Assembly: GCA_028716265.1 (NCBI GenBank)
Contig: JAQUQD010000016.1
Location: forward strand, 1 to 49,295
Length of the DNA: 49,295 nucleotides
From: Bacteroidales bacterium
GTDB taxonomy: Bacteria; Bacteroidota; Bacteroidia; Bacteroidales; JAGONC01
Direction of reading: 5' to 3'
The notes beneath the pieces are model-generated. The model made no database searches. It was not told where the DNA came from and worked only from the letters and a program-made list of their open reading frames with translations. Made by a program: the position numbers and the translations under genes. Shown piece by piece: positions 1 through 49,295 of this stretch; the stretch's first letter is position 1; the number at the start of each line of letters is the position of its first letter.

Positions 1-657
1 GTTCTCCTGATCACACCCATTGATCAGGAAGCCCCTAACGGAAGGATGATCCTTCCCCAGGTGATGGTGATCAGGGATGTGCTTGACAATGATTGTGTTA
101 ATATCGTATTGAAAGAAAACCAGGTTGAACAATTCTTTAAGACCTCGGCCTTAAGGCCTGCGCTGGCCATCACCGACAGTCAGGCGTTTCACAAGGTGAA
201 GGACCTGGTGCCGGAGGAAGTTCCACTGACAAGCTTCAGCATCGTGATGGCACGACAGCGGGGTAATTTCAGCAAATACCTGCAAGGTACTCCCCATCTG
301 GACCAACTCCGTGACGGAGACCGGGTGCTGATCCTGGAATCCTGCACGCATCAGGTGAATTGCGATGACATCGGTCGGTACAAGCTGCCCCTTTGGATTC
401 GCGAGTTTACGGGTAAAAATGTTGAGGTGGACGTTGTTGCAGGCTTTCATCCGATTCCATCGGACATCAGTGCTTATAGCCTGGTCATCCAGTGCGGTAG
501 CTGCATGGTGACACGCAAGCAGCTTCTGAACCGTCTGAAACCAGCCATTGATGCCGGTATATCGGTGAGCAACTACGGTCTCGCCATCGCTTACATGAAC
601 GGGATCTTCCAAAGGGCGACAGCTCCCTTCAGAGCAAATCAAGCATCCAATGGATGA
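1..657 (+). CDS. hydF: [FeFe]-hydrogenase H-cluster maturation GTPase HydF, C-terminal part (5' truncated by window edge)
   Basis: The reading frame is open from base 1, so the N-terminal GTPase domain lies outside the window and only the dimerisation and iron-sulfur domains are seen. HydF is the scaffold that carries the 2Fe subcluster made by HydE and HydG and hands it to apo-hydrogenase in the cytoplasm. The cluster-binding region is visible: a CTH motif, then about 48 residues later QCGSC, matching the family CxH...HCxxC pattern except that the His is Gln. The stretch ILPQVMVIRD early in the fragment is also typical of HydF. The stop codon overlaps the start of hydE by 8 bases, which indicates translational coupling in a maturation operon. 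HydG and the hydrogenase itself are not in view. The family call is firm. Confidence 0.93.
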   Translation, partial: VLLITPIDQEAPNGRMILPQVMVIRDVLDNDCVNIVLKENQVEQFFKTSALRPALAITDSQAFHKVKDLVPEEVPLTSFSIVMARQRGNFSKYLQGTPHLDQLRDGDRVLILESCTHQVNCDDIGRYKLPLWIREFTGKNVEVDVVAGFHPIPSDISAYSLVIQCGSCMVTRKQLLNRLKPAIDAGISVSNYGLAIAYMNGIFQRATAPFRANQASNG

Positions 658-1723
658 ACTACCGCTGCGTCACCCACTGGATCTGTACCAGATCACGCGA
701 TTGCTGTCGGTTGAATCGCCCCATGAAATAGAACAGGTCCTTGCCCGAGCCCGCACCGTTAAGAAGGAATGCATCGACAATAAGGTCTATATCAGAGGCC
801 TGATCGAGCTATCCAATATCTGCAGAAAGAACTGCCTGTACTGCGGCGTCAGGAGGGACAACCGGGGCGTGCGCCGGTACGACATCCCCGAAGCCGAAGT
901 GCTTGAAACGGTACAACATGCCATGGAGGAGGGGTATACTTCCCTTGTCATCCAGTCGGGAGAGCGGACCGACCAGGTTTTCATTCAGCATATCGATCGT
1001 CTGCTGAGAAAGATACAGGCACTATCCAATCATGGGATGGGGATCACGTTATCGTGCGGTGAGCAGAATCCCGAGACATACCGCCGCTGGGCCGACAGCG
1101 GCGCACACCGCTATCTGCTCCGGATCGAGACCACCAACCGCGATCTCTTCCGCAGGATCCATCCCTGCGACGGGAGCCACCTTTATGACAACCGCGTAAA
1201 GGCCCTGCAATGCCTGAAAGAAACCGGATACCAGGTTGGTACGGGAGTGATGATCGGTCTTCCAGGTCAGACCGTGGAGGACCTGGCAAAAGATCTGCTA
1301 TTTTTCAGGGATATCAATGTGGATATGGTGGGCATGGGCCCGTATATCGAACACGAAATGACGCCCCTCCATTCGGAGAAGGACCGCTTATGGTCAATGG
1401 AAAAACGGTTGGAAAAAAGTCTTCTGATGATCGCCGTATTAAGGCTTGTCATGAAAGACATCAACATTGCCGCTGCCACTGCTCTGGATGTACTGAGCCA
1501 TGAGGGAAGAACCATGGCGTTCCATGCAGGGGCCAACGTACTGATGCCCAATATCACACCGGCGCAATACCGTGAGGACTACCTGATCTATAAAGGTAAA
1601 CCTGTCCTCCAGGAAGCACACGACCTCATCAGCCGGATCAGCGCGGGCTTGCCCGCCGGAACACAGATCGACTTCACCAGGTGGGGCGACTCAAAAAATT
1701 ATGCACGCAGAATCTCCGGTTGA
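650..1723 (+). CDS. hydE: [FeFe]-hydrogenase maturation radical SAM enzyme HydE
   Basis: HydE is a cytoplasmic radical S-adenosylmethionine enzyme that works with HydG and HydF to build the diiron subcluster of [FeFe] hydrogenase. The 357-residue protein has the family's usual length. The radical-SAM cluster motif CxxxCxxC is at Cys58, Cys62 and Cys65 (CRKNCLYC), followed by a TIM-barrel-like region with SCGEQ and the GTGVMIGLPGQT loop expected in the biotin-synthase/HydE group. ATG at 650 is chosen because it gives the normal N-terminus ahead of the cluster motif and overlaps the hydF end by 8 bases. No extra C-terminal cysteine cluster is seen, which is allowed in the family. The pair with hydF indicates an H2-producing or H2-consuming anaerobe. 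Confidence 0.95.
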   Translation: MDELPLRHPLDLYQITRLLSVESPHEIEQVLARARTVKKECIDNKVYIRGLIELSNICRKNCLYCGVRRDNRGVRRYDIPEAEVLETVQHAMEEGYTSLVIQSGERTDQVFIQHIDRLLRKIQALSNHGMGITLSCGEQNPETYRRWADSGAHRYLLRIETTNRDLFRRIHPCDGSHLYDNRVKALQCLKETGYQVGTGVMIGLPGQTVEDLAKDLLFFRDINVDMVGMGPYIEHEMTPLHSEKDRLWSMEKRLEKSLLMIAVLRLVMKDINIAAATALDVLSHEGRTMAFHAGANVLMPNITPAQYREDYLIYKGKPVLQEAHDLISRISAGLPAGTQIDFTRWGDSKNYARRISG

Positions 1724-1790
1724 TCTACCGGCATTCCCTGCCCATTAACATATCTGTCCACTATCTGTGGTTTCAAGGCTTATTTCTGAT

Positions 1791-1798
1791 TAACTTTG
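1791..1798 (+). promoter_or_regulatory. Possible Bacteroidota -7 element (TAACTTTG)
   Basis: TAACTTTG matches the Bacteroidota -7 consensus TAnnTTTG exactly. A clear -33 TTTG is not seen at the usual distance; TTTC at 1771-1774 is the nearest candidate. It would drive either the small basic reading frame at 1823 or, with a long leader, the methyltransferase at 2032. The remainder of 1724-2031 shows no RNA gene or strong hairpin that I can recognise. Confidence 0.4.
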
Positions 1799-1822
1799 CG
1801 CAGATTATCAGGTATCCAACGC

Positions 1823-1984
1823 ATGAAAGGAATCGGTAACAGACAAAACAAAACACAGCCCGGCAAAAACAGGAAAGGTATCTTTGCAAGCCAGGTCAGG
1901 GGAAAAGGAAGCAGTCCGGCAGCCTATGCTTCCCAGGTTAAGCGCATTAGACCTTCCACAAAGCGAATCCAGGGCTCAAAATGA
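1823..1984 (+). CDS. Doubtful small basic protein (53 aa)
   Basis: An ATG at 1823 opens a 53-codon frame in the 308-base gap between hydE and the methyltransferase. The product would be strongly basic, rich in Lys, Arg, Gln and Ser, with no membrane segment, no cysteine and only weak hydrophobic content. It begins 25 bases after an exact TAnnTTTG promoter element, which is the main reason to record it. I recognise no family: it is not the small ribosomal proteins I would expect to recognise (THX, bL36, bL34). It may be a chance frame in a leader region. Confidence 0.2.
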   Translation: MKGIGNRQNKTQPGKNRKGIFASQVRGKGSSPAAYASQVKRIRPSTKRIQGSK

Positions 1985-2031
1985 GACTGGCAGAAAATTT
2001 CGGGTAATGTATCACGTAAATTGACCATGTT

Positions 2032-2793
2032 ATGAAACAATGGTACGAATCGCTATTTGAAAATTATGGCTTTCAATACGACCGGGAATTTTTCACACGA
2101 GGAACCCAGGGTGAATGTGATTTCATTGAAAAGGAGATACAGTCCGATAAAGTAACCAGGATCCTTGATATCGGTTGTGGCACGGGACGACACACCCTTG
2201 AACTGACCAGACGCGGTTATAGGGTAACCGGGGTGGACCTGTCGGAGTCGTTGCTTAACAGGGCCAGGGAAAAAGCCATGAAGGAAAATCTGATCATCGA
2301 ATTTCAGCGGCAGGATGCACGGGAACTGACTTTCTGCAACGAATTCGATTTGGTGATCATGCTTTGTGAGGGGGCTTTCCCACTGATGGAGACCGATGAG
2401 ATGAACTTTCGTATCCTTCAGAATGCAGCCAATGCTCTGAAAGATAGCGGGAAGTTGATTTTCACTACGTTAAATGGTCTTTTCCCCCTCTTCCATTCCT
2501 TAAAGGATTTTATGGATGCCACCAGAGAGGAAGGAAACGCAGTCGAAGAAAACATCACTTTTGACCTGATGACATTCCGCGATCACAGCACGTTACTTAT
2601 GAAGGATGATGCAGGGAATGAAAAGCAGCTGGATTGCAACGAGCGGTTTTATATCCCTTCGGAGATCACCTGGCTGCTGAAATCGCTGAATTTTAAGAAG
2701 GTTGACATTTTTGGCGCGAAATTGGGTGCGTTCAGCCGCTCTGACCGGTTGACGACAGAAGATTTTGAGATGCTGGTCGTAGCTGAAAAGTAA
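2032..2793 (+). CDS. Class I SAM-dependent methyltransferase
   Basis: This 253-residue cytoplasmic protein has the Rossmann methyltransferase fold. Motif I is ILDIGCGTG at about residues 44-52, followed by the acidic end of strand 2 (VTGVDLSESLL) and the FQRQDARELTF segment that normally contacts the adenine. The DLVIMLCEGAFPL stretch corresponds to motif IV. The C-terminal half carries a beta-rich insert (about 160-230) as in small-molecule methyltransferases. The substrate cannot be read from the sequence, and the neighbours (hydE upstream, a DUF4126 protein 28 bases downstream) do not define it. The start gives a family-like N-terminus (MKQWYESLFENYGFQYD). Confidence 0.85.
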   Translation: MKQWYESLFENYGFQYDREFFTRGTQGECDFIEKEIQSDKVTRILDIGCGTGRHTLELTRRGYRVTGVDLSESLLNRAREKAMKENLIIEFQRQDARELTFCNEFDLVIMLCEGAFPLMETDEMNFRILQNAANALKDSGKLIFTTLNGLFPLFHSLKDFMDATREEGNAVEENITFDLMTFRDHSTLLMKDDAGNEKQLDCNERFYIPSEITWLLKSLNFKKVDIFGAKLGAFSRSDRLTTEDFEMLVVAEK

Positions 2794-2821
2794 GATCAAT
2801 CTTTCAATAATTGTTCTCAAA

Positions 2822-3394
2822 ATGGAAAAAGAAGTCATCACTGCAGTTGCCCTTGGTGTGGGACTGGCTGCCAGTTGTGGATTCCGGGTTTTTGTACCCC
2901 TTCTGGTAGCAAGTATTGCCGCCCATGCAGGTGTATTCCCGCTGAATGAAAGTTTTCAGTGGCTTGCCAGCTGGCCGGCCATCATCAGTTTCGGGACAGC
3001 AACCGTCATCGAAATATTTGCCTATTACATTCCTTTCGTTGACAATCTGCTGGATACGATCACAACGCCCCTGGCCATCGGCGCAGGTACGTTGCTGGTG
3101 ACCTCCGTGCTGCCCATCGATCAGGAATTTCTGAAATGGATCACCGGATTGATCGTGGGAGGGGGAGCTGCAGCCACCATTCAGGGCGGAAGCGTGCTGA
3201 CAAGGCTAGCTTCTTCCAAACTGACTGCCGGTGCCGGGAATCCAGTCGTCGCCACTACTGAACATGCAGCTTCAATAGGCTCTTCTCTGCTGACCCTGGT
3301 GTCGTCCCTTCTCATCGCAGTCCTCTTCTTTTTACTGATTGTTTTCATCCTGGTCAAGTTTAGAAAGCGACTGATAAGGTCCCGGACAAATTAA
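2822..3394 (+). CDS. DUF4126 domain-containing integral membrane protein
   Basis: The 190-residue protein is very hydrophobic, with about five predicted membrane segments separated by short Gly/Ala-rich loops. The N-terminal pattern (AxGVGLAASCGFRVFVPLL) and the segment DNLLDTITTPLAIGAGTLL are characteristic of the DUF4126 family, which is widespread in Bacteroidota and cyanobacteria but has no assigned function. The C-terminus ends in a single hydrophobic helix followed by a basic tail (KFRKRLIRSR), which suggests a cytoplasmic C-terminus. It starts 28 bases after the methyltransferase stop and may be cotranscribed with it. Confidence 0.85.
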   Translation: MEKEVITAVALGVGLAASCGFRVFVPLLVASIAAHAGVFPLNESFQWLASWPAIISFGTATVIEIFAYYIPFVDNLLDTITTPLAIGAGTLLVTSVLPIDQEFLKWITGLIVGGGAAATIQGGSVLTRLASSKLTAGAGNPVVATTEHAASIGSSLLTLVSSLLIAVLFFLLIVFILVKFRKRLIRSRTN

Positions 3395-3431
3395 GCCAAC
3401 AGAGTTGCGGAAAGGAACGACGGGATCTTTA

Positions 3432-3584
3432 ACCCCTACGGGGTATTGAATCATTTCATGCCCATATGCTACAATACTTTACGCTCTACAGGCAAGTAGA
3501 TTGGATTCTTTCAAATACAGCGTAGTGGTTAAAGAATTGTAGATCAATGGGGAATTAACCAATGGTTTTATTCCCCGCAGGGGA
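3432..3584. repeat. Intergenic element bounded by two CCCC-N3-GGGG hairpins
   Basis: The 210-base gap between two convergent genes holds two short GC hairpins in an otherwise AT-rich stretch. The first is ACCCC-TAC-GGGGT (3432-3444), a perfect 5-bp stem. The second is TCCCC-GCA-GGGGA (3572-3584), which extends to TTAT/ATAA arms with one bulged T. They lie about 128 bases apart with no coding frame between them. A third hairpin of the same design is at 31908-31933. They may act as bidirectional transcription stops between convergent genes, or be the ends of a small noncoding repeat family. I cannot tell which. Confidence 0.45.
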
Positions 3585-3604
3585 TAAACATCAACTGTAC
3601 CCGT

Positions 3605-6202
3605 TCACCGGTATAGGTGCACGGTTCCCTGCAACGATCGTTTTTGGAGCCCCGTCAGGGTGATCTCATGAACATCGCAGATATAAAAATAGACCCCTTC
3701 GCTGCAATCCTGATCCGTATCCTTGTTCTTACCGTCCCAGTTGATCCTGGGATCGGTTGTTTCATAGACAACGGTTCCCCAGCGGTTAAAGATCTTCAGC
3801 TCGATACGTTCAACGGAAGTATAGGGGAAGGGGACCAGGTAATCATTGAATCCGTCGGCGTTGGGAGTGAACACATTGGGAATGGCATAGACGGAACAGC
3901 TGTCGATGCTGACGCAGATAACGTTGCTGAAGACACTCTGGTTCCCGATCGAATCGAGCGCAGTGATGGCATAGCAACCTGATATAGATGCCAGATTTTG
4001 ATGCAGATAGCTGGTATCCAGTGGACTGAACAGGGAATCCAGGATGATGAAATCCCCGTTCAATGTCGGAGTGAAATAAATATAATATCGTGTCACATCG
4101 TCCGCACAATAGTTATTCGGATTGGTCCATGTAAGGAGATTGGCAACCAGGTCGCAGTCAGTATCCACTGACAGGACGGGAGGGCAGGGGGCCACATTGT
4201 CCAGGGGCGATCCACAAGCCCTCTGGGATAAGTTGATGATGGGATCGATGATCCCGGGCGAAGAATAATGGCCGATACTTTTTACATAATAGCAGTAGGT
4301 CACACCATTGATCAGCCCGGTGTCAGCATAGAATCGTGTCAGGGAATGGCCAATCGAGTCATACTGCTGGATTGTTTCATTTAACCGGTAGATAATGTAT
4401 TTCTCGTTTTGCCAGGGGACATTTTCCGACCAGGTCAAATGGATGCTGTTGTCGGAAGGCTCACAACTGATATACACGGAAGAACTCAGCTGGGAAGAGC
4501 CGATCAGAAAGAAATTCCCGGGCTGGTCGTTGTACAGATCGATCACATAGCTGGAGGGTGTAATTTGCGTATTGATGCCGGAATGAATGAAGATGGTGTC
4601 GTTGAGATCATTGTAGGCACCTGCTTCATTCAGGCTGGATCCGTTCAGGTCGGGCGAATAACTGATCACATAGCGATAGGGGCCTGGTGCCTGGTTGATA
4701 TCGATTTCGGTTGGTTTTGACCATACCACCCGGTTTATGCCATCGGTAGTGCCCGTAATTTCCACACTGACATTGGTGATGATGGGCACATCTTTTTTCA
4801 GTGAGGCGCAGGCCTCATTAGAAGCATAGCTTTCCGCGCCGTCGGGGAAGACAGCAATCACAAGATAGCAGTACTGCAGTCCGTGGAGCAGTCCGTTTCC
4901 GCCACCGTCATCGGTGAAGGAGGTCAGGTCGCTTGAATTAAGCGAACCAATCAGCGCGTAACCCGTATATTCCGGTACGCCTGTTTCGCAGGGTCCGTGG
5001 ATAAAACCGGACGAGCCCAGCCTGCGGTATATTTTGTAACCCGAGGCGTTGGGGCAGATGCTTTTTTCCCAGTTCAGCTGGATGCTGTTGCCCAACGGGA
5101 AAGCTTCCAGGTTTTTTGGTGGGGGCCCGTTCACCGAGATGTTGGTGGTTTTGATGTCGACCAGTGATACGGGAAAGCCGTCGTCAATGGCCTTGAAGTA
5201 TACCGTATAGGGCCGTTTCTGTACATGGGAGCATTCAGGACTCCATATAAAGGGAGAAGAAACACGGCCGGCTGAATCTTCCGGTGTTTCAAAGAATGCG
5301 GGGTTGGATTCCAGGAGGAAAGGGCCGCCTGTGGCCGTCAGGGTGATCTTGTCGTTGTCCGCATCCGTTGCGACCACATTGAACCGGATGGTGGTCCCGG
5401 CCCTGACGCAGGTGTCGGTGATCACGTGGATTACCGGCGGGGTATTGTCGCAGGGTGCGATCTCGACCTGCATATCCCGTGTGATGGTGCTGATCAATAA
5501 GCCGTTTCTCCATTCTTCGATGATGAAGGCGAAATTGTATTCCCCCTGGAGTGTGGGAGAATCCCAAACAATATCACCGGTGACGGCATTGATGGTGAAG
5601 TCGCCAGGGAGATGGTCGGGATCGGCCACGTTGGGATACTCGTAACCGGGGATGAATGTGCCTGAGACTGTCTTGCACATGGTAAATTTATACGAAAGGC
5701 TGTCGCCGTCGGCATCGTAAGCTCCGGCGTTGTGGACGAAGGGGATACCCACGCATCCCTGGTCAACAGGCGGATTGAGCAGCACCGGGGAGTTGTTGGG
5801 CCCCAGGAATGGATTGATGACCAGCTTGGTCTCTATATAGAAAGGGACATTGACCGAATTGGGGATATTGATGATGCCGTAGTTGCGGTTGGGATCTTCC
5901 ATCGAAAGGATATAGGTGGAGGCGCCGCTGTAGGTATGTTGCCCGATGTACACGTTACGCCGGATATCGTTGGCAAGATCGATTTTTTCGACACGTTCCA
6001 GGATGCTTGACGTCCCATCCCCCCACAGGATCTCCAGTTCGGGCCGGTCGGCCGGGCTGGGTGCGAACGTGTAGGTGAGGATCTTCACTTCGTAGGTCAG
6101 GCCACTGATATGACGGTATGTTATCTCGCCTGCCCGTTCATGCGTGGCATAAGATACAATCGAAACAAGCGTCAGAAGCGCAATGACCAGGTATCGTACC
6201 AT
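3605..6202 (-). CDS. Secreted FN3/Ig-like protein with T9SS type B (gliding-motility-type) C-terminal sorting domain
   Basis: The 865-residue protein begins with a signal peptide (about 1-20, cleavage near SYA-THE). The N-terminal region HERAGEITYRHISG, with an LEILWGDGTSS segment, is typical of large Bacteroidota surface proteins. The middle has beta-rich domains: a cadherin/PKD-like part (VTGDIVWDSPTLQGEYNF), then FN3-like modules with IQLNWEKS and IHLTWSEN strands and SGYKIYRR turns. The last 90 residues (VFTPNADGFNDYLVPFP, then IFNRWGTVVYE, WDGKN, CSEGVYFY) are the CHU_C / gliding-motility-associated domain that routes cargo through the type IX system to the cell surface. No enzymatic motif is seen, so an adhesin or structural role is likely. 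It is monocistronic, with its own promoter at 6226-6233. Confidence 0.88.
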   Translation of the reverse strand: MVRYLVIALLTLVSIVSYATHERAGEITYRHISGLTYEVKILTYTFAPSPADRPELEILWGDGTSSILERVEKIDLANDIRRNVYIGQHTYSGASTYILSMEDPNRNYGIINIPNSVNVPFYIETKLVINPFLGPNNSPVLLNPPVDQGCVGIPFVHNAGAYDADGDSLSYKFTMCKTVSGTFIPGYEYPNVADPDHLPGDFTINAVTGDIVWDSPTLQGEYNFAFIIEEWRNGLLISTITRDMQVEIAPCDNTPPVIHVITDTCVRAGTTIRFNVVATDADNDKITLTATGGPFLLESNPAFFETPEDSAGRVSSPFIWSPECSHVQKRPYTVYFKAIDDGFPVSLVDIKTTNISVNGPPPKNLEAFPLGNSIQLNWEKSICPNASGYKIYRRLGSSGFIHGPCETGVPEYTGYALIGSLNSSDLTSFTDDGGGNGLLHGLQYCYLVIAVFPDGAESYASNEACASLKKDVPIITNVSVEITGTTDGINRVVWSKPTEIDINQAPGPYRYVISYSPDLNGSSLNEAGAYNDLNDTIFIHSGINTQITPSSYVIDLYNDQPGNFFLIGSSQLSSSVYISCEPSDNSIHLTWSENVPWQNEKYIIYRLNETIQQYDSIGHSLTRFYADTGLINGVTYCYYVKSIGHYSSPGIIDPIINLSQRACGSPLDNVAPCPPVLSVDTDCDLVANLLTWTNPNNYCADDVTRYYIYFTPTLNGDFIILDSLFSPLDTSYLHQNLASISGCYAITALDSIGNQSVFSNVICVSIDSCSVYAIPNVFTPNADGFNDYLVPFPYTSVERIELKIFNRWGTVVYETTDPRINWDGKNKDTDQDCSEGVYFYICDVHEITLTGLQKRSLQGTVHLYR

Positions 6203-6225
6203 TAAAAATCTAAATGGGGTTCAGA

Positions 6226-6233
6226 CAAAAGTA
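6226..6233 (-). promoter_or_regulatory. Candidate -7 element (TACTTTTG on minus strand)
   Basis: On the minus strand the bases read TACTTTTG, an exact TAnnTTTG match 24 bases before the start codon of the type IX secreted protein. A -33 TTTG at the usual spacing is not clear; the nearest, at 6261-6264, is 27 bases away. Confidence 0.5.
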
Positions 6234-6293
6234 CAAAAATCTTGCCTGAATATGATTTTTCAAATAAGGGAACGGTGAAAAGGGGCTTTTTAT

Positions 6294-6301
6294 TAATTTT
6301 G
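6294..6301 (+). promoter_or_regulatory. Candidate -7 element (TAATTTTG) for rel/spoT
   Basis: TAATTTTG matches TAnnTTTG exactly and sits 38 bases before the rel start codon, inside a 137-base divergent spacer. It would give a short leader. The -33 motif is not obvious. Confidence 0.5.
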
Positions 6302-6339
6302 GTATCATCGGGGATGGTTTAATCTTCCGGTGTCGATCC

Positions 6340-8598
6340 ATGTTCCAGGTAGATTATACAACAGAGAAAAAGGAGATTCTGAGGCGGTACAGGCAGCTGC
6401 TGGCTGCTTACCGGCCCGGACAGGGGAAAAAGGATACGCGCCTCATCCAGAAGGCTTTCCGCTACGCCCTGGAGGCTCATAAGGACATGCGGCGGAAAAC
6501 GGGCGAGCCGTACATCTATCATCCCCTGGAGGTTGCGCGCATTGTTACAGGAGAGATCGGCCTTGGGGAAACATCTGTCGTTTGCGCACTGCTTCATGAC
6601 GTTGTGGAGGACACGGATCATACTCTGGCCGATATGGAACGCGTGTTCGGACACGAAATTTCACGGATCATCGACGGACTGACGAAGATCACAGGGATCT
6701 TTGATTCGAAAACTGACGCTCTCACCTATTCAGCACAGGCAGAGACCTTTAAGAAAATGCTGCTGACCCTCTCCGACGATGTCCGGGTCATCCTCATCAA
6801 AATTGCCGACAGGCTGCACAACATGCGCACTCTGGATGCCATGCCGCAGGAAAAACAGCTTAAGGTCGCCTCAGAAACCGTTTACTGGTTTGCTCCCCTG
6901 GCGCACCGGCTCGGATTGTACTCGATCAAGAGCGAGCTCGAAGACCTTGCCCTGAAGTACACCGAACCCGAAATATTCAGAAACATCAATGAAAAGATCG
7001 TTGAATCGGAAAAGGACCGGAAGAGGTTCATCGCTCACTTCATCTATCCCATAAAAAAGACCCTCCGCGAACAGAATTTCAACTTCGAGATCGCCGGCAG
7101 ACTCAAGTCGGTGTATTCGATATGGAAAAAAATGAAACTGAAGGAAATCCCGTTTGAGGAGGTGTATGATCTTTTTGCCATCCGGATCATCATCGATTCT
7201 GAACCGGAATCGGAGAAAATCGACTGCTGGAAAGTATATACGATTGTCACCAACCATTATCCGCCTCTTCAGAACCGGGTACGCGACTGGGTGTCAACAC
7301 CCAAGCCTAACGGCTATGAGTCTCTTCATACCACAGTGATGAGTGATTCCGGCAAATGGGTGGAGGTACAGATACGATCCAAACGGATGAACGAAATTGC
7401 AGAAAAGGGATACGCTGCTCACTGGAAGTACAAGAGCAACACTTCCCTGACTTCCGGATTGGAGAGCTGGCTCAGCAAGATCACAGAGATACTCAAATCG
7501 CCCGAACTGAATACGCTGGACTTTCTGGAGAACTTCAAGATGGACCTTTTTTCGGATGAGATCTACGTATTCACCCCCAAAGGTCATCTGCGCTCCCTTC
7601 CAGCCCGGTCGACAGCCATCGATTTTGCTTACCTGATCCACAGCGAGCTGGGGCACCACTGCATCGGCGCAAAAGTCAACCACAAGCTGGTGGCGTTGAA
7701 TTATGAGCTGAAGAACGGCGACCAGATCGAGATACTTGCCTCCAGGAAACAGCGACCTAAGGAAGAATGGCTTGATTTTGTGGTGACCGCCAAGGCTAGC
7801 TCGAACATCAAGGAAGCACTCAAAGAAGAACGGAAGAAATTTGGTGACAAGGGAAAGCAAATGCTGCAGGAGTACTTCCGCCAGTTGCACCTGGAAATGA
7901 GCAACACCAACATACTCCGGCTTCAGAAGTACTTTAGCCTGGCCAGTACGGTCGACCTGTATTTCAAGGTTGCCAACAAAGAGATTGGCCTGAAGGACCT
8001 CAGGGATTGTTGCCAGCCCAGTGAACGACCGGGCCTGCTGGGGATCATCACACGGCCCTTCACCAAACCGAAAAACCACGAAACTACATTGATGCCGGAA
8101 ACCTTGTCCGAACAGGTCAGCAAGCAGCCGGAACTGTTCGTGATCAATCCGGGCCAGGAGAACATCTCCTACAGGATTGCCACCTGTTGCAATCCCATTC
8201 CCGGCGATGACATTGTCGGATTTATCACCGAGGGCCCCCGGATCGATGTGCACCGCACCAACTGCCCCAGGGCCGTGCAGTTCATGACCACTTACGGCCA
8301 CCGCATCGTCAAGGCCAAGTGGAAGTCGCACGAATCCATCGGATTCCTGACCGGTATGAAGATCACCGCACTGGATAAGAAGGGACTCATCAAAGAGATC
8401 AGCGAGATCATCTCCGACCACCTGGACCTGAACATGCGCTCCTTCCACCTGGAAAGCCACGAGGGCGTCATCCAGTGCATGATCATGCTCTATGTGCATA
8501 ACTCCCACAACCTGAACCAGTTGATCGCCGAACTGAAGGCACTTGAATTCGTTAAAAAAGTCACCCGTATCAACCGGCTGGACGAAAAAGAGGAATAG
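6340..8598 (+). CDS. spoT: Bifunctional (p)ppGpp synthetase/hydrolase (RelA/SpoT family)
   Basis: This 752-residue cytoplasmic enzyme makes and degrades the stringent-response alarmone (p)ppGpp. The N-terminal HD hydrolase domain is intact: His61 in YIYHP, His86-Asp87 in HDVVEDTD, and the DRLHNMRTLD segment. The synthetase domain follows (about 230-380) with GRLKSVYSIWKKM, the YDLFAIRI strand and PNGYESLHTTV. Then come the TGS domain (about 400-465, EIYVFTPKGHLRSLP), a helical/zinc-finger-like region with CCNPIPGDDIVGF, and a C-terminal ACT domain. Both catalytic domains look complete, so this should be a Rel-type bifunctional enzyme. The Fur-family gene and purA follow on the same strand with spacers of 69 and 8 bases. 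Confidence 0.95.
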   Translation: MFQVDYTTEKKEILRRYRQLLAAYRPGQGKKDTRLIQKAFRYALEAHKDMRRKTGEPYIYHPLEVARIVTGEIGLGETSVVCALLHDVVEDTDHTLADMERVFGHEISRIIDGLTKITGIFDSKTDALTYSAQAETFKKMLLTLSDDVRVILIKIADRLHNMRTLDAMPQEKQLKVASETVYWFAPLAHRLGLYSIKSELEDLALKYTEPEIFRNINEKIVESEKDRKRFIAHFIYPIKKTLREQNFNFEIAGRLKSVYSIWKKMKLKEIPFEEVYDLFAIRIIIDSEPESEKIDCWKVYTIVTNHYPPLQNRVRDWVSTPKPNGYESLHTTVMSDSGKWVEVQIRSKRMNEIAEKGYAAHWKYKSNTSLTSGLESWLSKITEILKSPELNTLDFLENFKMDLFSDEIYVFTPKGHLRSLPARSTAIDFAYLIHSELGHHCIGAKVNHKLVALNYELKNGDQIEILASRKQRPKEEWLDFVVTAKASSNIKEALKEERKKFGDKGKQMLQEYFRQLHLEMSNTNILRLQKYFSLASTVDLYFKVANKEIGLKDLRDCCQPSERPGLLGIITRPFTKPKNHETTLMPETLSEQVSKQPELFVINPGQENISYRIATCCNPIPGDDIVGFITEGPRIDVHRTNCPRAVQFMTTYGHRIVKAKWKSHESIGFLTGMKITALDKKGLIKEISEIISDHLDLNMRSFHLESHEGVIQCMIMLYVHNSHNLNQLIAELKALEFVKKVTRINRLDEKEE

Positions 8599-8605
8599 TA
8601 TCTAT

Positions 8606-8622
8606 ATTTATTTAAACTAAAT
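8606..8622. promoter_or_regulatory. Operator-like 17-bp palindrome upstream of the Fur-family gene
   Basis: ATTTATTTAAACTAAAT reads almost the same on both strands: around the central A all pairs match except one T/C pair. It lies in the 69-base spacer ahead of the Fur-family gene. It is AT-rich and of the size and symmetry expected for a Fur/PerR-type box, so autoregulation is plausible. A near-consensus -7 element, TATCTTAG, follows at 8643-8650, which would place the palindrome about 20-37 bases upstream of it, overlapping the -33 region. Confidence 0.4.
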
Positions 8623-8667
8623 AGTAATAAAAGAAATTTCATTATCTTAGCCCAAATTTATTGTGTT

Positions 8668-9129
8668 ATGAAAGATAGTGATAAAACTACCTTTGAAGCG
8701 GTGAGAAAGATCTTCACTGAATACCTTGAAATGAACGGTCACCGGAAGACACCCGAACGGTACACCATCCTCAAGGAGATCTATGACACAAACGGGCATT
8801 TTGACATCGAATCCCTGTATATTCGGATGAAAAACAACAAATATAGGGTAAGCAGGGCCACGCTGTATAATACCATCGATTTGCTGCTGAATTGCAAGCT
8901 GGTCACCCGGCACCAATTTGGAAGCAATTCGGCAGAATTTGAGCGTGCTTATAAATTCGACAAGCATGATCATTTTATTGATTTGACCACGGGGCAGATC
9001 CATGAGTTTTACGATCCCCGGATTCAGGAGATCAGGGAATCAGTGGAAAAGCTTCTCCACGCGGAGATATCACATCATTCACTCACATTTTACGGGAAGC
9101 TGAAGATTGCAGATCCCGAAACCAAGTAA
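8668..9129 (+). CDS. Fur-family transcriptional regulator lacking the CxxC zinc motif
   Basis: The 153-residue protein has the Fur winged-helix N-terminus ([16 protein letters not shown], then [14 protein letters not shown] as recognition region) and the HDH metal-binding element at residues 100-102. In most relatives the next strand carries the first Cys of a structural zinc CxxC; here positions 105 and 108 are Asp and Thr ([12 protein letters not shown]), and the second CxxC is absent too. The only cysteine is Cys76. It should still bind metal through the His/Asp/Glu site, as other Fur proteins without the zinc knuckle do. Whether it senses iron, peroxide or zinc cannot be read. It starts 69 bases after rel and 8 bases before purA, so it is probably cotranscribed with purA. 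Confidence 0.9.
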
Positions 9130-9137
9130 ACAATCAT

Positions 9138-10442
9138 ATGGCAAAAGTTGATGTTCTGTTAGGACTTCAATGGGGAGATGAGGGCAAGGGAAAGGTTGTT
9201 GACGTCCTTTCCCAGGACTACGACATCGTCGCCCGTTTCCAGGGTGGTGCAAATGCCGGACATACCCTTGAGATCGACGGGGACAAACACATTCTGCACC
9301 TGATCCCCTCGGGGATTTTTCATGCGGACAAGATCAATATCATTGGCAATGGGGTGGTCATCGATCCGTTCATTTTGAGGAAGGAGGTCATCAGTCTCCG
9401 GAATAAGAAGATTGATGCTTCAGGAAATCTATACCTGTCGAAAAAGGCACACCTGATCCTGCCTACGCACCGATTACTGGATGCTGCCTACGAATTTTCC
9501 AAGGGCAAAATGAAGATCGGATCCACCATGAAGGGGATCGGACCTGCCTACACCGACAAAACTGCGCGGAACGGCCTTCGGCTGGGAGAGATCCTGTATT
9601 CGGGTTTTTATGATCGGTACACGTCGCTGAAGGAGCAGCACATGCGGATCATTTCCTTGCTGGATTGGGATTACAGTGATTTTCTGCTCGACGGGATACC
9701 CTTCGGTGAGTATGAGAGCCAATGGTTTGAATCAACAGAAATGCTCAAGCATTTTCACATCATCGACAGCGAGCATTTTATCCACAAGTCGCTCAATGAA
9801 AACAGGACCATTCTGGCCGAGGGAGCACAGGGGACCATGCTTGACGTGGAATTTGGAACGTATCCTTTTGTGACTTCTTCCAGCACGGTATGCGCGGGGG
9901 TTTGTACAGGACTTGGCATTGCGCCATCACGCGTGGGAAAGGTCTATGGAATCGTGAAGGCTTATTGTACCAGGGTGGGTGAAGGTCCTTTCCCGACCGA
10001 ATTGAATAACGCTACAGGAGACTTGATGCGGGACAAGGGAAATGAATTCGGGTCGACTACGGGCCGGCCCAGGCGATGTGGATGGCTCGACCTGGTGGCT
10101 CTGCGTTATGCGATCATGCTCAACGGTGTCACCGGCCTGATCATGACCAAGGCCGACGTGCTCAGTGGCTTTAAATCACTCAAGGTATGCACACGCTATC
10201 GCAGGAACCATGAGATCATTGATGTTTTTCCCTATGGTATCCAGCACGAAAAATTCACTCCACTGTACGAGGAACTCAGCGGTTGGGAGCAGGATCTGAG
10301 CTCGATCGGATCGTACGGAGAGGCTCCACAGACGTTCAGGGATTATGTCCGGTTCATTGAGGAGGAGGTCAGGGTACCCTTTGTGCAAATTTCAACCGGT
10401 GCTGACAGGAAACAGATCTTCAGGACAGGGAGGGCCTCATAA
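9138..10442 (+). CDS. purA: Adenylosuccinate synthetase
   Basis: PurA joins IMP and aspartate using GTP, the first step from IMP to AMP, in the cytoplasm. All signature segments are present: the P-loop-like GDEGKGK (residues 12-18), GGANAGHT, the [14 protein letters not shown] segment, and [13 protein letters not shown] near residue 310. The length of 434 aa is normal. It begins 8 bases after the Fur-family stop codon. The reading frame ends by overlapping the end of infB on the other strand by 6 bases, so no terminator fits between these convergent genes. PurA is a known direct target of (p)ppGpp inhibition in other bacteria, which makes its position downstream of rel noteworthy. Confidence 0.97.
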
Positions 10443-13400
10443 TTTACGTTTGATCTCTCTCTGCTCGAAACCTTCGATGATATCGCCCACTTTAATGTCG
10501 TTGTAGTTATCGATGCTTAGTCCGCACTCATAACCGGTGGCCACTTCCTTCACATCTTCCTTGAAGCGTTTGAGAGAACCCAGGTGACCTTCGTAAATGA
10601 CAATACCGTCGCGGATTACCCTGATCCTGGTATTGCGGGTGATTTTTCCGTCCAGGACAATGCAGCCGGCGATGGAGCCCACCTTGGTTATTTTAAATAC
10701 TTCCCTTACCTCCACGTTGGAGACGATCTTTTCTTCGATCTCCGGACTGAGCATGCCTTCGATGGCATCTTTGATCTCGTTGATGGCATTGTAGATGATG
10801 GAGTACAGGCGGACATCGATCTGTTCCTGTTCGGACAGTTTTCTGGCGCTCAGGGAAGGTCTGACGTTGAATCCGACGATGATTGCGTTGGAAGCTGACG
10901 CCAGCAGGACATCCGTTTCGGTGATCTGCCCGACGGATTTATGGATGACATTCACCTGAACTTCTTCACTGGAAAGCTTGAGCAGCGAGTCGGAGAGTGC
11001 TTCCACGGAGCCATCCACGTCGCCTTTGACGATCAGGTTGAGCTCTTTGAAATCTCCAATGGCTATTCTTCGGCCGATCTCATCCAGGGTGATGTGTTTC
11101 TGTGTGCGCAGTCCCTGTTCCCTTTGAAGCTGGAAGCGCTTGTTGGCGATTGCCTTGGCCTCGCGCTCATCATGCATCACGTTGAAGCGGTCGCCAGCCT
11201 GCGGGGCTCCGTTGAGGCCCAGCAGAAGAATGGGTTTGGAGGGACCAGCCGTCCTGATGATCTGGTTACGTTCGTTGTACATGGCCTTGACCTTGCCAAA
11301 ATGAGCTCCTGCAAGGACAATGTCACCGACTTTCAGTGTGCCTTCCTGGACAAGCAGTTTAGCCACAAAGCCACGGCCTTTATCGAGCGAGGACTCGATG
11401 ACTGCGCCAGAGGCTGGTTTGCGGTGATTGGCCTTCAGTTCAAGCACCTCTGCTTCCAGCAACACCTTGTCCAGCAGCTGGTCGACGTTGGTGCCTTTTT
11501 TGGCTGAGATTTCCTGGCATTGGTACTTGCCCCCCCAATCTTCCACGAGGATATTCATTTTTGCCAGCTGTTCCCTGATCTTTTCCGGATTGGCGTTGGG
11601 TTTATCGATCTTGTTGATGGCAAACACGATGGGTACGCCTGCAGCCTGTGCATGATTGATGGCTTCCACGGTTTGCGGCATGATGCTGTCGTCGGCTGCG
11701 ACCACGATGATGACCACATCGGTCATCATGGCACCACGTGCACGCATGGCGGTAAACGCCTCATGGCCGGGGGTGTCGAGAAAAGTGATCGCCTTGCCGT
11801 TTTCCAGTTTCACTTCATAGGCGCCGATGTGCTGGGTGATTCCCCCGGCTTCACCGGCGATGACATTGGCATGGCGGATGTAATCCAGAAGAGAGGTTTT
11901 GCCGTGGTCGACGTGTCCCATGACCGTAACAATGGGGGACCGTTCTTCCAGGTCCCCGGGGAGATCTGTCTCTTCCGACTGAAGGATCGCTTCCTGTACC
12001 TCAATGCTTACAAATTCGACCTTGTATCCGAATTCATCAGCCACCAGCACCAGCGTCTCGGCATCCAGGCGCTGATTGATGGAAACGAACAGTCCCAACA
12101 TCATGCAGGTGGATATGATCTGTGTGACTGGTACGTTCATCATCGTGGCCAGTTCGTTGGCGGTGACGAATTCAGTGACCTTGATCACTTTTTTGCCTTC
12201 TTCGATCTTTTGTTCTTCTTCCAGTTTGAGCTTCTGTACTAGTTCTCTTTTGATCTTCCTGTATTTGGCTCCTTTGGATTTGCCCGGGGTACTCAACCGC
12301 TGGAGGGTTTCCTTGATCTGTTTCTGGATCTCATCCTCTGAAACCTCCGGCCGCAGATGTTCCCTTGCATACTGGCGGTCCTTGAATTTTACTCTCGAGG
12401 CCCTCTCTAACTTTTTCTCTTCATGCGGAGCTGCCTTTTCTCCAGGAAGTTTTTTGATGCGTTTCCGTTTCTTTTTTGACTTGAGTTGTTCATCAGAGGA
12501 AGAGGCCACTGGTTTTTTCTTTTCCGGTTTTTTCAGATCCGGTAGTTCGATCGTTCCGAGGATCGTTGGACCGGCTAGTTTTTCGGCTCTCACCCTGATG
12601 AAGTTCACATCATCCTTCGGTGATTTTTCAGCAGGCTTCTCCCCGGTTGTGGTTTCTTCCACTGCAGTAGCGGCGGCAGCTTCATCTTTCGGAGTGATTT
12701 CATCTGTCACCTCCGGCGTTGGCTCTGGAACTGTCTTGGTGGTTTCCTCTTCGGTGACCTCTTCCGGCTTGGGTTTGGGTGGTGCTTTTTTCCTGACCTG
12801 TTTTCCGGTCAGTTTGTCAATATCGATCTGGCCAAGGATCTTAAGCTGCGTTTCAGGGGCTTTTCTTGCTTCGATGACTTCCGTGTCGGCAGCTTCTCCT
12901 GCGGATTCAGCAGGAGTTTCTGTCGGCAGAGCGGCAACCTGGTCCGTATCAGCAGCAACAGGCACGGTTTCGGACGGTTCGACTTTGGGCTCCTCGGTTT
13001 TTACCTCCTCCGTCTTCGGGGCTGTCACGGGGGGTGTGACAGGGATTTCCTTTGGAGGCTCCGCCTCTTTTTTCTCTGGTTTCCGGGAAGGTTCGGGAGT
13101 CCTGGGGACGGATGGTTTGATCTTTACGTCCTCATATCCATAATCATCATAATCGAAGGATATGCTCTTGATGATGAGCTCACTCTGATCCTTGGCGGAT
13201 TCCTTGTCAACCTCCTTCAACATCCGGTCCTCGATCGAGATGGTATGATGATCAGAATAATCCAGCCCGATCTTGCTGGCTTCTTCTTTAACGAATTTCT
13301 CTGACTGGAATTCGTTCATCAGTAAAGAATACATTTCCTGAGTAAGCTTGGCATTGGGGGATTCCTCCACTTGGTGGCCTTTCTTCTTCAGGAATTCCAC

Positions 13401-13472
13401 GATCGTGTTGATCCCAATGTTAAACTCCTTGGCTGCCTTTACTAATCGTATTGCTTTACTGGTTTCTTCCAT
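10437..13472 (-). CDS. infB: Translation initiation factor IF-2
   Basis: IF-2 is the GTPase that brings initiator tRNA to the 30S ribosome. The protein is about 1011 residues. The N-terminal domain starts [20 protein letters not shown], then comes a long Pro/Glu/Thr/Lys-rich linker (about 120-330), and then the conserved core with GHVDHGKTS (G1), DTPGHEAF (G3) and NKIDKP (G4), followed by domains II-IV to the C-terminus. An upstream in-frame ATG at 13526 would add 18 residues and overlap nusA; I prefer 13472 because it matches the family N-terminus. It is the last gene of the tRNA-Gln-rimP-nusA-infB cluster, 46 bases after nusA. Confidence 0.96.
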
Positions 13473-13518
13473 AGAATACTGAGGGGATAATCCTCTTAAA
13501 AAATTGCGAAAATAAGCA

Positions 13519-14757
13519 TTATTCAAATTCAGCTTTTAAGATTTTGATGACCCATTGAATGGTCTCCTCTTCCAGTTCGGTGCGTTTGACAAGATCCCCC
13601 ACACTAAGTTCCATCACACTTTTTGCCGTATCGCAACCGATATTTTTCAGCTCATCGATGATCCATTGGTCGATTTCGTCGGAGAATTCCTGCAGGTCGA
13701 CATCATCCTCCACGTCGGTATCCGTATCCCTGTAAACGTCAATTTCGTAGCCCGTCAGTTTACTGGCCAGTTTGATGTTAAATCCACCCTTGCCGATGGC
13801 CAGGGAGACCTGGTCGGGTTTCATGTACACTTCCGCCCGTTTATTCTCATCGTCGATGTTGATGGAGGATATTTTGGCGGGGCTGAGGGAGCGGGTGATG
13901 TACAACGAAGGATTGTTGGTGAAGTTGATCACGTCGATGTTCTCATTTTTCAGTTCCCTGACGATGCCATGGATGCGTGATCCTTTCATCCCCACGCATG
14001 CCCCGACCGGATCGATACGATCGTCGTAGGATTCAACGGCGATCTTGGCACGTTCCCCCGGAACGCGGACGATCTTTTTGATAGTGATCAGGCCGTCGTA
14101 CACCTCCGGTACTTCCGACTCAAAGAGCCTTTCAAGGAAAATGGGTGAGGTGCGCGACAGGATGATGATGGGCGTGTTGTTACGCATTTCGACCTTCGAC
14201 ACGACGGCGCGGATGGTATCCCCTTTCCGGTAAAAATCCGTGGGGATCTGCTCCGATTTGGGGAGGGTCAGTTCAATGTATTCGTCGTCCAGCACCAGGA
14301 TCTCTTTTTTCCAGACCTGGTAAACCTCACCTGTGATGATCTCTCCGATCTTATCCTTATATTTACGGTAGATATTGTCCTTTTCATACTCCTGGATCTT
14401 GGAGATCAGGTTTTGCCGGATGGTAAGGATTTCTCTTCTGCCGAAGTCCTTCATTTTGATCTCTTCCGACACCTCTTCGCCTACCTCAAAATCGGGTTCG
14501 ATCTTAATGGCATCCGAATAGGCGATTTGTGTGTTGGGATCCTCCACGGCCCCGTCTTCCACAATCATTCTGCTGCGCCATATCTCGAGGTCACCTTTGT
14601 CGATGTTAACGATGATATCGAAGTTATCCTCTGAGCCGAATTTTTTGGTAAGGAGGTGGGTGAACACATCTTCGAGGATACGCATAAGCGTTTCACGTTC
14701 AATGTTTTTGAACTCCTTGAATTCCGAAAATGTCTCCACTAAATTGATATGTTCCAT
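13519..14757 (-). CDS. nusA: Transcription termination/antitermination factor NusA
   Basis: NusA binds RNA polymerase and nascent RNA and modulates pausing, termination and antitermination. The 412-residue protein shows the N-terminal polymerase-binding domain, an S1 domain (about 135-200, with [15 protein letters not shown]), and two KH domains: one with [21 protein letters not shown] and one with [21 protein letters not shown] short acidic C-terminal segment follows, without the two acidic repeats seen in some Proteobacteria; that is usual for Bacteroidota. It lies between rimP (28 bases upstream) and infB in the classical order. Confidence 0.96.
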
Positions 14758-14785
14758 GGTTGAGCCTGGTTATAGCAATGTTATG

Positions 14786-15241
14786 TTAATCAAATGTGAC
14801 AATTCCCCTTGTTTCCTTTATTTGGTCCATCGGAAGTTGCAGTGTAGCTACTTCCGGATCCTTCCGGTTCACTTTTTTCCTCAGAGGCCTGACCTCGATG
14901 AGTTCTTCGCCGGCTGCGATCAGGGTTCCTTTTACTGCTGTTCCATCCTTCATCTGCACCTGTACCTTGCGGCCGATGTTTTTCCGGTATTGTCTCAGGT
15001 ACCGGTACGGATGGTCGATGCCGGCAGAGGACACCCGAAGCTCATAATCTTCCACCTCCCTGCTGAGTCTGGATTCAATGTAGCGGCTGAGGTCCGCGCA
15101 GTCGCTGATTTTCACCTCCTGGTCGCTGTCGATGAAGACCAGGATGATATTGCCGGGCTTGATCATGACATCGATCAAAAACAATGAACCACCCGCCAGG
15201 TGTTCTTCAGTCATCTTCCGTATGGTTTCTTGGTCAATCAT
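14786..15241 (-). CDS. rimP: Ribosome maturation factor RimP
   Basis: RimP assists 30S subunit assembly in the cytoplasm. The 151-residue protein has the two-domain pattern: an N-terminal alpha/beta domain with the DCADLSRYIESRL helix and the VSSAGIDHPYRYLRQYRKNIG segment (equivalent to the family SPGLDRPL-type motif), followed by a small SH3-like C-terminal domain (VQMKDGTAVKGTLIAAGEELIEV). Its place before nusA and infB is the conserved bacterial order. Upstream are a hairpin with a U-rich tail and a tRNA-Gln gene on the same strand, so rimP transcription may partly arise by read-through from the tRNA promoter. Confidence 0.93.
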   Translation of the reverse strand: MIDQETIRKMTEEHLAGGSLFLIDVMIKPGNIILVFIDSDQEVKISDCADLSRYIESRLSREVEDYELRVSSAGIDHPYRYLRQYRKNIGRKVQVQMKDGTAVKGTLIAAGEELIEVRPLRKKVNRKDPEVATLQLPMDQIKETRGIVTFD

Positions 15242-15261
15242 AGCTCAAGGGCTGGTTCATG

Positions 15262-15290
15262 AATAAAACAGGGGACGTCAGTCCCCACTT
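15262..15290 (-). terminator. Terminator-like hairpin between tRNA-Gln and rimP
   Basis: On the minus strand GGGGAC and GTCCCC form a 6-bp GC stem around TGAC (15271-15286), followed directly by TGTTTTATT. This is the layout of an intrinsic terminator placed after the tRNA and before rimP, so it could end most tRNA transcripts or act as an attenuator. Confidence 0.5.
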
Positions 15291-15330
15291 TTCCATTTCA
15301 CGTACGTCTGTCGCTCCCCGAAAAGTGCTG

Positions 15331-15403
15331 TTGTCCGACCAGGGCTCGAACCTGGACTCTTCTGAACCAAAATCAGACGTGTTGCCAATTACACCATCGG
15401 ACA
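15331..15403 (-). tRNA. tRNA-Gln (anticodon TTG)
   Basis: Reading the minus strand, the 73-nt gene folds into a complete cloverleaf. The acceptor arms TGTCCGA and TCGGACA pair over 7 bp with discriminator A. The D arm contains GGTGTAATTGGCAACAC, and the anticodon stem TCTGA/TCAGA encloses the loop TTTTGGT with anticodon TTG, which reads CAA (Gln). The T arm is CCAGG-TTCGAGC-CCTGG. CCA is not encoded. The gene lies 90 bases ahead of rimP on the same strand. Confidence 0.95.
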
Positions 15404-15429
15404 GGCCAGAGCTTTTTCGAAAAGGTCTG

Positions 15430-15437
15430 CAAAAATA
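15430..15437 (-). promoter_or_regulatory. Candidate -7 element (TATTTTTG) for tRNA-Gln
   Basis: TATTTTTG on the minus strand matches TAnnTTTG and is 26 bases before the tRNA 5' end, a spacing suited to a short leader trimmed by RNase P. The -33 part is not clear. The rest of 15438-15609 contains only divergent promoter DNA, including a near-match TAATTTAG (15560-15567) for the gene at 15610. Confidence 0.5.
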
Positions 15438-15609
15438 CAAATAATTTCATTGATTCTATAGGTCCTTCATTAATTATTGAACGAAAGGCTGTATCTCATA
15501 TTTATGAAGTCTATGGGATAAAAAATCACAAACGCCGGGTGGATTCGGGTAAAAATTCATAATTTAGCCCGGATTTTACCGTTGATCATAACTAAATCAT
15601 CCCTTTTTA

Positions 15610-18600
15610 ATGAAAACGTACAACCGGTATAATACGATCCTGGGCTGGATCGTATTTCTTATTTCAACCGTCGTTTATTCCCTCACCGTTGAACCAACCG
15701 CCAGCTGGTGGGATTGTGGCGAATACATCTCTACGGCCTACAAGCTTCAGGTGGGGCATCCACCCGGAGCGCCGTTCTTTCAGATGGTTGGCCGTTTCTT
15801 TTCCCTGTTTGCTTTCGGGGACACTTCCAGGGTTGCCCTTATGATCAACATGATGTCGGTCCTGTCCAGCAGCTTTACCATCCTGTTCCTGTTCTGGTCC
15901 ATCACCATGCTGGCTGAAAAGATGGCCTTCCGCAAAGCCGAGGAGATCACCAAAGGGCAGATGTTCACGGTACTGGGCGCAGGTCTGGTGGGCGCCCTGG
16001 CATATACCTTTTCCGATTCATTCTGGTTTTCAGCTGTCGAAGGCGAGGTCTACGCCATGTCATCTTTCTTTACTGCTCTGGTATTCTGGGCGATCCTGAG
16101 ATGGGAAAAAATGGCGGATGAGCCCCATGCGTTCCGCTGGCTGATCTTTATCGCATACATGGTAGGCCTCTCCATTGGCGTTCACCTGCTCAACCTGCTT
16201 GCTATCCCGGCCATCGGCTTTGTTTATTATTTCAGGAAATACAAGGTGAGCACCCGGGGTGTGATCAAAACCGCAGTGGTCTCTATCCTTTTGCTTGCCT
16301 TTATCATGTATATCATTGTCCCTGAGATTGTTAATCAGTTTGCCAAGACAGAGCTTCTTTTTGTCAACACCTTTGGTCTACCCTTCAATTCCGGTACCCT
16401 CTTTTTTGCCATTGTTCTTATTGGCCTTTGTACCACAGGGATCCTGTATACCATCAAAGAGTCGGTGAGCCCAGCCCTGCGGTGGACACTCCTGGTGCTG
16501 CTGGGACTGTTTTTGATCCTGATCCTTGTCGGGAGTTCTTCGGGAGGGAATTTCGTCATCCGGCTGATCGCCTGTGGTGTGCTGCTGACGTTGCTGTATC
16601 TCGCACGGCACCGCAAGGCCCTGCTCAATACGGTCATCCTTAGTTTTGTCTTTATCCTGATCGGTTACTCCTCCTTTCTGATGATCATCATACGGGCCAA
16701 CGCCAATACCCCTATCAACGAGAATGAACCTTCGGATGCCATCAGCCTGCTCTCCTACCTGAACAGGGAGCAATACGGCGACTGGCCCATTTTCTACGGA
16801 CAGTATTACAATACTCCCCTCGATGCCGATAATCCCTACAAAGACGATAATCCGATCTATGTAAAGGATAAAAATGTGGGTAAATACGTTGTGACGGACG
16901 ACCGCAAATCGGCTGTCCCCAATTATGACAACCGTTTCTGCACAATCTTCCCTCGCATGTGGAGCAATCAGAAGGAATCCCATATCTCCGCGTACAAGCT
17001 TTGGGGCAAAGTCAAAGGGCATCCCATCCGCTACACCGACAGACAGGGAGAAACCCAGATCATCCAGAAGCCGACATTCGGGGAGAATCTACGTTTCTTT
17101 TTCTCTTACCAGGTCGGACACATGTACTGGCGCTATTTTCTCTGGAATTTTGTGGGGCGGCAGAATGATATCGAAGGTCACGGGGGATATTCAGACGGTA
17201 ATTGGATGAGCGGCATACCGTTCATTGACCGGATGCACATAGGAAGCCAGGAGTACCTGCCCTCCAGCATGAAAAATCCAGCCAGGAACACGTTTTATGC
17301 GCTTCCTCTCCTGCTGGGTCTGGCCGGGCTCTTTTACCAGCTGAACCGGGACAGGAAGAACACGGTCGTTGTGGCGCTCTTGTTCATCATGACGGGATTC
17401 GCCGTCATCATCTATCTCAACCAGTATCCTTATCAGCCCAGGGAAAGGGATTATGCCTATGCCGGATCCTTTTATGCATATGCCATATGGATAGGAATCG
17501 GTGTCATGGCAGTTGCCGATCTGTTCAACCGGTTCCTGAAACAGCACCTGTCGGCCATCATCGCTACTATATTGTGTTTCCTTCTGGTGCCTGTTATCAT
17601 GGCAAGTCAGGGCTGGGATGATCATAACCGTTCAGGGAAATATGCGGCACGAGATTTTGCCGCCAATTATCTGAACTCATGTGCTCCCAATGCCATCCTG
17701 ATCACCAACGGTGACAACGACACGTTCCCTTTATGGTACGCCCAGGAGGTGGAAGGGATACGTACCGATGTAAGGGTGGTTAACTTTATGCTCGCGAGCG
17801 GGGACTGGTATGTCCACCAGATGATGAAAAGGGTGTACGATTCAAAACCGCTTCCCTTTACACTCAAGGCAGAACAATACAACAAGGGAGTCAACGAGAT
17901 CATTCCCTATTATGAAGAGGCCAGTATAAAAGGCAGGTTTGAGCTGAAAAGAGTGATTGATTTTATCGCCAGCGAGAGTCAGTCCACCAAACTGCCCGTT
18001 CAAAGCGGAGATTGGATCAATTACTTCCCGACAAAAAGTGTCAGGCTGTCGGTCGACTCGGCCAACGCGATTGAAAACGGCGTGGTTCCGGCCTACTATG
18101 CCGGAAGGATCCAGCCTTATGTTGACTGGCAGATCAAGACCAATTACATGGCCCGGAACGATCTGATGCTTCTGGATTTCCTGGCTACCAACAACTGGGA
18201 ACGGCCGTTGTATTTCGCCAATCCGAACAGCCTCGACCAGGTGTTGGATGTGGACCCCTACTGCCATCTGGAGGGATTTGTTTACCGTTTCCTGCCGGTT
18301 AAGGCCGGTCATTACATCAAGGGACTGGGGGGTGTGAATACTGAGGCCAGCTACGATATCATGATGAACAAATCCAAATGGGGCAACCTGAATGATCCCC
18401 GGGTCACCGTAGACCGTGAAAGCGCACGCAACTCGATGATCCCCAAACAGAATTTCATGAGACTGGCCCAAGCCCTGATGGACGAGCACAAACCCGATTC
18501 AGCAGTGCGGGTGGCCGACCGGGTGCAGGAGATCTTCCCCAACGAAAAAATACCCTACGACCTGTACATGATCCCGTTCATGGAGATCTATTACCAGGCA

Positions 18601-18834
18601 GGGCAGATCGAAAAAGCGAATCAGATGAATGAGATCCTGGTGAGGATCTACGAAGAGAACATCGTCTATTACCAGTCCCTTTCCGGCGGATTTGCCCAGT
18701 ATTATTCCGAGGACCTGGAGAGGGCGTTCATGGTTTTGAGCCGCCTTAGCGAACTGGCCCGGGAATATGAGCAGATACCTCTTGCCGACCGCATCGACGG
18801 GATCGTCAAGGAGAAGCTCGAATTGCTAAAGTGA
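15610..18834 (+). CDS. DUF2723 / TMEM260-like polytopic membrane protein (putative protein O-mannosyltransferase)
   Basis: The 1074-residue protein has about ten hydrophobic membrane segments in its first 680 residues and a soluble C-terminal part ending in helical repeats. The N-terminus carries the family signature: TVEPTASWWDCGEYI, then LQVGHPPGAPFF. This is the layout of a GT-C-type glycosyltransferase, with an acidic residue in the first periplasmic loop. The family (DUF2723, human relative TMEM260, an O-mannosyltransferase) is found throughout Bacteroidota. A role in lipid-sugar-dependent O-glycosylation of exported proteins is therefore inferred, not shown. QPRERDYAYAGSFYAYAIW (about 610-630) is another conserved block. 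The 3' end overlaps lgt on the opposite strand by 9 bases. Confidence 0.85.
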   Translation: MKTYNRYNTILGWIVFLISTVVYSLTVEPTASWWDCGEYISTAYKLQVGHPPGAPFFQMVGRFFSLFAFGDTSRVALMINMMSVLSSSFTILFLFWSITMLAEKMAFRKAEEITKGQMFTVLGAGLVGALAYTFSDSFWFSAVEGEVYAMSSFFTALVFWAILRWEKMADEPHAFRWLIFIAYMVGLSIGVHLLNLLAIPAIGFVYYFRKYKVSTRGVIKTAVVSILLLAFIMYIIVPEIVNQFAKTELLFVNTFGLPFNSGTLFFAIVLIGLCTTGILYTIKESVSPALRWTLLVLLGLFLILILVGSSSGGNFVIRLIACGVLLTLLYLARHRKALLNTVILSFVFILIGYSSFLMIIIRANANTPINENEPSDAISLLSYLNREQYGDWPIFYGQYYNTPLDADNPYKDDNPIYVKDKNVGKYVVTDDRKSAVPNYDNRFCTIFPRMWSNQKESHISAYKLWGKVKGHPIRYTDRQGETQIIQKPTFGENLRFFFSYQVGHMYWRYFLWNFVGRQNDIEGHGGYSDGNWMSGIPFIDRMHIGSQEYLPSSMKNPARNTFYALPLLLGLAGLFYQLNRDRKNTVVVALLFIMTGFAVIIYLNQYPYQPRERDYAYAGSFYAYAIWIGIGVMAVADLFNRFLKQHLSAIIATILCFLLVPVIMASQGWDDHNRSGKYAARDFAANYLNSCAPNAILITNGDNDTFPLWYAQEVEGIRTDVRVVNFMLASGDWYVHQMMKRVYDSKPLPFTLKAEQYNKGVNEIIPYYEEASIKGRFELKRVIDFIASESQSTKLPVQSGDWINYFPTKSVRLSVDSANAIENGVVPAYYAGRIQPYVDWQIKTNYMARNDLMLLDFLATNNWERPLYFANPNSLDQVLDVDPYCHLEGFVYRFLPVKAGHYIKGLGGVNTEASYDIMMNKSKWGNLNDPRVTVDRESARNSMIPKQNFMRLAQALMDEHKPDSAVRVADRVQEIFPNEKIPYDLYMIPFMEIYYQAGQIEKANQMNEILVRIYEENIVYYQSLSGGFAQYYSEDLERAFMVLSRLSELAREYEQIPLADRIDGIVKEKLELLK

Positions 18835-19623
18835 TGCAGCCGGTAGTTTTTTATTTGCATGCCATACCAGCCAGATCCCCAGCAGGATGAACGGGATGCT
18901 CAGGGATTGACCCAGGTTGAGTAGGTAATGATTCTCAAAACCGACCTGAGGCTCTTTGAGAAATTCGATGACAAACCGCGCTGCGAAGATCAGGATCATA
19001 AACATCCCAAAAAGGAATCCGGGTTTGGGATTGCCATTCTGCCGGTAATAGTGCCTTATAAGATACCCGAACGTGACCAGGTAAGCCAGCGCCTCGTAGA
19101 TCTGTGTGGGATGGCGGGGAACGGTGTTATCCCGGATAAAGATAAATGCCCAGGGCAGTTCGGAGGGTTTACCGAAAATCTCGGAATTCATCAGGTTACC
19201 CAGCCGGATCAGCACACCTGAAAGCGCGACCACGATCACGATGCGGTCGATCGTCCAGAGGAACGACTGGGAACTTTTTCTTGAATACAGGTAGATGGCC
19301 AGTATGATCCCCAGTGCGGCGCCATGGCTTGCCAGTCCGCCCTCCCATATTTTCAGGATTTCAACCGGGTGAGCAAGGTAATGGGCAGGCTCGTAGAACA
19401 GACAGTGCCCCAGCCGTGCGCCGATGATGGTCCCGATGACCATGTAGGTAGTGAGCCTGTCCAGTTCCTTAAGCGGTATGTTCTCTTTCCTGAAAAACCT
19501 GGCCATGATCAGGTATCCGAAGAAAAAACCGGCTGCAAAAAGCAATCCGTACCACCTGACCGAGAGTGAACCCAGATGAACGATCTCAGGATTAACGTTC
19601 CATGTGATGTAGTTCAGTACCAT
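18826..19623 (-). CDS. lgt: Prolipoprotein diacylglyceryl transferase
   Basis: Lgt transfers diacylglycerol from phosphatidylglycerol to the lipobox cysteine of prolipoproteins at the inner membrane. The 265-residue protein has about seven membrane helices. The Lgt signature is visible as RLGNLMNSEIFG, together with the essential His in GLASHGAALG, an early RWYGLLFAAGF segment and HPTQIYEA. I place the start at 19623 (MVLNYITWNV), which is the usual N-terminus; an upstream in-frame ATG at 19665 would add 14 residues. The substrates here would include the SusD protein and the lipoprotein at the window's right end. Confidence 0.95.
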   Translation of the reverse strand: MVLNYITWNVNPEIVHLGSLSVRWYGLLFAAGFFFGYLIMARFFRKENIPLKELDRLTTYMVIGTIIGARLGHCLFYEPAHYLAHPVEILKIWEGGLASHGAALGIILAIYLYSRKSSQSFLWTIDRIVIVVALSGVLIRLGNLMNSEIFGKPSELPWAFIFIRDNTVPRHPTQIYEALAYLVTFGYLIRHYYRQNGNPKPGFLFGMFMILIFAARFVIEFLKEPQVGFENHYLLNLGQSLSIPFILLGIWLVWHANKKLPAASL

Positions 19624-19801
19624 AACGCGATTATATGGCTCAAAAGTAAACATTTTATTGCGCACCGATTACACGGATTTTCAAAGAATTGTATTTAAAC
19701 GTCTGTCTCTGTCAGTGAAATTTTCGGGAATACCACAAAATTGTCCTTGCGCGTGGGTACGTTTTCCCCCTTTTCCGTATTAACTATTAAATTGACGACC
19801 T

Positions 19802-20902
19802 GTGGCAGATTCCCTGATCCATCAGATTGCCCTTACTCTTATCCCGGGAATAGGAGATATCAACGGCAAGAAACTGGTGTCGTACTGTGGCAGCGCGGAG
19901 GCTGTATTTAAGGAAAAGCCGGGAGGGCTCATCAGGATACCCGGCATTGGAAAGACGCTGGCAGAAACCCTTCATAAGGCAGACGTGCTTGCACGTGCTG
20001 AGAAGGAGGCCCTTTTCATCGAGAAGAACAGGATACAGGTTTTTTTTTACACCAATCCGCTCTATCCCCGGAGATTGAATCACTGTGCTGACTCGCCCAT
20101 GCTGTTGTATGCCCGGGGCATGATGGACCTGAATAACGAACGGATCCTCAGTGTGGTGGGCACGCGGAGTGCCACTGAATACGGCAAGGAGGTGGTCAGC
20201 CATCTGATCGGCGGCCTTTGTTCCCTGAATGTCCTGATCATCAGCGGTCTTGCCTACGGGATTGATTCCTGCTCCCATAAAGCAGCCCTTGTCAATAACC
20301 TTCCTACGGTGGCCGTGCTGGCGCATGGTCTTGACAGGATCTATCCCCCGGTGAACCGTTCCCTGGCGATCCGGATGATTGACAACGGAGGCCTTGTGAC
20401 CGAGTTCCGGAGCGAAACTAATCCGGACAAGGAAAATTTCCCGAAGCGCAACAGGATCATCGCCGGGCTCGCCGATGCTGTGGTAGTAGTGGAAGCGGGA
20501 AAGAAAGGCGGTGCGCTGATCACTGCCGAGATAGCAAACTCTTATAACCGCGACGTGTTTGCGGTGCCCGGAAGGATCGACGATGAATATTCGGTCGGAT
20601 GCAACTTCCTGGTAAAGACCAACAAGGCGGCCCTCATCCAGTCACCGGAAGACATCATCTACATGATGGGATGGGAAAAACCTCCGGGAAGCTCTGGCAG
20701 CAGGCAGGCGTTACTGTTCCACTCACTCAGCACCGAAGAAGAGGCACTGGTCAGTATCCTGACCGCACAGGGGGAATCCACCATCGACTGGCTGTCGCTG
20801 CATTCAGGATTGTCACTGGGCAGGGTGACTTCCCTGCTGCTGAACCTTGAATTTAAAGGGATCGTGAAAAGTTTGCCGGGCAAGATTTACAAAATGGGAT
20901 GA
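19802..20902 (+). CDS. dprA: DNA processing protein DprA
   Basis: DprA binds single-stranded DNA and loads RecA during natural transformation; it is also widespread in non-competent bacteria. The 366-residue protein starts at GTG and has an N-terminal helix-hairpin-helix part (GIGDINGKKLV, IPGIGKTLAETL). The Rossmann-like core has VVGTRSATEYG, SGLAYGIDSCSHKAAL and PKRNRIIAGLADAVVVVEA, followed by KKGGALITAEIA. A C-terminal winged-helix domain (about 300-366) ends in KIYKMG. All core motifs look intact. The gap to lgt (19624-19801) holds the divergent promoters, where I see no strong consensus element. rsgA follows 46 bases downstream. Confidence 0.95.
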   Translation: MADSLIHQIALTLIPGIGDINGKKLVSYCGSAEAVFKEKPGGLIRIPGIGKTLAETLHKADVLARAEKEALFIEKNRIQVFFYTNPLYPRRLNHCADSPMLLYARGMMDLNNERILSVVGTRSATEYGKEVVSHLIGGLCSLNVLIISGLAYGIDSCSHKAALVNNLPTVAVLAHGLDRIYPPVNRSLAIRMIDNGGLVTEFRSETNPDKENFPKRNRIIAGLADAVVVVEAGKKGGALITAEIANSYNRDVFAVPGRIDDEYSVGCNFLVKTNKAALIQSPEDIIYMMGWEKPPGSSGSRQALLFHSLSTEEEALVSILTAQGESTIDWLSLHSGLSLGRVTSLLLNLEFKGIVKSLPGKIYKMG

Positions 20903-20948
20903 TGCTGAGGTGGTTGATTTTATATCTTTACACCCTGAATAAAACGTC

Positions 20949-21875
20949 ATGGAAGGGCTTGTCACAAAATCCACCGGAAGCTGGTATATGGTCCGTTTGA
21001 CCGACGGGATGAGGATCCCATGTACACTGAAAGGCAAAATGAGGATCAAGGACATCCGGACGACCAGTCCCGTGGCGGTAGGCGACAGGGTGGAGCTGGA
21101 TTTCAACAGGGAGGAGAACACCGGAGTAATCAGGAATGTTCTGAAAAGGGACAATTACATCATCCGGAAATCCACGAAATTGTCGAAGGCATCCCATATC
21201 ATTGCTGCCAACATTGATCAGGCTTTCCTCATAGCGACACTGGTACTGCCCAGGACCTCCACCGGCTTTATCGACAGGTTCTTGGTAACAGCCGAAGCCT
21301 ATCATATACCTGCAGGGATCGTTTTTAACAAGACCGATCTTTACGATGGGCAGCTGCGGCAGCGGCACCAGGAGCTGTTTAGCCTTTATTCCTCTATCGG
21401 ATACAGGTGTTTTGCCACTTCGGCAGTCACAGGAGATGGAATCGGGCTGCTGGCGGAGGCGTTGAAAGAAAAAACTACTTTGTTTTCAGGGCATTCAGGG
21501 GTGGGAAAATCCGCCGTCATCAATTTTCTGGAACCGGGACTGAAGCTCAGGACAGCTGAGATATCCGCCTGGCATCTCAAGGGAGTACACACCACAACCT
21601 TTGCCGAACTCTTTGAACTTTCAGCGGGAGGATTCATCATCGACACGCCGGGCATCAGGGAGTTCGGCCTGATTGATTTTCGAAAGGAAGAGGTGGCTGA
21701 ACGGTTCCCGGAAATGCGTGCAATCATGCATCAGTGCCAGTTCAACAACTGCACACACATTCATGAACCCCGTTGCGCGGTGAAAAAGGCTCTTGAGGAA
21801 GGCAAGATCGATGCAGGACGTTACCGGAATTATCTGCGCATCCTGGAAGGAGACTGGGAAGACCTGGATACTTAG
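20949..21875 (+). CDS. rsgA: Ribosome small subunit-dependent GTPase A (RsgA)
   Basis: RsgA is a circularly permuted GTPase that checks late 30S maturation. In 308 residues the motifs run in permuted order: an OB-fold (about 1-70), G4 NKTD (127-130), G1 GHSGVGKS (181-188), switch I around HTTTF, and G3 DTPG (232-235). The C-terminal zinc knuckle follows as Cys263, Cys268, His270 and Cys276. The order and spacing match the family. dtd starts 12 bases after the stop codon, so these two genes are probably cotranscribed. Confidence 0.96.
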   Translation: MEGLVTKSTGSWYMVRLTDGMRIPCTLKGKMRIKDIRTTSPVAVGDRVELDFNREENTGVIRNVLKRDNYIIRKSTKLSKASHIIAANIDQAFLIATLVLPRTSTGFIDRFLVTAEAYHIPAGIVFNKTDLYDGQLRQRHQELFSLYSSIGYRCFATSAVTGDGIGLLAEALKEKTTLFSGHSGVGKSAVINFLEPGLKLRTAEISAWHLKGVHTTTFAELFELSAGGFIIDTPGIREFGLIDFRKEEVAERFPEMRAIMHQCQFNNCTHIHEPRCAVKKALEEGKIDAGRYRNYLRILEGDWEDLDT

Positions 21876-21887
21876 ATCTGTTTTTTT

Positions 21888-22340
21888 ATGCGTGTAGTCG
21901 TACAACGTGTCAGGGAAGCATCCGTCGATATCGGCGGCGTGACAAAAGGAAAGATCGGTCACGGACTGTTGGTTTTTGTCGGCATCGAGGAGAGTGACAC
22001 TCCGGAGGATGCCGGATGGTTATGCGGTAAGATAGCCCGATTAAGGATCTTCGATGATGCAGGAGGGGTAATGAACCTGGCGGTGACAGATGTCGGAGGG
22101 GAGGCGCTGGTGATCAGCCAGTTCACACTTCATGCAAGTACGAAAAAAGGCAACCGGCCTTCCTATATACGGGCGGCCCGGCCTGAGAAGGCCATCCCCC
22201 TTTACCATCACTTCCTTGAACTGCTGCAGGATTATCTCGAAGCACCCGTCCAGTGCGGGGAGTTTGGCGCGTGCATGCAGGTGAAGCTTGTCAATGACGG
22301 ACCTGTGACGATCCTGATCGACAGCCGGAACAAAGAATAG
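21888..22340 (+). CDS. dtd: D-aminoacyl-tRNA deacylase
   Basis: Dtd removes D-amino acids (and Gly from tRNA-Ala) mischarged onto tRNA. The 150-residue protein has the normal length and both active-site motifs: SQFTLHA (77-83) and NDGPVT (136-141), the latter containing the Gly-Pro dipeptide that enforces chirality from the partner subunit of the dimer. The N-terminus MRVVVQRVREASV is canonical. The stop codon lies only 11 bases from the end of the convergent TonB receptor gene. Confidence 0.97.
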   Translation: MRVVVQRVREASVDIGGVTKGKIGHGLLVFVGIEESDTPEDAGWLCGKIARLRIFDDAGGVMNLAVTDVGGEALVISQFTLHASTKKGNRPSYIRAARPEKAIPLYHHFLELLQDYLEAPVQCGEFGACMQVKLVNDGPVTILIDSRNKE

Positions 22341-22351
22341 GCAGGGAGCTG

Positions 22352-24676
22352 TCAGAAGGTGAACCTCATCCCGAGGCTTGGCATGATGGGCAGCTGATCC
22401 ACCCTTTCGTTGGTGATGCGGTCGATGTAGAATATGTTCTCCCGGTCATAAACATTTGTGGCGCCGAGATTGACCTCCAGCTGCGAATGGTTGCCGATGA
22501 AAAAGATCCGTTTGATGTTTATGTCAAGACGGTGAAATACCGGCAGGCGTCCCTGGTTGATCTCGCCATACTGTATACCCAGATCGCCGTTGGCGGTGAT
22601 ATAATCGGTGTTGATGCCGTCACCAAACGTCAGCTTTTCATAAAATCCCATTGTTTCGGTAAAGGGGAAGCCTGTCCCGAGGTTCCACCGGGTACTGAGT
22701 TCCCAGTTTCTTGCCGAACCCAGGGTGTACGTAAGGACCAGGTTGACATTATGCCGGCGGTCGTAGTAGGGATAGTATTCGATCAGGCCATCGTCGATCC
22801 TGATGTAGCCCAGGGAGTAAACACCCCAGAAATACAGCCGTTCATATTCCGCTTTCACTGAGAAATCCATTCCTGCAGCATATCCCTGCTCCAGGATGAA
22901 ATCCTTTTTCAGCTCATCCGGCTTGTCGGCGTTCTCTTCCGTATCGTCATACATCTTGTTTCGGTTGAGGTTCGTGAGCTGGGAGAAGTTCTTATAGTAT
23001 CCTTCCAGGTTCATAGTGATGTGCCTGCCCAGGTTGTATTCAAAGCCAAGGATGGCGTGCTGCGCCTTTTGCAGTTTTTGCTTGACCTCTTTTCCGTTGA
23101 ATTCCTCCGGCAGGTTATCCGGACCCGAAACAAATCCATAGAACAGGTCAACCACGTCGCGGTTGGAACGAGCGCTGATCAGGTTCTGGGAGTAGAATCC
23201 TCCGGCCAGTTTGATCCTGAAATCATCGGTGACATTGTATTTCATAGCCAGCCGGGGTTCGGGTGACAGATCCCCGAGCGAGGCATACCACTGCACCCTG
23301 AAACTTGGCTCGAACAACAACTTACCCCACGTTTTTTTATATTGGATGAATCCCCCCAGTTCAGTGGTATTTTCTTTCTGCTCGATCTTTCTGTTCAGGA
23401 AGTTCGAAAAATCGAAGACGGTTTTGAAGCCCAGCATCTCGACACCATATTGCAACTCATCCTTTCCTAAAAAGTAGGTGAAATTAAGGCCAAGGTTAAA
23501 ACCATTGATCTGGCTTGAGCGGGCAGGGAAAGTGCCTTCTTCGAGGGTGATCTTGTAATCGGAATAGGCCACATAGCCTTTCATCAGTGCCGGGGATTTT
23601 CCGGGGATCACAATGAAATTGGTCCCGCCTCCGTAAGAGCTCCAGTGGTAGTCGGCAATAGCCTGGTAATCGATCACCTTATCATCGTACAGGAAGCCGT
23701 AAAAATTGACCTTGCTTCCGTTGGGAGCGTTCAGTGAGATTTTGCCGTAAAGGTCGGTATAGGTGAACGGTAAGCCGGCCGTATCAACATACTGGTAAAA
23801 CACCTTTGAGGTTTTATCCAGGTAGGAATGGCGCCCTGACAGGATGAAGGATGAACTGCCGGCTCCATCATCTTTTTGTTTTTTCAGGGGTCCCTCCAGT
23901 AACAATTCCGCCCCAAAGGTGCTGGCAGCGACCTTTCCGGCAATTCGCCTTTTATTGCCGTCGCGGGTGGTAATATCGATCACCGAGGAGATCCTTCCCC
24001 CGTATTCGGCTCCGAAACCTCCGGTGTAAATCTCTGTGTTGCGGATGATGTCTGTTTCAAATACAGAGAACAGTCCTATGGAATGAAAGGGATTATAGAT
24101 GGTCATGCCGTCGAGGAGCACCTTGTTCTGAACGGGCGATCCACCGCGGATATAAAGCTGGCCACCCTGGTCGCCCGTGAAGATCACCCCAGGCAGGACC
24201 TGAAGGTACTGCGCCAGGTCGGGTATGCCTCCCACCGAGGGGATCTGGTTGATTTGCTTGGGTGTGATCTTGATGACGGAGACCATGGTCTCCGTCTTGG
24301 CATCAGCCCTTTCGGCCGTGATATCTATTCCTTTCAGTGCATAGGCTGTTTCCTGGATGTATAGTTTCTTGGTAATCACCTCATTGGGCTTCACGGTAAC
24401 GGGCATGCGCAGGGTGTCGTACCCGATGAATGTGACCATCAGCGAATAATCACCCGGAGGGATATGTGAGATCACAAAATATCCATTGACGTCAGTGGCA
24501 CCGCCATAGGTTGTCTGGTACAGGTACACGTTGGTGAAAATGATGGGCTCGCCGTTCGCCTGATCATATACAAATCCCCTGATCGTCGCGTCCTGGGCGT
24601 TCGCGTTTAAAAGCATCATGCACAGGATGAACGATGCAAAGAAACCGATATGTAATCTTTCAGTGAAGTGCCTCAT
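22352..24676 (-). CDS. TonB-dependent outer-membrane receptor with N-terminal carboxypeptidase-regulatory-like domain
   Basis: The 774-residue protein has a signal peptide (about 1-27, ending NANA-QDA) and a CarboxypepD_reg-like beta-sandwich (about 30-115, IRGFVYDQANGEPI to YSLMVTFIGYD). The plug domain follows (about 135-235, with GGQLYIRGGSPVQNKVLLDGMTIY), then an outer-membrane beta-barrel ending in a C-terminal aromatic residue (GMRFTF). It is an energy-coupled importer of an unknown ligand. No SusD partner, siderophore gene or cobalamin riboswitch is beside it, so the substrate cannot be named. A near-consensus -7 element (TAATTTCG on the minus strand, 24717-24724) is 40 bases upstream. 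Confidence 0.9.
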   Translation of the reverse strand: MRHFTERLHIGFFASFILCMMLLNANAQDATIRGFVYDQANGEPIIFTNVYLYQTTYGGATDVNGYFVISHIPPGDYSLMVTFIGYDTLRMPVTVKPNEVITKKLYIQETAYALKGIDITAERADAKTETMVSVIKITPKQINQIPSVGGIPDLAQYLQVLPGVIFTGDQGGQLYIRGGSPVQNKVLLDGMTIYNPFHSIGLFSVFETDIIRNTEIYTGGFGAEYGGRISSVIDITTRDGNKRRIAGKVAASTFGAELLLEGPLKKQKDDGAGSSSFILSGRHSYLDKTSKVFYQYVDTAGLPFTYTDLYGKISLNAPNGSKVNFYGFLYDDKVIDYQAIADYHWSSYGGGTNFIVIPGKSPALMKGYVAYSDYKITLEEGTFPARSSQINGFNLGLNFTYFLGKDELQYGVEMLGFKTVFDFSNFLNRKIEQKENTTELGGFIQYKKTWGKLLFEPSFRVQWYASLGDLSPEPRLAMKYNVTDDFRIKLAGGFYSQNLISARSNRDVVDLFYGFVSGPDNLPEEFNGKEVKQKLQKAQHAILGFEYNLGRHITMNLEGYYKNFSQLTNLNRNKMYDDTEENADKPDELKKDFILEQGYAAGMDFSVKAEYERLYFWGVYSLGYIRIDDGLIEYYPYYDRRHNVNLVLTYTLGSARNWELSTRWNLGTGFPFTETMGFYEKLTFGDGINTDYITANGDLGIQYGEINQGRLPVFHRLDINIKRIFFIGNHSQLEVNLGATNVYDRENIFYIDRITNERVDQLPIMPSLGMRFTF

Positions 24677-24820
24677 GTCAGGAGCTTTGACCAGCCATTG
24701 CCGGAATAAGAAGGTGCGAAATTACAGAAAAATGGGATATGGCGTATTTAAAAAATATATTACCTCCATACACCCCAATGATATCATCAACTTAACTAGT
24801 TAGAACAGTAAATATTTCGT

Positions 24821-26194
24821 ATGAAAGGTGGAAAGATTACCATTGAGCGCGGTCAGCTGACGGTACCCGACTATCCTATTATCCCCTTCATTGAGGGCGA
24901 CGGGACTGGTCCGGATATCTGGAGGGCATCCAGGAGGGTGTTTGATGCGGCGGTCGAAAAGGTTTATCGTGGACAGCGGAAGGTGATCTGGCATGAAGTC
25001 TTCGCCGGTGAGAATTCGTTCAACCGGACGGGTCAATGGCTTCCCCCGGAGACGATCGGAGCCTTCAGGGAGTATCTTGTTGGCATCAAAGGACCGCTGA
25101 CCACACCCATCGGAGGTGGGATCCGTTCCCTGAATGTAGCTTTACGGCAGGAGCTGGATCTTTACACCTGTTTGCGTCCGGTAAAATACATACCGGGAGT
25201 TCCTTCCCCGGTGGTCAGGCCGCAGGATGTGGATATGGTCGTGTTTCGCGAGAACACCGAGGATATCTACGATGGGATCGAGTGGGCTGCCGGTACGCCG
25301 GAAGCAGGGAAGGTGATCGATTTCCTTCAGGATGAGATGGGTGTCCAGAAAATCCGTTTCCCGAATACTTCAGGCATCGGGATCAAGCCTATCTCCAGCG
25401 AAGGAACCAAGCGGCTGGTACGCGCAGCCATACAGTATGCCCTCAGCCAGAGCAGGACATCCATCACCCTAGTGCATAAAGGCAATATCATGAAATTTAC
25501 GGAAGGGGGATTCAAGAACTGGGGCTATGAGGTGGCAACAGAGGAATTCAGGGACAAGACCGTGACAGAAAGGGAAAGCTGGATCCTGTCGAACCATGAG
25601 TCACATCCGGATCTCACGGTAGAGCAGAATGCGCGGATGATCGATCCGGGGTACTACCTGATGACGGAACCTCAGAAAGAGGCTGTGAGAAAGGAAGTTG
25701 AGCAGGCACTGACACTGATGCCTACACATGGCGACGGCCGGTGGAAGAAGATGTTGCTGATTCGTGACAGCATCGCTGACATCGCCCTACAGCAGGTGCT
25801 CACCCGGGCACGCGAGTTCGACGTCATCGCCACGCCCAACCTCAACGGGGATTACCTTTCGGATGCGCTAGCAGCCCAGGTCGGAGGAATCGGGATTGCT
25901 CCCGGTGCCAACATCAACTGGGAGAGCGGTCATGCTATCTTTGAGGCAACCCATGGCACCGCTCCCAAATATGCCAACATGGATAAAGTCAATCCGGGCT
26001 CAGTGATCCTTTCTGGCAGCATGATGTTCAGCTACATGGGCTGGAAAGAGGCTGAGCAGGTGATTTGGGAAGGGCTTGTCAAAACGATTGCACAGAAAAG
26101 GGTCACCTACGATTTTCACCGGATGATGCCCGACGCTACATTACTCGCATGTTCCGAATTTGCATCTGCCATCATTGAAAACATGAATTCATAG
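24821..26194 (+). CDS. icd: Isocitrate dehydrogenase, NADP-type
   Basis: Icd oxidatively decarboxylates isocitrate to 2-oxoglutarate. The substrate site is intact: Ser103, Asn105 and Arg109 in [10 protein letters not shown], Arg119 and Arg143. Lys383-Tyr384 (HGTAPKYA) and the later TYDFHR match the residues that give NADP preference in the E. coli enzyme. At 457 residues it is about 40 longer than the E. coli enzyme because of a segment at about 250-305 ([12 protein letters not shown] to THGDGRWKK), similar to the insert I recall in cyanobacterial Icd. The citrate synthase gene starts 32 bases downstream, so the two steps flanking aconitase are likely coexpressed. Confidence 0.95.
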
Positions 26195-26226
26195 TATAAA
26201 TTGTTGACGTAACTAAAGCGATTCTT

Positions 26227-27563
26227 ATGTCGATCCTGAAACAAAAGCTGCGCGAAAAAATTGAGATCTGGAGGCCCAGGATAGCCCGACTGATGCATGA
26301 ACACGCTGATGTGGTGGTTGATCAGGTCACGGTCGGACAGATCCTCGGAGGGATGAGAGGGATCAGGTGCCTGATCACCGACATCTCGTACCTGGACCCC
26401 ATGGAAGGGATACGTTACAGGGGATTTACCCTCCCCGAGGTATTTGAAAAACTTCCCAAACCAAGGGGGGCTGAGTCTCCCTATGTGGAAGGACTGATCT
26501 ACCTTTTCCTGGTCGGAGAAATACCAACCGAAGAGGAGGTGGGTGATGTGATCGATGAATTCCATAAAAGGAGGATCCTCCCACGGTATGTGTATGATGT
26601 GATCGATCAGTTTCCCTGCTGTAGCCATCCCATGACGATCTTCTCTGCGGCCGTGATGACCCTCCAGAGGAATCATTTTTTGCGAAAAAATACGCTGCCG
26701 GATTGAATAAGATTGGATACTGGGATTCGACATATGAGGATTCGCTTAATTTGATAGCAAAGCTACCGGAAATTGCCACGTACATCTATGCCAAGCTATA
26801 CCGTGATGGGAAGCGCATTCAGTCGAACCCTGCGCTGGACCTGGGAGGTAACTTTGCCCACATGATGGGTATTCCGAAGCCTTACGACGATGTGGCACGG
26901 ATGCATTTTATCCTTCATTCCGACCATGAGAGCGGAAATGTCAGCGCGCACACCGGCCACCTGGTTGGCAGCAGCCTGGCGGATGTCTATCTCTCGGTAT
27001 CTTCCATGATCAACGGGCTGGCGGGCCCGCTGCACGGCCTGGCCAACCAGGAAGTCCTGCGCTGGCTTCACGAACTCATGGATCGCATGGATCATAAGGT
27101 CCCGACGGAGGACGAAATGAGACAATATGTATGGGACACCCTGAATGCCGGCATGGTTATCCCCGGTTACGGGCATGCAGTGCTGAGAAAGACCGACCCC
27201 AGGTTCCTTCTCCAGCGTGACTTTGCCCTGAAGCACATGGCTGACGATCCGATCTTCAAATACGTCGATCTGCTTTACAGAGTGGCCCCTGCTATCCTGA
27301 TGGAGCATGGCAAGGCAAAGAATCCGTGGCCCAATGTGGATGCGCATTCCGGTGCCCTGCAATGGTACTACGGCGTAAGGGAATATGACTTTTACACGGT
27401 TTTGTTTGGCATTGGCAGGGCCATTGGCGTATGTGCCAACCTGATCTGGGACCGCGCGCTCATGTATCCTCTGGAACGCCCCAAATCCATCACGACAGCC
27501 ATGCTCGAGGAGATCGTCGAGAAAGCGAAAAAGAAAGAACCAAAGCAGGAGGCTGACTCCTGA
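26227..27563 (+). pseudogene. gltA: Citrate synthase (eukaryote/mitochondrial-like Si type), interrupted by a one-base frameshift
   Basis: Two adjacent frames together make one citrate synthase of about 445 residues. The first runs from ATG 26227 to a TGA at 26704-26706. The second is open from about 26676 to 27563 in the -1 frame. Joined at the T6 run (26676-26681) they read continuously: QRN, then FFAKKYAAGLNKIGYW, which is the expected family sequence. All three catalytic residues are in the second part: His in PLHGLANQ, His in GYGHAVLRK, Asp in WPNVDAHSG. The similarity is to the mitochondrial-type enzyme. The lesion lies on T TTT TTG and A AAA AAT, both in frame for -1 slippage, so it may be a sequencing error, a true mutation or programmed frameshifting. 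No other damage is visible in either half. The second part has no good start of its own. Confidence 0.88.
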
Positions 27564-27576
27564 CCGCCTGGGGCTT

Positions 27577-27594
27577 CTCCGTGTACTCCGTGGT
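27577..27594. repeat. Short tandem CTCCGTGTA / CTCCGTGGT
   Basis: Two imperfect 9-base units stand in the 82-base spacer between citrate synthase and the convergent acpH-like gene. I recall this sequence type as a common intergenic motif in many bacterial genomes. No function is known to me. Confidence 0.35.
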
Positions 27595-27645
27595 TAAATT
27601 GTATTTTGACACAGTCTCGTACATTTTGCAGAGCTTTCTCTAAAA

Positions 27646-28263
27646 TCAAGGTCCAGAACTTGTACAGGAGTCTATACCAGTGATCTTTCCTATTTCTTCC
27701 CCGGCAAACAGGATCAGCTCCGGGAAAAACTCCCGGAATTCATCCCGGAAGGAGCCATAATGGTCACAAAGATTGCTGACCGCCTTTTCCATTCCCGACC
27801 GGTAGGGTGTCCGGATGGCCATGCCCCGGAGGCTTTGCTGGAGAAAATCCAGGTTGGCGTACGAAGCCAGCCAGTCGTCTTCCATCATATACGGAAGGAT
27901 TCGCTTGGTGTGAACCGGCAAAATATCAAAATTTTGCAACAGGATCCCATAACTTCGAGCCGTAAATGCCGTCAGGTCTTGCGAAGAGTACGCCGACCAG
28001 CCGGCGGCCAGAAAATGGTCATAGAAAATATCCACAACCACACCGGCGTATTTATGATTGTTCCGGTACAGTCTTTTTTTACTTCGGATAACGACCGGAT
28101 GTTGGTCCGTAAACGAGTCGATCCGTCGGTGCAGCAGGATGCCCTGGATGATCCCTTTCCGGTAATGGGCGTAGTCGTTCCCGTTGATATGATCAGCAAT
28201 GAAGTTCCCGATCAGGATATCCGGCTGATCACCCGAAAGGAAAGCATGGGCAAGGAAATTCAT
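27646..28263 (-). CDS. acpH: Acyl carrier protein phosphodiesterase-like protein (DUF479 family)
   Basis: The 205-residue cytoplasmic protein matches the AcpH/DUF479 family: MNFLAHAFLSG at the start, GNFIADHINGND, HRRIDSFTDQHP, and YAGVVVDIFYDHFLA. These His/Asp motifs form a metal site of the HD-like type. AcpH hydrolyses the phosphopantetheine arm from holo-ACP in E. coli; many family members are not tested, so the exact substrate is inferred. An in-frame ATG at 28293 would add ten residues, but the family begins with MNFLAHA, so I choose 28263. It stands alone, convergent with citrate synthase and divergent from iorA. Confidence 0.85.
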   Translation of the reverse strand: MNFLAHAFLSGDQPDILIGNFIADHINGNDYAHYRKGIIQGILLHRRIDSFTDQHPVVIRSKKRLYRNNHKYAGVVVDIFYDHFLAAGWSAYSSQDLTAFTARSYGILLQNFDILPVHTKRILPYMMEDDWLASYANLDFLQQSLRGMAIRTPYRSGMEKAVSNLCDHYGSFRDEFREFFPELILFAGEEIGKITGIDSCTSSGP

Positions 28264-28369
28264 AGGTAACTCGCTAGATTCCTGTCGCTCCAAAATTACT
28301 TATAATTAGAATAAATAAGGATTGTACGAGAAAAGAAAAGCACATGCAGATTACGTGAAGGAAAATTTC

Positions 28370-28377
28370 TAAATTTG
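28370..28377 (+). promoter_or_regulatory. Candidate -7 element (TAAATTTG) for iorAB
   Basis: TAAATTTG is an exact TAnnTTTG match 43 bases before the iorA start codon. No -33 TTTG is evident. It would drive the overlapping iorA-iorB-M23 peptidase unit. Confidence 0.5.
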
Positions 28378-28420
28378 TCTGAAACGTATTTATCATTCGT
28401 TTCATTCATTTCATCGCGTC

Positions 28421-30046
28421 ATGGAACAATTGGTATTATTGGGTGACGAGGCGATAGCACAGGGAGCGATCGATGCGGGAGTGACCGGTATTTACGCGTA
28501 TCCCGGAACGCCATCCACTGAAATAAAGGAATATGCAGAACGTTCACGGGAAGCCAGGGAGGGAAAGATCAACGTTTGCTGGTGCGCCAATGAAAAAACG
28601 GCTATGGAGACGGCGCTCGGTGTTTCCTATGCGGGCAAGCGCGGGATGGTGTCCATGAAGCATGTGGGATTGAATGTTGCCGCCGATCCGTTCGTCAATT
28701 CGGCCATTACGGGAGCCAACGGAGGGCTGCTGGTGGTCAGTGCCGACGATCCCTCGATGCATTCATCCCAGAATGAACAGGATTCGAGGTACTATGGCAA
28801 GCTGGCCATGATACCCATCCTGGAGCCCGGCAACCAGCAGGAAGCATACGATATGGCCCATGAATGCTTCGCTCTGTCGGAACGGCTCCACGTGCCGGTA
28901 TTACTGCGCATCACCACGCGGCTGGCACATTCCAGGGCTGTGGTCAGACGTCGCAAGGAAATCCTTGAACAAAATCCACTCACCCTTCCTGAGAATCCCA
29001 TGCAATTCATCCTGTTGCCCTTAAGTGCCCGCAAAAGGTACCGGGAACTGCTCGTCAAGCAGGAACGTATCGCCCGGGAGGCGGAAGGATCGCCTTTCAA
29101 CAACTGGATCGACGGATCCGACCGGTCCCTGGGTATCGTTGCCGCCGGGATCGCATATAATTACCTGATCGAAAATTATCAAGACGGGAAGTGTCCCCAT
29201 CCGGTGGTGAAGATAGGTCACTATCCCATGCCAGTCAGGCTGATGGAGGATCTCTATCAGTCCTGTGATACGATCCTGGTTCTGGAAGATGGGTATCCTT
29301 TTATTGAAGAGCTTCTGCGTGGATACCTGAACCGGGGCAAACGGATCATGGGCAGGTTGGATGGGACGATCCCGCGTGATGGTGAGCTGAATCCGGCCAA
29401 GGTAGCCAAAGCGCTGGGACTGCCTGTTCATGATGGGATACCGGTTCCCGGGCTGATCGTATCCCGTCCTCCTTCCCTTTGTAAAGGGTGTCCCCATATC
29501 TCTTCCTATAATGCATTGAATGAGGCAATGACATCCTATTCCAAAGGCAGGGTACTTTCAGATATTGGCTGTTATTCCCTTGGTGCACTCAGCCCCTATA
29601 GAGCCATCGATTCGGTGGTCGAAATGGGTTCTTCCATCACGATGGCCAAAGGAGTCGCTGATGCCGGGTTGATCCCCTCGGTGGCGGTCATCGGGGATTC
29701 AACGTTTATCCATTCCGGGATCACCGGCCTGATCGACCTGGTAAATAGCAGTTCTCCTGTGACCGTGGTCATTCTCGACAACCAGACCACTGCCATGACG
29801 GGCGGACAGCCGTCGATGACCTCCAGGATCGAAAATATCGTTGAAGGTGTAGGCGTGGAAAAGGAACATATCCGTGTGGTCAACCCGCTTCCCAAAAATC
29901 ATGAAGAGAACGTGAAGATCTTCCGTGAGGAACTGGCCTATCACGGTGTTTCGGTCATTATTCCAAGAAGGGAATGCATCCAGACTGCCACACGTAAATT
30001 GAAGCAGGCCAGGAATAAAACCAAGGCCGGGGAGGAAACATCATGA
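28421..30046 (+). CDS. iorA: Indolepyruvate:ferredoxin oxidoreductase, alpha subunit, without C-terminal ferredoxin domain
   Basis: IorA and IorB oxidatively decarboxylate aryl-pyruvates from transaminated aromatic amino acids to aryl-acetyl-CoA, passing electrons to ferredoxin. The 541-residue subunit has the N-terminal pyrimidine-binding domain (LGDEAIAQGAIDAG, YPGTPSTEI, NEKTAMETALG). It also has the CKGCPH motif and the C-terminal TPP-binding domain with GDSTFIHSGI and LDNQTTAMTGGQ. Typical IorA proteins are about 600 residues and end in two [4Fe-4S] clusters (CxxCxxCxxxCP). This one stops after the TPP domain and has no such cysteines. The stop overlaps the iorB start by 4 bases. A separate ferredoxin would have to take the electrons. 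Confidence 0.9.
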   Translation: MEQLVLLGDEAIAQGAIDAGVTGIYAYPGTPSTEIKEYAERSREAREGKINVCWCANEKTAMETALGVSYAGKRGMVSMKHVGLNVAADPFVNSAITGANGGLLVVSADDPSMHSSQNEQDSRYYGKLAMIPILEPGNQQEAYDMAHECFALSERLHVPVLLRITTRLAHSRAVVRRRKEILEQNPLTLPENPMQFILLPLSARKRYRELLVKQERIAREAEGSPFNNWIDGSDRSLGIVAAGIAYNYLIENYQDGKCPHPVVKIGHYPMPVRLMEDLYQSCDTILVLEDGYPFIEELLRGYLNRGKRIMGRLDGTIPRDGELNPAKVAKALGLPVHDGIPVPGLIVSRPPSLCKGCPHISSYNALNEAMTSYSKGRVLSDIGCYSLGALSPYRAIDSVVEMGSSITMAKGVADAGLIPSVAVIGDSTFIHSGITGLIDLVNSSSPVTVVILDNQTTAMTGGQPSMTSRIENIVEGVGVEKEHIRVVNPLPKNHEENVKIFREELAYHGVSVIIPRRECIQTATRKLKQARNKTKAGEETS

Positions 30047-30630
30047 AAAAAGATATCATTCTTGCCGGGGTCGGTGGGCAGGGCGTTCTTTCCATATCGG
30101 CCCTTATTGGATTGGCGGCGATGAAGGCGGGCTTGTTTCTCAAGCAGGCTGAGGTACACGGGATGAGTCAGCGGGGAGGGGAGGTGCACTCCCATCTGCG
30201 TCTGGCTGATGTTCCCATCGCCTCCGACCTCATCCCGGATGGAAAAGCAGACCTGATCCTGTCGGTGGAACCCATGGAAGGGTTGCGCTACCTACCCATG
30301 CTTTCTGCGGAAGGATGGCTGGTCACCAATACCCAACCCTTCGTCAACATCCCAAATTACCCGGAGCTGGATCTGATCCTTCAGGAGATCACCCGGGTAC
30401 CACATCATCTTGCATTCAATGCGGAAGAGATGGCCAAAGAAGCAGGTTCCACCCGGGCGGTGAATACCGTCATGCTGGGTGCCTCCATTCCTTTCCTGAA
30501 CATAGCTTACGAAAAGTTCGAAGAAGCGATCACCGATTTCTTCCAGTCCAAGGGCACGGAGATCATTGATATGAACCTTGCTGCCCTTGGAAAAGGAAGC
30601 GATTTTGCACGGAAAGGACGTGGATGGTGA
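30043..30630 (+). CDS. iorB: Indolepyruvate:ferredoxin oxidoreductase, beta subunit
   Basis: This 195-residue subunit belongs to the gamma-type domain of 2-oxoacid oxidoreductases. The glycine-rich GVGGQGVLSISALIG loop (residues 9-23) and the QAEVHGMSQRGGEVHSHLR segment are diagnostic of IorB and PorG-like proteins. The chain is complete. It overlaps iorA by 4 bases (ATGA) and the next gene by 7, so the three are translated from one message. Together with IorA it forms the catalytic unit; coenzyme A and TPP sites are shared between subunits. Confidence 0.94.
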   Translation: MKKDIILAGVGGQGVLSISALIGLAAMKAGLFLKQAEVHGMSQRGGEVHSHLRLADVPIASDLIPDGKADLILSVEPMEGLRYLPMLSAEGWLVTNTQPFVNIPNYPELDLILQEITRVPHHLAFNAEEMAKEAGSTRAVNTVMLGASIPFLNIAYEKFEEAITDFFQSKGTEIIDMNLAALGKGSDFARKGRGW

Positions 30631-31892
30631 GGCGGATCTCACGGTGGGGCATCATCGGACTTGTTTTTCTTATCCCTGTTATCCTGGGTATCCTATTTCT
30701 TATCCGTCATTTTACAAGGGATGACACTCCACAGGAGGAGCCTGTCGCCATAGTCCCTCCACAAATGAAATACGGGATCGTGATCGATTCGTTCAATCTT
30801 CATAACAGGACGGTGTTGAAGGACCAGAATCTCTCCGATATTCTGACCTATTATGGTGTTGATTATCAGACGATTGACAAGCTTGTAAAGCTCAGTTACC
30901 CGGTATTTAACCTGCGAAAGCTCCGGACAGGCAACAGTTATACGGTCATGTGCAGTGATGACAGCGAGCAAAAGGCACATTATCTTGTCTATGAAGACTC
31001 GCCCGTTTCGTGCATCGTTTACAGGCTTGCGGATTCTTTATGCGTGTACCGGACCGTGAAGGACATGATGCGGGTTGTGACGACCACTCATGGGACGATC
31101 AGTTCTTCATTGTGGAATGCAATGATCGGGAGTGGTGCCGATCCTGGGCTGGCGATGGAGCTTTCGGATATCTATGCCTGGACGGTCGATTTCTTTGGGA
31201 TACAGAAAGGCGACACCTATGATGTCCTTTATGAGCAGTTGATCGTTGAGGGAGATACGATCGGCATCGGGAAGGTGCTGGCTGCCTGCCTGAACAATGA
31301 CGGCCATCCGTTTTATGCTTTCCGTTTCGTTCAGGACAGCGTGGCGGGGTATTACGATGAGCAGGCAAAGAATCTGCGGCGGGCTTTCCTGAAGGCACCC
31401 CTGCAATACCGGAGGATAAGCTCCCGGTTCTCTCACAGCCGTTACCACCCGATCCTCAAGATCCGCCGTCCTCACCATGGTGTGGATTACTCCGCTCCTG
31501 TGGGGACTCCTGTACAAACGATCGGCGACGGGGTGGTGGTCCAGATGTCGTACCAGAAAGGGGGAGGGGGAAGGATCATCAAGATCAGGCACAACAGTAC
31601 CTATACTACGGTGTATATGCATCTGCAGGGATACGCCAAAGGCGTCCGGCAGGGAACCCGTGTCAGGCAGGGAGATGTGATCGGGTATGTGGGATCTTCA
31701 GGGTTGTCGACCGGGCCGCATCTTGATTTCAGGGTGTACAAAAACGGCACTGCTATTGATCCACTGAAGATGGAGTCCCCTCCGGCCGACCCGGTTAAAC
31801 CGGCTTACAGGCCTGCCTTCGACAGCCTCAGGATGGAATACATGAAACAGCTTTCCCAAAAAAATCAGGGGATAACGACCGTTATCCCCTGA
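30624..31892 (+). CDS. M23-family peptidoglycan DD-metallopeptidase (membrane-anchored)
   Basis: The 422-residue protein has an N-terminal membrane anchor (about 9-28), a periplasmic region with an OapA/LysM-like part (LSDILTYYGVDYQTIDKL), and a C-terminal M23 domain from about residue 265. Zinc-site residues are His284 and Asp288 (HHGVD), with a conserved His333 in YMHL. The final motif reads GPHLDF: the usual HxH is HxD, with Asp368 replacing a zinc-ligand His. It may keep activity with Asp as ligand or be a non-catalytic activator; the sequence cannot decide. It cleaves, or helps cleave, cross-linked peptidoglycan. It overlaps iorB by 7 bases, which is operon economy and probably not functional linkage. 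Confidence 0.88.
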   Translation: MVRRISRWGIIGLVFLIPVILGILFLIRHFTRDDTPQEEPVAIVPPQMKYGIVIDSFNLHNRTVLKDQNLSDILTYYGVDYQTIDKLVKLSYPVFNLRKLRTGNSYTVMCSDDSEQKAHYLVYEDSPVSCIVYRLADSLCVYRTVKDMMRVVTTTHGTISSSLWNAMIGSGADPGLAMELSDIYAWTVDFFGIQKGDTYDVLYEQLIVEGDTIGIGKVLAACLNNDGHPFYAFRFVQDSVAGYYDEQAKNLRRAFLKAPLQYRRISSRFSHSRYHPILKIRRPHHGVDYSAPVGTPVQTIGDGVVVQMSYQKGGGGRIIKIRHNSTYTTVYMHLQGYAKGVRQGTRVRQGDVIGYVGSSGLSTGPHLDFRVYKNGTAIDPLKMESPPADPVKPAYRPAFDSLRMEYMKQLSQKNQGITTVIP

Positions 31893-31893
31893 T
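31864..31893 (+). terminator. Perfect 13-bp hairpin overlapping the stop codon of the M23 gene
   Basis: ATCAGGGGATAAC and GTTATCCCCTGAT pair perfectly over 13 bp with loop GACC. The 3' arm contains the TGA stop codon (31890-31892), so the hairpin includes the last codons of the gene. It is followed by AAAGATTTT rather than a clean T run. It probably ends the iorA-iorB-M23 transcript. Confidence 0.6.
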
Positions 31894-31907
31894 AAAGATT
31901 TTAACTG

Positions 31908-31933
31908 TACCCTACCCCGACGGGGAAGGGGTA
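31908..31933. terminator. GC hairpin between convergent genes (CCCC-GAC-GGGG core)
   Basis: TACCC (31908-31912) pairs with GGGTA (31929-31933), and inside it CCCC (31915-31918) pairs with GGGG (31922-31925), with small internal mismatches. It lies between the M23 gene and the convergent susD-like gene and could terminate from either side. Its core has the same design as the hairpins at 3432 and 3572. Confidence 0.45.
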
Positions 31934-31944
31934 AATCAAAATCC

Positions 31945-33381
31945 TTACGGCTTCAACTCCTGTCCTCCTGCCCACCAAACCTTGTTGTTATACACAAAGT
32001 TCGGGTCACTGAGGTACTCAGCCGGGACATTGTCAGGATTCGATGACACTTCGCTCAGGGCGAACGGGAACCTGTTCACGAAACCGGTGGTGGCATTGTT
32101 TGGATTATGCATCGTCGGTATGCCGGTACGGCGGTAGTCGTTATAGGCCTCGATCGCTTCGAACTCATAGAAGGCAATGTATTTCTGCGTAATGAGTTCC
32201 TTCAGTTCATTGCCTGGGGTCACCCTGGGAGCCACCTGGTTGATGATATAGTCGGCTGCTCCGTCAACGCCATGAAAAGTAAAGTTGGCTGCAATGGCCT
32301 CGCCAAAGGCCATCTGCCAGGAAGCATCACCCTTCATCAGTTTGGCTTCGGCTTCAATGAACTTCAGCTCATGGTAGGTCATCAGCGGAATGGGAGCGGT
32401 CATGCCATTCTCGGTGATCAGGGAGGTGGAATACATACCACCCTGGTTTTCAACAGCCGTGCCGTTGGGTGCAGGATTATATGCTCCTTCGACCTGGGTG
32501 AAATAGGCTGCAATACGCGGGTCGTTCCGTTCGGTCATCAGGTTGTACAGGGTCTGACCGGCGGAAAGATGAGTCCTGTCGTTAAGGAACTGGTACCATG
32601 GATTTTCACCGCTGGCCGTTGGTTCAAATGCGTCGAAAATAAAATTATCATCGGCGCTTGCGAATCCATTGGCGAGATAATTCAGGGCCTCCGTTGCAGC
32701 CGCGGCGCTATTGATCTTTGACAGACGCATCGCATAACGGGCTTTCAATGACCAGGCAGCCTTGATCCAGGCGTTCTGGTCGCCACCGTAGATATAGTCA
32801 GCCGCGGGCAGTTTGTTCACCGTTTTACCCAGGTTCACGATGGCATCGTCCAGCAAAGCCTGGATCTTGGGATACAGTTCAGATTGCTTGTCGTATTTCG
32901 GCTGAAGGATTTCGGCACCCATCAGGGCTTCTGTCCAGGGGACCTCTCCCCACATATCGGTGGCCACTGCCAGGTTATAGGCCGTAAGTACCTGGGCAAT
33001 CCCCCTGGCCCAGTAGTTTTCAGGTTCGGTACCATCTGGGGCGGTTTTGGTCAGAATATCTTTAAGTTCATAAAGGACATCGTACAAACCGTTCCAGTTG
33101 TTGTTGAACAATGAGGCATCGTTCTGTGCCTGTCGTTTGTCAGCAACGGCAGATTGGGCCCATGTACCGGCACTGTGTTCGATATACACCGTGGAATACC
33201 ATGCGATGTCACAGCCGGTGGTTTCGAAGGCTGTTTTCAGGATGGCATCCGGAAGGATGCTCCCGGCTTCCATGTTCAGTGCATCGTTTCGCTCCATGTC
33301 GATTTCATCCATCTTTTCATCGCTGCAGGCGAACAGAATGAGACCAAGAGCGGTAACCAGCAATATTTTAAGTGTTTTCAT
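31945..33381 (-). CDS. SusD/RagB-type nutrient-binding outer-membrane lipoprotein
   Basis: The 478-residue lipoprotein has a signal peptide with lipobox LFAC and Cys19 as the lipidated residue, followed by SDEKMDE. It then shows the helical SusD scaffold: TYIEHSAGTW-like early region, NNWNGLYDVLYELKDIL, and AQVLTAYNLAVATDMWGEVPW, a TPR-like helix conserved in the family. The C-terminal part (TYHELKFIEAEAKLMKG, YNDYRRTGIPTM) is also typical. It resembles the SusD-like_2 subgroup. It forms the lid of the SusC channel at the cell surface and chooses the ligand. The gene follows susC after 19 bases. No glycoside hydrolase is nearby, so a peptide or other oligomer ligand is as likely as a glycan. 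Confidence 0.92.
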   Translation of the reverse strand: MKTLKILLVTALGLILFACSDEKMDEIDMERNDALNMEAGSILPDAILKTAFETTGCDIAWYSTVYIEHSAGTWAQSAVADKRQAQNDASLFNNNWNGLYDVLYELKDILTKTAPDGTEPENYWARGIAQVLTAYNLAVATDMWGEVPWTEALMGAEILQPKYDKQSELYPKIQALLDDAIVNLGKTVNKLPAADYIYGGDQNAWIKAAWSLKARYAMRLSKINSAAAATEALNYLANGFASADDNFIFDAFEPTASGENPWYQFLNDRTHLSAGQTLYNLMTERNDPRIAAYFTQVEGAYNPAPNGTAVENQGGMYSTSLITENGMTAPIPLMTYHELKFIEAEAKLMKGDASWQMAFGEAIAANFTFHGVDGAADYIINQVAPRVTPGNELKELITQKYIAFYEFEAIEAYNDYRRTGIPTMHNPNNATTGFVNRFPFALSEVSSNPDNVPAEYLSDPNFVYNNKVWWAGGQELKP

Positions 33382-33400
33382 ACGCGTACTGTTTTTTAGA

Positions 33401-36400
33401 TTAGAAAATGATGTTTAAACCGGCTCCGAAAGAAGTGGTCTGCGGCAGCGACATGTAATCCATGCCACCCTGCATGTTTCCCATCCCCTGGGAAGCTTCC
33501 GGATCAAAGTTCGGCAGGGTTGTCCACAGGAGGATGTTCCTTGCGAAAACGTTGATGGAGAGGCCCTGAAGAACGGGAGAAATGAGTTTTTTGGGGAAGT
33601 TGAAGCCAAGGGTGATATCCCTGATCTTCACAAAGGAAGTTTCCCAAACGTTGGATTCTGACATGCTGCCGAATACATCATTATAAAGGTCCGGGTAAGC
33701 ATAAAAGTCATCCACGCCACCTCTCACGATATCATTAGGAGTCCCGTCGGCCTTAACTGCTTCAAGGTCAGGGCAGATATTGGTCACACCATCCTGTGTC
33801 GTTTGTCCGCCAAAGATATAAGGCGTTTCACGGTCTTCCGTTTCAGCTGCGGCACCATAGAGCCTGATCAGACGGTTGGAGCCGGAATACATCTGGCCAC
33901 CGTCTTTCCAGTCGAGCTGGATTCCCAGGGTGAGCATCTTGAAGAAATTGAAAGTATTGGTGAAGCTCAGGATGAAATTCGGGGATACGTCGCCGATCTT
34001 TCCAAAATCGCCGATCAGGGGCATACCGTAATAGTAGCTGTCGGGATCCTCGTCCACCAGGATCCTGCCCTGGTCATCACGAAGATACTGGTTACCGTAA
34101 ATAGCTGGGTAGGTGTCGCCTTCCGAAGCACGGATATTGGGTTCCACGTATCCACCCAGGGCAATGTTTGTAACGCCTGGTGCAAGTTCCACACAAACAT
34201 TCTTCACCTTGGTGAAGTTAGCAAAGAAGTCCCACTGAAAGTTGGAAAGTTTCACAGGGGTCAGGTAAAGAACGAGTTCGTGTGCCTTGGAGGTCATCTT
34301 GCCGGCATTGGTCACATACTCTGCAAACCCCGTGGACTGTGCCAGGGGAACAGGAAAGATCTGATCTTCCGCAACCTGGTCGGAATAGGTGTAGTCCAGT
34401 CCGATGCGGTCGTTGAACAGTTTCAACTCGATGCCATATTCCATGGTCTGGGTGTTCTGGGGAATCAGGTCGGGATCGTAGAGTGTTACGGTGGGTTTAT
34501 AACCCGTAACCCCGCCCAGCGGGAAGAGGATCCCGTCGTTGAGGAAGCCACTGCCAGCGCCACCTTGGACATAGACTGGTTTGTTGTAGTTGCCGGCCTG
34601 CCCGACTCCTGCATAGGATACCCGGACTTTTCCGAAGTTGAGAACGGTGTTACCCTGTAGCGGAGTCAGTTCAGTGAACACCCAGCCGAGCGATACAGAA
34701 GGATAGAAGAAGGAACGGTTGCCGCTTGGCATAGTGGAGACGATGTCATTACGTCCGGTAACGTTCAGGTAGATCATACCTTTGTAATCCAGCGATAGGT
34801 TGCCGAAGAATCCGACGGTCCGGTCCCAGTATTTTGATTCGTCTGCTGTTTGTGTTGTGGTGTTAGACATATTGTTCCAGCCGGGGATGGTGAATCCAGT
34901 ACCCAGCATGGTCCAGAACCGTGATTTATTATCAATGAATTCATTACCGAGGACAAGCGATCCGCCGAAATTCTCACCGAACTGTTTGATGAAGGTGATT
35001 GTCGCCAGGGAGTTGATGCTCGTACGCATGACTCCGTAATTATTGATGGATCCGCCGGTTGGTGCGCGATATCCAAACGTCGTCTTATTGGGATTCGTGT
35101 AATCGGCTGCCGTGGGCAGGGCCTGTCCGGTAGCTGCGCTCCCCATCTGGCGGATGTCTTCGTTATCAGTAGTGTAGGCATCCACACCGATCTGGTATTT
35201 GATCTTCATCCAGTCGATGGGTGTGTATTCCAGGTAAGTATTTCCGAAGAAACGGGTAGTGTTTTCAAGGAACTTGTTGTTTTCGACCGCCCATCTTGGA
35301 TTTTCACCTACGGCGCCACGGCGGTAACTGATCTGGCGGTAATCGCCCAATGGACCTTCCATGTGGTAGGGTGTTCCTACCAGGTCAAAGGAGGCAGGGG
35401 CACCATAGACCACAAACAGGTAGCTGTCATTACCGGAAGGTAGTTTCTGGAGGCTCAAATCCGAGAAGTTGGCTGAAAATCCGGTTTCCCATTTTTCACC
35501 CATCTTAAAATTACCGGCGGCTTTAGCATTGTAACGGTCCATTCCTGTGTTTTTGATGATCCCGTCCTGGTTATTGGCGCTGAAGCCTACAGAATAGTTG
35601 CCTGCGTTGGTGGCTCCGGCGATATTGATGCTGTTGGTGAAGGTGGATCCGTTTTTGTCATAGAAATTTTCCGGATTGTTGTAGGCTATCGGGTCCTGCC
35701 ATCCTCCCTTGTAGGGATCCCACCATTTGCCGGGCTGTCCGAAGTTGTTGCCACCATAGGTGGGGTCGTCGGGCAGAGCGGTCATTTTTGGGCCCCATGA
35801 GTAGGAGTTCGCAGCATAGAAATCATTGTAATATCCCTGTGCATAGGTCTGCTGCACTTCGGGAAGGCGGGCGATCACGTCGGATGTGAAGTTGGTGTTC
35901 AGGGTGACCATAACGGGTTTGCCGGCCTGGGTGGTAGCACCCTTCTTTGTAGTGATGACGACAACCCCGTTGGAAGCGCGCAATCCGTAAAGAGCGGCAG
36001 CTGCCTGCCCTTTCAGCACACTGATGTTCTCAATGTCGTTGGGATCGATGTCGAGTGCCCGGTTGGAATAATAGGTCCCCGTGACATTCTGTTCATAGTC
36101 AGGGGTACTGGTAATGGGCATTCCGTCAACCACATACAGAGGTGTATTGTTTCCGTCGAACGAACGGGCACCGCGGATGAAGATCGTGGCGGGAGATCCC
36201 GGCATCCCGGAGGATTGCCGCACTTCAACACCTGCAAATTTTCCCGAGATCGCCGTTTGAAGGTTGGGATTAGCGGTTTTGGCCAGGTCGTCACCGGTCA
36301 CTTCCTGCACGGCATAACCCAGGGATTTCTTTTCCCTTGGGATACCCAGTGCAGTGACGACAACCCCTTCAATGTCGAGGATATCGGGTTCCAGAGCTAC

Positions 36401-36676
36401 GTTGATGGTGTTCTCGGTGCCGATCTGAACTTCCATGGATACCCGTCCGACAAAGGAATACACGAGAGATCGCGCTTCCTGCGGGACGGTGAGTTGGTAA
36501 TACCCATCTTCATTGGTGGTCGTACCAATGGTGGTGTTCTTCACCAGGACAGTGGCTCCCGGGATGGGTTGCCCATCGTCGGAGTTGGTTACTGTCCCGG
36601 AGATTGTTTTCTGTGCCTGCACGATGTTCATGCCCAGAAAGAGCAGTAGTGCAAGCAGTAGGGTAACTTTTTTCAT
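33401..36676 (-). CDS. SusC/RagA-type TonB-linked outer-membrane transporter
   Basis: The 1091-residue protein has a signal peptide (about 1-21, ending VQA-QKT) and a CarboxypepD_reg-like domain (about 23-100, ISGTVTNSDDGQPIPGA). Next is the SusC-specific ALGIPREKKSLGYAVQEV stretch and a plug domain (GVEVRQSSGMPGSPATIFIRGARSF, NTPLYVVDGMPI, DPNDIENISVLKG, AAALYGLRASNGVVVITTKKG). A long beta-barrel follows, ending in FGAGLNIIF. It imports oligomers into the periplasm, driven by TonB, with the adjacent SusD-like lipoprotein as lid. The 422-base upstream region is long and AT-rich, room enough for regulation, but no sigma/anti-sigma pair or hybrid sensor is next to it. A near-match -7 (TATCTTTC on the minus strand) lies at 36787-36794. 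Confidence 0.95.
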   Translation of the reverse strand: MKKVTLLLALLLFLGMNIVQAQKTISGTVTNSDDGQPIPGATVLVKNTTIGTTTNEDGYYQLTVPQEARSLVYSFVGRVSMEVQIGTENTINVALEPDILDIEGVVVTALGIPREKKSLGYAVQEVTGDDLAKTANPNLQTAISGKFAGVEVRQSSGMPGSPATIFIRGARSFDGNNTPLYVVDGMPITSTPDYEQNVTGTYYSNRALDIDPNDIENISVLKGQAAAALYGLRASNGVVVITTKKGATTQAGKPVMVTLNTNFTSDVIARLPEVQQTYAQGYYNDFYAANSYSWGPKMTALPDDPTYGGNNFGQPGKWWDPYKGGWQDPIAYNNPENFYDKNGSTFTNSINIAGATNAGNYSVGFSANNQDGIIKNTGMDRYNAKAAGNFKMGEKWETGFSANFSDLSLQKLPSGNDSYLFVVYGAPASFDLVGTPYHMEGPLGDYRQISYRRGAVGENPRWAVENNKFLENTTRFFGNTYLEYTPIDWMKIKYQIGVDAYTTDNEDIRQMGSAATGQALPTAADYTNPNKTTFGYRAPTGGSINNYGVMRTSINSLATITFIKQFGENFGGSLVLGNEFIDNKSRFWTMLGTGFTIPGWNNMSNTTTQTADESKYWDRTVGFFGNLSLDYKGMIYLNVTGRNDIVSTMPSGNRSFFYPSVSLGWVFTELTPLQGNTVLNFGKVRVSYAGVGQAGNYNKPVYVQGGAGSGFLNDGILFPLGGVTGYKPTVTLYDPDLIPQNTQTMEYGIELKLFNDRIGLDYTYSDQVAEDQIFPVPLAQSTGFAEYVTNAGKMTSKAHELVLYLTPVKLSNFQWDFFANFTKVKNVCVELAPGVTNIALGGYVEPNIRASEGDTYPAIYGNQYLRDDQGRILVDEDPDSYYYGMPLIGDFGKIGDVSPNFILSFTNTFNFFKMLTLGIQLDWKDGGQMYSGSNRLIRLYGAAAETEDRETPYIFGGQTTQDGVTNICPDLEAVKADGTPNDIVRGGVDDFYAYPDLYNDVFGSMSESNVWETSFVKIRDITLGFNFPKKLISPVLQGLSINVFARNILLWTTLPNFDPEASQGMGNMQGGMDYMSLPQTTSFGAGLNIIF

Positions 36677-36725
36677 AAATCACCAGTTTTTAGTTTGACA
36701 TAGTTTAACTACTAGAAATTATTAC

Positions 36726-36761
36726 TGTTAATAATTCTCATAAGGTAATGATTGTTAATAA
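36726..36761. promoter_or_regulatory. Two direct copies of TGTTAATAA in the susC leader
   Basis: TGTTAATAA occurs at 36726-36734 and again at 36753-36761, 27 bases apart, between the near-match -7 element (36787-36794) and the start codon of the SusC gene. It could be a paired binding site in the leader. In such AT-rich DNA it may also be chance. Confidence 0.2.
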
Positions 36762-37013
36762 ATTAAAAAACAAAATCCTGAAGGGTGAAAGATACGAAAT
36801 AAAATACAATTCACAACAGAAAATTTTTTTACCTATTTTTATTTGTTTGCCGATCATTTTGAACATCCAGTACCGATCAACAAAGTAGAAGCAGAGGTGG
36901 ACGTATAATCAGAAATTCGGCAGGAAATTATAACTGAATGTTTCGTTTTTGATCGCTAAGATTTGATATTTTTTTGCTAGCGACAGCCAAATTAAAAAGA
37001 AAACCTGATTCCA

Positions 37014-37057
37014 CCAAAAAAAAATTAACAAAAATTAACAGAAGGAGTTTTTTTTGG
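37014..37057. repeat. A/T inverted repeat downstream of hutH, enclosing a tandem decamer
   Basis: CCAAAAAAAA near 37014 and TTTTTTTTGG (37048-37057) are complementary arms around a 24-base interval. The interval and arm edge contain AAAATTAACA twice in tandem (37021-37040). It lies 42 bases beyond the hutH stop and may serve as a weak terminator for the minus-strand hutH transcript. The remaining 36677-37013 is AT-rich leader DNA of susC with nothing else I recognise. Confidence 0.35.
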
Positions 37058-37098
37058 ATGAACCAGGCGATCTGGAGGAACAAGGAACACAACGATGC

Positions 37099-38625
37099 CT
37101 ATTCCAGGCTGCCGATGGCTTTTTCGACCTCTTCGAGGATCTCACAGGACCGTACCAGTGTTTTCATGGCGTTGTGGTCAGGGTAAAGCGGACGGTCGAC
37201 ATCCAGGAAGGCGACGTATTTTCGGATTACATCTTTGGCTTTTGTGGTTCCGGTGCCAAACTGATATTCCCTGAAGTCGAGTGCCTGTGCGGCGGCCATC
37301 AGTTCAATCCCCAGTATTCCGTAGGCATTGTCGAGGATTTGGAAATTTTTCAGGGCTGTGTTCATCCCCATCGAAACGAAATCTTCCTGGTCGGCGGCGG
37401 CGGGTATGGATTGGATGGAGGCCGGCATGGAAAGGATCCGTTGCTCGACGATCTGCATGTCGGCGGTATACTGGCTCAGCATCAATCCGGAGAACATTCC
37501 CGCACCTTTGGTGAGGAAGGCGGGAAGGCCCACGCTGAGCGCCGGGTTGTTCAGGCGGTTCATCCTTCTTTCCGACATTACGCTCACCATGGTAATGGCG
37601 GCACCTGCCATATCCATGGGCAGTGCCACCGGGCTGCCCTGAAAATTGGCCCCCGACAGTTGCAGGTTTTCTTCCGGAAAGAAGATCGGATTATCGCCCA
37701 CACCATTCAGTTCGGCTTCGACCTGGCTGCGTGCATAGGCCAGTGCATCATGAGCAGCGCCGATCACCTGCGGGGTTGAGCGCATCGAATACGCATCCTG
37801 CACCTTGCATTTGATCCTGTTCTCGGCCAGGTCCCCGTGTTCGATCATTTTGCGGATCGCGCGTGCAGAGCGGATGGCTCCGGGGAATCCGCGCGCTTCA
37901 TGCAGCTTCGGCAGGTAAGGCTTCATGTTGGCCTTGAGGGCTTCCAGTGACATGGCGGCGGCTATCTCGGCCTGTTTCAGCCAGCGGTTGGCGTCGTAAA
38001 GGAAGATGGCGCTCATGGAGGTCAGCAGGTTCGATCCGTTGATGGCTGCCAGGCCGTCGCGGGCTTTCAGGCCGGGCACCGGGATGCCGGCTTTGTTCAG
38101 GGCCTCCTTGCCTTCGAGCAGTTTCCCTTTGTAATAGGCTTTCCCCTCGCCCATCATCAGCAGGGCGATCTGCGACATGGGAGCCAGGTCGCCGCAGGCT
38201 CCCACCGAGCCTTTCTGGCAGACGTGCGGTGTCACCCCCCTGTTGAGCATATCTACCAGGGTCTGCGTGATTTCAGGGCGGCAACCGGAATGGCCCTTGG
38301 CATGGACGTTCGCACGCGACAGCATGGCTGCCCTGACATGCTCCAGCGGCGCCGGGTCGCCGATACCTGCCGCATGATTATAGATAAGGTAGCGCTGAAA
38401 CTGACTCACCTGCTCATCGGTCAGGACCACTTCCGAGAATTCTCCGATCCCCGTGTTGATCCCGTACATGATCTCTCCCGCCTCGATTTTCCGTTCCACC
38501 ATCTTCCTGCACCGTACGATGCGTTCCTTTGCCTCCGGATGAAGCTCTACTTTCTGGCCCCACCGTGCAACGTTGATAATGTCCTCAATTCGTAGATCAT
38601 TACCGGTAATATAATATGTCTTCAT
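37099..38625 (-). CDS. hutH: Histidine ammonia-lyase family protein with an Ala-Cys-Gly MIO triad
   Basis: HutH deaminates histidine to urocanate using the MIO cofactor, formed in most of the family from Ala-Ser-Gly. The 508-residue protein has the fold and active-site residues at nearly the same numbers as the Pseudomonas enzyme: Tyr54 (MYGINTG), His84 (NHAAGIG), Asn196 (INGSN), Tyr279 and Arg282 (QDAYSMR), Phe328 (NFQG) and Glu394 (VEQR). The triad is Ala143-Cys144-Gly145 (GSVGACGDLAPM); the Cys codon is at 38194-38196. His84 and Glu394 favour histidine over phenylalanine or tyrosine, but an aminomutase or another aryl-alanine lyase is possible. No hutU, hutI or hutG is adjacent. Upstream is a repeat array that reaches the start codon, then hisS. 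Confidence 0.88.
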   Translation of the reverse strand: MKTYYITGNDLRIEDIINVARWGQKVELHPEAKERIVRCRKMVERKIEAGEIMYGINTGIGEFSEVVLTDEQVSQFQRYLIYNHAAGIGDPAPLEHVRAAMLSRANVHAKGHSGCRPEITQTLVDMLNRGVTPHVCQKGSVGACGDLAPMSQIALLMMGEGKAYYKGKLLEGKEALNKAGIPVPGLKARDGLAAINGSNLLTSMSAIFLYDANRWLKQAEIAAAMSLEALKANMKPYLPKLHEARGFPGAIRSARAIRKMIEHGDLAENRIKCKVQDAYSMRSTPQVIGAAHDALAYARSQVEAELNGVGDNPIFFPEENLQLSGANFQGSPVALPMDMAGAAITMVSVMSERRMNRLNNPALSVGLPAFLTKGAGMFSGLMLSQYTADMQIVEQRILSMPASIQSIPAAADQEDFVSMGMNTALKNFQILDNAYGILGIELMAAAQALDFREYQFGTGTTKAKDVIRKYVAFLDVDRPLYPDHNAMKTLVRSCEILEEVEKAIGSLE

Positions 38626-38762
38626 TGTTCTATTGTTCTATTGTTAAATTGGTAATTCATTGTTCAATTGTTCAATTGTTCTATTGTTCTATTGTTGACT
38701 GTTGACTGTTGACTGCTGACTGCTGACTGCCTGCCGCCTACTGCCAATTGTCAACTGTCAAC
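38624..38762. repeat. Composite tandem repeat: octamers (ATTGTTCT-type) then heptamers (TGTTGAC-type)
   Basis: From the hutH start codon outward on the plus strand there are about seven octamers (ATTGTTCT, ATTGTTCA, ATTGTTAA), with one irregular unit at 38648-38658. Then come about eight heptamers (TGTTGAC three times, TGCTGAC twice, a degenerate stretch, TGCCAAT, TGTCAAC twice). The array fills 139 of the 253 bases between hisS and hutH. The remaining 38763-38878 has no recognisable gene or hairpin. The unit lengths (7 and 8) are too short, and spacers are absent, so this is not a CRISPR array. Confidence 0.85.
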
Positions 38763-38878
38763 CGGAAACAGAGCGCAGTGCGGTTGATCTTGATCTTGAA
38801 TTCGAGGATGGAGTTACGCATGGGATACAAAAGCCATTTGCTCGGCGCTGCGCGCCTCGCGTTATTCATAGTTATTTT

Positions 38879-40243
38879 TCAGGTTAAAAGGTCATTTAAA
38901 AATGCTTCGAATGTGGTTGAATGTTGTTCCCCGCTTTTCATGTCCTTTACGCTTATCATTCCTGTTGTCAGTTCATTTTCCCCGATAAGTACGATATACG
39001 GGATTCTTTTTTTATCGGCATAGGCGAACTGTTTCTTCAGTTTGGTATTTTCGGGGTAAACTTCCGTATTGATCCCGGCGTCGCGAAGCCGGTCAGCCAG
39101 CTCCATACACCTTGAAGCTTCGTTCGGTCCGAAGTTGACAAAAAGAACCCGCGTGGAGGAAGAAACACCTTCAGGGAAAAGATTCATCTCAAGCATCAGG
39201 TCGTATATCCGGTCAGCACCGAAAGATATCCCGACACCCGATACGCCTTCCAGGCCAAAGACCCCGGTCAGGTCGTCATACCTTCCGCCCCCGCAGATGC
39301 TTCCAATGCTCCTGCTGGCGGGAACTACCTCGATGATCGTGCCGGTATAATAGTTCAACCCCCTTGCGAGTGTCAGGTCGAGCTGAAGCTCACCTTTTCG
39401 TAAGGCCGGTTCCGAATGGAAGAGAACTTCTTCGATTTCCCGGATTCCCTGCTGGCCTGACGGGGACTCGATAAAAGCTTCGTTCAGCGTATTCAGCGTC
39501 TCATAGTGGTCGCCCTTCATCTCCAGGAAGTGGCTCAGCCGATCGAGGACAGAATTCGCTATGCCTTTATCCGACAGTTCTTTCATTGCATTTTCCAGTC
39601 CGGATTTATCAATTTTATCCAATGCGGTGGTCATCTCCTGGAACCGGTCGGCCAGCCCGGTCGTTTCGGCCAGTCCGGTCAGTATTTTCCGGTGGTTTAT
39701 ACGAATAAGTATGCCTATGCCCAGACTGGAAAAGACCCTGTCGATGATCCGGATCAGTTCTGCTTCGTTGAGGAGTGAATGGCTGCCGATGACATCGACG
39801 TCGCACTGGTAAAATTCGCGGTATCGCCCTTTCTGGGGTCTGTCGGCCCTCCAGACTGGTTGTATCTGGTATCTTTTAAAAGGAAGCGTCAGCTCATGCT
39901 GGTGCATGACGACAAACCGTGCAAACGGGACGGTGAGGTCATACCGCAGCCCTTTCTCACAGAGTTGCAGGGCCAGTTTGCCGGCATCACGGCTGGTCAG
40001 GTGATGCTCATCGACGCCCGACAGGAAATCCCCTGAGTTAAGGATTTTAAAAAGGAGCTTATCTCCTTCCTCGCCATATTTGCCAAGCAGGGTTGACAGG
40101 TATTCCATCGAAGGGGTTTCAATGGGCTGGTAGCCGTGTTGTTTGAACACAGCGGTGATCGTATCAAAAATCAGGTTTCTCCTGATCATCTCCTCCGGGG
40201 AGAAATCCCTTGTTCCCTTTGGCAGAGCCGGTTTCTCAGGCAT
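38879..40243 (-). CDS. hisS: Histidyl-tRNA synthetase
   Basis: HisRS charges tRNA-His in the cytoplasm. The 454-residue class II synthetase shows motif 1 (KQHGYQPIETPSMEYL), motif 2 (PFKRYQIQPVWRADRPQKGRYREFYQCD), the histidine-specific LARGLNYYTGT loop, motif 3 (GVGISFGADRIYDLM) and a C-terminal anticodon-binding domain (RVLFVNFG to IGENELTTGMISVKD). Length and motifs are normal for the eukaryote-like branch common in Bacteroidota. It starts 7 bases after the DUF4870 gene, so these two are cotranscribed. Confidence 0.96.
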   Translation of the reverse strand: MPEKPALPKGTRDFSPEEMIRRNLIFDTITAVFKQHGYQPIETPSMEYLSTLLGKYGEEGDKLLFKILNSGDFLSGVDEHHLTSRDAGKLALQLCEKGLRYDLTVPFARFVVMHQHELTLPFKRYQIQPVWRADRPQKGRYREFYQCDVDVIGSHSLLNEAELIRIIDRVFSSLGIGILIRINHRKILTGLAETTGLADRFQEMTTALDKIDKSGLENAMKELSDKGIANSVLDRLSHFLEMKGDHYETLNTLNEAFIESPSGQQGIREIEEVLFHSEPALRKGELQLDLTLARGLNYYTGTIIEVVPASRSIGSICGGGRYDDLTGVFGLEGVSGVGISFGADRIYDLMLEMNLFPEGVSSSTRVLFVNFGPNEASRCMELADRLRDAGINTEVYPENTKLKKQFAYADKKRIPYIVLIGENELTTGMISVKDMKSGEQHSTTFEAFLNDLLT

Positions 40244-40250
40244 GGGTTTA

Positions 40251-40607
40251 TTAATTGATGAAGCGGATGCACAGGGGGTACCGGTAGGCTACTCCTTCAT
40301 TGGCCTTGACGCTGGCAAGGATCACCATGATCAGGCAGAAGACTCCCACGGCTGCCATCAGCAGAAATCCGATCAGCAGAATGGCAAGCAGGGCAGATAT
40401 GGCCAGATAGATCAGGATAGAGATCTGGAAATTCAGGGATTCCTTGCCCTGGTCGTTGACAAAGGGGAACTGTTCACGTTTCACCAGCCAGATGATCAGT
40501 GGCCCGATGATGTTTCCAAAGGGAATGATGAATCCAGCCAGTGCGGAAAGGTGGCAAAACATGCCCCAGTTGCGTTCTTCAGCGGAGATTTGTGTAGGTT
40601 CGGTCAT
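40251..40607 (-). CDS. DUF4870 domain-containing small membrane protein
   Basis: The 118-residue protein has a short polar N-terminus and three hydrophobic segments. The pattern NWGMFCHLSALAGFIIPFGNIIGPLIIWL, then KREQFPFVNDQGKESLNFQIS, is diagnostic of DUF4870 (also called Tic20-like in some databases). Function is unknown. It is followed by hisS after 7 bases. Upstream is the second composite repeat array. Confidence 0.88.
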   Translation of the reverse strand: MTEPTQISAEERNWGMFCHLSALAGFIIPFGNIIGPLIIWLVKREQFPFVNDQGKESLNFQISILIYLAISALLAILLIGFLLMAAVGVFCLIMVILASVKANEGVAYRYPLCIRFIN

Positions 40608-40624
40608 GGAGGTGATACATTAAA

Positions 40625-40739
40625 ATTGTTAAATTGTCAAATTGTTAAATTGTTATTCCTTGTTCGATTGTTCGATTGTTCAATTGTTCTGTGTTAATTG
40701 CTAACTGCCAACTGTCAACTGCCAACAGCCAACTGCCTA
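40625..40739. repeat. Second composite tandem repeat: octamers (ATTGTTAA-type) then heptamers (AACTGCC-type)
   Basis: On the plus strand, octamers ATTGTTAA, ATTGTCAA, ATTGTTAA, ATTGTTCG and ATTGTTCA (with one irregular unit) are followed by heptamers AACTGCC, AACTGTC, AACTGCC, AACAGCC and AACTGCC. The last unit runs into the stop codon of the glycosyltransferase at 40737. Architecture and orientation repeat those of 38624-38762: heptamers near the upstream gene's stop codon, octamers near the downstream gene's start codon. Confidence 0.85.
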
Positions 40740-41897
40740 TTGCTTCATCAACCCTTCCAGCTTTGCGGTTGCTAACTCCCAGTCGAAATGCCTTTTGACA
40801 AAAAGGAAACCCGCCTGGGCCAGTTTTTCGGCTTTAATTGGATCCTCCAGCAGGTGAATGACATGTCCGGCAAAATCCTCCGCTGTGCTTCCGATCAGGA
40901 TCTCCGCACCATCTTCGGCACCGAGTGCCTGGTTGGCCAGGGGTGAAGTGATGCAGGGAATCTTCATGGCCATGGCTTCGAGGAGCTTGTTCTGGAGGCC
41001 TGTGCCAATGAGCATGGGTGCGATGAAGACACGGGATCTGGCGTACCATGACCGGATATCCTCCACCCAGCCTGTCACGTGAACGCTGCCGGAAACCAGC
41101 GCCTGTACCCGTGGGTGCGGATTTGCCCCGGCCAGGGCCAGCTTCGCGTGGGGAAACCTCTTCTGAACCAGTGGCAGGATCTGCCGTGCAAGGAATTCAG
41201 CCGCCCGGACGTTGGGAGGGTAGCCCATGTTCCCGATGAACACCACATCAACATCCTTGTCAATGTCGACCGGCGAAAAATAGTTCATGTCCACTCCGTT
41301 GGGAATGACCACGATCTTGTCCCGGTCGGGCCTTGGGATAAGATCCCGGTCAGGATACGAGATGATGGTCTTGTGGTCAAAATCATCGAAGATCGCTGCC
41401 TCGTAGCTCAGCAGCCTTTTGTATTCCAGCCTCAGAACAGGCCTGAGGTAAAACGGTGAGGTATGGATGCGCCGTTCCACTCCTTTGGAAAACACATCCT
41501 GGTAGTCGAGTGTCTTTGGCAGGGGAAGATCCCTCACGTATTCAGCCACGCGAACAAGTTGGCAGTAGATATGATCGGGGCGTTCAGCATGGATGAGATC
41601 CCGGATCTTTTTCCTGGCCCGCGAGGAGTAAAAGTAGCCAACCTGGAGCGGTTTGCCGCCCAGGAAAGCCTTGAGGATATTCCAGGCAACGCAAGGCTTT
41701 GAAAGCCTGACCACATGGATCTGGCTGCAGTAGGGTTTCAGGGCGTCCAGGGTTCCTTCAGGCAGATGAATGTCATTTAGCGCGCACAGAATGATCTCGT
41801 TTTTTTTCGACAGGTACCTGAGCTGATGATAGGCCCTCAGTTTGTCTCCTTTTTCGATCGGGTAGGGGACCCTGGGAAGCAAAACGAACAATTTCAT
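40737..41897 (-). CDS. GT4-family glycosyltransferase (TIGR03087-like)
   Basis: The 386-residue protein has a GT-B fold with an N-terminal domain starting FVLLPRVPYPIEKGDKLRAYHQLRYL, typical of sugar transferases similar to those beside exosortase loci (TIGR03087). The C-terminal nucleotide-sugar domain has VVIPNGVDMNYFSP, VVFIGNMGYPPNVRA and the donor-binding GTGLQNKLLEAMAMKIPCITSP with its conserved Glu. It is cytoplasmic or membrane-peripheral. A role in cell-surface polysaccharide or protein glycan assembly is inferred from the family and from the second glycosyltransferase 79 bases upstream. Donor and acceptor are unknown. No exosortase gene is in the window. Confidence 0.88.
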   Translation of the reverse strand: MKLFVLLPRVPYPIEKGDKLRAYHQLRYLSKKNEIILCALNDIHLPEGTLDALKPYCSQIHVVRLSKPCVAWNILKAFLGGKPLQVGYFYSSRARKKIRDLIHAERPDHIYCQLVRVAEYVRDLPLPKTLDYQDVFSKGVERRIHTSPFYLRPVLRLEYKRLLSYEAAIFDDFDHKTIISYPDRDLIPRPDRDKIVVIPNGVDMNYFSPVDIDKDVDVVFIGNMGYPPNVRAAEFLARQILPLVQKRFPHAKLALAGANPHPRVQALVSGSVHVTGWVEDIRSWYARSRVFIAPMLIGTGLQNKLLEAMAMKIPCITSPLANQALGAEDGAEILIGSTAEDFAGHVIHLLEDPIKAEKLAQAGFLFVKRHFDWELATAKLEGLMKQ

Positions 41898-41976
41898 TCC
41901 GGATGATGGTTAGTTGGGGACCGTTCTTATAACTGGGCAAAGGTAATAAAAACGATTGGAAATGAGCGGCAAGAAT

Positions 41977-43182
41977 TTAATTGGAATGCAAGGACCGGTA
42001 AAAACCGGAGAGCTTCTCCATCAGCACTTCGTTATTATGTTCCTCTTCGATCAGTAACCTGGCATTCCGGCCAATGGACTGGCATTTTTCCGGATCCCTC
42101 ATGCAGGTGCGGACCGCCCCGGCAAATTCCTCGGGGGTGCTTGCCAGCAGGATGTTTTTCCCGTTCTCACAATGGATCCCTTCAGCCCCCACGGGTGTTG
42201 AGATGATAGTCCTGGCGGCCGTCATGCCTTCTACGATCTTGATCCGGATGCCGCTGCCAGAAAACAGCGGCACAACCATAATGCATCTGGAACGGATGAA
42301 CGCCATGGCATCTTCCACCTCCCCCACGACTTCAAGGTTAGGTATGCGCAGGTTGTACATCCACCCCGGGATGTTCCTTCCCGCAAGGGTGAATTTCAGA
42401 TCGGGGAACTCCCGGTGGATTAGCGGCCACACATGGTCCAGGAACCATCGTATCCCCTCCATGTTGGGATACCAGTTCATCGCACCGATATGGAACAGTG
42501 ACGGGATCGCATGATCGCAGGCGTTTATTTCCGGATAATCCTCCAGGTGGATCCCGAAGGGAATGTCAATAACCGGCGTGGTGGTCCCTGTCTGTCGGAA
42601 ATAGGCTGCATCGTTGCGGGTGATGGCCACAACACCGTCGAACTGGCCCAGGGAGCGGAGCTCATATCGTTTCAGGGTGCGGTAGATATGCCCCAGGTAA
42701 AGGCGCTTCACAGGATTTTTGCAGTTATCCGTTATCCGTTCCCATATCCGGTGCTCGATATTGTGTGCCCTCAGTACGATCCTGGCGTTTGAGTACCTTC
42801 GGATCGTCTTCACATAGGGGGCAAGATAAAGCATCTCCAGCTGGATGATGTCAAATTTCTCCTGCTCCAGTATCTCGATCAGCTTCTGTTCAAATTCTTT
42901 GGTTATGAACCGCTGGACATGGAATGAGTTGCGGGTGAACAGGTTGAGGAAAGCTTCCAGCGGCTTGATGGAGAGATCAATGTACACTGCCTCGATCCGG
43001 GTGCGCTGGCGGTAGTCTCTCGGGATATCATCCATTTTGACAAAATACTTGTTGGTATTGACTGTCAGTACTTTAACACGGTGGCCGACCCGGATCAATC
43101 CTTCAATGACGGCATTCATGGCGATAGGTCCTCCTTCTTTGGGAGGGTACGGCGACTTGTTGCAGAGGATGAGAATGTTCAT
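41977..43182 (-). CDS. GT4-family glycosyltransferase
   Basis: The 401-residue GT-B protein begins MNILILCNKSPYPPKEGGPIAM, has IVLRAHNIEHRIWE and VVAITRNDAAYF in its acceptor domain, and IDIPFGIHLEDYP, FHIGAMNWYPNMEGIRWFLD and SGSGIRIKIVEGMTAARTIISTPVGAEGI in the donor domain. The Glu in the last segment is the usual EX7E-type residue. It overlaps the LptF/G gene by 4 bases, so it is translated from the same message. It probably acts with the next glycosyltransferase on an envelope glycan; donor and acceptor cannot be told. Confidence 0.9.
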   Translation of the reverse strand: MNILILCNKSPYPPKEGGPIAMNAVIEGLIRVGHRVKVLTVNTNKYFVKMDDIPRDYRQRTRIEAVYIDLSIKPLEAFLNLFTRNSFHVQRFITKEFEQKLIEILEQEKFDIIQLEMLYLAPYVKTIRRYSNARIVLRAHNIEHRIWERITDNCKNPVKRLYLGHIYRTLKRYELRSLGQFDGVVAITRNDAAYFRQTGTTTPVIDIPFGIHLEDYPEINACDHAIPSLFHIGAMNWYPNMEGIRWFLDHVWPLIHREFPDLKFTLAGRNIPGWMYNLRIPNLEVVGEVEDAMAFIRSRCIMVVPLFSGSGIRIKIVEGMTAARTIISTPVGAEGIHCENGKNILLASTPEEFAGAVRTCMRDPEKCQSIGRNARLLIEEEHNNEVLMEKLSGFYRSLHSN

Positions 43183-44627
43183 GAAACAGGCTTATTTCGG
43201 TTAAAAAGGGTAGTGATGCGAACGATCAGTTTTTTCCATGAATCAGTATCCATCAGGGGTGAGTCTGATGTGGCTTTATACGTGAGGAAGATCCCGATGG
43301 GGAGAAAGACTGCCGACGCCAGCCACATCCCCTCAAAGGGCGATAGCACACCTTCCCTGGCATATTTGAATCCTGTGGTGGACAGGATGTGGTACATCAC
43401 GAAAAGAATGACCGAAACTACCAGGGGCAGCCCCAGCCCTCCTTTCCTGATGATCGCTCCCAGCGGTGCGCCAACGAAGAACAGCACAAGGCAGGCAAAC
43501 GACAGGGTGAATTTTCGTTGCCATTCAATCCGGTGCTTGATGATGGAAAGGTTCTTGTCAGCCACATAGTCCTTCTGATAGCCGATGTTGACCTTTAGGT
43601 TCCGTGCTGCAATCAGTGCGTTCTCGATGATACGGATCTTCTGGTCGCGGGGAAACTGATCGAGGAAGGCACCTTTCCATTGATAGGCAGAGTCCGCTGC
43701 CGTATCCGTCACCGCAAGGGTGTCGTATTTATAATGGAAGTGGGAATAATTAGTGGTGAAGTTCTTTACGAAATCGGCGACCTTGCCGTTCAATTGACCG
43801 TTGAGTGAATCCGTAACCTCCTCCAGCTGCCGGATGTTCAGCATCTGGTAATTCTTTCTGAACAGGTCCTCATCGGTCCGGACCATGCTGAAGGCAGAAA
43901 GGTCGAACCGGTGACGGCTTTCCCTGAAGGTCGTATGGCGAAACGGTCTGGAAGCCATGGTCTTTCTGTCCATGTCCTCGTAATAATTCTGGCCGTTGAA
44001 CAGGGTAAGCACCATGTATCGTTTGTCGGGCGTGATCTCCATCAGCCCCGAATCAGCCATCGTAAGGCTGGTATTCCCCATCTTGTCGGTGTGGTCGTAG
44101 ATCATGATATCACGAAGGGTCTTCTCATCTTTCTCCTTTATCCCGACACGGATAGTATACCCATCGATGCCGTTGTAGTAGATCCCTTCCGGGATGTTCA
44201 GGGCAAGTTTTTGCTGCCGGACGTCATAAAGGATGCTCCGAAACTTGAGGTTGGCAATCGGGAGCATGATGTTGGAAAAGAAAAAGGCCCCGATGCCGAT
44301 GACCACCGACAGGATGACCAGGGGCATCATGATCCGTCGCAGGGAGACTCCGGCTGCTTTCATAGCCACCAGCTCATAGCGTTCGCCCAGGTTGCCAAAG
44401 GTCATCAGTGAGGCCAACAGGATGGCCAGGGGCAGCGCCAGGGGCACGAAGGTGGCGGAAGCGTAGAACAAAAGCTCGGCGATCACCTGCCATTCGAGCC
44501 CCTTACCTACCAGCTCATCCACCCATTTCCACAGGAACTGCATCAGCAGGACAAAAAGGGCAATGAAAAAGGTCAGCACCAGAGGTCCGGCATAGGATCG
44601 GAGTACCAATTTACTGATCTTTTTCAT
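43179..44627 (-). CDS. LptF/LptG-family permease (YjgP/YjgQ)
   Basis: LptF/LptG proteins are the inner-membrane part of the ABC transporter that extracts lipopolysaccharide and feeds the Lpt bridge. The 482-residue protein has the family topology: three membrane helices at the N-terminus (about 12-110, with LALPLAILLASLMTFGNLGERYELVAMKAAG), a large periplasmic beta-jellyroll domain (about 125-365), and three helices at the C-terminus (PLGAIIRKGGLGLPL and following). The coupling segment ERYELVAMKAAG is the conserved contact to LptB. Whether it is LptF or LptG cannot be decided from one copy. The glycosyltransferase genes downstream fit an envelope glycan context. Confidence 0.92.
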   Translation of the reverse strand: MKKISKLVLRSYAGPLVLTFFIALFVLLMQFLWKWVDELVGKGLEWQVIAELLFYASATFVPLALPLAILLASLMTFGNLGERYELVAMKAAGVSLRRIMMPLVILSVVIGIGAFFFSNIMLPIANLKFRSILYDVRQQKLALNIPEGIYYNGIDGYTIRVGIKEKDEKTLRDIMIYDHTDKMGNTSLTMADSGLMEITPDKRYMVLTLFNGQNYYEDMDRKTMASRPFRHTTFRESRHRFDLSAFSMVRTDEDLFRKNYQMLNIRQLEEVTDSLNGQLNGKVADFVKNFTTNYSHFHYKYDTLAVTDTAADSAYQWKGAFLDQFPRDQKIRIIENALIAARNLKVNIGYQKDYVADKNLSIIKHRIEWQRKFTLSFACLVLFFVGAPLGAIIRKGGLGLPLVVSVILFVMYHILSTTGFKYAREGVLSPFEGMWLASAVFLPIGIFLTYKATSDSPLMDTDSWKKLIVRITTLFNRNKPVS

Positions 44628-44708
44628 GGAGAGGAGTATCTATAAACAAAGTTAAAATTTTTAGCGATAAAAAAAGAAACGAAAAAACTAACGATATGTT
44701 TTTTTTTG

Positions 44709-44716
44709 TAACTTTG
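44709..44716 (+). promoter_or_regulatory. Candidate -7 element (TAACTTTG) preceded by a T-run
   Basis: TAACTTTG matches TAnnTTTG exactly. It is preceded by a run of T (44699-44707) and followed by a 69-base leader to the start codon at 44786. It is the best candidate promoter for the type IX secreted protein. The -33 motif is not visible. Confidence 0.55.
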
Positions 44717-44785
44717 CAGTTCATTGTTTTTTAACCATCAAGAACATATCACAATTATTTTAGTTTTAACCAAAAATGACCGACC

Positions 44786-47278
44786 ATGAAAAAAGTTTTA
44801 CTGTTTAGTTTGCTGATGTGCTTGGCAGGAGCCGTTTTATCACAAAGACCCGAGTTGAAAAATCCCATCAGGTTCGTGACTCCTGAAAGTACAAAATTGT
44901 ATCCTGCACAGATGGTTGCTTTTGAAAATGAAGCTTCCGGACCAGTTACATTTCAGGAGAAACCTGCGATGAACAGCATGAGTACAGGCCGTGATCTGAC
45001 TTTTATCAATATTGGGCAGTCAGGAAATGCAATGGGCTATTATAACAATCCAAGAACCTATATCTGGGCTGATCCCAGGATCAATTCGGTGGTATTCACC
45101 CAGCGAATGACCGGACCAGGCAACATAGTGGAAGGAAATGGCCGTATAGCATACGATGTTTCCTGGAATGGAGGAGCCAATGGGAGCTGGACCAGCAATA
45201 TTCAGGTGTATACACCGCTTGAGCCTGGTTCCGGAGAATATCCTGTAGCCGCAGGCCGTTATCCCCAGGGAGGCATTATGAATCCTCCGGGCAATACTGA
45301 TCCTGACAATGCGTATTATACCTATTTCATTGCAACGATAGACTATTCAAATCCCTGCAGTGAAACCTGGGGCGGTTTAGCCCATGGCGTGAATGGTCTG
45401 ACAAACGTTTTTCCTCCGGCTCCCACCCAGACCAATCTAACCACGGATGAGGAGATTGGCAATGCGGTTCCTGATGCATTTACCATTACACAGGATGGAG
45501 AAGCCTTCATGGTACAGCCAAACATGCTTGAATGCGATGGTGGCAACGAATACCCTGATGGATACATTCAGGTATGGCACGGAATCTGGGACGAAGAAGA
45601 AAATGACCTCCTGTATGAGGTGGAGCTGTATGAAGTTTCAGCTCCATCAGAGTGGTGGAATGATCAGAAAGTTGCTTTTTCTCCTGATGGTCAAACAGGA
45701 TATATCTGTATCATGACCAATTCCGACAGTGACCCCCTTGAATACAATGGATATCATCCCACCCTGTTAAAGACCATTGATGGCGGCGATAGCTGGGATG
45801 GCCCTTATGAAGTTGCCCTGGGCGGTTATGATGGTATTGATTCCATCAAAACCTACTGGCCTGATGAATGGCTGCTACAAGTACCTGACTATGCCAATGG
45901 ATTTGACAGGGATACGGTTTGGTATAACATGGGATATCATCTCGATATGGTAGTGGATGCTTACGGGAATCCTCACCTGACAGGGATCATTGGCCCTGCT
46001 ACACCCTCAGGATCATGGTATCCCACTACGACCTGGCATTTATATTCCAGCGACGGTGGCGAAACCTGGGAAGCAGTCCCTCTCTACAATAACCTTACTT
46101 TTGATGGTGAGGTCGGCGGAGCCAACGCCATCAACATATACAACAGACCCCAGATCTCATCCGATATTACAGGCAAGTTCATTTTCATCTCCTGCCTTGA
46201 CACTGATTTTACCGGCGTCACGGACAACAACCAGCCGGATATCTTCATGTGCTCCTACGACGTCGATAAAGATGAATACACCGATATGGTCAATCTGACC
46301 GAGTTTACTCCCGCATGGCTGATCGCCTTTGAAGGCAGCCAATCGCACTACGTATTCTCTGAAGTGGACGGCACTACGGTTACCTGCACGGTTCCCTTTG
46401 TCTATATGGAGCTGGGCAAGGATGAAATGCAAGAATATGACGGTGGCTTGCCGGTGAATTTCTGGTACATCGACGGAGTGACCTATGAATTCACCGTTGA
46501 GTCACCCTATCAGCCGCCAACGGGACTTACCGGATCCTACCTGTGCTATGATGCAACCCTTACCTGGCAGGCACCTGGTGTGGGAACTCCGATTGGATAT
46601 AATGTGTACCGTGACAATGTGAAGATCAATGCTGACCCGGTCACTGCGCTTACCTATACCGACATGGATGTCACTCCCGGCTCCCATGTCTACAAGGTAA
46701 CTGCCGTTTACGATGGTGGCGAATCCACACCCACCAACACGGTTTCACTGGATATCGAATCCCTGGATGCTATCACGAACCTGGTGGTCTTCAATGAAGA
46801 GGGCACCCCTGATGTTTCACTTACATGGACAGCCCCCGCAAGAGCACTCACTGGGTACAATGTTTACCGCAACGATGCTTTGCTGACCACTACTCCGATC
46901 ACGGAAACGTCATACAATGACCTTGGTCTTGAGAATGGCTCATATACCTATTGTGTAAAAGCCGTCTACCAGACCGAATGCGAATCTGAGTCGGTCTGCA
47001 ACGAAACACCGATCAAAATTACCGTGGGTATCAGGGAAATCGAGAACAGCTTCTCGATCTACCCGAATCCGGCCAATGAGTCGCTGACCATGCAGTTCAC
47101 GATCCCTGTCAAATCCGTAAAGATCCTGAACGACATGGGAGCAGTGGTATATTCGAATACCAAGGTTGGGCAGAATGGTATCCTGAAAGTGAATGTATCA
47201 TCCTTCGAACCAGGTATCTATTTTGTTCAGGTGATGACCGACAAGGGCATTGCCACCAAGAAAGTGACGGTGAACTAG
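44786..47278 (+). CDS. Secreted Asp-box (sialidase-like propeller) protein with FN3 modules and T9SS type A sorting domain
   Basis: The 830-residue protein has a signal peptide (about 1-20, ending VLS-QRP). Residues about 70-560 look like a beta-propeller: two Asp-boxes fit S/T-x-D-x-G-x-x-W, TIDGGDSW (330-337) and SSDGGETW (421-428), and SPDGQTGYI (299-307) is a degenerate one. Asp-boxes occur in sialidases and other propellers; the catalytic Arg triad and Tyr of sialidases cannot be recognised here, so an enzyme function is not claimed. Two FN3-like modules follow (about 580-670 and 672-752, with GYNVYRDN and GYNVYRND). The end (FSIYPNPANESLTMQF to GIATKKVTVN) is a type A sorting domain for secretion and surface anchoring by the type IX system. 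Confidence 0.88.
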   Translation: MKKVLLFSLLMCLAGAVLSQRPELKNPIRFVTPESTKLYPAQMVAFENEASGPVTFQEKPAMNSMSTGRDLTFINIGQSGNAMGYYNNPRTYIWADPRINSVVFTQRMTGPGNIVEGNGRIAYDVSWNGGANGSWTSNIQVYTPLEPGSGEYPVAAGRYPQGGIMNPPGNTDPDNAYYTYFIATIDYSNPCSETWGGLAHGVNGLTNVFPPAPTQTNLTTDEEIGNAVPDAFTITQDGEAFMVQPNMLECDGGNEYPDGYIQVWHGIWDEEENDLLYEVELYEVSAPSEWWNDQKVAFSPDGQTGYICIMTNSDSDPLEYNGYHPTLLKTIDGGDSWDGPYEVALGGYDGIDSIKTYWPDEWLLQVPDYANGFDRDTVWYNMGYHLDMVVDAYGNPHLTGIIGPATPSGSWYPTTTWHLYSSDGGETWEAVPLYNNLTFDGEVGGANAINIYNRPQISSDITGKFIFISCLDTDFTGVTDNNQPDIFMCSYDVDKDEYTDMVNLTEFTPAWLIAFEGSQSHYVFSEVDGTTVTCTVPFVYMELGKDEMQEYDGGLPVNFWYIDGVTYEFTVESPYQPPTGLTGSYLCYDATLTWQAPGVGTPIGYNVYRDNVKINADPVTALTYTDMDVTPGSHVYKVTAVYDGGESTPTNTVSLDIESLDAITNLVVFNEEGTPDVSLTWTAPARALTGYNVYRNDALLTTTPITETSYNDLGLENGSYTYCVKAVYQTECESESVCNETPIKITVGIREIENSFSIYPNPANESLTMQFTIPVKSVKILNDMGAVVYSNTKVGQNGILKVNVSSFEPGIYFVQVMTDKGIATKKVTVN

Positions 47279-47303
47279 ACGTCGCTTCGTGTTATTTAAA
47301 TTT

Positions 47304-47344
47304 AAAAAGGATGACATCCTTCATCAGGGGATGTCATCCTTTTT
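47304..47344. terminator. Bidirectional intrinsic terminator
   Basis: AAAAAGGATGACATCC (47304-47319) and GGATGTCATCCTTTTT (47329-47344) pair perfectly over 16 bp with a 9-base loop. The A-run on one side and T-run on the other make it work on both strands. It separates two convergent genes and touches the stop codon of the pyruvate-kinase-like gene. Confidence 0.9.
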
Positions 47345-48894
47345 TATTTCAGAGAAGTGTTCAGTTCAGGTGAGAGGGGAGCCATCTTATCCTGGTAATC
47401 TTCCGTGTCGCGGATGATCTTATCGAGGAGCCGGACCGCTTCAAAAATATGATCCCCCTTGTTGAGCATGACGCATTCAGCCTGCTGTGACAGCGCGGCA
47501 TCGGTGATCTCGGCCCTGGAAGGCAGTCCTTTTTTAGCCAGGTTTTCAAGCACCTGGGTCGCCCAGATATCAGGCACGTGGGCAGCTTCACATATCCGGA
47601 GGATCTCCTGTTGAATGCGGGCCATGTTCTCCCACCCGCATTCAATGGCCAGGTCGCCCCGGGCGATCATCACCCCCACCGGAAAGGATCTCATCGCAGC
47701 CAGGAGTATTCCGGGGAGATGAAAGTATCCTTTTCGCGTTTCGATCTTCACCATGATCCCCATACGGACGTTCAGCCTGCCCAGCTCTTCCAGAAGCTGC
47801 TGAACGTCACCGGGGCCGTTCACAAAGGAAAGGTTGACGATGTCCGCATTCCGTGCAACGAACTCAAGGTCTTTTTTATCTTTTTCCGACAGTCCACCAA
47901 AAGTCAGACTGCTCTCCGGGAAGTTGATCCCCCGGTCTGCCCTGAGCTTGCTCCCGCCGGGCTTGGCCCTCGTTATCAGCACCGTCATTTCCCCGGCGGT
48001 AACATCCTGAATCATTCCTCCGATCTTACCATCATCAAAAAGAACAGACTCACCGGATTTTACGCAGCCGAATACCTCCGGGAAGGTGCAGGAGATATGT
48101 GCAGGCCTGACCGGTATCCCGTTCTCGTCGTTCACTGATGGCTCCCCGGGGACCGGATTCTTATGCACTATAAGCGTATCGCCTTCTTTTATAAGGATCC
48201 AGGGATTCCCGGCCGTCTTGCTTTCCGCGCTTATCCCTGGAGCCGGTTCATCTGTCTGGTCATTACCAAAACTGACCGGCCCTGTCCGTATCTTGGGTCC
48301 TGCGATGTCCATGACGATCCTGCAGGTCTTGCCTGTTTCCGACTCCGCACGGCGGATGTTGCTGATGATCCCTTCCCAGACCGCGGGCGTATCATGTGCA
48401 CAATTGATCCGGGCCACATTCATGCCGGTTTGAAGCAGCTGAAGGACAAAACCATCATCAGAGGCTGCCTCAGCCGGGAGCGTCACCATGATCCTCGTCC
48501 TTCTTCCCTGTGGCTTGTTACCGAACAGGGCCTTGGTATTGGCCCGCATGACCTTGGTGCTTTTCTTGATGGAGATGGCCTGCTTGCCCCGGATCGCTTC
48601 CATGTTGCCCCCGAGGCGGTTCAGGATCAGTCGTGTGCTGTTCAGACTGGCCATCACATGTGCTTCTGTTTTCGCCAGCCGCGACAAACCAAGGTACCCG
48701 AGCTTCTTTTGCATATCCCTGATATCGTGGTGACGCAATGCCAGGTAGTGTACAAGGTTCAGCGCGCTGTATTTATAATTGGGATGAACGGCGGCCAGTT
48801 CACCGGCATACTTCTTCCTGAAAGCCGTGGTCTCCTTCACGATCAGATCAAGACTGGATATGAGCTCATCGATCTTCTGGGCTTTGATTTTCAT
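47344..48894 (-). CDS. Pyruvate-kinase-like protein with N-terminal extension and no C-terminal domain
   Basis: Residues 131-495 match the pyruvate kinase barrel: TRIMVTL (133-139), GMNVARINCAHD (157-168), MDIAGPKIRTG (195-205), a B-domain-like part (about 206-320), FPESSLTFGGLSEKDKKDLEF, Lys383 and Glu385 (VKIE), Asp414 (ARGDL), and ATQVLE (445-450). The usual SxETAxGxYP after VML is replaced by NKGDHIFEAV. The normal C-terminal allosteric domain is missing: the protein ends 21 residues after the barrel. In its place is a 125-residue, mainly helical N-terminal extension with RHHDIRDMQKKLGYLGLSRLAKTEAHVMASL. It could be a kinase with different regulation or a different phospho-transfer substrate. 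The metal and phosphate residues suggest it is active. Confidence 0.82.
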   Translation of the reverse strand: MKIKAQKIDELISSLDLIVKETTAFRKKYAGELAAVHPNYKYSALNLVHYLALRHHDIRDMQKKLGYLGLSRLAKTEAHVMASLNSTRLILNRLGGNMEAIRGKQAISIKKSTKVMRANTKALFGNKPQGRRTRIMVTLPAEAASDDGFVLQLLQTGMNVARINCAHDTPAVWEGIISNIRRAESETGKTCRIVMDIAGPKIRTGPVSFGNDQTDEPAPGISAESKTAGNPWILIKEGDTLIVHKNPVPGEPSVNDENGIPVRPAHISCTFPEVFGCVKSGESVLFDDGKIGGMIQDVTAGEMTVLITRAKPGGSKLRADRGINFPESSLTFGGLSEKDKKDLEFVARNADIVNLSFVNGPGDVQQLLEELGRLNVRMGIMVKIETRKGYFHLPGILLAAMRSFPVGVMIARGDLAIECGWENMARIQQEILRICEAAHVPDIWATQVLENLAKKGLPSRAEITDAALSQQAECVMLNKGDHIFEAVRLLDKIIRDTEDYQDKMAPLSPELNTSLK

Positions 48895-48944
48895 CTGTTT
48901 GAAGGGAAGTAGAGCGAACTTGGTGTAAATATAAGAATTTTATT

Positions 48945-48952
48945 CATATTTG
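48945..48952 (+). promoter_or_regulatory. Near-consensus -7 element (CATATTTG)
   Basis: CATATTTG differs from TAnnTTTG by one base. TTG at 48920-48922, 22 bases upstream, could be the -33 element. It lies 21 bases before the lipoprotein start codon. Confidence 0.35.
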
Positions 48953-48973
48953 CGATTAAATAGGAAACTCATT

Positions 48974-49295
48974 ATGAAACAAATATTGTTTGTAGTTATA
49001 TGTCCCCTGGTGTTCATGGTATCGTGCCATCAGCCAGCTATGGACAAAATGACCCTCATCACGGAACGGATCCAGTATGACGTGGATATTAAAAGTCCGG
49101 ATCCGGATTTTGACTGGTGGGTCCAGAACATAGAAGGTTCCAAAAGAGAAGTGTTCATCCGGCAGGTGATGGAAGCTGCTTATGAGGGAAAGGTGAGGAC
49201 TTTCAGTTATTTTAACGAACCCCTGACTCCCCGGCAGGTGAGGGAAATCGGATTTCAGTCTGATACGCTGACGTTTCAGCGGGCAGTGCCACCCT
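48974..49295 (+). CDS. Putative lipoprotein, N-terminal part (3' truncated by window edge)
   Basis: An ATG at 48974 opens a frame that remains open to the last base, giving 107 residues. The N-terminus MKQILFVVICPLVFMVSC is a lipoprotein signal peptide with Cys18 as the likely acylation site. The mature part starts HQPAMDKMTL and continues as a mixed alpha/beta sequence (DPDFDWWVQNIEGSKREVF, FIRQVMEAAYEGK). I do not recognise the family. The 79-base spacer from the divergent pyruvate-kinase-like gene holds the candidate promoter. Confidence 0.75.
   Translation, partial: MKQILFVVICPLVFMVSCHQPAMDKMTLITERIQYDVDIKSPDPDFDWWVQNIEGSKREVFIRQVMEAAYEGKVRTFSYFNEPLTPRQVREIGFQSDTLTFQRAVPP

Follow-up and report, generated by a model that had tools for sequence, protein, structure and literature searches.

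A putative single-lid pyruvate kinase of the Pyk2 type, without a C-terminal domain, in a Bacteroidales genome

The window analysed here, a stretch of 49,295 nucleotides from a Bacteroidales bacterium (assembly GCA_028716265.1, contig JAQUQD010000016.1), carries a gene for a 516 aa protein, P0001. With a probability of roughly 0.8 we take this protein to be a functional second pyruvate kinase (PK) of the type of Corynebacterium glutamicum Pyk2, its activity being presumed. The enzyme would have the barrel and lid of a normal PK and use them to phosphorylate ADP from PEP, and by analogy with Pyk2 its regulation most likely differs from that of the ordinary pyk. A helical N-terminal domain most likely replaces the C domain in subunit assembly and probably also in the response to effectors. 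In the lineage of the window an additional lid, B', was most likely lost, and the protein would work with the usual single lid. We infer both the role of the N-terminal domain and that of B'.

Among allosteric enzymes pyruvate kinase is a textbook case, and its fructose 1,6-bisphosphate (FBP) site, where present, lies in the C domain.

Results and Discussion

Gene location and domain architecture

The preliminary description of this DNA had placed the gene at 47344-48894, which is correct, and it is encoded on the minus strand with an ATG start. It stands alone in the window with no operon partners. The features are listed below with their coordinates in the window.

44786-47278, plus strand: downstream, convergent gene for a Por_Secre_tail protein with matches to the rhamnogalacturonan I lyase beta-domain
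47344-48894, minus strand: open reading frame of P0001, putative single-lid Pyk2-type pyruvate kinase, 516 aa
48520-48894, minus strand: N-terminal helical domain, residues 1-125, from the AlphaFold2 model and conservation
48277-48504, minus strand: first part of the (beta/alpha)8 barrel (A domain), residues 131-206, with R162, N164, A166 (the place of rabbit Ser76) and H167
48283-48309, minus strand: A/B hinge DIAGPKIRT, residues 196-204
48205-48276, minus strand: linker of about 24 residues (207-230), the site of B' in two-lid relatives, variable within the genus
47941-48204, minus strand: single B (lid) domain, approximately residues 231-318, with HISCTFPEVF and FDDGKIGG
47395-47940, minus strand: second part of the barrel, approximately residues 319-500
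47740-47748, minus strand: catalytic K383-I-E385
47653-47655, minus strand: D414 in ARGDLAIE
47434-47469, minus strand: MLNKGDHIFEAV, residues 476-487, in place of MLSxETAxGxYP
from about 48950, plus strand: upstream, divergent ORF, cut by the end of the window

The Pfam PK barrel (PF00224) was found at residues 131-478 (E 3e-50, 171.6 bits against a gathering score of 30), and solved PKs match P0001 with E values down to 6.1e-35. Beyond the barrel, the Pfam search of the protein returned no family at E<=1 and no PK_C (PF02887). From N478 to the C-terminus there are 39 residues in P0001 versus 159-173 in 16 aligned ordinary PKs, and the C domain is therefore absent, as had been claimed. The lid is of the usual kind, as a profile of the family B domain matches that of ordinary B domains with a probability of 99.1%.

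Residues were compared in an alignment of 57 family rows, including P0001, and 16 ordinary PKs, the latter hand-picked from 107 barrel-matching loci outside the retained family rows. Family rows were the fetched loci with a BLAST match to P0001 residues 1-125 at E<=1e-3, and N-terminal conservation among the 57 is therefore partly by construction. Left out were L012, which is cut by a contig end, L111, which has an in-frame TAG, L154, in which the frame is broken, and ten duplicates.

P0001 is under purifying selection and its N-terminal extension is constrained protein. When compared to congener L007, dN/dS was 0.112 overall, 0.099 in the N-terminal domain, 0.076 in residues 328-516 and 0.329 in the B domain. 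Pieces of the barrel gave 0.05-0.08 where dS was estimable, several pairs with L008 giving no estimate of dS. These values bear on whether P0001 is a redundant gene in decay, in which the lid insert was lost through degeneration. Such decay would fit the missing B' insert, the looser B domain, and the broken copies seen elsewhere (a second copy in genome G112 and a remnant in G197), but the frame is open in P0001, L007 and L008, the overall and barrel dN/dS values are low, and the single B domain of P0001 is complete. We therefore consider decay very improbable, and favour a functional Pyk2-type enzyme.

Family assignment and relationship to C. glutamicum Pyk2

The best match of P0001 was the NCBIfam model NF011314 (PRK14725, 'pyruvate kinase', 614 positions) with an E value of 6.4e-188; its score of 625.9 bits misses the curated cut-off of 642. 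In the genome search this match is split between model positions 7-217 and 333-609, with the approximately 115 positions 218-332 unmatched, and the middle stretch of the model is therefore absent from P0001. The curated cut-off of the ordinary PK model TIGR01064 was also unmet (207.6 against 306.4 bits), and in the tree the family is separated from the 16 ordinary PKs with support of 100/100.

At E<=1e-150 NF011314 matched one of 14 control genomes, that of C. glutamicum. At E<=0.001 all 14 were matched, which we attribute to their ordinary PKs. Based on this genome-level control match and on its anatomy, C. glutamicum Pyk2 (NCgl2809) is a probable member of the NF011314 family. According to the study describing it, Pyk2 is a protein of 67.6 kDa with a 120-aa N-terminal extension and no C domain (PMC5112673).

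The preliminary description knew of no characterised member, which was mistaken, since Pyk2 was characterised in 2016 as a PEP/ADP pyruvate kinase (PMC5112673). Its S0.5 is 4.58 mM for PEP and 0.33 mM for ADP, and its kcat with PEP, 5.58 per s, is lower than that of Pyk1. FBP reduces the S0.5 for PEP to 2.17 mM and raises kcat, and ATP inhibits the enzyme by lowering kcat. Gel filtration gave approximately 431 kDa, which was read as a hexamer, and a distinct allosteric mechanism was inferred by the authors. Furthermore, Pyk2 rescues growth on ribose of a strain without both pyk genes, pyk2 stands in the gene order ldhA-pyk2, and its mRNA was up 14.24-fold in oxygen-deprived C. glutamicum (all from the same study, PMC5112673). 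An enzyme that is FBP-activated, ATP-inhibited and hexameric without a C domain backs, by analogy, the earlier suggestion that regulation may differ in P0001. As Pyk2 is activated by FBP without a C domain, FBP must be sensed elsewhere in the protein.

Vibrio cholerae VcIIIPK was also considered as a relative and was rejected, as its 1461-bp gene has the size of an ordinary PK gene and the protein shares 50% identity with VcIIPK. A search of the open-access literature found no paper on PRK14725 and nothing under names of active-site residues, and among the matches listed none was by its title about a PK with an N-terminal extension or without a C domain.

Catalytic residues and C-terminal signature

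R162, N164, K201, K383, E385, D414 and T446 are identical in all 57 family rows, and K383, E385 and D414, the last of which we take to be a metal ligand, are also found in 16/16 ordinary PKs. The PK barrel with these three residues intact, as first described, is thereby confirmed, and R162, N164, R412-G413 and T446 are present in P0001 as well. D196 is Asp in 56 rows and Glu in one. The Lys of the KGINxP motif, present in all ordinary PKs aligned and in 53/57 family rows, is Arg321 in P0001.

At its end P0001 has M476-L477 followed by N478-K479-G480-DHIFEAV. The C-terminal end had been described as rewritten, and MLNKG does replace MLSxETAxGxYP, but this is not private to the gene, as N478, K479 and G480 are fixed in every family row; the column of N478 holds Ser in each of the 16 ordinary PKs. 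The Glu of the ETA motif, which presumably sits near the PK active site, is lost across the whole family. A total of 16 positions in the barrel and tail are fixed in >=93% of the family and present in no more than one of the 16 ordinary PKs, and these include W173, G420, H439, W444, N478 and K479. A similar MLNKG-type end is probably also carried by the plant plastidial PK At3g49160.

These replacements could be taken to mean that the PK fold has shifted to another phosphate acceptor, or to another enol phosphate. The S-x-E-T motif is gone, Ser76 has become Ala, the 16 positions are fixed unlike those of the 16 ordinary PKs, and an ordinary pyk is already present in the genome. Another acceptor is nevertheless unlikely because K383, E385, D414 and T446 are kept throughout the family; in addition, the family member is the sole PK barrel over the cut-off in seven of 19 genomes (five of them chosen for that trait), and Pyk2 converts PEP and ADP to pyruvate in vitro and can stand in for Pyk1 in vivo (PMC5112673). 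The suggestion that the acceptor differs is accordingly unsupported, and we give it very little credence in comparison with PK activity.

Some observations do count against the PK reading, namely the low kcat of Pyk2, the NF011314 cut-off missed by P0001, Arg321, and the lost Glu of the ETA motif.

Signature of monovalent cation dependence

The hinge of P0001 carries I, A, K and T at rabbit positions 113, 114, 117 and 120 in the register of our own alignment, which is a mixed K+ signature: K117 marks K+-independent PKs and T120 goes with K+-dependent ones (PMC8835810). Lys is found at position 117 in 57/57 family rows, and the family is therefore predicted to be K+-independent. At the place of rabbit Ser76, Ala is found in 54/57 rows, including A166 of P0001. 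In rabbit PK Ser76 serves as a ligand of K+, and Ala stands there in the K+-independent PK of Pyrobaculum aerophilum (PMC4374775). Pyk2, however, is reported to need Mn2+ together with a monovalent cation, K+ being the best (PMC5112673). This requirement conflicts with a simple K117 rule, so that the family offers a test of the K+ rule.

N-terminal domain

The extension ahead of the PK barrel is approximately 125-130 residues long in P0001. It had been described as helical, and this agrees with the AlphaFold2 model, which is a helical bundle of moderate confidence (mean pLDDT 73.6, with residues 102-112 below 50). Six of the seven predicted helices lie in residues 5-94, and the model shows no interface. 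The conserved core comprises S43, N46, Y50, R54, D57, Q62, L65, G69, L73 and E77; among the 57 rows N46, Y50 and L65 are invariant, and R54, Q62, G69 and E77 nearly so. This pattern of conservation suggests a packed interface or a site for a small ligand.

Pfam returned nothing at E<=1 for residues 1-128 of P0001, and scattered weak matches were obtained with other members, the strongest at E 0.0045. When the PDB was searched with a profile, four matches were obtained at E<=1, the best of which (0.014) is a designed barrel and was taken as chance, and Foldseek with the model gave no match at E<=0.001. The domain can therefore be called new, as it had been, in the sense that neither Pfam nor the PDB yielded a clear relative, but not in the sense of being unrecorded: NF011314 already covers it, P0001 aligning from model position 7, and the extension is homologous to that of the model, whose positions 7-217 are matched.

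The best VIA match of the N-terminal model was the HPt domain of CheA (Z 7.1, rmsd 3.5, 80 residues), which is in the range of common bundles, and we make no claim of a new fold. A phosphorelay role like that of HPt domains was considered and is unlikely because there is no fixed phospho-acceptor His: no N-terminal His falls in the columns kept in 90% of rows, the best being H79 (41/57) and H49 (39/57).

The genome searches tested the link between domain and family independently of how the rows were selected. Among 395 genomes of the window's phylum, a profile of residues 1-128 matched 38/38 of those bearing the family, and the only other matches were a remnant with a stop in G197 and two marginal ones (E 0.004 and 0.007). 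In this sample, therefore, the N-terminal domain never occurs without the PK.

A second lid in relatives and its loss in the genus of the window

The interval corresponding to residues 206-266 of P0001 is 148-160 residues long in 32/57 family rows (the long form), compared to 60 in P0001, 60 and 69 in its congeners, 30-49 in the other short rows and 27-33 in ordinary PKs. The insert that stands before the lid in the long form, B', is approximately 100 residues and is absent from P0001. When the insert of L011 was folded alone (nine rows), a confident all-beta model was obtained (mean pLDDT 84.1).

Foldseek with this model gave 1057 matches at E<=10, and the 50 listed are all PKs with a probability of 0.90-1.00, the best E being 0.014 and none reaching E<=0.001. 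One of them, 3khd_B, bears only a gene name and is presumably the Plasmodium PK; the Pyrobaculum structure 3qtg is also among the matches to this insert. VIA gave the same picture, the 50 chains listed of 633 (Z>=2) all being PKs. The insert aligned to 8iw2 with Z 11.4 and rmsd 4.1 over 92 positions, and to residues 90-181 of 1pkl_B, which we take to be the lid of that chain, with 84 residues aligned at Z 10.5 (rmsd 2.5 A). Profile comparison of B' with B gave probabilities of 2.6% (family B) and 3.6% (ordinary B), and the score against ordinary B, 16.3, is barely above the best of 59 shuffles (15.5). As neither the sequence profiles nor the Foldseek E values are decisive, the identification of a second lid rests on predicted structure. 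On this basis about half of the sampled family (32/57 rows, 19/38 genomes) appears to have two tandem lids at the A/B hinge, in the order B'-B. No paper on a duplicated B or lid domain of PK was found in the open-access literature, and what is new here is the insert of approximately 100 residues in 32/57 rows with a predicted fold resembling a second PK lid.

In the tree, which was built from barrel columns without the insert, the single-lid P0001, L007 and L008 have as their sister L119, a two-lid member from the same taxonomic family, with support of 96/89. The earliest branches within the family (L105, L101, then L016 with L019) are all two-lid. A single clade of all 25 single-lid rows was rejected with a p-AU of 0.0009 for a group chosen after inspection of the tree. 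Given these two-lid early branches and the rejected clade, the ancestor of the family probably had B', with two or more losses since. The genus of the window most likely lost it separately from the other single-lid members. The direction of change was probably loss and not gain, repeated gain being a less simple alternative.

L016, from a contig labelled uncultured Thalassobius, groups with Flexithrix (Bacteroidota) with support of 100/98, which may reflect a mis-binned contig or a transfer.

Distribution and genome context

The family is present in 38/395 genomes of the phylum, 19 with a match above the NF011314 cut-off and 19 with the shorter, two-piece form. In the plasmid collection eight records matched at E<=1e-60, and these come from Cyanobacteria, Alpha- and Gammaproteobacteria and Bacteroidota. 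The Hymenobacter (L164) and Thiodictyon (L166) plasmids carry long-form genes near phosphate-uptake (pst) genes. On the plasmid of Nostoc sp. C052 (L160, 3827-7359), typed as conjugative, genes for L-lactate dehydrogenase and phosphoglycerate mutase come after that of a single-lid PK, and this PK-LDH order recalls ldhA-pyk2 of Corynebacterium. A tblastn search with the Nostoc LDH over 167 loci, many of which have short flanks, found only itself.

Broken copies were also seen. G112, whose genome also has an intact copy, has a frame-broken second one (L154, G112:C1:3541195-3543047), and G197:C58:2716-2907 holds a short remnant of a family gene with a stop. In G117 the NF011314 search gave three matches, all weak (best E 2.6e-18), with no PF00224 match and no match to the N-terminal profile.

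At G000:C6 the genome of the window also encodes a PK of the ordinary kind, complete with C domain, which settles the point of whether a second, normal pyk exists, and this is the one PF02887 match of the genome. Since the host has this gene, it may not need that of P0001. The ordinary pyk (L001, in the region G000:C6:22629-23687) has an apparent insert before the KIEKP motif, where its PF00224 match is split, and the same split is seen in congeners G395 and G396. Within the window, an aromatic amino acid lyase adjoins a histidyl-tRNA synthetase gene at 37099-40243 on the minus strand.

PF00224 matches were found in 17 of 19 genomes searched, and in seven the family member is the sole match over the cut-off, five of these having been chosen because the NF011314 search had shown one match. 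The other two, G397 and G398, were not so chosen; they belong to the same taxonomic family as the window but to different genera. One further PF00224 match, below the cut-off, is present in each of G397 and G260. PPDK_N-containing proteins are encoded in 10/10 genomes tested, including all seven, and the sole-PK genomes therefore support, without proving, a PK function of the family.

That the host has a regular pyk, C domain included, could also indicate that P0001 is a catalytically weak or silent paralogue which regulates the cell's ordinary PK, for example in mixed oligomers. Mixed PK oligomers have been reported for Arabidopsis PKs (PMC7154858), and the kcat of Pyk2 is lower than that of Pyk1 (PMC5112673). 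This is unlikely, however, given that the catalytic residues are invariant in 57/57 rows and that seven of the 19 genomes (again, five selected for this trait) lack any further PK barrel above the cut-off; a protein without a C domain would also be an improbable partner in an ordinary tetramer. An active second PK is thus preferred.

More broadly, and as a tentative proposal that may well prove wrong, the Pyk2 type could be a separate PK design in which allostery and assembly were moved from the C domain to the N-terminal domain, and in which the lid was duplicated in tandem, the additional copy being given up on two or more occasions. If this is true, the window's taxonomic family, with both single- and double-lid enzymes, is a natural experiment on which part senses FBP. 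As P0001 is single-lid and has two-lid sisters, the two candidate sensors, the N-terminal domain and the extra lid, are separable.

Comparison with known pyruvate kinases

P0001 resembles C. glutamicum Pyk2 in having an N-terminal extension of approximately 120 aa, a PK barrel and no C domain. The two differ in that residues 214-345 of Pyk2 lie outside the A-domain ranges given by the authors (PMC5112673), a gap which would fit an extra lid. With the ordinary PykF and PykA (PF00224 and PF02887) P0001 shares the barrel, single lid and catalytic residues, and it is unlike them in its helical N-terminal domain, missing C domain, MLNKG end and Ala at the place of Ser76. The last feature is shared with the PK of Pyrobaculum aerophilum, going by the published description of that enzyme. 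P0001 also resembles in form the plasmid relatives in Nostoc, Novosphingobium, Skermanella and Paracoccus, which are proteins of 490-517 aa with the N-terminal domain, the MLNKG end and a single lid. These are placed elsewhere in the tree and are 35-42% identical to P0001, and they probably represent a separate loss of the extra lid.
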